40,781 nt of DNA from assembly GCA_947449495.1 (NCBI GenBank), contig CANFSB010000012.1:1-40781 (forward strand), written 5' to 3'. Shown here piece by piece: positions 1 to 40,781 of this stretch. Source of the stretch: Pseudomonadota bacterium (GTDB taxonomy: Bacteria > Pseudomonadota > Gammaproteobacteria > Steroidobacterales > Steroidobacteraceae). The notes under the pieces were generated by a model that saw nothing but the letters and a program-made list of their open reading frames with translations, was not told the origin of the DNA and did no database searches. Position numbers and translations under genes: made by a program. Position 1 is the stretch's first letter. Each line of letters begins with the position of its first letter.

Positions 1-240
1 CGCGCCATGCGAGCGACACAGCAACAACTCACCATCGGGCGTCAGAAACCGGCCGGGCGGGAAATCGAGACGATGTCCGGCATGCGGACATTGGTTGACG
101 AAGGCGCGCACCTCTCCTTGGTGCATCACTACCAGCCCGCGCAGCGGCCACTCACCCTCACCCAAAGTAAATCCCTGTGCCTGACCTTCCGTCAGCAATT
201 GCAGGTCACACACTGCTGTACCGGCCGCAAGCAAATTCAT
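1..240 (-). CDS. Rieske [2Fe-2S] protein, C-terminally truncated by window edge
   Basis: The 80 visible residues read MNLLAAGTAVCDLQ and end at the left edge. They hold both halves of a Rieske cluster site: C51-P-H53 in NQCPHAGH and C75-R-S-H78 in LCRSHGA. Two Cys and two His would bind a [2Fe-2S] cluster. The short length before the first motif fits a soluble NirD-like or dioxygenase-ferredoxin-like electron carrier rather than a bc1 Rieske subunit, which would start with a membrane anchor. The start ATG (238-240) overlaps the stop of the upstream permease gene as ATGA, so it is the third gene of the exonuclease III-permease operon. The partner enzyme is unknown, and whether a further domain follows cannot be seen. 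Confidence 0.85.
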   Translation of the reverse strand, partial: MNLLAAGTAVCDLQLLTEGQAQGFTLGEGEWPLRGLVVMHQGEVRAFVNQCPHAGHRLDFPPGRFLTPDGELLLCRSHGA

Positions 241-1544
241 GTCACACCCTTGTCCGGGACATCAATCAAACCTTTGCGCATTAACAGCCAGAAAAGCAGC
301 ACACCGGGAACGGCGACCACTGTCGAAAGCAGATAGAAGTCCACAAAACCCAGCAGCTCGATCAGTTTGCCGGCCGTCGTACCGCTGATGAATCGGCCCA
401 CCACGCTCGATGCTGCCGACAACAAGGCAAACTGAGCCGCGGTGTACCTCAGATCGCAAAGCGCTGAAAGATAGGCCACAACCGTCACGCCACCGATGCC
501 ACTGGTCAGATTTTCAAAAGCGATTGCGCCGGCCAGGCCCCAGTTGGAATGACCCACCGATGCCAGCGCCGCAAAGCTGAGGTTAGAAACAGCCATCAAC
601 ACCAGGCTCCACAGCACCGAGCGCTTGAGGCCAATGCGGCTATACAGCCAACCACCGACAAACACGCCTGCCAAATAGGCCCAAAAGCCAAAACCCACGT
701 CATAAAACGCGATTTCATCGTTGCTGTACTGCAACTCATCAAACAGCAGCCTGAACGTCAGATTGGCGATGGTGTCGCCCACCTTGTGCAGCAATACAAA
801 CAGCAGCACCAGCAGCGCGCCACGACGACGCATGAATTCAACCAGCGGATCAATTATGGAACGCAGCACTGCATCAAAGCCAGTGCGCACCTGCGGCTCG
901 CGACGCCGCGGTGGCTCGCCCAGCACCAAACCCACCAGCATTGCAGGCAAAGCCAGCGCCGCGCAGACGCCATAGCCCAGCGACCAACCCCAGCGACCCG
1001 CGATAACCAGCGCCAGCGCGGCAGCCACCACAGAGCCGATGCGCCAGCCATACTGCGACATACCCGCGCCAACACCGAGCTGCCCAGGCTCCAGAGTTTC
1101 GATACGGTAGGCGTCTATGACGATGTCGTAGGTGGCGCCGGCAACTGCAACGAGGATCGCTGCATAGACAGTGCCCAGCAGATTTGTCCGGGGATCCACT
1201 AACGCCAGATTGATGATGGCAGCCATCACCAGCACACCGGCCAGCAGCAGCCATGACACGCGCTGACCTAATCGCGACAGCACAGGCACCTTCACGCCGT
1301 CGACCACCCAAGCCCAAAGGAACTTGAGGTTGTAGACCAGAAAAGTAAGCGTGAAGGCAGTGACAGTGCTCTTGCGGATGCCATCCTGCGCCAGCCGCGT
1401 GGTCAGCGTTGCTGCGATCATCGCGTAAGGCGCACCAGACGACACGCCCAGAAAAAACGCCGCCAACGGCGCTGGCTCAACATAGGCGCGCAAGCCAGCC
1501 GGCAAGGCAGCACGCCAGCCGGTGGCCGCAGCGCCCACTGTCAC
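237..1544 (-). CDS. ampG: AmpG-family MFS permease
   Basis: A 435-residue polytopic membrane protein of the major facilitator superfamily with about 12 hydrophobic segments. Family marks are FFLGVSSGAPYAMI in the first segment and the acidic motif TYDIVIDAYRIE near residue 140, typical of AmpG-type transporters. E. coli AmpG imports anhydro-muropeptides from the periplasm for cell-wall recycling and beta-lactamase induction; that substrate is carried over from the family and not shown here. The start is GTG (1542-1544), overlapping the exonuclease III stop as GTGA, and its own stop overlaps the Rieske ATG. Other AmpG-like MFS members have unknown substrates, and no ampD, ampC or nagZ lies in view. 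Confidence 0.8.
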   Translation of the reverse strand: MTVGAAATGWRAALPAGLRAYVEPAPLAAFFLGVSSGAPYAMIAATLTTRLAQDGIRKSTVTAFTLTFLVYNLKFLWAWVVDGVKVPVLSRLGQRVSWLLLAGVLVMAAIINLALVDPRTNLLGTVYAAILVAVAGATYDIVIDAYRIETLEPGQLGVGAGMSQYGWRIGSVVAAALALVIAGRWGWSLGYGVCAALALPAMLVGLVLGEPPRRREPQVRTGFDAVLRSIIDPLVEFMRRRGALLVLLFVLLHKVGDTIANLTFRLLFDELQYSNDEIAFYDVGFGFWAYLAGVFVGGWLYSRIGLKRSVLWSLVLMAVSNLSFAALASVGHSNWGLAGAIAFENLTSGIGGVTVVAYLSALCDLRYTAAQFALLSAASSVVGRFISGTTAGKLIELLGFVDFYLLSTVVAVPGVLLFWLLMRKGLIDVPDKGVT

Positions 1545-2308
1545 AGCACGTAATCCAAGGTCAGCGGGGCGTGATCTGAGAACCGCTGGTCTTTATAGAT
1601 GCTGGCACTGCGGGCCGTACCGGCAAGGTTGGCGCTGACCACTTGATAATCGATACGCCAGCCCACGTTCTTAGCCCAAGCCTCGCCGCGGTTTGACCAC
1701 CAGGTGTATTGCTCGGCACGCTGATCGACTTCGCGAAACGCATCCACAAAGCCCGCCTCGCCAAACACACGGTCGAGCCAAGCGCGTTCCTCGGGCAAAA
1801 ATCCGCTGTTTTTCTGGTTGCCCTTCCAGTTCTTCAAGTCGATCTCGCGGTGCGCGATATTCCAGTCGCCACACAAGATATAGCGTCGGCCCGTAGCGGC
1901 CAGCGCCTGCATGTGCGGCAGAAACACATCAAGGCAGCGGAACTTGGATTCCTGACGGTGCGGACCCGACGAACCCGACGGCAGATACACCGAGATCACC
2001 GACAGATCACCAAAGCAGGCCTCGATGTAGCGGCCTTCGTTATCGAACTCCTCAACACCAAAGCCGCAGCGCACCACATCGGGCTTTTGCCGGCTGAATA
2101 TCGCCACGCCCGAATAGCCCGGCTTTACCGCGTCACAGAACACACTGTGATAGCCCGCAAGCTCGCAGCCCAACCCGGCCAGCTGGTGTTCCTGGGCCTT
2201 GGTCTCCTGGATACACACCACATCCGGCTGTAACTGCCCCAACCACTCGAACACACCCTTTTTGGTGGCCGACCGGATGCCATTGACGTTGATAGACGTG
2301 ACTTTCAT
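1541..2308 (-). CDS. xth: exodeoxyribonuclease III (AP endonuclease, EEP family)
   Basis: A 255-residue exonuclease-endonuclease-phosphatase fold enzyme that cuts DNA at abasic sites and removes 3' blocking groups. The metal and catalytic residues are present: NVNGIR near the N-terminus, the Glu of CIQETK, the Asp and Asn of GDWNIAH, and the C-terminal Asp-His pair in SDHAPL. I place the start at the ATG giving [10 protein letters not shown]; an open frame continues 12 codons upstream ([12 protein letters not shown]), which the family lacks. It lies divergent to pyrE with 34 bp between start codons, the same neighbourhood as the catalytically dead paralogue Crc in Pseudomonas. The intact active site argues for the nuclease, not Crc. 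First gene of a three-gene operon. Confidence 0.93.
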
Positions 2309-2342
2309 GGGCAGCATGATAGCCCCACTGCCTGGAACCCTC

Positions 2343-3014
2343 ATGCACGACCATCAACTTGCCTTTCTGAAACTCGCCCTGGGTCGCAATGCGCTGCGCT
2401 TTGGCCAGTTCACGCTCAAGTCGGGACGCATCAGCCCCTACTTCTTCAACGCCGGGTCATTTGATGACGGTGCCTCATTGGCCGTGCTGGGGCAGTGCTA
2501 TGCCGCCACCATCGTGGCCTCTGGCCTGCCCTTCGACATGCTGTTCGGACCTGCCTACAAAGGCATCCCGCTGGTGGCCGCCACCGCTGCCGCGCTGTAT
2601 ACGCACCACGGACTCAACGTGCCGTTTGCATTCAATCGCAAAGAGGCCAAAACCCACGGCGAAGGCGGTGCCATCGTCGGTCGCGCGCTCGCAGGTCGTG
2701 TGTTGATCATCGATGACGTCATCACCGCCGGCACCGCCATCCGCGAATCGATCGAACTGATCCGGGCGGCCGGTGCCACACCTTGCGGTGTCGCGCTGGC
2801 ACTGGATCGACAAGAGCGCGGCCGCGACCCGGTCACCGGCAACACACTGACTGAGTCCGCCGTGCAGGAAGTGGCACGTTTGTATGCCATTCCCTGCCTG
2901 AGCATCCTGACGCTCGGCGCGCTGATTGAGGCGGTGCGCGGCGGTGCTGCCGCACAGCCCGGGGAGCATCTGGCGGCCATGGAGGCGTACCGGGCGCAGT
3001 ACGGAATCGAGTGA
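2343..3014 (+). CDS. pyrE: orotate phosphoribosyltransferase
   Basis: A 223-residue enzyme that joins orotate to PRPP to give OMP, the fifth step of pyrimidine synthesis. It shows the N-terminal family block [21 protein letters not shown], the KGIPL loop, the [12 protein letters not shown] flexible catalytic loop, and the PRPP-binding motif [13 protein letters not shown]. The start [21 protein letters not shown] matches the E. coli-type N-terminus; the frame is open further upstream, but that would run into the divergent exonuclease gene. No strong Shine-Dalgarno is visible. In E. coli pyrE is followed by slmA and dut; here slmA is missing and other genes lie between. Confidence 0.96.
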
Positions 3015-3021
3015 AGATGTG

Positions 3022-3045
3022 AGCCGCGCCGCAATTGGCGCGGCT
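3022..3045 (+). terminator. GC-rich hairpin after pyrE (no U-tract)
   Basis: A perfect 9-bp inverted repeat, AGCCGCGCC then GCAATT then GGCGCGGCT, begins 7 nt after the pyrE stop. It is not followed by a run of T, so it is a weak terminator or an mRNA 3'-end stabiliser between pyrE and the DUF4124 gene. Confidence 0.4.
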
Positions 3046-3085
3046 GGTGCTGGCCTCTGGCGCGCTGGCATGGACAATGCCAGAG

Positions 3086-3739
3086 ATGAAAAAACGTCTC
3101 GCCTTTGCTCTGTTGCTCAGCTGCACGGTTGCCGCCGTGCCGGCGGCGCAACCGCGCAAGGCGGGTACGTCCAATGAACCGGCTGTCCGCAGCTACCGCT
3201 GGACTGACGAGAACGGTGCCGTGCACTACGGCGACACGGTGCCGGCGCAATACGCACAGCGCAGCATTGCCGAGCTCAATAGCCAGGGGTTGGCGGTGCG
3301 CGAGCGGCCGGCACAGCTATCTGCTGCCGAACAAGCCTCCATCAGTGAGCGCAGTCAGTTGGATGCTCGCACCAAACAGCGCGACAACTTTCTGCTGACC
3401 ACGTACACCTCAACGCAGGACATAGAGTCGCTGCGCGACGAGCGCTTGGCACAGATTGAAACCCAGGTGGCCGCCAGTCGCGGTTATGTGGAGGCTGTGC
3501 AGACGCGCATGCAAGGTCTTAAGACACGCATGCGCAATTTCAAACCCTACTCGACCAAGCCCAATGCCCGCCGCCTGCCAGATACACTAACTGCAGAGAT
3601 AGTGCAGACGCTCAACGAAGAACTGTCACAGCGCGCCGTGCTGATTTCGCGGCAAAAAGAACAGGAAACGCTGCGCTCGAGCTTTCAGGCGGATATCGAT
3701 CGTTATCGCCAGCTGGTTGTTCAGCAAAGCAAGCGCTGA
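3086..3739 (+). CDS. exported DUF4124-domain protein with coiled coil
   Basis: A 217-residue protein of unknown function. The N-terminus MKKRLAFALLLSCTVAAVPAA is a classical signal peptide, so the product should be periplasmic. It is followed by a DUF4124 motif, YRWTDENGAVHYGDTVP, a small beta-rich module common in gammaproteobacterial envelope proteins. The remainder (from about residue 85) is helical and charged, rich in Gln, Arg and Glu, and reads as a coiled coil. The ATG at 3086 puts the lysines at the signal start; ATG 3077 (MPEMKK) is an alternative. It may be cotranscribed with pyrE, and a strong hairpin ends it. Confidence 0.75.
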   Translation: MKKRLAFALLLSCTVAAVPAAQPRKAGTSNEPAVRSYRWTDENGAVHYGDTVPAQYAQRSIAELNSQGLAVRERPAQLSAAEQASISERSQLDARTKQRDNFLLTTYTSTQDIESLRDERLAQIETQVAASRGYVEAVQTRMQGLKTRMRNFKPYSTKPNARRLPDTLTAEIVQTLNEELSQRAVLISRQKEQETLRSSFQADIDRYRQLVVQQSKR

Positions 3740-3745
3740 ACCCAA

Positions 3746-3770
3746 GGGCCTGCGCAATCAGCGCAGGCCC
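3746..3770. terminator. bidirectional terminator hairpin between convergent genes
   Basis: A perfect 10-bp inverted repeat (GGGCCTGCGC, loop AATCA, GCGCAGGCCC) sits between the DUF4124 gene on plus and the proline-rich protein gene on minus. On plus it is followed by CATCGTCTTATTT, a poor U-tract. Its position between two stops supports transcription termination in both directions. Confidence 0.7.
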
Positions 3771-3777
3771 CATCGTC

Positions 3778-4707
3778 TTATTTGACGCTATAGCCCTTGC
3801 CCGTCAGGCACGCCGTCAGCGCGCGGTCATATTGACCATGCTTGTCGGGGTTATAGACGGCATCCACCGGGTTGTACTGCGTCTGGCCAACAGCCCAGCG
3901 ATGGCACTCATAGCGGTCATCGGCTTGTTGCTGCTCGCTCTGTCCCTTCTGCGGATAGACGTACAGCTCCGGGTCGCGCTGCGGCTCGACCGCCGGCTCG
4001 GCCGCAGTAGCCAAGCGTGAGCCTGACGGCGGCTGCACCACCACATAGCTGCGACGGCCTATGTCGTAGCTGTAGTAGGTATCGTCCGCGAAGTAGTAAC
4101 GCGACCCACCGATAAACACAGTGGAATAGAACGGCGGCAACGTCGACACATACAGACCGTAAGGCGGCGTGCTCAGGACAAAGCTGCTGCCATAAGGGCG
4201 GTACCAGTAGCCGTCATATTGGTAGTAAGGGCTGCCACCCCAGTAATAAGGGCGATATCCAGGGGGCAACCGGGTGACCACGCGATCCGGCGCAGGGCGG
4301 CTGGGACGCGTGTTGTAGTTGTAACCGGGCGACGGGCGCTGCTGCTGCTCGGGCCGAAACGACGGCGGCTCCGGTCGACCTGGCACAGGGCGCTGGTATA
4401 CGTTGCCTTGATCAGGCCGCCCGTAGTTGGGCTGCGGACGCTGCTGTGCTTGCTCCGGACGACCCGGTTCTACGACAGGCTGCGGACGCTGCTGCGCTTG
4501 CTCCGGGCGGCCCTGTTGTACCGCAGGCTGCGGACGCTGCTGTGCTTGCTCCGGGCGTCCGGGCATCGGGCGCTGGTAAGGGCGGGACTCAATACGCTTG
4601 TCTTCGGCATCCACCTCTTGCGAGAGCACCGTTGCGGGCATTGCACCCCAAAGCGCCAGCGCCGCGCCGAAAACGACAGATCCACGAACCGAGCTTAGGC
4701 TGATCAT
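3778..4707 (-). CDS. exported Pro/Gln-repeat protein with DUF6515-like region and C-terminal DRYEC motif
   Basis: A 309-residue secreted protein of unknown function. Residues 1-30 form a signal peptide. Residues 50-93 hold three 16-residue repeats beginning GRPEQAQQRPQP. A Tyr/Pro/Gly-rich stretch (about 150-225, e.g. GYRPYYWGGSPYY) resembles DUF6515 proteins. The C-terminus carries DRYECHRWAVG (264-274) and YDRALTACL...GYSVK (293-309), nearly the same as in the upstream lipoprotein. AAGGAG lies 7 nt before the ATG. It follows the lipoprotein gene after 11 bp, so the two are an operon. C268 and C300 could pair in a disulfide. A cell-envelope structural or stress role is inference. Confidence 0.8.
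   Translation of the reverse strand: MISLSSVRGSVVFGAALALWGAMPATVLSQEVDAEDKRIESRPYQRPMPGRPEQAQQRPQPAVQQGRPEQAQQRPQPVVEPGRPEQAQQRPQPNYGRPDQGNVYQRPVPGRPEPPSFRPEQQQRPSPGYNYNTRPSRPAPDRVVTRLPPGYRPYYWGGSPYYQYDGYWYRPYGSSFVLSTPPYGLYVSTLPPFYSTVFIGGSRYYFADDTYYSYDIGRRSYVVVQPPSGSRLATAAEPAVEPQRDPELYVYPQKGQSEQQQADDRYECHRWAVGQTQYNPVDAVYNPDKHGQYDRALTACLTGKGYSVK
4429..4560 (-). repeat. 48-bp tandem coding repeats (16-residue GRPEQAQQRPQP units)
   Basis: Three tandem in-frame units, the third counted only over its conserved 12 codons, encode the Pro/Gln-rich repeat of the secreted protein. The period is 48 bp, so unit gain or loss keeps the reading frame. Spacer residues between units differ (AVQQ, VVEP). Confidence 0.8.
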
Positions 4708-4718
4708 GGTGAGTCTCC

Positions 4719-5261
4719 TTACTTGACTGTGTAGCCGCGTGCCTCAAGGCAGGCGGACATCGCACGCTGATAATCGGCCGCCGCGCGACCGTTACCGGCC
4801 GAGGCCGCAACTTGGTTTGCGGTATAACGACGGGCTTCTTCATCGGCCTGCGCGCTCTCAGACGCCGCACCAAGCAATCCGCCTGCCGCAGCACCCACGA
4901 TGGCACCAGAGGCGGCATTGCGCGAATCCGAGACGGCTGCGCCAATGATGGCGCCGAGCAGAGCGCCGCCCACTGTGGCTTCGCCAGTGGGGCGCGACGG
5001 CACCACCACCTGACGTTGCGCAGGCGGCAAAGGCCGGCGACTGGGATCAAAGCCCGTGCGGCCGACCGCCCAGTTGTAGCACTCATAGCGGTCGCGCTCC
5101 TGACGCTCCGCCGTCTGCCCCTGAGTGGGATAAAAGTAAACCTGTGCCGGCACCGGCTCGGCTGCAGCAGAGGCAGCATCGGCGTAATAAGCGCCGCTGT
5201 TGTCTACGACACAACCCGACAACAGCACCGCTGGAACTAGGACGAGAAGCTTGGTGTTCAT
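4719..5261 (-). CDS. glycine-zipper lipoprotein with split DRYEC / ACL motif
   Basis: A 180-residue predicted outer-membrane lipoprotein. The signal ends in the lipobox LSGC (Cys17). Residues 57-67 read DRYECYNWAVG. Residues about 98-133 are a glycine zipper (GGALLGAIIGAAV, then AIVGAAAGGLLGAA), a membrane-inserting or oligomerising helix pair. The C-terminus YQRAMSACLEARGYTVK closes the same motif seen in the downstream gene, but here the halves lie about 100 residues apart with the zipper between. GGAAGG lies 7 nt before the ATG. Probable operon with the Pro/Gln-repeat gene. Function unknown. Confidence 0.8.
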   Translation of the reverse strand: MNTKLLVLVPAVLLSGCVVDNSGAYYADAASAAAEPVPAQVYFYPTQGQTAERQERDRYECYNWAVGRTGFDPSRRPLPPAQRQVVVPSRPTGEATVGGALLGAIIGAAVSDSRNAASGAIVGAAAGGLLGAASESAQADEEARRYTANQVAASAGNGRAAADYQRAMSACLEARGYTVK

Positions 5262-5298
5262 TGATGCCTTCCAGAAGCTCTTGGCTTGATGAGGACTA

Positions 5299-5314
5299 GT
5301 GATTTCGCGATCAC
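5299..5314. promoter_or_regulatory. small inverted repeat upstream of lipoprotein operon
   Basis: GTGAT-TTCGCG-ATCAC is a perfect 5-bp inverted repeat 38 bp upstream of the lipoprotein ATG. The location suits an operator. The arms are short, so chance is quite possible. Confidence 0.25.
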
Positions 5315-5355
5315 AACTCCCTTGTAGGAGCTATCGCCTTAATGGTGACTGAACC

Positions 5356-5373
5356 CTGCGCGCCAACGCGCAG
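5356..5373 (-). terminator. hairpin after dut
   Basis: CTGCGCG-CCAA-CGCGCAG is a 7-bp stem starting 5 nt after the dut stop on the minus strand. No U-tract follows, so it is a weak terminator at best, placed between the coaBC-dut operon and the next minus-strand operon. Confidence 0.4.
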
Positions 5374-5378
5374 CACCA

Positions 5379-5846
5379 TTAGCCGCGTCCGGTATGCCCG
5401 AATCCGCCGTCGCCGCGCGTGCTATCGGTAAACGCATCGACCACCTGCAACTGCACCTGCAACACCGGCACGACAATCAACTGCGCGATGCGATCACCGG
5501 GCTGCAAAGTAAACGCTGTGGCACTGCGGTTCCAGCACGAGACCATCAGCTGGCCCTGATAATCGGAGTCGATCAGGCCCACCAAGTTCCCCAGCACAAT
5601 GCCGTTCTTGTGGCCCAAACCAGAGCGCGGCAGGATCACCGCGGCAAGACCCGCGTCAGCCAGATGTATTGCCATGCCCGTGGGCACCAGCAACGTGGCG
5701 CCTGCGGCAAGCTCAGTAGGAGTTTCGAGCATAGCGCGTAAATCCAAGCCCGCAGAGCCCGCGGTGGCATAAGTAGGCAACGGCCACTCCCGACCCAAAC
5801 GCGGATCGAGAATGCGAACCTGCAGCGGCTGCAGCGCAGCACTCAT
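5379..5846 (-). CDS. dut: dUTP diphosphatase
   Basis: A 155-residue trimeric dUTPase that splits dUTP to dUMP and pyrophosphate, keeping uracil out of DNA and supplying dTMP synthesis. All five family motifs are in order: [36 protein letters not shown] (with the uracil-contacting Tyr and catalytic Asp), GDRIAQLIV, and the C-terminal arm [10 protein letters not shown], a close variant of RGxGGFGSTG. The start ATG overlaps the coaBC stop as ATGA, giving the conserved coaBC-dut operon. Confidence 0.97.
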
Positions 5847-7042
5847 GAACGAGCCGCCAGATAACGCTCGGCAATCAGCGCCATGAGTCTGCGTGCCAGC
5901 ACCGTCTTGCTGCCCTCACCCAGCTCCTGCCGGCCGCCGTTCTGCCACAACACAACCACCTGGTTGTCGTCACGGTCAAAGCCTTTGCAGTCGCCGACTT
6001 CGTTGACCGCAATCAGATCAAGATTCTTGCGCTCCAGCTTGGCGCGCGCATGGACCTCGACATCATTGGTCTCAGCGGCAAAGCCCACCACATAGGGGCG
6101 ATTGGCGCGCTGCGCCACCGCATGCAATATGTCGACCGTGCGCTCCATGCGCAGATCAAGGCTGTCGGTGACCTTCTTGATCTTAAGACTGGCGGGATTG
6201 GTCGGCCGGTAGTCGGCCACTGCCGCGGTAGCGATGAACACCTGTGCTGCGGCCACTTCGGCCTCAACCGCGTCATTCATCTGCTGCGCCGTTTCCACGT
6301 CGATGCGGCGCACGCCCGGCGGTGTGCACAAATTCACTGGGCCGCTGACCAGCGTCACCTCGGCGCCCAGTTCACGGGCTGCCTGTGCCACCGCATAGCC
6401 CATTTTCCCGGAGCTGCGATTGCTGATAAACCGCACCGGATCGATGCGCTCGCGCGTCGGACCGGCGGTGATCAGCACCCTATGACCTGCCAGCGGCCCC
6501 TGCACCGGCAACAGAGCCATGGCCGCGTCGGCCAAGGCCACCGGCTCCAGCATGCGACCCTCACCGGTCTCGCCGCAGGCCTGACTGCCGACGCCGGGGC
6601 CCAGCACCTGCACGCCACGCGCGCGCAATAGCGCGACGTTGGCGGCGGTGGCGGGATTGGCCCACATCTGTTGATTCATGGCCGGAGCGACCGCCACAGG
6701 CGCTGCTGTGGCCAAACACAAGGTGCCCAGCAAGCTGCCGGCCAAGCCATGGGACAGCTGCGCCAGAAAATCTGCTGTCGCGGGTGCCACCAGCACAAGG
6801 TCGGCCCAGCGGGCCAATTCGATATGGCTCATGGCCGCCTCGGCCGCGCTATCCCACAGCTCAGAGCGCACCTCGCGGCCCGACACGGCCTGGAAGGTCA
6901 ACGGCGTCACAAACTCGCGGGCGCCAGAGGTCATCACCACTTGGACCTGCGCCCCGCGCTCTACGAGGCGACGTACCAGATCGGGGCTCTTGTAGGCGGC
7001 GATGCCGCCGGTGACACCCAGCACGATGCGTTTTCCGTTCAT
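5843..7042 (-). CDS. coaBC: bifunctional phosphopantothenoylcysteine decarboxylase / phosphopantothenate-cysteine ligase
   Basis: A 399-residue two-domain CoA biosynthesis enzyme. The N-terminal CoaC half is an FMN flavoprotein with the active-site His in [22 protein letters not shown], the substrate clamp APAMNQQMW, and the catalytic Cys in [12 protein letters not shown]. The C-terminal CoaB half, beginning near [22 protein letters not shown], uses CTP to join cysteine to phosphopantothenate, and has the KIKK motif. I start at [13 protein letters not shown]; the frame is open 17 codons further upstream, but those lie in an inverted repeat. It is divergent from radC and overlaps dut by 4 nt. 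Confidence 0.96.
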
Positions 7043-7057
7043 AGGACCACTATAGGG

Positions 7058-7089
7058 CCCGAGGATCAGCGTTTTCCATGATCCTCGGG
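7058..7089. promoter_or_regulatory. 11-bp-arm inverted repeat between coaBC and radC
   Basis: CCCGAGGATCA, a 10-nt loop, then TGATCCTCGGG form a perfect 11-bp inverted repeat just upstream of the coaBC start and 66 bp before radC. It could be an operator shared by the divergent genes or a leader hairpin. No U-tract follows on either strand, so a simple terminator is unlikely. Confidence 0.5.
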
Positions 7090-7155
7090 TCATTTGCTGA
7101 TCGCCTCAGTGACAGGTCGCCACCACACTGACCGCAGTGTCACAAGGAGGCAGAC

Positions 7156-7830
7156 ATGACCATCCGCGATTGGCCGGCGGGCGAACGCCCGCGCGAAAAG
7201 CTGCTGATATCCGGGCCGCAGAGCCTGTCCGACGCCGAACTGCTGGCCGTGCTGTTCGGCAGCGGCTGCCGCGGCGCCAGCGCCGTAGACCAAGGCCGCG
7301 CGCTGCTGCAGCGCTACCGCTCGCTGCGTGAGCTGCTGGTGACCGAGCAGGCGCAGTGTCTGGCCGCACCGGGGCTGGGCGGCCGCCGCTACGGCATCCT
7401 GCAGGCCGCGCTGGAGCTGTCCCGGCGCCATTACCGCGAGGCGCTGCAGGCCGGACCGGCGCTGGAAGCACCCCAAGCGGCCCGCAACTTTCTGCAGGCG
7501 CAACTGCGCGACCGCCCCTACGAGGTGTTCTGCTGCCTGCACCTGGACAACCGCCACCGTCTGATCGCCTTCGATGAGCTGTTTCGCGGCACCATCGACG
7601 GCGCCAGCGTGCACCCGCGCGAAGTGGTCAAACAGGCACTTTCCCGCAATGCGGCCGCTGTCATCCTGGCCCACAACCACCCGTCCGGCATCGCCGAACC
7701 CAGCCACGCCGACGAGCTGATCACCGCGCGACTGCGCGACGCGCTGGCCCTGGTAGACATCCGGGTGCTCGACCATCTGGTGGTCGGGGACACGCGCTGT
7801 GTCTCGTTTGCAGAGCGGGGGTTGCTCTAA
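7156..7830 (+). CDS. radC: RadC-family JAB1/MPN-domain protein
   Basis: A 224-residue RadC protein. The N-terminal half has helix-hairpin-helix character (APGLGGRRYGILQAALELSRR). The C-terminal JAMM domain keeps the metal-site motif HNHPSGIAEPSHADELIT, with two His and the Asp that bind zinc. Despite the name, a DNA-repair role in E. coli is not well supported, and the biochemical function is unresolved. AAGGAGG (7144-7150) lies 5 nt before the ATG, fixing the start. It sits upstream of rpmB-rpmG-mutM as in E. coli. Confidence 0.96.
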   Translation: MTIRDWPAGERPREKLLISGPQSLSDAELLAVLFGSGCRGASAVDQGRALLQRYRSLRELLVTEQAQCLAAPGLGGRRYGILQAALELSRRHYREALQAGPALEAPQAARNFLQAQLRDRPYEVFCCLHLDNRHRLIAFDELFRGTIDGASVHPREVVKQALSRNAAAVILAHNHPSGIAEPSHADELITARLRDALALVDIRVLDHLVVGDTRCVSFAERGLL

Positions 7831-7844
7831 CGGCAAAGAGAACC

Positions 7845-7874
7845 TTGCCCTGCCCCCCCGCAGGCTGGTATAAA
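7845..7874 (+). promoter_or_regulatory. sigma-70 promoter for rpmB-rpmG
   Basis: A -35 box TTGCCC (7845-7850) and a -10 box TATAAA (7869-7874) are separated by 18 bp. TGG directly before the -10 gives an extended -10. The spacer contains seven C in a row. A transcript would start near 7881, leaving about 37 nt before rpmB. Confidence 0.65.
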
Positions 7875-7917
7875 GCTCGCCCTTTTCAGCGCCCGGCGCC
7901 GCCTCGAGGAATCCGTC

Positions 7918-8154
7918 ATGTCCCGCGTCTGCATTGTTACCGGCAAGCGTCCGGCAGTTGGCAACCGCGTCTCGCACGCCAACAACAAGAAGCGTCGTCG
8001 CTTCCTGCCCAACCTCCATGTGCAGCGTTTCTGGATCGAGGAAGAAAAGCGCTGGGTAAAACTGCGCGTCTCGGCCAACGCAATGCGCACCATCGAAAAG
8101 AACGGTATCGACGTCGTGCTCGCCAAGATGCGTGCACAGGGCAAGAAGGTCTGA
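7918..8154 (+). CDS. rpmB: 50S ribosomal protein L28
   Basis: A 78-residue basic protein of the large ribosomal subunit. It shows the L28 signature [24 protein letters not shown] and the conserved [13 protein letters not shown] block. The length equals the E. coli protein. GAGGA precedes the ATG by 7 nt. It is followed after 10 nt by rpmG, the usual rpmB-rpmG pair. Confidence 0.98.
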
Positions 8155-8164
8155 GGAGCCAGCT

Positions 8165-8320
8165 ATGCGTGAGAAAATCAAACTGCTGTCAACCGCGGGC
8201 ACCGGCCATTTCTATGTGGCCATGAAGAACAAGCGTCTTCACCCCGAGAAGCTCGAAACCAAGAAATACGATCCTGTCGTGCGCAAGCACGTCTCTTACA
8301 AAGAGACCAAGATCAAGTAA
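8165..8320 (+). CDS. rpmG: 50S ribosomal protein L33
   Basis: A 51-residue ribosomal protein, [17 protein letters not shown] onward. It matches L33 of E. coli type and lacks the CxxC zinc-binding pairs of zinc-dependent L33 forms, so it should not need zinc. GAGGAG lies just before the ATG. The frame is open 11 codons upstream, but these overlap rpmB and are not coding. A strong terminator follows directly. Confidence 0.97.
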
Positions 8321-8323
8321 GCC

Positions 8324-8350
8324 AAAAGCCCGCTTCCAAAGCGGGCTTTT
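8324..8350 (+). terminator. intrinsic terminator of rpmB-rpmG
   Basis: AAAAGCCCGCTT, loop CCA, AAGCGGGCTTTT is a perfect 12-bp stem starting 4 nt after the rpmG stop. The 3' arm ends in TTTT. It is symmetrical in A and T flanks and could also work on minus. It separates rpmBG from mutM. Confidence 0.9.
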
Positions 8351-8377
8351 CGCATCCGGCTTTGGCATCCTGCGCCG

Positions 8378-9193
8378 ATGCCCGAACTGCCCGAAGTAGA
8401 AACCACCCGCCGCGGCATCGAGCCGCACATTGCGGGTCGGCGCTTGCAACACCTTGCTGTGTACGAGCCGCGCCTGCGTTGGCCGGTAGCGCCGGGCATT
8501 GCGCAAGCCGCTGACGGTCAGCGCATCGCCGGTGTGCGCCGGCGCGCCAAATACCTGTTGGTCGATTTGGAACTTGGCAGCCTGCTGCTGCATCTGGGCA
8601 TGTCGGGCAGCCTGCGTGTGCTGCCAGCCGATGCGCCGCGACGGCTTCATGACCATGTCGATCTGCAGCTGGATTCTGGCCAGCTGCTGCGCTTCAACGA
8701 TCCACGCCGCTTCGGCAGCCTGCATTGGCTTACCGGCGATGTGATGGCCCATCCGCTGTTGGCCACGTTGGGGCCGGAACCATTGGAAGATCAGTTCGAC
8801 GGTGCGTATCTGCACAGCCAATGCCGTGGCCGGCGCGTGGCAATCAAACAGCACATCATGAACAGTCACGTGGTGGTGGGCGTGGGCAACATCTACGCCA
8901 GTGAGGCGCTGTTTCGCGCTGGCATCCGCCCGGGCCGTGCGGCGCAGTCACTCACCCGTGCGCAGTGCGATGCCCTGGCGCAGTCCATACGCGATGTGCT
9001 GACGATGGCCATCCGCTCCGGTGGCACCACGCTGCGTGACTATGTCGGTGTCGATGGGTCGCCCGGTTACTTCCGGCAGAAGCTGTATGTATACGAGCGT
9101 GCCGACGAACCCTGTCGCAACTGCAGCACCGCCATACGCCATCGCGTGCAAGGCCAACGCTCCACCTATTACTGCACGCAATGCCAGTCGTGA
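8378..9193 (+). CDS. mutM: formamidopyrimidine-DNA glycosylase
   Basis: A 271-residue bifunctional glycosylase/AP lyase that removes 8-oxoguanine and formamidopyrimidines. The N-terminus MPELPEVETTRRGI supplies the catalytic Pro2 and Glu3; the conserved Lys is in RRRAKYLLV. The helix-two-turn-helix segment carries VVVGVGNIYASEALF. The C-terminal zinc finger is C-R-N-C ... C-T-Q-C. First gene of a tightly overlapped set with the AlkA-like glycosylase, azlC and azlD. Confidence 0.97.
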   Translation: MPELPEVETTRRGIEPHIAGRRLQHLAVYEPRLRWPVAPGIAQAADGQRIAGVRRRAKYLLVDLELGSLLLHLGMSGSLRVLPADAPRRLHDHVDLQLDSGQLLRFNDPRRFGSLHWLTGDVMAHPLLATLGPEPLEDQFDGAYLHSQCRGRRVAIKQHIMNSHVVVGVGNIYASEALFRAGIRPGRAAQSLTRAQCDALAQSIRDVLTMAIRSGGTTLRDYVGVDGSPGYFRQKLYVYERADEPCRNCSTAIRHRVQGQRSTYYCTQCQS

Positions 9194-9876
9194 GTGCCGC
9201 GCAGTTGCTTGCGCATTTCGAGACGGTCGACCCGGTGATGGCAGCGCTGGTGCGCGCGGCCGGACCGTACACCTTGGGCACCACGCCGCGACCTTCAGTG
9301 TATGAATCCTTGGCACGATCCATCGCAGGCCAACAGCTCTCTGGAGCAGTAGCGCGGCGCATCCTTGAGCGTCTTGAAGCGCTGTTCAATGGTAAGTTCC
9401 CCACGCCTGCGCAACTGGCCGCAGCAGAGGTCGAAGCGCTGCGCAGCGTCGGCTTTTCTCAGGCCAAGGTCACTGCACTGCAAGATTTGGCGGCGCACTG
9501 TCTCGATGGCCGATTAGCAGACGATGCAACCCTTGCCACACTTGATGACGAGACTGTGATTGAACACTGCTGCAGCGTGCGCGGCATCGGCCGCTGGACT
9601 GCCGAGATGCTGCTGATGTCTCAGTTGCAGCGCCCTGATGTATTGCCCGTAGGCGACTACGGTGTGTGCAATGGCTTCAAGCTGGCTTATGGTCTGAAAG
9701 CACTGCCACAACCCAAAGCCCTGGCTGCTTGGGGCAAACGCTGGTCGCCTTACCGTTCTGCGGCCGCCTGGTATCTGTGGCGCGCCGTCGATCTGCATCG
9801 TGCAACGCAATTGCCCGCACGCACCGGCCGTGCGCCGCGAGTACTGCAGGTCAAACCCAAAGCACCCAAAACATGA
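9181..9876 (+). CDS. DNA-3-methyladenine glycosylase (AlkA-like, HhH-GPD)
   Basis: A 231-residue HhH-GPD base-excision enzyme. The helix-hairpin-helix is SVRGIGRWTAEMLLM, and the catalytic Asp lies in PVGDYGVCNGFKLAYGL. SIAGQQLSGAVA is the family's N-terminal block. The size matches AlkA-type proteins without the N-terminal domain of E. coli AlkA. ATG 9181 overlaps mutM by 13 nt; GTG 9190 would give a GTGA overlap like others in this window and is equally plausible. It should remove alkylated purines such as 3-methyladenine. Confidence 0.92.
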   Translation: MPVVSAAQLLAHFETVDPVMAALVRAAGPYTLGTTPRPSVYESLARSIAGQQLSGAVARRILERLEALFNGKFPTPAQLAAAEVEALRSVGFSQAKVTALQDLAAHCLDGRLADDATLATLDDETVIEHCCSVRGIGRWTAEMLLMSQLQRPDVLPVGDYGVCNGFKLAYGLKALPQPKALAAWGKRWSPYRSAAAWYLWRAVDLHRATQLPARTGRAPRVLQVKPKAPKT

Positions 9877-10583
9877 GCAACGCCCTACCTGTCACTTTCA
9901 CGCGCGCCGGTTTTCTGCGCGGCGTACGCGCCAGTCCACCGCTACTGATCGGCGGTCTGCCGTTTGGATTGGTGGCGGGCCTGACTGCGCAGGCGCATGG
10001 CCTGAGCTTTCTTGAAAGCACTTTGATGAGCGCCACGGTGTTTGCCGGTTCAGCGCAATTGATCGCACTGGGCGTATGGGCTGCGCCTGTCTCCGTGAGC
10101 ACCGTGAGTCTGGCTTCGCTGACGATGAACCTGCGCTTTTTGCTGATGGGCCCTTTACTAGCGCCCTGGATGGATCAGCTGCGTGGCTGGCGGCGCTGGC
10201 TGAGTCTGTTCTTCATGATTGATCACAACTGGGCACTTGCCCTCAAAGAGATAGACAAAGGCGAGCGCGATGCCGCGTTTCTCATCGGCAGCGGCGTACC
10301 GATCTGGATGGTGTGGGTGGTCAGCAGCATCGTCGGACATCTGTCGGGCAGCCTCATTCATACCGGGCCAGGCCATCCGCTGTTCTTTGCTGCACTGTCC
10401 ACGTTCATCGCACTGCTGGTGCCGATGTGGCGCGGCAAGTCAGATCTGCTGCCCTGGTTGATGGCCGGATCAGTGGCACTGGTCGTGTCGCAGGCCTTGC
10501 CGCATACCGCTTGGCATATCGTGATAGGCGCACTGGCAGGCGGCATAACAGGCCTGCTGCAACAACGCTGGAGACCAGGCTGA
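9873..10583 (+). CDS. azlC: AzlC-family branched-chain amino acid exporter subunit
   Basis: A 236-residue integral membrane protein. Family marks are FLRGVRASPPLLIGGLPFGLVAGL, FAGSAQLIALGVW, the central LTMNLRFLLMG and the FFMIDHNWAL block. With AzlD it exports branched-chain amino acids or their analogues in characterised members; the substrate here is not shown by sequence. ATGA overlap with the glycosylase stop fixes the start. TGATG overlap joins it to the azlD fusion gene. Confidence 0.93.
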   Translation: MSNALPVTFTRAGFLRGVRASPPLLIGGLPFGLVAGLTAQAHGLSFLESTLMSATVFAGSAQLIALGVWAAPVSVSTVSLASLTMNLRFLLMGPLLAPWMDQLRGWRRWLSLFFMIDHNWALALKEIDKGERDAAFLIGSGVPIWMVWVVSSIVGHLSGSLIHTGPGHPLFFAALSTFIALLVPMWRGKSDLLPWLMAGSVALVVSQALPHTAWHIVIGALAGGITGLLQQRWRPG

Positions 10584-11413
10584 TGTCACTGCATACACCT
10601 ACCGTGATCACAATCTTGCTGATGGCGCTGGGCTGCTACGGCTGTCGCGCCGGTGGCTACTGGCTACTGACACGCGTGCGCCCTTCGGCGGCCGTGCAAA
10701 CCGTGTTCTCTTACATTCCGGGCTGTCTGTTCGTCAGCTTTGTTATCCCTGCAGTCATTGGCGGCGGACCAAAAGAATGGATCGGTGCTGCAGTCGCACT
10801 GCTCACAGTGCGACTGACCGGCTCGGTGATCTGGCCCATCTTCACGGGCACTGGTGCTGCCTGGATGGTGTGGTTGCTGGTCGGCACTGCACAAGCCGCA
10901 GAAGTGCCGCGCTGGCAACCGCTACTTGCAGAGAGCAACTTTGCAACGCAATGGCAGAGCGTGGGTGATGTGCCCTGGCGCTGGGAACAAGGCGCATTGG
11001 TGGGCAACGCCGGCGATGGCTTTGTCGTGTCCAACGAACGCTATGCAAACTTTGAGCTGCGTGTCGAAGTACTCATCGAACCACAGACCAACAGCGGTGT
11101 GTTCATCCGCTGCAGCGATGCCAAAGACGTATCGCCCACCAACTGCTACGAAGTGAACCTGTGGGATGACCGTGATGGCGCCTTTGCCACAGGTTCAATT
11201 GTGCAACTGGTGGAGCCAGCCACCAAGCTGCGTGCCTCTGGCCGGTGGAGCACCTTGACGGTACGCGCCCAAGGCACGCATCTGCAGGTCAAGCTCAACG
11301 ACACTGCTGCCGTAGAGTTAGACAATGCAACGCATGCCGAAGGCCACCTCGCCTTGCAGTTTAGAGGCAGCGGCAGCGTGCGCTTTCGCAAGGTAGAGAT
11401 CAGGCCCCTGTAA
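10583..11413 (+). CDS. azlD: AzlD fused to a C-terminal DUF1080 domain
   Basis: A 276-residue fusion. Residues 1-105 are a full-length AzlD-type membrane subunit with its hydrophobic segments (e.g. YIPGCLFVSFVIPAVIGGG). Residues about 110-276 are a DUF1080 / 3-keto-disaccharide hydrolase-like jelly roll: the block around YANFELRVEVL, NSGVFIR, CYEVNLWD, and the closing GSVRFRKVEIRPL. Between them the last hydrophobic segment ends in GTAQA-AE, which looks like a signal-peptidase site, so the DUF1080 part may be displayed in, or cut into, the periplasm. The frame is continuous with no sign of a frameshift. An internal ATG at codon 95 has no ribosome site. DUF1080 members are often tied to sugar degradation; the combination with AzlD is unusual. 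Confidence 0.85.
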   Translation: MSLHTPTVITILLMALGCYGCRAGGYWLLTRVRPSAAVQTVFSYIPGCLFVSFVIPAVIGGGPKEWIGAAVALLTVRLTGSVIWPIFTGTGAAWMVWLLVGTAQAAEVPRWQPLLAESNFATQWQSVGDVPWRWEQGALVGNAGDGFVVSNERYANFELRVEVLIEPQTNSGVFIRCSDAKDVSPTNCYEVNLWDDRDGAFATGSIVQLVEPATKLRASGRWSTLTVRAQGTHLQVKLNDTAAVELDNATHAEGHLALQFRGSGSVRFRKVEIRPL

Positions 11414-11419
11414 TACCCA

Positions 11420-12313
11420 TCAGCGCAGGCGCACCGGCGGCATCGCATTGCACAGGTCGATAGCACCGGCAGGGCGAACAAACCAGCTGTCTGTGCGGTT
11501 GCGTCGCGCTTCTAGCCAACGCGCATAGCTGCTGCTGTCGGTGCGCAGCACCTGCACTACCGGGCGCCCTGCATCCGGCAACTGCGACAACAAGCGGGCC
11601 GACACAATAGGCACACGCTGCGCGGGCGTGGCATAGAACCCCATTGCATCGTCACCGCGTGGCAACGCAGCCAGATATTCCATGCCCAGCAGCACGCGAC
11701 CTACTACCGTGATGTTGCGATCCAGATGACGTGGCGAATGGCCTATCACCGCATACAGTTCGCCAGCGCCTCCAGAATCCGGTGCTGAATCACGCCCGGC
11801 ACCGACCATGCCGTAGCAGTGGGCCAGCCATGCCGGACCGCGAGCACTCTGGCGACCCACAGGCCAACCCTGCGCAAAACCCGCCTCGGGTGCATAGGCA
11901 TCACGCCCAGGCACGGCGTTAAACGGCAGGTCCGCCGGCAACCTCGGCATCTCAAACTCCGCAGGCAAGGTGCGCGAGAGTCCGTCTGGCAAAGGCTTGG
12001 TGCCCTCAGCATCACCCCACTGGGTCACGTAGTTGTCGTTGACGCGCACGATGGCCAGGCCGTCATACCAACCAGACTTCACCAGCGCGGCGATCTGCGC
12101 GGCGTGGCGTGGCGCAAAGGCAGGTGCCAGCTCGATCAGCACCATGCGCTTGTCGGTCAGTTGCATCACATAGGTGTACTGCGGATCTGCAGTGCGCCAG
12201 TGGCTGTCCGGTGATTGCCCCAGTATGTCGGCAGAGCTTGCTGCCGAGGCGCTGCGGCCCAGCGCCAGCATCAACCAGATCGACACCAGTCCAACAGTTT
12301 GAAGGTATTTCAC
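11420..12313 (-). CDS. exported cyclophilin-type peptidyl-prolyl isomerase
   Basis: A 297-residue periplasmic protein. The start is GTG 12313 with GGAG 7 nt upstream, giving VKYLQTVGLVSIWLM...SASA, a signal peptide. Longer open-frame starts would overlap the divergent aldehyde dehydrogenase gene. The cyclophilin fold is visible in VLIELAPAFAPRHAAQIAALVKSGWYDGLAIVRV and later YAVIGHSPRHLDRNITVVGRVLLGMEYL. Prolyl isomerase activity on exported proteins is inferred from the fold; the family has many divergent members, and the canonical FHR motif appears as AIVRV, so catalysis may be weak. Confidence 0.85.
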   Translation of the reverse strand: MKYLQTVGLVSIWLMLALGRSASAASSADILGQSPDSHWRTADPQYTYVMQLTDKRMVLIELAPAFAPRHAAQIAALVKSGWYDGLAIVRVNDNYVTQWGDAEGTKPLPDGLSRTLPAEFEMPRLPADLPFNAVPGRDAYAPEAGFAQGWPVGRQSARGPAWLAHCYGMVGAGRDSAPDSGGAGELYAVIGHSPRHLDRNITVVGRVLLGMEYLAALPRGDDAMGFYATPAQRVPIVSARLLSQLPDAGRPVVQVLRTDSSSYARWLEARRNRTDSWFVRPAGAIDLCNAMPPVRLR

Positions 12314-12392
12314 AGCGCGGCTCCGCAAGGTGGGCGACAGGTGCCAGTGTATGCTCTGCCAAACAACGCGGCGGCTGCCGCAGGGGGAACAC

Positions 12393-13796
12393 ATGGCTTT
12401 CGATTTGATCATCGATGGCGTACGCCGTCAGGCCGCAGCCCATGCCGACGTCAAAAACCCATCCACTGGCGCAGTCGCCGGGCGCATGCCCCTAGCCACT
12501 ACACAAGACTTGGATGATGCCATTGCCGCAGCGGCGCGCGCCTTCAAGACTTGGAGCCAGACCAGCGATGCAGAACGCCAGGCCGCCTGCCATGCCATCG
12601 CTGCAAAAATCGAAGCTCACGCCGAAGAGCTGGCGCGGCTGATCACCGCCGAACAGGGCAAGCAGCTCAACGGTCTAGGTTCACGCTTTGAAGTGGGAGG
12701 CACAGCCGCATGGACCCATGCCACTGCAGACATGCAACTGCCTGTCAGCGTGCTGCAGGACAACGAGCAGGGGCGCATCGAGCTGCATCGCAAACCCATC
12801 GGCGTCATCGGCTCGATCACACCATGGAACTGGCCGATGCTGATCGCCAGCTGGCACATCATTCCGGCGGTGCGCACCGGCAACACGGTGGTCATCAAGC
12901 CCTCGCCCTACACGCCGCTGTCCACCATCCGCATGGTCGAGCTGATGAATGAAGTGCTGCCGCCCGGCGTAGTCAACGTGGTGTCGGGTGACGATGCCTT
13001 GGGCGCGGCACTGTCGTCGCATCCGGGCATCGCCAAGATGGTGTTCACTGGCTCCACGGCAACGGGCCGCAAAATAATGGCCTCAGCGGCACCCACACTC
13101 AAACGCATCACACTGGAATTGGGTGGTAACGATGCAGGCGTGGTGCTGCCCGATGCAGACCCCAAAGCCATCGCACCAGATTTGTTCTGGGGCGCATTCA
13201 TCAATGGCGGGCAAACCTGCGCAGCGCTCAAGCGCCTGTATGTGCACGACAGCATCTACGAGCAGGTGTGCACTGAACTGGTGGCCTTTGCGAGCACCGT
13301 GCCGATGGGTGATGGCTTGGACGAAAACAACCAGCTCGGCCCAATTCAAAACGCCATGCAGTTCAAGCGCGTGGTCGAACTGGTGGAAGAAGCCAAGCAG
13401 GCCGGTGGCCGCATCCTCTGTGGTGGCGCGCCGCTGGCCGGCAACGGCTATTTCTATCCGATCACTTTTGTTGCCGATGTGCAGGAAGGCATTCGATTAG
13501 TGGACGAAGAGCAGTTCGGCCCGGCCCTGCCCATCATTCGTTACACCGACGTTGAAGACGCTATGCGCCGCGCTAACGACAACCCGATGGGCTTGGGCGG
13601 CTCCGTGTGGAGCAGCGACGCGGCCAAGGCCAAGGCGCTGGCACAACGCTTGGAATGCGGCACCGCCTGGGTTAACAAGCACGGCGGTATTCAGCCCAAC
13701 GCGCCGTTTGGCGGCGTCAAGCAATCGGGCATCGGCGTGGAATTTAGCGAAGAGGGCCTGAAGGAATACACCACCGTGCAGACGGTGTACTGCTGA
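12393..13796 (+). CDS. NAD(P)-dependent aldehyde dehydrogenase
   Basis: A 467-residue ALDH-superfamily enzyme that oxidises an aldehyde to an acid. Motifs: TPWNWPM (cofactor site), VVIKPSPYTPLS, VFTGSTATGRKIM (dinucleotide fold), the general-base Glu in LELGGND, and the catalytic Cys in NGGQTCAALKRL. EEQFGPALPI and the C-terminal PFGGVKQSGIGVEF are also present. AGGGGGA stands 5 nt before the ATG; 21 further open codons upstream are non-coding. It diverges from the cyclophilin gene. The substrate cannot be told from sequence. Confidence 0.92.
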   Translation: MAFDLIIDGVRRQAAAHADVKNPSTGAVAGRMPLATTQDLDDAIAAAARAFKTWSQTSDAERQAACHAIAAKIEAHAEELARLITAEQGKQLNGLGSRFEVGGTAAWTHATADMQLPVSVLQDNEQGRIELHRKPIGVIGSITPWNWPMLIASWHIIPAVRTGNTVVIKPSPYTPLSTIRMVELMNEVLPPGVVNVVSGDDALGAALSSHPGIAKMVFTGSTATGRKIMASAAPTLKRITLELGGNDAGVVLPDADPKAIAPDLFWGAFINGGQTCAALKRLYVHDSIYEQVCTELVAFASTVPMGDGLDENNQLGPIQNAMQFKRVVELVEEAKQAGGRILCGGAPLAGNGYFYPITFVADVQEGIRLVDEEQFGPALPIIRYTDVEDAMRRANDNPMGLGGSVWSSDAAKAKALAQRLECGTAWVNKHGGIQPNAPFGGVKQSGIGVEFSEEGLKEYTTVQTVYC

Positions 13797-13835
13797 TACA
13801 GTGCCGCCACCCCACCCCATGCAGCGGAGCAACCC

Positions 13836-14894
13836 ATGTCACGACTGAACCACGCCATCACCTGTGGCTTGTTGGGCTGTGCTGTATTGGCTGGGGGTAG
13901 CACCGAGGCTGCAGACAAGACGGCTACTGCGCCCTATCAGATCAGCAGTCGATGGGTATTGCAGGGCACCGGCGGCTGGGACTATCTGACGATGGATACG
14001 CCGCTGCATCGCTTGTTCATCACGCACGGAGACCGCGTGATAGTGCTCGACAGCCGTAGCGGCGCGACGCTGGGTCAAATAGCCAACCTCGCTGGCGTAC
14101 ACGGTGTGGCGCTGGCGCCAGAACTGCATCGTGGATACACCAGCAACGGCCGCGCCAACACAGTCACCGAATTCGACTACGACACGCTGCTGGTGCTGCG
14201 CGAAGTAAAAGTCGCCGGCAATAACCCTGACGCGATCCTGTACGACGCCCCCACCAAGCGGCTGTTCACGTTCAACGGTCGCAGCAAAGATGCCAGCGTG
14301 TTTGATGCGGTGTCGCTCAAGCCGCTGGCCACCATTCCCCTGCCTGACAAGCCGGAGTTCGCCGTTGCCGATGGCAAGGGCAACGTATTCGTCAACATCG
14401 AGAGCGCGCCGGGCCGACTGCTGAGCATCGACACCAACAAGCTGACGGTCTCTGCCAACTGGGAGCTCAAGGGTTGCGATGAGCCGACCGGCCTTGCCAT
14501 TAACACCGCGCAGAATCATCTGTACTCGGTCTGCAACGACAAAGTCATGGCAGTTACCGACGCTGTATCGGGCAAGGCGGTGGCGCGCGTGCCCATAGGC
14601 AAAGGCACCGATGCTGTGGCTTACGATGCCGACCTGAGGCTGGTAGTGGCTTCCAATGGCGATGGCAGTATCAGCGTGATTCGCGCCGGTGCTGGCAGCA
14701 GTTATACGGTGGCGGGCACAGTTGCCACACAGGCCGGCGCACGCACCATGACGCTGGATCCGACGACCCACCAACTGTTCACCGCCACCTCAAGCTTCGG
14801 TCCAGTGCCGCCCGTTACAGCAGCACAACCGCATCCGCGCGCGCAACCGCTGCCAGACACTTTTACGGTGATTGTCGCCGCTCCGCGTCAGTAA
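13836..14894 (+). CDS. exported YncE-like beta-propeller protein
   Basis: A 352-residue secreted protein with signal peptide MSRLNHAITCGLLGCAVLAGGSTEA. It contains repeated beta-propeller blades of the YVTN/YncE kind, e.g. RLFITHGDRVIVLDSRSGATLGQI and HLYSVCNDKVMAVTDAVSGKAVARV. Such proteins bind partners or DNA in the periplasm, and no enzymatic residue can be named. GGAG lies upstream of the ATG. It follows the aldehyde dehydrogenase after 39 bp and converges with ggt, whose stop codon overlaps its end by 7 bp. Confidence 0.85.
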   Translation: MSRLNHAITCGLLGCAVLAGGSTEAADKTATAPYQISSRWVLQGTGGWDYLTMDTPLHRLFITHGDRVIVLDSRSGATLGQIANLAGVHGVALAPELHRGYTSNGRANTVTEFDYDTLLVLREVKVAGNNPDAILYDAPTKRLFTFNGRSKDASVFDAVSLKPLATIPLPDKPEFAVADGKGNVFVNIESAPGRLLSIDTNKLTVSANWELKGCDEPTGLAINTAQNHLYSVCNDKVMAVTDAVSGKAVARVPIGKGTDAVAYDADLRLVVASNGDGSISVIRAGAGSSYTVAGTVATQAGARTMTLDPTTHQLFTATSSFGPVPPVTAAQPHPRAQPLPDTFTVIVAAPRQ

Positions 14895-16579
14895 AGCCCG
14901 GCTGTGCCGACACCGCGCGGATCCGAGGCCGCGCTAACGGTGCCAGTGGCAGTGTCCCAGGTAACCACCTGCAGATTGCCCCAAGTCTCGCGACGGCTGA
15001 GCTTATGGCCGCGCTTTTCCAGCTCGGTCACTTCGTCAGCGGTCAGCGCGGCAGCCTCATAGGCCAGCACGTCGGGCTGGTACTGATGATGGATGCGCGG
15101 TGCGGCCACAATCTGCTGCGCGGTCTTGCCGTCTATCCAGTCCAGCGTCGCCAGCAGCACCATACCGGTGATAAGGCTACCGCCCGGTGAACCCACCACC
15201 ATCACGCCCCGCGGACCTTCCACAAACGTGGGCGTGACCGACGACAGCATGCGCTTGCCCGGCGCGATCTCGTTGGCTGTGGCGCCAATCAAGCCATAGA
15301 TATTGGGCACGCCCGGCTTGATGGAAAAATCATCCATCTGGTTGTTGAGCAGCAACCCCGTGCCCGGAACCATGAGCCCGGTACCAAACCCTGCATTGAG
15401 GGTGATGGTGCCGGCAACGCGGTTACCTTGGGCATCCATGATGGAGAAGTGCGTGGTGTTGGTGCCGGTCGACAAGTTCTCGGGCGCATCGGCCAGCGTG
15501 GCACTGGGCGTGGCGCGATCCAGACGGATGGACGTGCGCAGGCCAGCGGCATACACCGGATCGAGCAGCTGGGCGACGGGGATCTTTACGAAGTCCGAAT
15601 CGCCTAGATACACCGCGCGATCACGATGCACGCGGCGCATGGCTTCGATGATGACGTGCTTGCGCGTGACTGCATCGAGCTTATCGAGCGGATAGCCCTC
15701 GAGAATATGCAACGCCTCGACCAGCGCGATGCCACCGGATGACGGCGGCGGCGCCGAGATTAGCTTTACACCACGATAGGTGCCGACCACAGCCTCGCGC
15801 TCGACCACGGTATAGCGCTTGAGATCTTCGGCGGTCCAAATGCCGCCAAGCTTGCTCATACCCTCCAGCATCTGCTTGGACACGGTGCCGGTGTAATAAG
15901 ACTGCATGCCCTCAGTAGCCAGCGTTTGCAGCGTGCGGGCCAGCAACGGCTGCTTGAGCTTCGCACCGACTGGCAGTGGCTCACCCTCTTTGACGAAGAA
16001 GGTCTTAAGGCCATCAGCTGTCTTGGCAAACTGTGCGGACTTTTGTTTGAGCCCTGCGTGCAGACGCGGATACATATCAAAGCCATCGCGTGCCAGTTTG
16101 ATAGCCGGCGCCAAGCTGACCGCCAAGGGCAAACGCCCATAGCGCGACTGCAACACGCCAAGTCCTGCAGGCTCGCCGGACACACCCGCAGCCAGTGCAG
16201 TGTTGGTCGACGCGCCCTTAATCGGATTGCCATCCTTGTCCAGATACATGTCGCGCGTGGCAGCCAAGGGCGCCACTTCGCGCGCATCGACGATGACGTT
16301 GCGACCATCGGCAGCGCTGTGCAGCAGAAACAGACCTCCGCCACTGATGCCAGAACCACTGGGTTCGACCACCGCCAGCGCAGCGCTTACCGCAACGGCG
16401 GCATCAAAGGCATTGCCGCCCTTTTGCAGCACTTCCATGCCCGCAGCAGTAGCCAGCGGATGGGCGCTAGCGATGGCAGCTTTACCCGGTGCGGCTTCGG
16501 CAGCGAACCCAAATTGCTGCAAACCAGGCAGCAACACCAGCAGCAATACAACGCTCAACTGCAGTCGGAATGTTTTCAT
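14888..16579 (-). CDS. ggt: gamma-glutamyltransferase
   Basis: A 563-residue periplasmic Ntn hydrolase that cleaves glutathione and transfers the gamma-glutamyl group. A signal peptide covers residues 1-26. The autoprocessing site is the Thr in NTTHFSIMD, which becomes the N-terminal nucleophile of the small subunit. The oxyanion loop GSPGGSLI and the family N-terminal block [27 protein letters not shown] are present. ATGA overlap with coaD makes it the third gene of rsmD-coaD-ggt, an unusual operon partner. Confidence 0.95.
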
Positions 16580-17058
16580 GATGATTTCTTATTGCGCAGC
16601 GCAGTGGCCACGATGGGATGGACGAACTCGTCAATAGCACCGCCGTGTCTGGCGATGTCGCGCACAAGTGTCGACGAAATGCAGGCGTTGCCTTCCTGAG
16701 GCGCCAGAAACACGGTTTCAAGGCCAGGCAGCAAGCGACGCGACATGTTCGCTAACTGAAACTCGAACTCAAAATCCGAAACTGTACGCAAGCCACGCAA
16801 CACCACATGGATGCCGTGCTCACGCGCCAAATCAACCGTCAGACCGCTGTAACCGATGACGCGCACGTTGGGCAGATCTGCAAACACGGCACGCGCCAAC
16901 TCTACGCGCTCCTCCAACGTGAACAACGGTGTCTTGCTGCTGCTGGCTGCAATGGCCAACAACACTTCATCAAACAGTTGAGCACCACGACGCAACAAAT
17001 CTGTATGGCCGTTAGTGATCGGATCGAAACTGCCGGGGTAGATTGCCCTGCGCATCAT
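16576..17058 (-). CDS. coaD: pantetheine-phosphate adenylyltransferase
   Basis: A 160-residue nucleotidyltransferase making dephospho-CoA from phosphopantetheine and ATP. It has the T/HxGH motif in [16 protein letters not shown] and the second signature [14 protein letters not shown]. Start MMRRAIYPG overlaps the rsmD stop as ATGA; the second Met is an alternative. In E. coli coaD follows the mutM region; here it is about 7 kb from mutM, with the intervening genes inserted between. Together with coaBC, the window holds two steps of CoA synthesis. Confidence 0.96.
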
Positions 17059-17630
17059 GGTGTGACCTGAGAGGCAGTAGAGAACAGATGATAACCGACC
17101 TCGCCGGCGCGGCCCTGCCGATGCACAGCCCAGCCCGTAGGCAATGGGGGCAACGGATCATTGGCGGGCACCTCCAAGTACACCAATGCACCGCGGGCCA
17201 ACACACCCGGACGGGACAGTGCGTTCAACGTGCCGGTCACCAACCCTGAGGCAAACGGCGGATCGAGAAACACCACATCCCAAGGGCCACCCGCGCCGCG
17301 CACCGCCTGCACCGCGTCATCGATCTGAAAACGCGCACCCTCTACTGCGAACTTCTCGACCACCGCTCGCAAGGCAACCACCGCAGGTCCACTGCGATCC
17401 ACAAACAGCACCTGCGAGGCACCGCGCGACAAGGCCTCCAAGCCCAACGCCCCGCTGCCGGCAAACAAGTCCAGACACCGTGCGCCATGGATGACCGGCT
17501 GTAGCCAGTTGAATAGCGTTTCACGCACCCGGTCGGGCGTGGGCCGGATGGCCGGATCATCGGCAAACTGCCAGCGCCTTCCGCGCAGACTGCCGCCGAT
17601 AATCCGCAATTGGCGAATACCTCGTTTCAT
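17055..17630 (-). CDS. rsmD: 16S rRNA (guanine966-N2)-methyltransferase
   Basis: A 191-residue SAM-dependent enzyme that methylates G966 of 16S rRNA. Motif I is [20 protein letters not shown], and the catalytic motif IV is DPPF in [11 protein letters not shown]. The N-terminus [14 protein letters not shown] and [14 protein letters not shown] are typical. It is divergent from ftsY, as in E. coli and Pseudomonas. 48 bp separate the two start codons, so promoters for both must lie there or reach into the genes. Confidence 0.95.
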
Positions 17631-17678
17631 GGCGCAAGCCTATTACACTAGGGGCTGTCGTAGCGGCCTGTTGATCCC

Positions 17679-18635
17679 ATGTCAGAGCTTTCAGAAAACC
17701 GCGGATTTTTTGCGCGCCTCAAGCAGCGTCTTGGCAGCGGCGCGGCCAAGGTCAGCGGTGGCCTGCGCAGCCTGTTTCGCGGCCGACGCATCGATGCCGA
17801 GCTGCTCGATGACCTTGAGACGCGGCTCATCACCTCGGATGTGGGTGCCGAAGTCACGCAAGGCCTGCTCGAAGACCTGCGCCAGCGCTTGTCGCGCAAC
17901 GAGCTGGGCAATGTCGATGCGCTGATGGATGCACTGCGTGATGACCTGGCGGCCATTCTGGCGCCCTGCGCCAAACCGTTGCACATCGACACGGCGCACA
18001 AGCCCTATGTAGTGATGGTTGTCGGCGTTAACGGCTCGGGTAAGACCACTTCCATCGGCAAGCTCGCCACGCGCCTTGCTGCCGAGGGCCGCTCTGTCAT
18101 GTTGGCCGCCGGTGACACCTTTCGTGCCGCTGCGGCAGAGCAACTGACCATCTGGGCCACCCGCACCGGCGCCCAAATCCACCAGCAGCAGGCCGGCGCA
18201 GATCCAGGTGCCGTAGTGTTCGATGCCTTGCAACAAGCGCGCGCGCGCGGCCTCGATGTGGTGCTGGCCGATACTGCCGGCCGCTTGCACAGTCAGTCGC
18301 ACTTGATGGAAGAGCTCAAGAAGGTCAAACGCGTCATCCAACGGGTCGACCCCACTGCACCACACGAAGTGCTGCTGGTGCTCGATGCCAACCAAGGCCA
18401 GAACGCATTGGCCCAAGCAGTGGCTTTTCATGAGGCCGTGGGCGTGACCGGGCTGGTACTCACCAAGCTCGACGGCACTGCACGCGGCGGTATCGCCGTC
18501 GCCATTGCACGACGCCTTGGTCTGCCGATCCGCTTCATCGGCATCGGCGAGCAAGCCGGTGATTTCGGTCCGTTTGATGCCACCGCCTTTGCCAATGCCT
18601 TGGTGGGCGACAACGGCACAGAAGGCGCCGCGTGA
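17679..18635 (+). CDS. ftsY: signal recognition particle receptor FtsY
   Basis: A 318-residue SRP GTPase that docks ribosome-nascent chain complexes at the inner membrane. NG domain motifs in order: GVNGSGKTT (G1), DTFRAAAAEQL, VLADTAGR (G3), TKLDGTARGG (G4). The long acidic A domain of E. coli FtsY is missing; a short N-terminal helix FFARLKQRLGSG probably provides membrane contact, as in many short FtsY forms. No good Shine-Dalgarno is seen before the ATG. It overlaps ftsE as GTGA. Confidence 0.96.
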   Translation: MSELSENRGFFARLKQRLGSGAAKVSGGLRSLFRGRRIDAELLDDLETRLITSDVGAEVTQGLLEDLRQRLSRNELGNVDALMDALRDDLAAILAPCAKPLHIDTAHKPYVVMVVGVNGSGKTTSIGKLATRLAAEGRSVMLAAGDTFRAAAAEQLTIWATRTGAQIHQQQAGADPGAVVFDALQQARARGLDVVLADTAGRLHSQSHLMEELKKVKRVIQRVDPTAPHEVLLVLDANQGQNALAQAVAFHEAVGVTGLVLTKLDGTARGGIAVAIARRLGLPIRFIGIGEQAGDFGPFDATAFANALVGDNGTEGAA

Positions 18636-19285
18636 TCCGCTTCGACCGCGTCTACAAGCGTTATCCCAACGGTCGCGAGGCGCTCTCGTCCGTCAGTTTC
18701 GATATTGGCGCAGGCGAGATGGTGTTTCTGACCGGCCGCTCCGGCGCCGGCAAAAGCAGTGTATTGCGCCTCATCACTTTGCTGGAGCGCCCGACCCGCG
18801 GCCTGGTCAATGTGCTGGGTCACGACACCCAACGCGTTAGCGTCTCGAAAGTGCCCTCGTTTCGCCGGCAAGTGGGCATGGTGTTCCAGGATCACCGGCT
18901 GCTGGCCGAACGCAGCGTGTTCGACAACGTTGCCCTGCCACTGGTGGTGGCCCATACACCGCTGCGCGAGACCGACAAACGCGTACGCGCGGCACTGGAT
19001 CAAGTCGGCCTACTCGATCGCATTCAGGCACTACCGGGCGAGTTATCTGTGGGCGAGCAACAACGCATCGGCATTGCACGAGCCATCGCGCCGCGACCAG
19101 CGCTGATCGTCGCCGACGAACCCACTGGCAACCTTGATCCGCAGCTCTCGCGCGAGATCCTCGGCCTGTTCTGCCGCCTGCGTGATGCGGGCTCTACGCT
19201 GGTCATCGCCAGCCATGACATGGCACTGGTCAACGAATCCGGTGCGCGGCAGATCCACCTCGACGGCGGCCGGGTGATCTCATGA
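18632..19285 (+). CDS. ftsE: cell division ATP-binding protein FtsE
   Basis: A 217-residue ABC ATPase that with FtsX links the divisome to peptidoglycan hydrolase activation. Walker A is GRSGAGKS, the Q-loop is in VFQDHRLL, Walker B is LIVADEPTGNLD and the H-loop is ASHD. The ABC signature reads LSVGEQQR, with Val where most FtsE have Gly; the same change occurs in active eukaryotic ABC ATPases. GTG start overlapping ftsY, and an ATGA overlap into ftsX. Confidence 0.96.
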   Translation: MIRFDRVYKRYPNGREALSSVSFDIGAGEMVFLTGRSGAGKSSVLRLITLLERPTRGLVNVLGHDTQRVSVSKVPSFRRQVGMVFQDHRLLAERSVFDNVALPLVVAHTPLRETDKRVRAALDQVGLLDRIQALPGELSVGEQQRIGIARAIAPRPALIVADEPTGNLDPQLSREILGLFCRLRDAGSTLVIASHDMALVNESGARQIHLDGGRVIS

Positions 19286-20196
19286 TCGGCTGGCTGTCGC
19301 GTCATCTGCAGGCCTTGGTGTTCGCACTAGGCAGGCTCGCGCGGGCGCCCGTGGCCACCTTATTCACAGCGGTCGTCATCGCCATCGCACTGGCGCTGCC
19401 AGCCGGCTTTCTACTGCTGACGCACAGCGTGCGCGATGTGGCCGGTAACGCCACCACCGTCGATTTGACCGTCTATTTCAAACGCGAGGTGCCGCTGGAA
19501 TCGGTGCAGCAGCTGGCCGCACACCTGCGCCAGCGCAACGGCATTGAATCCGTCGCGGTCATCACCGCAGACGATGCTTTGGCGCTGATGCGCAAGGACA
19601 GCAGCCTCGCCGAAGCGCTCGGCGCACTGCCCGACAATCCGCTGCCCCATGCGTTGTCGATCCACCCAGCCGCTGATGCCAGCAGCAGCACTTCGCTCGG
19701 CGCGCTGCGGCAATACCTGACAGCCTGGCCCGAGGTGGAGCTGGTACAGCTCGATAGCGACTGGGTGCGCCGTCTGGATGCCATCCTGCTGCTGATGCAA
19801 CGCATCACGCTGGGCATCGGCACGTTGCTGGGTTTCGGCGTGTTGGCCGTAATCGGCAACACCATCCGGCTCGAGATCAACGGCCGTCGCCAAGAGATCG
19901 AAATCACCCAGCTGGTGGGCGGCAGCGCCGCGTTTGTGCGCCGACCCTTCCTCTACACCGGCGCACTGTATGGGCTGCTGGGCTCACTGCTGGCGGCCGG
20001 CATCGTGCATACCGCCGTGGCGCTGGTGGCAGGGCCAGTCGACCAGTTGGCCCGCTCCTATGGCAGCCAATTCGCGCTGCAGCCGCTCGGTGGCCAGGGC
20101 CTGGGCCTGATGCTGGCTGTGGGAGCCCTGCTGGGGCTGGCCGGCGCCTGGCTAGCGGCAGCACGTCACATTTCCAGGCTGCAACCTAGGGCCTGA
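19282..20196 (+). CDS. ftsX: cell division permease-like protein FtsX
   Basis: A 304-residue inner-membrane protein of the FtsEX complex. Hydrophobic segments lie near residues 25-50, 175-200, 230-255 and 270-295, with a large periplasmic loop after the first, as in FtsX. That loop recruits EnvC-like activators of amidases in characterised systems. The conserved segment RLEINGRRQEIEITQLVGGSAAFVRRPFLYTGALYG is diagnostic. Start ATG overlaps the ftsE stop. A short gap with a CIRCE element separates it from rpoH. Confidence 0.95.
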   Translation: MIGWLSRHLQALVFALGRLARAPVATLFTAVVIAIALALPAGFLLLTHSVRDVAGNATTVDLTVYFKREVPLESVQQLAAHLRQRNGIESVAVITADDALALMRKDSSLAEALGALPDNPLPHALSIHPAADASSSTSLGALRQYLTAWPEVELVQLDSDWVRRLDAILLLMQRITLGIGTLLGFGVLAVIGNTIRLEINGRRQEIEITQLVGGSAAFVRRPFLYTGALYGLLGSLLAAGIVHTAVALVAGPVDQLARSYGSQFALQPLGGQGLGLMLAVGALLGLAGAWLAAARHISRLQPRA

Positions 20197-20207
20197 CTCG
20201 GGGACTG

Positions 20208-20234
20208 TTAGCACTCGGCACAGAGGAGTGCTAA
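20208..20234. promoter_or_regulatory. CIRCE element (HrcA operator) upstream of rpoH
   Basis: TTAGCACTC, nine bases, GAGTGCTAA: an exact match to the CIRCE consensus. HrcA repressor binds this inverted repeat at chaperone operons and releases it on heat shock. It lies 37 bp before the preferred rpoH start and 11 nt after the ftsX stop, in the only gap of the ftsYEX-rpoH cluster. The hrcA gene is not in the window. Confidence 0.93.
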
Positions 20235-20271
20235 ACTGCAGGGCATGGCATCTTCTTCAGGAGACACCACC

Positions 20272-21159
<888 letters not shown>

Positions 21160-21177
21160 AATGTACCCCGGCAACTA

Positions 21178-21207
21178 TCGTGGCTTGCCACGAGATGTTG
21201 TTTTTTT
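21178..21207 (+). terminator. rpoH terminator
   Basis: TCGTGG-CTTG-CCACGA, a 6-bp stem with a tetraloop, begins 18 nt after the rpoH stop. GATGTTG and then seven T follow. The T-run is somewhat far from the stem, so read-through is likely. Confidence 0.55.
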
Positions 21208-21483
21208 ACACGGGTGTATTTTTTTAGAAACAGATGTACAGTCGACCTCGGTTGCACCTGGCTGACTTTTTCGAAAGAAATGCCGGAGCGATCGGGTGGA
21301 CACGGCAAGCCTGACCCTATTTGTGCCAGGCCGGGAACGAAATACGCGCGAATAAACGCGTGGGCAGAGCAAATTTGCCGCCGGGCGCAAGCCTGACGAT
21401 TCCCACCGGTGCCTTTTTTGGCCGTCCATATGCAGCGCGCAAGCGACTGCAACCCGACCGATCCGTGTCATACAAGCAACTAC

Positions 21484-21511
21484 AAGACCCGCCTCGTGCG
21501 GGTCTTTTTTT
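21484..21511 (+). terminator. strong intrinsic terminator, plus strand
   Basis: AAGACCCGC, loop CTCGT, GCGGGTCTT, then a continuous run to seven T in total. This is a textbook Rho-independent terminator on plus. On minus, where the PAP2 gene ends 19 bp away, the tail is TTGTAGTTG and weaker. Confidence 0.85.
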
Positions 21512-21530
21512 GCCTGTCGTCAGCCGAGCC

Positions 21531-22235
21531 CTACCAAACCACGGCAAATCGCAGTGTCGGCACCGCACGCCCGCGCGCATCCGGCAGCAGTGTCAGGCCC
21601 ATATCCGCGCCACCTTGCGAGCTGTTGTCGTCGTCACCCAGTGCAAACGGCTTGCGGGTGACAGGCCCCCACTGCCCATAGCCAGCCATAGCAGCCATCG
21701 CGGCAGCAGGCACTGCAACAGACACCGCATCGTTACCGTGACCGACTGCTTGCGAACCTGCCCAAGCAAGCAGCGTGCTGGCGGCAACATCTCGCACATG
21801 GTGACGCTGTTCAGCGATGCGGCTAAAGCCCACCGTGGTAGCCAACGCCACAGCTGGCAAACCCATGCTGTTGCCATAGCGGCTCTGCAAACCCATCGCA
21901 CCACACATCGCCGCAGCGGTGTGACCGGATGGAAAACTGTGCGTACCGCCATCGGGCCTACGCCCCAATGCAGTGTTGTTGAGCAAGGCCTTGAACAAGT
22001 GCGCACTGCCAATGGTCAACGCACAACCACCAGCCACCTGGCGAAAGCCTTCGCTGTCGTGACGTGCAAGCGTTACCCCTGCTGCACCCAACGGCAGCAA
22101 GTACTGCATCGCATCACCATAGATGCCGAAGACTGACTCGTGAGCATCGGGCTTGAACGGGTTGCCATCGGCGTGACAGGGCAGCATGACCAGCGCCAGC
22201 AGCAGCGCTGCTGCCGCGCGCAACGCCACACTCAT
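21531..22235 (-). CDS. exported PAP2-family phosphatase
   Basis: A 234-residue protein of the PAP2/acid phosphatase superfamily. The signal sequence MSVALRAAAALLLALVMLPCHA suggests a periplasmic or membrane-attached product. The three phosphatase motifs are present: KALLNNTALGRRPDG, the PSGHT motif in SFPSGHTAAA, and SRIAEQRHHVRDV with the nucleophilic His. The substrate is probably a lipid or small phosphomonoester but is not shown. The ATG overlaps the upstream stop as ATGA, so it is cotranscribed with the cysteine-cluster gene. Confidence 0.87.
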   Translation of the reverse strand: MSVALRAAAALLLALVMLPCHADGNPFKPDAHESVFGIYGDAMQYLLPLGAAGVTLARHDSEGFRQVAGGCALTIGSAHLFKALLNNTALGRRPDGGTHSFPSGHTAAAMCGAMGLQSRYGNSMGLPAVALATTVGFSRIAEQRHHVRDVAASTLLAWAGSQAVGHGNDAVSVAVPAAAMAAMAGYGQWGPVTRKPFALGDDDNSSQGGADMGLTLLPDARGRAVPTLRFAVVW

Positions 22236-22834
22236 CGCAGCAACTCATCCACGGTATGGCCCGGCGAACCCAGCACCGGCAGCGGCTTGCACTGCTGATA
22301 CCACTGCAACTCTGCAGTCAGCGCTTCACGCCACGGCTTGCCTGCGGCATCGTGACGACCACAGCCCACACAGCTGACATAGCCCGGATAGTCTTTGCTG
22401 CGATGTGGATCCTGCTTGGCGTCTGGCGAGGGCGGTCGCGCCACACCGCGCGACTCATGCAGCGGGAACATCCAACATACCGACGGCTTGAAGGTCCACG
22501 GATGCTGGCCGCGTGCGCGACCGAGCTTCTCGAGTTCACAAAAGCCTTGGGCATCGCCGAACACACAGCGCGTGCGGGTGAAGTGCGCGGGGAAGTCGGG
22601 GCTTTCATAGTGCTGCGGGCGCGTGGCTGTTTTGCGACCCAGATGCTCGCCCTGAAACCAGCCCTCGACAATGAACTCCTGCGGCAGATGCGCCTTGAGT
22701 GCAGGGACTCTTTCGACCAGTTCGCGCAGAAAGGCTTCTTCCTGCGGTTCGAGATACACACCATCGTGGCAACACATGGCCTCACAGGCCGTGACGTCAC
22801 ACACTGCGAGTTTGAGTTCCTGCTTGCCGGCCAT
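22232..22834 (-). CDS. cysteine-cluster protein (YkgJ/DUF3109-like)
   Basis: A 200-residue cytoplasmic protein rich in cysteine. The N-terminal block KLAVCDVTACEAMCCHDGVYLEPQEEAFL has Cys12, 17, 21 and 22, and more Cys lie at TRCVFGDAQGFCEL, SVCWMFPL and SCVGCGR. The pattern is that of the DUF3109/YkgJ zinc- or iron-chelating group. I start at MAGKQELKL with AGGAG 7 nt upstream; the frame stays open 11 codons further, without a ribosome site. Biological role unknown. Confidence 0.75.
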   Translation of the reverse strand: MAGKQELKLAVCDVTACEAMCCHDGVYLEPQEEAFLRELVERVPALKAHLPQEFIVEGWFQGEHLGRKTATRPQHYESPDFPAHFTRTRCVFGDAQGFCELEKLGRARGQHPWTFKPSVCWMFPLHESRGVARPPSPDAKQDPHRSKDYPGYVSCVGCGRHDAAGKPWREALTAELQWYQQCKPLPVLGSPGHTVDELLR

Positions 22835-22884
22835 CGTGCGCTCCTGTGCAATGCTCGCACTGTACACCGACCGTGGGGGTTACC

Positions 22885-23868
22885 TTGGACACGACCTGCT
22901 CAATCCTACTTGCCGGACTGCGGCTGCTGTGCGGCCCAACCGGCGTAGAAGACCTGGTACGGCTGGAAGGTACACCGTGGCTGGTGGGCAGTGGCATGGC
23001 CGAAGCCAACGTCGCCGGGCACGTACACCTGATCAACAGCCGCACCCGCCAATGGCAGGTTGCCTATCCGGGCGTCACCGCCAACGCAGCACCTGATGCC
23101 AAGCGCTTCCCCGGTTGCAGCAGCGAGCCGGATGCGGCCAAGTTCGGTGCTCATGGCATTGCTGTGCATCGCAGCCGCAACGGCCGGCTTGAACTGCTCG
23201 CGGTAAACCATGGCCGCGAGGCGATCGAATACTTCAGCATCGAAATCGGCAATGACGCGCCACGTTTGCATTGGATCGGCTGCGTGATGATGCCTGCTGA
23301 TGCGTCGATCAACTCGGTTGCCGCCTTGCCCGATGGTGGCTTTGTCGCCACGCAGTTCTATACCCCCAGCCAAGGTGGCATGGCGCTCATTCAAAGCGGC
23401 GCCCTCACTGGCGGCGTGTTCGAGTGGCATCCGGGCAAAGCTGTTACAGCCATCGACGGCATCCGCCTGTCGGGTGCCAACGGAATCGAAGTGGCTGACG
23501 GCGGCAAGCTGCTGTATGTCGCAGCTTGGGGTGGCCGCGAAATCCTGCGCATCGATCGCAGCAAGCCCGCGCTACAGATCCAGCGCATCGCGGTGGACTT
23601 TGCGCCCGACAACCTGCGCTGGTCTGCAGACCATCGTAGCCTGCTGGTTGCAGGCCAGATCTTTGCGCCAGGCGGCGGCAGCCCAGTGAAACTAGAAGGC
23701 TGGAAGGTGTTGCGACTCGATGCTCGCACTCTTGCGCCCACTGCAGTGGCTGCCGGTGACGCCAACTCACCGATGCAGGGTGTAAGCGTTGCGGTAGAAG
23801 TGGAGGATCAGCTGTGGATAGGTCCATTCCGCGGTGATCGCATCGCCAGCCTGCAGCTTGCCAAGTGA
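22885..23868 (+). CDS. SMP-30/gluconolactonase-like beta-propeller protein
   Basis: A protein of about 327 residues with six-bladed propeller features: FGAHGIAVHRSRNGRLELLAVNHG, SINSVAALPDGGFVATQFY, and SGANGIEVADGGKLLYVAAWGG, followed by DNLRWSADHRSLLVAGQ. The blades resemble SMP-30/paraoxonase-type lactonases and esterases, which use calcium; the ligands Asn in NSVAAL, Asn in ANGIEV and Asp in DNLRWS are in the expected positions. The start is uncertain: TTG 22885 has GGGGG 5 nt upstream, ATG 22846 has none. No signal peptide is clear. It diverges from the cysteine-cluster gene and is followed by trmO. Confidence 0.7.
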   Translation: MDTTCSILLAGLRLLCGPTGVEDLVRLEGTPWLVGSGMAEANVAGHVHLINSRTRQWQVAYPGVTANAAPDAKRFPGCSSEPDAAKFGAHGIAVHRSRNGRLELLAVNHGREAIEYFSIEIGNDAPRLHWIGCVMMPADASINSVAALPDGGFVATQFYTPSQGGMALIQSGALTGGVFEWHPGKAVTAIDGIRLSGANGIEVADGGKLLYVAAWGGREILRIDRSKPALQIQRIAVDFAPDNLRWSADHRSLLVAGQIFAPGGGSPVKLEGWKVLRLDARTLAPTAVAAGDANSPMQGVSVAVEVEDQLWIGPFRGDRIASLQLAK

Positions 23869-23877
23869 TGCACTGAC

Positions 23878-24669
23878 TTGAGTGATACAGCATCAACGCT
23901 AACGCTCACGCCCATTGGCGTACTGCGCTGCGAGCAAGTAGACAAAGTGGATGCGCCGCGTCAACCCGCGGCGGCCACACAGTTACACGGCATCATTGAA
24001 CTGCTGCCGGGCTGCAACTATGAACATGCACTAGAGGATCTGGCCGGCTGGGAGCGCATCTGGGTGCTGTTCTGGTTTCATCACAACACGGGCTGGCGAC
24101 CCAAAGTGTTGCCACCGCGTAGCGACAGCGGCCGCAAAGGTGTGTTTTCCACACGCTCACCGCACCGTCCCAATCCCATTGGCCTATCGGCACTGCGCTT
24201 GCTCAAAGTAGAGGGACTGCGGGTCCATGTGCAGGATGTGGATCTGGTGGACGGCACACCGGTGCTCGACATCAAACCGTATGTGCCCTACACCGATGCG
24301 TTTCCCGATGCACAGGGCGGCTGGTTGACAGCAGATCCGGTAGCCGCCTGGGACGTCGTGTTCAGCGCACAGGTAGAGGCGCAGCTGCAGTGGTTAGCCG
24401 AGCGCGGCTCGTTGCCACTGCGCGAACGCGCACAGGCTGCTTTGTCGTTGGGGCCGCAGCCGCATCCGTACCGGCGCATCAAACGCATTGCCGATGACAC
24501 GCTGCAACTGGCGGTCAAAGACTGGCGATTAGAGTTTCGCGTCAGCGATCGGCTGATCAGCGTGCAGGCGGTGCGCAGCGGCTATGTGGCTGCGCAGTTG
24601 GCTCGTGCCAGCACCGGCAGCGATGACCCGCGTCAATTACATCGGCAGTTTGTCGCCGCCTGGCCTTAA
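23878..24669 (+). CDS. trmO: tRNA (N6-threonylcarbamoyladenosine37-N6)-methyltransferase
   Basis: A 263-residue TrmO/TsaA-family enzyme that adds a methyl group from SAM to t6A37 of tRNA-Thr. Signatures: GIIELLPGCNYEHALEDLAGWERIWVLFWFH, STRSPHRPNPIGLSALRL and VDGTPVLDIKPYVPYTDAF. The C-terminal domain (from about residue 175) is also present. The first possible start is TTG 23878, 9 nt after the previous stop in the same frame, with no visible Shine-Dalgarno; translation may depend on coupling. Confidence 0.92.
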   Translation: MSDTASTLTLTPIGVLRCEQVDKVDAPRQPAAATQLHGIIELLPGCNYEHALEDLAGWERIWVLFWFHHNTGWRPKVLPPRSDSGRKGVFSTRSPHRPNPIGLSALRLLKVEGLRVHVQDVDLVDGTPVLDIKPYVPYTDAFPDAQGGWLTADPVAAWDVVFSAQVEAQLQWLAERGSLPLRERAQAALSLGPQPHPYRRIKRIADDTLQLAVKDWRLEFRVSDRLISVQAVRSGYVAAQLARASTGSDDPRQLHRQFVAAWP

Positions 24670-24696
24670 GCGACCGTCAGCGGTTTAGAACCGACC

Positions 24697-25620
24697 TCAG
24701 ACTTCGTCGGGCCAATACAAGCGCATCGGGTTGGCGACCAGCAGCTTGTGCTGCAACTCGGCCGTGACGGCTATCTGCGGGATGAAGTCCACCAGCAAGC
24801 CATCATCTGGCATGTGGTCTTTGAGGTTGGGGTGCGGCCAGTCGGTGCCCCACAGCACGCGGTCCGGGAACTCCTCGACTACGCGGCGCGCAAACGGGAT
24901 CACGTCCCGGTAAGACGGCTGCGCTTGGCCCGGCAGTGCGCGCGGACCAGCGATGGACAGACGTTCGGGGCAAGTGACCTTGCTCCACACGTTCTGATGC
25001 TCGCGCATGAACTTCAAAAACAGTTGGAACTCGGGGCCGTCAACAGGCTTATCGACATTAGGGCGGCCCATGTGATCGACCACCACAGTAGTGGGCAGTG
25101 CCGTAAAGAAATCCCACAGCTCGGGCAGATCCACCGCCTCGAAATAGATGACCACATGCCAGCCCAACGCACCGACGCGCGTGGCGATCTCCAGCAGTTC
25201 ATCTTTGGGCGTGAAGTCGACCAAGCGCTTCACGAAGTTAAAGCGCACACCACGCACGCCGGCCGCATGCAACTGCTGCAACTCTGCATCGGTGACGCTG
25301 CGACGCACCGTGGCCACACCGCGCGCCTTGCCACGGGATGCCAGGCAGGCATCGACCATGGCACGGTTGTCGGCGCCGTGGCAGGTGGCCTGCACGACAA
25401 CATTGCGCGCAAAGCCCAGCTGATCCCGCAGCGCATACAGCTGCGCCTTGGAGGCATCGCAGGGCGTGTACTTGCGCTCCGGTGCAAACGGAAACTCGCT
25501 ACCCGGACCAAACACATGACAGTGCGCATCGACCGCGCCGGCAGGCAACACAAACTTTGGCTTGGACGGCCCTTGGTACCAGTCGAGCCAGCCCGCGGTC
25601 TTGGTGAACACTTCAGACAT
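24697..25620 (-). CDS. 2-pyrone-4,6-dicarboxylate lactonase-like amidohydrolase
   Basis: A 307-residue amidohydrolase-fold enzyme closely resembling LigI, which opens 2-pyrone-4,6-dicarboxylate in lignin-aromatic degradation without needing a metal. Visible residues: HCHVFGP (His33, His35), KYTP (Tyr51), QATCHGADN, GVRGVRFNFVKRLVD (Arg123, Arg126) and GTDWPHPN (Asp260). These match the substrate-binding and catalytic positions of LigI. No other lig or protocatechuate gene lies nearby, so the true substrate may be a related lactone. It lies 17 bp behind gltD and could be read through from gltBD. Confidence 0.8.
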   Translation of the reverse strand: MSEVFTKTAGWLDWYQGPSKPKFVLPAGAVDAHCHVFGPGSEFPFAPERKYTPCDASKAQLYALRDQLGFARNVVVQATCHGADNRAMVDACLASRGKARGVATVRRSVTDAELQQLHAAGVRGVRFNFVKRLVDFTPKDELLEIATRVGALGWHVVIYFEAVDLPELWDFFTALPTTVVVDHMGRPNVDKPVDGPEFQLFLKFMREHQNVWSKVTCPERLSIAGPRALPGQAQPSYRDVIPFARRVVEEFPDRVLWGTDWPHPNLKDHMPDDGLLVDFIPQIAVTAELQHKLLVANPMRLYWPDEV

Positions 25621-25637
25621 CTGCTTTCTCCGTGCCG

Positions 25638-31522
<5,885 letters not shown>

Positions 31523-31886
31523 CAGACATCCCTTTGGGGCAGGCACGTTCACTAGCGAGGATAAAGCCCCCACTAGACGTCCCACCCATGCCAAACCGAG
31601 CTACCGCTACCGGCAGAAATGAGAACCGCAGGCCTGCTGGCCGCGCGCGGGACTGGCAGGCCAGTACCCGGGCAAGGCGCGGCGCCAGCGCCACGCAGGA
31701 AGCCAATCATACTAGCCCAAGGCGGGGGGTCAATTTGACACGCTGGGCGCGAGGCAAAAAAAAATGCCTCCAGCTATTGCATCTGGGGCGCTGTGGTCTT
31801 AACTTCGCGCCGCGTTGCGAGGTGTGGTGCCGCTCGTGACGTCCAGAAATGGTTGTCAGGACCCCGTTGGAGGTGGCTCGACTTTA
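31523..31886. other. 364-bp divergent intergenic region between gltB and unknown gene
   Basis: It holds a gltB promoter and its leader of about 175 nt, GC-rich inverted repeats in that leader (CTGGCAGGCCAG around 31653), a GAGGCA-A8-TGCCTC hairpin (31751-31770) and the upstream region of the small plus-strand gene. A perfect TTGACA stands at 31735-31740 on plus but lacks a -10 at the right distance. No gene is seen in it. Confidence 0.6.
31706..31733 (-). promoter_or_regulatory. sigma-70 promoter of gltBD
   Basis: On minus, TTGACC (31728-31733) and TATGAT (31706-31711) are 16 bp apart, 5/6 matches to both boxes. Initiation near 31699 would leave about 175 nt of leader before gltB. The -35 box abuts a TTGACA on the other strand, forming a near-palindrome. 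Confidence 0.75.
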
Positions 31887-32267
31887 ATGAACAATCGCAA
31901 TGCATCGGCTGAATCGGAACCTGGACCCCGCCTGTCGGGCGTCACTCTTTACCTTGAAAAGAATTTCCCGGATTTTTTCGCCGAAGCCCGCTTCCAAGTA
32001 GGCGACGACGATTACTTTCTGTACAGCCGTTTTGGCCAATATCTGGCCAACTCCATCGAGTGCAACCGCACTCCGCGCCACAAAATTTATCGTGGCTTTA
32101 CCGTGCTGAACAAAATGGCCCGTGCCTCAACCAAAGATCCTCAGATCCGCGGAATGATGGTGCGTGGACCCCTCGAGTTCATCATGGATGCCCCAAAAGC
32201 CCGTGAGCTGGCGAAAAAACGCCTGTCCCCGGTCGCGCAGGGCTATCTCGAGAGTCTTTGCGAATGA
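31887..32267 (+). CDS. conserved-looking hypothetical protein, 126 residues
   Basis: I do not recognise this gene. The product is a soluble, charged protein of 126 residues without signal peptide or membrane segment. From residue 20 it reads LYLEKNFPDFFAEARFQVGDDDYF, then FGQYLANSIECNRTPRHKIYRGFTVLNKM and a basic C-terminal helix. Composition and periodicity look like a real compact alpha/beta protein. ATG 31887 has GGAGG 13 nt upstream, rather far; an upstream TTG at 31815 is less likely. It precedes the DUF924 gene by 31 bp and may be cotranscribed with it. Confidence 0.65.
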   Translation: MNNRNASAESEPGPRLSGVTLYLEKNFPDFFAEARFQVGDDDYFLYSRFGQYLANSIECNRTPRHKIYRGFTVLNKMARASTKDPQIRGMMVRGPLEFIMDAPKARELAKKRLSPVAQGYLESLCE

Positions 32268-32298
32268 GCTGCTGCCCGCGTTACGGCGCGGGCCTGGT

Positions 32299-32928
32299 AT
32301 GACTGCACAGCGCGCCCAGGACGTCCTCGACTTTTGGTTCGGGGACGCTCCTGGTGCCGTAGAAGCGCTGCCCCAGCGCCTGCGGTTCTGGTTTGGCGGT
32401 GACGACCCCCCTGAAGTGCTCATGGTCCGCGACGAGGACCTGGAACGTCGTTTCCTGTCACTGACCGAGGCTGCCGCGCGCGGCGATCTGGACAGCTGGA
32501 GCGGCAGCCCGCGCCGGCAACTAGCCCTGATCCTGCTGTTGGACACTTTTCCCCGGCATATCTGGCGCGGTACCGATCGAGCCTTTGCCCAAGATCCCAA
32601 AGCGCTTGCGCTAACGCTGCAGGGCCTGCAGCAGGGGGCCGACGCCACACTGAGCGCGCTGGAGCGGTTGTTCTATTACTTGCCGCTGTCGCGCAGCGAA
32701 TCGGCAGCCATCCAGGAAGAGTCGCTGGCGGCATTTCGTCGGCTGCCCGACGAAGCACCCGAGGGTTATCGCGGCGCACTGCTGGCGGCGCTGGCAAAAG
32801 CCGAGGAAAACGCCGCACTGATCCGCCGTTTCGGCCGCTTTCCACAGCACAACCAGCTGCTAGGCCGGCGCAGCACCGGCATCGAACAGGCGTTCCTGCG
32901 CGAACAGGCCGTCACCGGCAGGCCCTGA
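32299..32928 (+). CDS. DUF924-family protein
   Basis: A 209-residue all-helical cytoplasmic protein. The DUF924 block is clear: VLDFWFGDAP at the N-terminus, RRQLALILLLDTFPRHIWRGTDRAFAQDPKAL in the middle, FYYLPLSRSES and GRFPQHNQLLGRRST near the end. The fold is TPR-like; no function is established. I start at MTAQRAQDVLDFWFG, since the 45 upstream open codons overlap the previous gene. No good ribosome site is visible. Confidence 0.9.
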   Translation: MTAQRAQDVLDFWFGDAPGAVEALPQRLRFWFGGDDPPEVLMVRDEDLERRFLSLTEAAARGDLDSWSGSPRRQLALILLLDTFPRHIWRGTDRAFAQDPKALALTLQGLQQGADATLSALERLFYYLPLSRSESAAIQEESLAAFRRLPDEAPEGYRGALLAALAKAEENAALIRRFGRFPQHNQLLGRRSTGIEQAFLREQAVTGRP

Positions 32929-32932
32929 GGCC

Positions 32933-32964
32933 AAAAAAAACGCCGCGATATACATCGCGGCGTT
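32933..32964 (-). terminator. terminator for the minus-strand SPOR operon
   Basis: AACGCCGCGAT, loop ATAC, ATCGCGGCGTT is an 11-bp stem. On minus it runs straight into a T-run (A8 on plus, 32933-32940), so it is a good intrinsic terminator for minus transcripts from the SPOR gene. On plus it follows the DUF924 stop by about 10 nt and may act too, without a U-tract. Confidence 0.85.
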
Positions 32965-32973
32965 GAGGGTAAC

Positions 32974-32998
32974 GATCACCGGGGGGGGGAAGGTGATT
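32974..32998. repeat. G9 homopolymer in a hairpin loop
   Basis: ATCACC (32975-32980), nine G plus AA, then GGTGAT (32992-32997). The tract lies between the convergent DUF924 and SPOR genes. The rest of the gap up to 33148 shows no gene. Confidence 0.6.
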
Positions 32999-33148
32999 CG
33001 CGAGCTGTCAGCTAAGACTGCTTGATATGAATAAAGCAATCAGCGTGCCAACTCTCTAGCCGCGCTAGCGGGCGTCCCGCGCCTCCGGCAGCTGTATTTC
33101 ATGCACTGATGGTGCTCAGCTCGCACCAAAGCAGTGCAAATCCCGCCA

Positions 33149-33832
33149 TCAGGGGTGGTAGACCACGCAGGACTGACCGCCTGCAGCCAGGCGACTGCAC
33201 AGCGCCTTGGCAGCGGCCTGACTGGGCTGGGGCACTTTGAGCCGGAACACGGCCTTGGAGCCCGCCTTACCCTCGGCGATCTGGTGAGTGCTGCCTGCCA
33301 ACTCACGGCTGTAGCGCTTTTCGATCGCCTGCCACTGAGCCTGCGCCTTGGCACGGCTGGAGAACGCGCCGATCTGCGCACCATAGCCTGAAGCCTTGGC
33401 AGCGCTGGGCTTGCCCGGCACCGCTGCCTGCTTGGGAGGCGCTGCTGCTTGCGGGGCCGGTTGCACCGGCACGGCCGCAGGCGCGACAACAGGCGTTGGC
33501 GCAGCGACTACTGGTGACGCGGCGACTTCCGGTGCTGCAGCTGCTACGGGTGGCACATCTGCGACTGGCAGCGCGTCATTCGCCGGAGCCGGTGAGACCA
33601 CGGCCGAGGCCGGCGTATCCCCGACACTCATCGCTGCGGTCTCGGTGACCACCAACGCGCTGGCACGACTGCGTGCCTCGGCTACATGACTGCTATCCGG
33701 GTGCTGGCTGACAAAATGACTGTAAGCCAAGCTGGTATCGGCGGCCTGCGCTGCACGCCAATCATCCTTGTCGCCGCTGCAAGCGGTCAGTAACAGCGCG
33801 CTGCACAGCACGCCCAATATCAGTCTGCTCAC
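33149..33832 (-). CDS. SPOR-domain lipoprotein
   Basis: A 227-residue predicted lipoprotein: the signal MSRLILGVLCSALLLTAC ends in a lipobox Cys18. A long Ala/Pro/Val-rich flexible linker (about 75-145) reaches through the periplasm. The C-terminal SPOR domain, GYGAQIGAFSSRAKAQAQWQAIEKRY to VVYHP, binds denuded glycan strands of septal peptidoglycan in known members. It follows the YheT-like gene by 9 bp and is the last gene of the REC-TM / hydrolase / SPOR group. A role in septation or cell-wall remodelling is inferred from the domain. Confidence 0.87.
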   Translation of the reverse strand: MSRLILGVLCSALLLTACSGDKDDWRAAQAADTSLAYSHFVSQHPDSSHVAEARSRASALVVTETAAMSVGDTPASAVVSPAPANDALPVADVPPVAAAAPEVAASPVVAAPTPVVAPAAVPVQPAPQAAAPPKQAAVPGKPSAAKASGYGAQIGAFSSRAKAQAQWQAIEKRYSRELAGSTHQIAEGKAGSKAVFRLKVPQPSQAAAKALCSRLAAGGQSCVVYHP

Positions 33833-33841
33833 TCACTCTCC

Positions 33842-34846
33842 TTAAAGGGCTGCAGTGGCATCGCTGCCAGACATCTGCGCCAGCACGAATTGATTGGCCC
33901 AAGACCCGGCACCCAGCGCTTCCAGAAACCCGGTATGGCCGCCATGCGCGGTGCGCACCACGCGCAACAAAGGGCTGGGCGCAAGCCGCGCCAGATCGGC
34001 CACAGGAATGATTGGATCATCCTCGGCAGCCAGTATGACCGCCGGTGCAGTCAACGTGGCCAAGCGCTCACCGGTAATCGCATAGCCTGCAAAATAATCT
34101 TCAAGGCTTGGATAGTGGGTGTGCTGAGCGATCAGGGTGGCCGTCATACGCCGCAAATCACCGTCGCGCAGCAACTGGCGAAAGTCGTATTCATCCGGCC
34201 ACAGCGCCTGCTTGCGCATCAGCGAGCGCGACCATTTGTGCACAAAGTAACGCCGATAGATCCATAGCCCGTCATCCAGCGCCTGCATAGCGCGGGCCGG
34301 ATCGAGCACCGGCGACACGGCCACCACACCGGCCAACTGCAAGGGGGCACTGGACGGCAGCGCAGCCACACGCAACATGAAATTGCCGCCAAGCGAAAAC
34401 CCAACCAGCCACACCTTACGGCCGGCAAAGCGCTGCGCGCAGTCGGTGACGGCAGCGGCAACTTCAGGCAACAGGCAGGAATGGAACAGGCCGCGGTTGA
34501 GATGCTGCGTGTTGCCGTGATCGCGCAGGTTCAGGCGTATCACCTCACAGCCTTCGTCAAACAGTGCTTGTCCGAGCGACAGCAGATAGGTGGCATCGGC
34601 GCTGCCTTCCCAACCGTGCAGCAACACGGCCAACCGGCCATTGGGCTGTGCGGGGGCGGCATAAAACGCCTGCAAACGTACGCCCTCGCCCCCATCGAGC
34701 AGCAACTCGGTGCTGGCAGCCAACAGCGGCGCGGCTTGACGCAGCACCAGTTGGCGACGCGGCGTAAGGCTGGGGACTATGGACTGCAGGTGGGGATTGC
34801 GCAGCAGCCCTCGCGGCGCAAAGGGCTTCAGCTGCGAGCGCGCCAA
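33842..34846 (-). CDS. yheT: YheT-family alpha/beta hydrolase
   Basis: A 334-residue alpha/beta-hydrolase. FAPRGLLRNPHLQSIVPSL and LLHGWEGSADATYLLSLGQAL are family blocks. The catalytic triad is Ser in GFSLGGNFML, Asp in AAEDDPIIPV and His in AHGGHTGFLE. The family includes esterases of unknown natural substrate. The start is TTG 34846 with GGAGG 4 nt upstream, and the gene overlaps the end of the REC-TM gene by 19 nt in another frame. Confidence 0.88.
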   Translation of the reverse strand: MARSQLKPFAPRGLLRNPHLQSIVPSLTPRRQLVLRQAAPLLAASTELLLDGGEGVRLQAFYAAPAQPNGRLAVLLHGWEGSADATYLLSLGQALFDEGCEVIRLNLRDHGNTQHLNRGLFHSCLLPEVAAAVTDCAQRFAGRKVWLVGFSLGGNFMLRVAALPSSAPLQLAGVVAVSPVLDPARAMQALDDGLWIYRRYFVHKWSRSLMRKQALWPDEYDFRQLLRDGDLRRMTATLIAQHTHYPSLEDYFAGYAITGERLATLTAPAVILAAEDDPIIPVADLARLAPSPLLRVVRTAHGGHTGFLEALGAGSWANQFVLAQMSGSDATAAL

Positions 34847-36201
34847 CGGACCTCCACACGACTGTTGGCCTTGGCAGCGGCGTTCCAGTCACCGGCGCTG
34901 GGTACGGTGGCGCCGTTGGTCTGAGGATACGAGCGTAGGGCCTGCTCCAAAGTGCCCGCCACCAGACGCAGTTCGATGCCGGCATGCAGACGACGGAACT
35001 CTTGAAGAAACGCCGAGAACTGCGGCGACTCGCGCAGGCCATCACCACCAGCCGCGTCGGCGGCCGGGTTGCCCATCAACGTGCAGGCGCTGACAGCCAC
35101 TGCGTCAGATGCCAGCGAATAACCCTCGCTGCTGTTCCCAACCAAACAGAAGGTGGCCGGATAGACCAGGATGTCGACGCTGCCCTGAAAGCCAGCAGCT
35201 GCCAGCTGTACCAGTACCGCTTGCACACGGGTGACTCGTTCGCCGACCAAGGCCTGCTCACCATAAGCCACCGGCAACAGCACTGGCCCACGAGGCATGC
35301 TGGCCGGCGCCGCTTCCGCAGGCGCGGCCGAGGCCAATGCCGCAGGTTCGCTGGAAGACGACAACACGCGGTCACCTGCCACCTGTGCCAGCTGCACACG
35401 CAGGGCACGCCGATCAACTTCGGCCTGCAACCACAGCGCACCCATACCCAATGCGACCACAGTCATGAGAGCCGGAAACAAACCGCTGGTCCAACTGCTG
35501 GTCTCTGCAGGCGCAGGCTGCGCCAACTCGTCCAAACTCTGTCGCCACTCGCGGCGCAAGCGTTCGGATTGCTGTTCGAAGGCCACCTCCAGCTGACGGC
35601 GCAACTCGGCACTGTCCAAGCTCTGGGCAGCAGCCTGCCGCGGCGCGTTGAATGCCGAAGCGGCTGGCCCGGGGGAAGAGCTCAGCGGCGGCGGTGCCAC
35701 GCCAGCAGCCTGCGCCGCCCGTGTGGCCGCAGTCATCTCTTCCAAACGCTGCAGCACCGCATCACCTGCAAGACGCTCTTGATCCGCGCGGCTGTCTTGC
35801 AGTCCCACATCCAGCGGAAAGCGGCGTTCCTCGATCAGATTTAACTGCTGCAACACCGCAGCGATATCAGCCGGCTTGATCTGCTTGGGCAACACACCAA
35901 ATGCACCCAGCGCCCGTGCCTGCCCCAGATACAGCTCACCTTCCTGAGAGGTGTACATGACGATTGGAATGGAGGCGGTCATCGGATTGGCCTTGATGGC
36001 CTGGACTGCCTGGAAGCCATCCATGCCGGGCATGAGATGGTCCATAAAAATGACGTCGGGTTGGCCAGTAGTCAGGTACTGGATAGCGGCTTCGGCAGAC
36101 TCGGCCGGGTGAACCTCAAGGCCGTACTTGTCTAGCAGGCGCGTGAGAAACGCACGGGCTGAGCGAGAATCATCGACAACTAGAGCGCGCTTGGCAGGCA
36201 T
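34828..36201 (-). CDS. membrane-tethered response regulator (REC-coiled coil-TM-periplasmic domain)
   Basis: A 457-residue protein of unusual build. Residues 1-120 are a complete receiver domain: Asp10, Asp11, phosphoacceptor Asp54 (IFMDHLMPGMDGF), Thr84 and Lys106. Residues 125-235 are a helical, Pro/Ala-rich linker with a coiled-coil stretch (ELRRQLEVAFEQQSERLRREWRQSL). One hydrophobic segment, LFPALMTVVALGMGALWLQA (241-260), would cross the membrane, leaving residues 261-457 outside the cytoplasm. That part ends in NSRVEVRW, reminiscent of the OmpA-like peptidoglycan-binding fold (NRRVEI), but the match is weak. No DNA-binding output or kinase is present in the window. First gene of the group with YheT and SPOR. 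Confidence 0.82.
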   Translation of the reverse strand: MPAKRALVVDDSRSARAFLTRLLDKYGLEVHPAESAEAAIQYLTTGQPDVIFMDHLMPGMDGFQAVQAIKANPMTASIPIVMYTSQEGELYLGQARALGAFGVLPKQIKPADIAAVLQQLNLIEERRFPLDVGLQDSRADQERLAGDAVLQRLEEMTAATRAAQAAGVAPPPLSSSPGPAASAFNAPRQAAAQSLDSAELRRQLEVAFEQQSERLRREWRQSLDELAQPAPAETSSWTSGLFPALMTVVALGMGALWLQAEVDRRALRVQLAQVAGDRVLSSSSEPAALASAAPAEAAPASMPRGPVLLPVAYGEQALVGERVTRVQAVLVQLAAAGFQGSVDILVYPATFCLVGNSSEGYSLASDAVAVSACTLMGNPAADAAGGDGLRESPQFSAFLQEFRRLHAGIELRLVAGTLEQALRSYPQTNGATVPSAGDWNAAAKANSRVEVRWRARS

Positions 36202-36281
36202 CCGGCAACCACTGGCGGAACAGATGCGCGAAGTCTAACGCAGGCGGCCGCTATGGTTGCAGCCGGAAATGCCGCTGCGAC

Positions 36282-36842
36282 TCAGACGATGTGTATCAAC
36301 GAAACAGTGGTGCAGGCAACGCCCAGACCAATCAGTGCACCGGCCAGCACATCACTGGGATAGTGCAGGCCCAGCACCACGCGCGACAGCGCGATCAGCC
36401 CCGCGGCCGGAATCAGCACAACAGCCAGCCAGGGAAACCCAGCGCAGGCGATGACAGTGAAGGCCACCGCATGCAGCGTATGACCCGAGGGAAAGCTAAA
36501 GCGATCCAGCGGACGGCCGGCCAGCTTGATGGACGCATGAGTAATAAATGGGCGTTCGCGCACCAAGCGGTGCTTGAGCCAGCGATACAGCAATAAGCCG
36601 GACAGACCGCTGACAGCCATCTGCAACGCAACGAGCGCGCCGTGGCGCCCACCGAGCACAGCAATTGCCCCGATGAGGCAGTACCACATGACGCCGTCGC
36701 CCAAGCGACTGGCCACCTGGAACACCCGACACGCACCGGCACGCTGCACCAGCGTGTTGAAGCTGCGGCACATACGCAGCTCAAAGTTATCCAGCCAGGC
36801 CAGCGTGACAGCGACGCGCGAGGACTTTGCTGTGGTGTTCAT
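36282..36842 (-). CDS. PAP2-family membrane phosphatase
   Basis: A 186-residue membrane protein with several hydrophobic segments. PAP2 motifs are KHRLVRERPF, FPSGHTLHAVAFT and SRVVLGLHYPSDVLAGALIG, which contains the catalytic His. It would dephosphorylate a lipid phosphate such as undecaprenyl pyrophosphate or phosphatidate at the membrane. I start at MNTTAKSSRVAV; 58 further upstream codons overlap the LpxH-like gene and do not look coding. It is third in the glycosyltransferase operon, 43 bp behind the phosphoesterase. Confidence 0.85.
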   Translation of the reverse strand: MNTTAKSSRVAVTLAWLDNFELRMCRSFNTLVQRAGACRVFQVASRLGDGVMWYCLIGAIAVLGGRHGALVALQMAVSGLSGLLLYRWLKHRLVRERPFITHASIKLAGRPLDRFSFPSGHTLHAVAFTVIACAGFPWLAVVLIPAAGLIALSRVVLGLHYPSDVLAGALIGLGVACTTVSLIHIV

Positions 36843-36885
36843 GGTTGGAGATTCTGCAAGGTGCTTGCGACAGGTTGATGACAGC

Positions 36886-37692
36886 TCAGGCAGCCTGCAT
36901 CTGCGGTGTGCGATGCAGGTGTGCAACATCACTGTTGGCCTGTGACCAGTCCCACAGCTCCAGTTCGCCGCTACGATCTTCAACCAGCGCAGTGCAGTGC
37001 TCGACCCAATCGCCATCGTTGCAATACAGCACGCCTTCCAGCGTGGCCACTTCCGGGCGATGAATGTGACCGCAGATCACGCCATCGAGTTGACTGCGAC
37101 GTGCGGCACTGGCTGCAGCGCGCTCAAAACGCTCTACGTAGCGCACCGCATTGCCCACCTTGCCTTTTATCCAAGTGGCCAGTGACCAATGCGAAAATCC
37201 CAGCAGGCTGCGGATCGCATTGAGGCGGTAGCCCCAGCGCAGCACCAGGTCATACAAGTGAGAGCCGAGCAGTGCGGCGATACGGCCGCCTTTGACGATG
37301 CCGTCAAACTCATCGCCGTGCAGCACCAGCATACGCAGGCCGCGGGCGGTGACATGAATGTGCTCGCGGTGAAACTCAATGTTGCCAAAAGTCTGGCCAC
37401 AGAACTCACGCAGCTGCTCATCGTGATTGCCGGGCACAAAGATGATGCGGGTGCCCTGCTTGGCCTTGCCCAGCAGAGTGCGCAGCACGTTGCTGTGCTG
37501 CTGCGGCCAGTAAATACCTTTGCGCAGACTCCACAGATCAATAATGTCGCCGACCAAGTACAGCCGTTCCATATCGACCGAGTGCAAAAAATCCAGCAAT
37601 CGATCAGCGCGACATTCACGCGTGCCCAGATGCACGTCTGAGATGAACACGCTGCGGACTTTGATTGGATCTCTGTGCTCGCCCTTGCGCAT
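36886..37692 (-). CDS. LpxH-like metallophosphoesterase
   Basis: A 268-residue calcineurin-type metallophosphoesterase. Metal-site motifs in order: FISDVHLG (DxH), LVGDIIDLW (GDxxD), VPGNHDEQ (GNHD), VLHGDEFD and ICGHIHRPE (GHxH). The sequence resembles the UDP-2,3-diacylglucosamine diphosphatase family, often annotated LpxH2, whose members are not all lipid A enzymes. GGAG stands 6 nt before the ATG. It lies between the glycosyltransferase (21 bp) and the PAP2 gene, suggesting a job in phosphate removal from a glycolipid or lipid carrier. Confidence 0.87.
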   Translation of the reverse strand: MRKGEHRDPIKVRSVFISDVHLGTRECRADRLLDFLHSVDMERLYLVGDIIDLWSLRKGIYWPQQHSNVLRTLLGKAKQGTRIIFVPGNHDEQLREFCGQTFGNIEFHREHIHVTARGLRMLVLHGDEFDGIVKGGRIAALLGSHLYDLVLRWGYRLNAIRSLLGFSHWSLATWIKGKVGNAVRYVERFERAAASAARRSQLDGVICGHIHRPEVATLEGVLYCNDGDWVEHCTALVEDRSGELELWDWSQANSDVAHLHRTPQMQAA

Positions 37693-37713
37693 ATGAAGCT
37701 CCGGGCGCCGTGG

Positions 37714-38718
37714 TCAGGCGGCGCGACAATCGACCAGGTTGGATTCGAATTGACGGGTGCTGGCATTCCAATCGGAACGCAGCGCGCGGTCGCGACAGGC
37801 GGCAGGATCGATGTGCAGTGCGCGGCGCGCAGCTGCGCCCAAATCCCAATCCAGCGCGCCAGTCACACCGTCGTCCACCACGTCTATGGGGCCCGCCACC
37901 GGGAAGGCAGCAACCGGCACACCACAGGCCATGGCCTCCAGATTCACCAGACCAAAGGTGTCCGTCAGGCTAGGGAAAACCATGACATCGGCGGCAGCCA
38001 AGTGAGCCGCCAGGTCCTCACCGAAGCGATAACCGGCGAACATCACTTGCGGATGCGCGGCCTGCAAACGCTGCCGATCAGGCCCATCGCCCACCACAAC
38101 TTTGCTGCCCTCCCACGGCATGTCCATGAAGGCATCGAGGTTCTTTTCGACTGAAACCCTGCCGACATAAACAGCAATGGGTCGAGGTAGATCCAGAAAT
38201 TGTTTGTCGCGTGGCTTGAACAAGTCGGTGTCGACGCCGCGCTGCCAGCGCACGATGTTGCCAAAGCCACGCTGCTCGAGTTTGGACTGCATGGTGGGCG
38301 TACTGACCATGCAATGTGTGGCTCGACCATGAAAACGGCGCAGGACCGCATAAGAAAACGCCAGCGGAACTGGCAATCGGCTGCGCAGATATTCCGGAAA
38401 CTGCGTGTGATACGACGTGGTGAAGTTAAGGTTGTTTGCGGTGCAATAGCGCCGCACCGCAAAGCCTATCGGGCCTTCGGTGGCGATATGAATCGCGTCC
38501 GGCGTAAACGTCTCGATATGGTTGCTGACCGTTGCCCCTGGCAGCAGCGAGAGGCGGACCTCTGGGTAGCTTGGGCAAGCCACAGTGCGAAACTGCTGCG
38601 GCGTGAGCAGTGACACCTCATGACCGCTGCGGCGCAGTGCCTCGCTAGTATGACGCAGTGTGTTCACTACGCCATTGGTCTGGGGCAACCATGCGTCCGT
38701 CGCAATGAGGATCTTCAT
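37714..38718 (-). CDS. GT4-family glycosyltransferase
   Basis: A 334-residue retaining GT-B glycosyltransferase. The acceptor domain begins MKILIATDAWLPQTNGVVNTL; the donor-binding half has YVGRVSVEKNLDAFM and the E-x7-E motif region SLTDTFGLVNLEAMACGVPVAAFP. The sequence is nearest to the PimB/MgtA-like alpha-mannosyltransferase and SqdX branch, which modify membrane lipids. The sugar donor cannot be decided from sequence. First gene of a three-gene minus operon with the phosphoesterase and PAP2 phosphatase. Confidence 0.9.
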   Translation of the reverse strand: MKILIATDAWLPQTNGVVNTLRHTSEALRRSGHEVSLLTPQQFRTVACPSYPEVRLSLLPGATVSNHIETFTPDAIHIATEGPIGFAVRRYCTANNLNFTTSYHTQFPEYLRSRLPVPLAFSYAVLRRFHGRATHCMVSTPTMQSKLEQRGFGNIVRWQRGVDTDLFKPRDKQFLDLPRPIAVYVGRVSVEKNLDAFMDMPWEGSKVVVGDGPDRQRLQAAHPQVMFAGYRFGEDLAAHLAAADVMVFPSLTDTFGLVNLEAMACGVPVAAFPVAGPIDVVDDGVTGALDWDLGAAARRALHIDPAACRDRALRSDWNASTRQFESNLVDCRAA

Positions 38719-38758
38719 GGCCTGAGGAGGCTAATGACTGCTCATGACGGACATGTGA

Positions 38759-38772
38759 CGTTATTAATAACG
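38759..38772. promoter_or_regulatory. 14-bp perfect palindrome in divergent promoter region
   Basis: CGTTATTAATAACG is a perfect palindrome 41 bp from the glycosyltransferase start. Nearby are ACGATT-N9-AATCGT (38771-38791) and two TGTAACG copies. The 134-bp gap serves divergent genes, so it may be an operator. The regulator is unknown. Confidence 0.4.
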
Positions 38773-38852
38773 ATTTGTAACGCTAATCGTCATCGCCCTG
38801 TAACGAGAGCGATATATCTCTTGCATGCACTTGTCATTCATGAGGACTTGCC

Positions 38853-39461
38853 ATGTCGGGCTTTCGCGAAACACTGCGCGTTCAGCGCTGGGACGATCAT
38901 CGCTACTATCACCACAGCCGCATCAACCAGACGCTGCATCTGCTCAGCGCACTGGGGTTTCTGCTGTCTTACGTGCTGTTGTTCATCGATCCGGCAGCTG
39001 CTGGGCTGGTGGCTTGGCTGTTCTCGATGAGCAGCCGTCAAGCCGGGCACTTCTTCTTCGAGCCCAAGGGCTATGACCAGATCAATCAAGCTACGCACGA
39101 GCACAAAGAAGACATCAAGGTTGGTTACAACCTGCGTCGCAAAGTAGTGCTGATGGGCATCTGGGCACTGTCACCGCTGATGCTACTGGCCAACCCCACG
39201 TTGTTTGGCACGCTGCAGCCGGCCACCGATCTGGCCAGCTTTGCCCATCAGGTGGGCAATCTGTGGTTGCTGGTCGGCTTGATCGGCCTGCTGTTTCGCA
39301 CGCTGCAGCTGTTTGTGCAGCAGGGCTTCATGACGGGCCTGGCTTGGGCGAGCAAGATCACCACCGACCCCTTCCATGATGTGAAGCTTTACTGGCGCGC
39401 ACCGCTGGCATTGCTGCGTGGTGAGCTCATCGACCCGATGCACGCCCGCCACCAAGACTGA
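38853..39461 (+). CDS. DUF962/Mpo1-like membrane protein
   Basis: A 202-residue inner-membrane protein with about four hydrophobic segments. The N-terminal block HHSRINQTLHLLSALGFLLSYVLLF and SRQAGHFFFEP resembles the His-Asn-His and GHxxFE pattern of DUF962 (yeast Mpo1, an iron-dependent 2-hydroxy fatty acid dioxygenase). The match is partial and the family placement is a tentative call. GAGGA lies 7 nt before the ATG. Its 3' end overlaps the aminotransferase coding strand by 73 bp. Confidence 0.6.
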   Translation: MSGFRETLRVQRWDDHRYYHHSRINQTLHLLSALGFLLSYVLLFIDPAAAGLVAWLFSMSSRQAGHFFFEPKGYDQINQATHEHKEDIKVGYNLRRKVVLMGIWALSPLMLLANPTLFGTLQPATDLASFAHQVGNLWLLVGLIGLLFRTLQLFVQQGFMTGLAWASKITTDPFHDVKLYWRAPLALLRGELIDPMHARHQD

Positions 39462-40780
39462 GCCATTTCGGCCAGAACACGGCGCTTGATCAACTTGTTG
39501 GTCAAGCGCCCGTCGTTCCACCACCAGCCATCGGCTTGCATGGACTGCGCAGCGGCCACAAAGGCCTCTGACACCGCTGCAAAGTCTGCATCGGTGTAAT
39601 CCAGACTGAAGATAAACCGGCCAGTGCCGATCCAGCCCAGATGCAGGCCTTGGGCACGCAGATAGTACTGCAGCATCCAGTTGTAACGAGATGGCACGCT
39701 GTAGCTGATCGTCCAGATGCTACCCATATTGGTCACAACGACCGGCAAACCCGCCGCGGCCAAGCGCTCGTTGAGCGCGGCCGTACGACGGTTCCATAGG
39801 CCGTCCACATCCCTATACAGATCTGTGGCCGCATCGGTTTCGAGAAAGCGCAAAAACTCGTGCATGGCACCCATCACATGCGGGTGAGCATTGAAGGTGC
39901 CGCGAGCAAAACAGATGTCGGCAGGTCGCTGTTCCCGGTAGCGACGCATCAGCGCCGCCGGACCGCACACCACGCCCACTGGCAGACCGCCACCGAGGGT
40001 TTTGCCATAGGTGACCAGATCGGCCTTCACACCGAAGTACTCCTGAGCGCCGCCTCGAGCCAAGCGAAAGCCCACGAATACTTCATCGAATATCAAGACG
40101 ATGCCACGCCGGGTGCAAACCTCACGCAACTGGCGCAGCCAGCGGGCATAGGCATCGCGGTCGAAGCGGGCTTTGCGCGAGCTGTCGATCAATTGCGAAT
40201 CCGAGGGGGCATTGCTGTTGGGATGTAGCGCCTGCAATGGATTGACCAGCACGCAGGCAATGTCGTTGCGCGTTTCCAGCACGGTCAACGTGCGGGCGCT
40301 ATCTTCGCGCAGCGTATAGGTGTCGCGCGCAGTCTGCGGGTTGCCGACGCCCGGCTGCACATCGCCCCACCAGCCGTGATAGGCGCCGCAAAAGCGCACG
40401 ATCTTGGAACGGCCGGTGTTGTACTGGGCCACGCGCACCGCCTGCATTACCGCTTCGGTGCCAGACATATGAAACGAGGCCTGTTCGTGGCCGGAGATCT
40501 CGCTCAAGCGACGCAAGTTGTAGGCCATGACGGGGTGGTAGGCACCCAGCATGGCCCCAAGATCACCCACTGCAGCAGCGCCATCGGCCATGCAGCGCTT
40601 GTAGAAGTCGTTGCCAAACAGATTCACGCCATAAGAGCCGGTCAGGTCATAAGACTCGTTGCCGTCGGCATCGATGACACGGTTGCCACGGGTGGCCACC
40701 AGCACACTGCCATGGCGCAGATTGCGCCGCACCAATTCGCGAAACTGAAACGGCACGCGGTAGCGGGACGTGAACTGCAT
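39389..40780 (-). CDS. class III PLP-dependent aminotransferase, N-terminus may lie beyond window
   Basis: At least 463 residues of a fold-type I aminotransferase of the glutamate-1-semialdehyde aminomutase/AMT-domain branch. PLP motifs: MSGTEAVMQAVRVA, CGAYHGWWGDVQPG, the Asp in LIFDEVFVGFRLARGG and the Schiff-base Lys in TYGKTLGGGLPVG. It opens with FTSRYRVPFQFRELV and is open to the right edge, so the true start may be further right or this may be one domain of a larger protein. The last 24 residues overlap the convergent DUF962-like gene. Confidence 0.85.
   Translation of the reverse strand: MQFTSRYRVPFQFRELVRRNLRHGSVLVATRGNRVIDADGNESYDLTGSYGVNLFGNDFYKRCMADGAAAVGDLGAMLGAYHPVMAYNLRRLSEISGHEQASFHMSGTEAVMQAVRVAQYNTGRSKIVRFCGAYHGWWGDVQPGVGNPQTARDTYTLREDSARTLTVLETRNDIACVLVNPLQALHPNSNAPSDSQLIDSSRKARFDRDAYARWLRQLREVCTRRGIVLIFDEVFVGFRLARGGAQEYFGVKADLVTYGKTLGGGLPVGVVCGPAALMRRYREQRPADICFARGTFNAHPHVMGAMHEFLRFLETDAATDLYRDVDGLWNRRTAALNERLAAAGLPVVVTNMGSIWTISYSVPSRYNWMLQYYLRAQGLHLGWIGTGRFIFSLDYTDADFAAVSEAFVAAAQSMQADGWWWNDGRLTNKLIKRRVLAEMAQSWWRACIGSMSSPRSNASGARQ
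39481..39510. terminator. 14-bp near-perfect inverted repeat within aminotransferase 3' end
   Basis: GGCGCTTGATCAAC-TT-GTTGGTCAAGCGCC forms a 14-bp stem with one G-U pair, 20 nt past the stop of the DUF962-like gene. It lies inside the aminotransferase coding strand. It could end the plus transcript, though no U-tract follows. Confidence 0.5.
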
Positions 40781-40781
40781 A

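Follow-up and report, generated by a model that had tools for sequence, protein, structure and literature searches.

Textbook accounts usually present bacterial heat-shock control as two distinct designs, one built on sigma-32, as in Escherichia coli, and the other on HrcA, as in Bacillus. The E. coli rpoH gene has a sigma-E-dependent promoter, and our profile search, run on E. coli as a control, detected no hrcA there. A survey of beta- and gammaproteobacterial genomes by Permina and Gelfand in 2003 may, reportedly, list sites of the HrcA operator CIRCE at rpoH. For Agrobacterium tumefaciens, a paper is said to announce in its title "differential and independent roles" of RpoH and HrcA, and the wiring between HrcA and rpoH may therefore not extend to the alphaproteobacteria, which lie outside the present sample.

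In the accessible text of Rodionov et al. 2004 (PMC545781), the rpoH gene of Geobacter sulfurreducens is predicted to have an exact CIRCE at position -51. The available part of another paper describes HrcA sites that lie close to or overlap the -35 and -10 elements in Helicobacter pylori, as well as the stimulation of HrcA binding by GroE in several bacteria, including H. pylori (PMC6032397). HrcA control of rpoH is not reported in the portions consulted of PMC3135505, PMC11764788, PMC3989490, PMC6032397, PMC10696704, PMC5745026, PMC8762339 and PMC3557214, most subscription journals being outside this search.

Here we describe a CIRCE located in front of rpoH in a gammaproteobacterium of the family Steroidobacteraceae. 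The analysed stretch of DNA, referred to as the window, comprises 40,781 nucleotides. At positions 20208-20234 (no strand assigned) it carries TTAGCACTC-GGCACAGAG-GAGTGCTAA, an exact copy (0 mismatches) of the consensus TTAGCACTC-N9-GAGTGCTAA that is kept upstream of rpoH in relatives. This is the only CIRCE match in the window at up to 3 mismatches, and none was found at the same threshold in 100 dinucleotide shuffles of the window, which confirms the perfect operator reported in the initial annotation. A chance origin of CIRCE at rpoH is ruled out by these shuffles and by randomised upstream regions (first-order resampling), in which sites with up to 3 mismatches occurred in 0 of 2660 cases in one run and in 1 of 2660 (with 3 mismatches) in another. 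The gene behind the operator had been named as that of sigma-32, and this is borne out by two profiles, TIGR02392 (387.8 bits; cut-off 323.1) and NF005143 (409.5 bits; cut-off 241). We consider it probable (roughly 0.8) that this CIRCE is an HrcA operator that holds rpoH transcription down until GroEL is engaged with unfolded protein, with the loop then closed via groESL.

The operator sits between ftsX and rpoH, following the gene order ftsY-ftsE-ftsX. All of these genes are encoded on the + strand and score over the cut-offs of their profiles: ftsY at 17679-18635 (TIGR00064), ftsE at 18632-19285 (TIGR02673) and ftsX at 19282-20196 (TIGR00439), whose stop codon lies 11 nt 5' of the operator. 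The rpoH gene occupies positions 20272-21159 (+ strand) if translation begins, as is likely, at the TTG codon at 20272, from which the frame is open. The ORF-caller chose an in-frame ATG at 20245. The TTG is the likelier start judging from the predicted N-terminus, which resembles the starts of the relatives' proteins, and a Shine-Dalgarno-like AGGAGA can be read before it in the sequence (20259-20264, + strand). Only 37 nt thus separate the end of the operator from the likely start of rpoH, placing CIRCE just upstream of this heat-shock gene. A strong terminator-like hairpin with a T run was detected downstream of rpoH (21484-21511, + strand).

Considering that the repeat can form a hairpin so shortly after the ftsX stop, it might serve the ftsYEX operon as a terminator or attenuator. 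This we regard as extremely improbable: the repeat has no T run, a terminator scan of 19900-20400 finds no terminator, and it is the letters themselves, beyond mere pairing, that are conserved. A terminator or attenuator was accordingly rejected, and we return to the reading of the repeat as an operator.

The initial annotation had made its reading depend on the presence of hrcA elsewhere in the genome, and one hrcA gene (TIGR00331, 331 bits; cut-off 197.2) was found in the source assembly (2.58 Mb, 159 contigs). In a genome-wide scan the rpoH site was the only CIRCE with at most 1 mismatch; one further site had 2 mismatches and another had 3. The latter is located inside a tolB-like ORF and was taken as a chance match. 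The site with 2 mismatches (TTAGCAGCC-N9-GAGTGCTAA) is found close to the end of contig C66. The 55 letters with which C66 closes are identical to the end of contig C44, which carries groES-groEL, so that the site was assigned to groESL. It stands behind a sigma-32-like CTTGAA...CTAT stretch, and the groESL promoter of this genome looks like one of the sigma-32 type. At the hrcA-grpE-dnaK locus no CIRCE was found at up to 3 mismatches. The original proposal that the target of HrcA is here the sigma-32 gene, in place of the usual groESL and dnaK, consequently stands with respect to the exact operator at rpoH and has to be amended with respect to groESL, which also retains a CIRCE, a weaker one with 2 mismatches; the hrcA-grpE-dnaK locus has none at the threshold applied.

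Comparison with relatives revealed that the repeat is kept upstream of rpoH at the level of genus, family and class, the conservation that had been named in advance as a check of the operator. Within the genus, all 9 genomes carry CIRCE in front of rpoH (8 exact, 1 with one mismatch). Within the family, a CIRCE with at most 1 mismatch is present in 101 of 120 genomes (76 of 82 among good-quality assemblies), and RpoH is encoded directly 3' of CIRCE in 30 of the 30 loci listed from other genomes. In 11 of the 19 family genomes lacking such a site, the assembly contains no rpoH above the cut-off, and in the remaining 8 it does; one of these 8 genes (in G026) is truncated by a contig end, and the other 7 all have a CIRCE with 2 mismatches (L093-L099). 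Altogether, 131 distinct family sites were collected at up to 2 mismatches, of which 102 precede rpoH and 27 precede groES; for the other 2, each less than 150 nt from a contig end, there is no gene call. These counts do not represent target frequencies, because the rpoH sites came from CIRCE searches (95 of 102) and an rpoH search (7), whereas a groEL search supplied every one of the 27 groES sites. The rpoH sites include 52 (of 102) exact copies of CIRCE. The groESL sites of the family (e.g. L002, L035) have a degenerate left arm, which reads TTAGCAGCC in 19 of the 27, TTAGCACCC in 7 and TTAGCAGTC in 1.

To place these data in a wider frame, 140 genomes representing 132 families of the class were searched for hrcA and rpoH. 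A match to hrcA was obtained in 104 of the 140 (over the cut-off in 100), and a match to rpoH in all 140 (over the cut-off in 134). The best CIRCE within about 460 nt was then recorded for 133 rpoH upstream regions from 132 genomes (one region, from G144, being short); the class count excludes the window genome, the family member G015, six genomes without rpoH over the cut-off and the second rpoH of G189. Genomes were scored as hrcA-positive upon any match at E <= 0.001, fragments included. By this measure CIRCE (up to 3 mismatches) is found upstream of rpoH in 91 of 99 hrcA-positive genomes versus 4 of 33 hrcA-negative ones (Fisher p 9e-18, with genomes treated as independent despite their kinship). 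The distribution of mismatches in the hrcA-positive genomes is 0 in 49, 1 in 30, 2 in 7, 3 in 5 and at least 6 in 8, compared with 0 in 1, 1 in 2, 3 in 1 and at least 6 in 29 of the hrcA-negative genomes. Among the hrcA-bearing genomes sampled from the class, CIRCE at rpoH is therefore common and no local oddity.

The exceptions occur in both directions. Eight of the 99 hrcA-positive genomes (G205, G239, G173, G139, G236, G210, G257 and G129) lack CIRCE at rpoH. Conversely, four genomes without a detected hrcA have kept the site, exact in G223 (L278), with 1 mismatch in G132 (L280) and G217 (L230), and with 3 in G176 (L190); this may reflect an hrcA that was missed, its recent loss, or another reader of the site.

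Several individual loci of the class survey are of separate interest. CIRCE-like remnants were noticed upstream of rpoH in G178 (L238) and G163 (L239), where hrcA was not detected, and these are perhaps relics left after the loss of hrcA. On contig C39 of G175 (L513, L250), hrcA (148456-149463) and rpoH (from 152037) share a strand, with about 2.5 kb between them, and no grpE or dnaK was found at this hrcA locus. An extra CIRCE half site, GAGTGCTAA, accompanies the full rpoH CIRCE on its 5' side in G126 (L248) and on its 3' side in G160 (L235). In G144 (L222, L231) there are two rpoH genes over the cut-off, one with a CIRCE containing 1 mismatch and the other with none.

The large set of sites also bears on whether the inverted repeat might function at the RNA level instead of being a DNA operator, forming a hairpin or thermometer in the rpoH transcript that masks the translation start. 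The E. coli rpoH gene does use an mRNA thermosensor, and the repeat described here is able to pair as RNA 37 nt before the likely start codon. Such a role would be expected to leave its trace in compensated arm changes, and the opposite is observed: among the 95 class sites at rpoH, 24 arm pairs are broken and 32 changed to G-U on one side, versus 4 with two-sided changes (3 Watson-Crick, 1 G-U), and among the 102 family sites the corresponding figures are 35 and 18 versus 2. The rpoH leader of the window folds no better than its shuffles (z -0.54), no match above the gathering score was obtained with Rfam in 20000-21600, and the co-occurrence of the site with hrcA across the class genomes is contrary to a function in RNA. 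Moreover, a transcript starting from the TAAACT hexamer discussed below would exclude the repeat. Given the uncompensated changes, the z score and the Rfam result, we set the thermometer aside as very unlikely, and the repeat is treated in the following as a DNA site for HrcA.

Other targets of HrcA were surveyed in the same class sample. CIRCE was found at groESL, at up to 3 mismatches, in 67 of 70 hrcA-positive genomes (chosen from 104 as the 30 with the highest groEL scores plus 40 others in list order) and was exact in 44 of the 70; one of the three misses (G241) is truncated by a contig end. Among the hrcA loci of the best 30 scorers, the source genome included, 20 have a CIRCE, at or just 5' of the hrcA start. 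By these proportions, rpoH ranks with groESL among the main HrcA targets of the class. The idea that rpoH might be the better-conserved target class-wide was rejected, since, when the two sites were paired in 69 genomes, mismatches were fewer at rpoH than at groESL in 13, equally many in 27 and more numerous at rpoH in 29. Taken together, the comparison strongly supports CIRCE at rpoH as a predicted target of HrcA.

A feature absent from the initial annotation is that the operator overlaps promoter-like elements, as judged from their sequence. The consensus of E. coli sigma-E promoters consists of GGAACTT and TCTNA separated by about 16 nt. In most rpoH sites the left arm and the loop of CIRCE form a -10-like stretch, and a sigma-E-like GAAC -35 precedes it at the distance of a promoter. 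The word GAAC occurs 14-16 nt 5' of CIRCE at 85 of 102 rpoH sites in the family and 65 of 95 in the class, compared with 1 of 27 and 1 of 67 groES sites; for the reversed word CAAG, the numbers are 0 of 102 and 0 of 95 at rpoH, and 0 of 27 and 1 of 67 at groES. The third base of the loop, corresponding to the last A of the -10, is A at 84 of 102 (family) and 72 of 95 (class) rpoH sites and at 4 of 27 and 12 of 67 groES sites. A full TCTNA is rarer, being present at 27 of the 102 rpoH sites in the family and 49 of the 95 in the class, and the sigma-E-like -10 is thus often just a partial match. The co-occurrence of GAAC and the loop A, expected if both form one promoter, is pronounced in the class (60 sites with both, 5 with GAAC alone, 12 with A alone, 18 with neither; odds ratio 18, p 1e-7) and in the family (77, 8, 7 and 10, respectively; p 2e-5), shared descent being ignored in both p values.

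A second rpoH-specific pattern lies over the other half of the operator. The sequence TGCTANN[AC]T is present at 95 of the 102 rpoH sites in the family and 78 of the 95 in the class, and at 0 of 27 and 3 of 67 groES sites. In the window, it is represented by the extended -10-like element TGCTAAACT (20229-20237, + strand), composed of the right arm of CIRCE and the next 3 nt, whose role in a promoter is putative. With regard to a complete promoter of the sigma-70 type (TGNTATAAT-like with a -35), TGCTAAACT is present in the window and the -35 is represented by TTAGCA alone; this weak -35-like hexamer (20208-20213, + strand) lies 18 nt from TAAACT, the two together having 8 of 12 consensus letters, and is likewise a candidate element. 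These elements stay below the threshold of a promoter scan, which called no promoter.

The sigma-E-like elements are missing, both -35 and -10, from the rpoH site of the window itself: with the loop GGCACAGAG, no GAAC-N16-19-TCNNA occurs in 19501-20300. Within the genus, the GAAC -35 is present in 5 of 9 genomes and missing in 4. The source genome does encode a sigma factor of the RpoE family (273.6 bits; cut-off 236.15), and a rough pattern search for a sigma-E box at its rpoE locus, intended as a positive control, gave 2 ambiguous matches that were left out of account.

This overlap raises the question of whether the palindrome is read by another repressor, or only marginally by HrcA, its conservation being due mainly to the promoter elements that it covers. 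The promoter-like letters do coincide with the palindrome, and four hrcA-negative genomes retain it. We nevertheless regard this explanation as unlikely. The sibling genome G021, like the window, has no sigma-E-like box, and 77 of 90 upstream bases are identical between the two, while the arm bases are identical at 18 of 18 positions; the exactness of the arms where the sigma-E-like letters are missing argues that they are kept for HrcA. In addition, the rpoH arms share their consensus with the groES arms, and the site is absent, at up to 3 mismatches, from 29 of the 33 hrcA-negative genomes. Recognition by HrcA thus remains our preferred explanation for the conservation of the arms.

The combination of the two signals was also sought in the GTDB collection, which was scanned for exact GAAC-N10-12-CIRCE. 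At least 118 stretches were obtained. Compared with RpoH, GroES and GroEL queries, 85 of the 118 matches listed precede rpoH, 3 precede groES and 30 precede neither, 3 of these 30 having fewer than 150 bases after the site; the matches serve as illustrations and give no measure of frequency. The listed rpoH cases include Deefgea rivuli, Alcanivorax jadensis, Uliginosibacterium aquaticum, Pseudacidovorax intermedius, Dyella flagellata, Dyella ginsengisoli, a Thioalkalivibrio, Fontimonas thermophila and Methyloversatilis thermotolerans, and of the 18 remaining titled records among the matches listed, 12 belong to Firmicutes or Actinobacteria by title.

From these arrangements we infer the binding of HrcA, the repression of rpoH, a feedback through GroEL and the use of the promoters described above. 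An HrcA dimer, kept active by free GroEL, would occupy CIRCE; the dependence of HrcA on GroEL in the source organism is presumed by analogy. The right arm of CIRCE would supply the TGCTAANNT-like extended -10 of an rpoH promoter, and the left arm and loop would supply, in most relatives, the -10 of a promoter of the sigma-E type. Since CIRCE overlaps the predicted rpoH promoter region, bound HrcA would cover either -10 and exclude RNA polymerase. Once unfolded proteins fill GroEL, HrcA would be released and rpoH transcribed; sigma-32 would then drive groESL, preceded by its sigma-32-type-looking promoter and its own CIRCE, and newly made GroEL would restore HrcA, closing the loop. The suggestion of the initial annotation that the HrcA circuit gates the sigma-32 circuit is in this way supported, at the level of sequence, by the exact CIRCE, the presence of hrcA and the conservation of the site at rpoH. 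The sigma-32 of E. coli is regulated chiefly at post-transcriptional levels, and the transcriptional effect of HrcA on rpoH could therefore be modest.

We see even chances for a broader proposal, namely that repression of rpoH by HrcA is old and near-general in the hrcA-bearing Gammaproteobacteria in the broad sense, acts through a promoter-embedded operator, and was the state from which the HrcA-free circuit of E. coli was derived after the loss of hrcA. If this is true, the housekeeping and the envelope-stress (sigma-E) inputs to sigma-32 synthesis would both be vetoed by chaperonin sufficiency. If HrcA commonly controls rpoH, the two textbook designs would form a hierarchy in many proteobacteria, in which production of the master sigma factor is gated by GroEL capacity. 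Through the overlap of sigma-E-like and extended -10 elements with the operator, cytoplasmic and envelope stress would converge on rpoH at a single site of about 45 bp, and the proposal provides a testable history for the origin of the E. coli arrangement.

Compared with the HrcA/CIRCE regulon as it is generally known (groESL and hrcA-grpE-dnaK), the source genome has the same exact operator, an hrcA gene and a CIRCE at groESL, and differs in that the best-matching target is the sigma-32 gene, while its hrcA-grpE-dnaK locus is without CIRCE at up to 3 mismatches. With the sigma-E-dependent rpoH promoter of E. coli, most of the relatives' rpoH sites share the GAAC -35, the last A of the -10 and the spacing; they differ from it in that the -10 is embedded in the putative HrcA operator, and the site of the window itself is without sigma-E-like elements. 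A further described case is that of G. sulfurreducens, in which, according to the available text of PMC545781, an exact CIRCE at rpoH is likewise accompanied by CIRCEs at groESL and the hrcA operon. That text concerns one delta-proteobacterial species and, in the part available, does not mention an overlap with a promoter, whereas in the present class sample most hrcA-bearing genomes have the site, and sigma-E-like and extended -10 elements coincide with it. The occurrence of CIRCE at rpoH as such was thus predicted in 2004 (PMC545781); new in this study are its class-wide prevalence and the promoter-like elements embedded in the operator.
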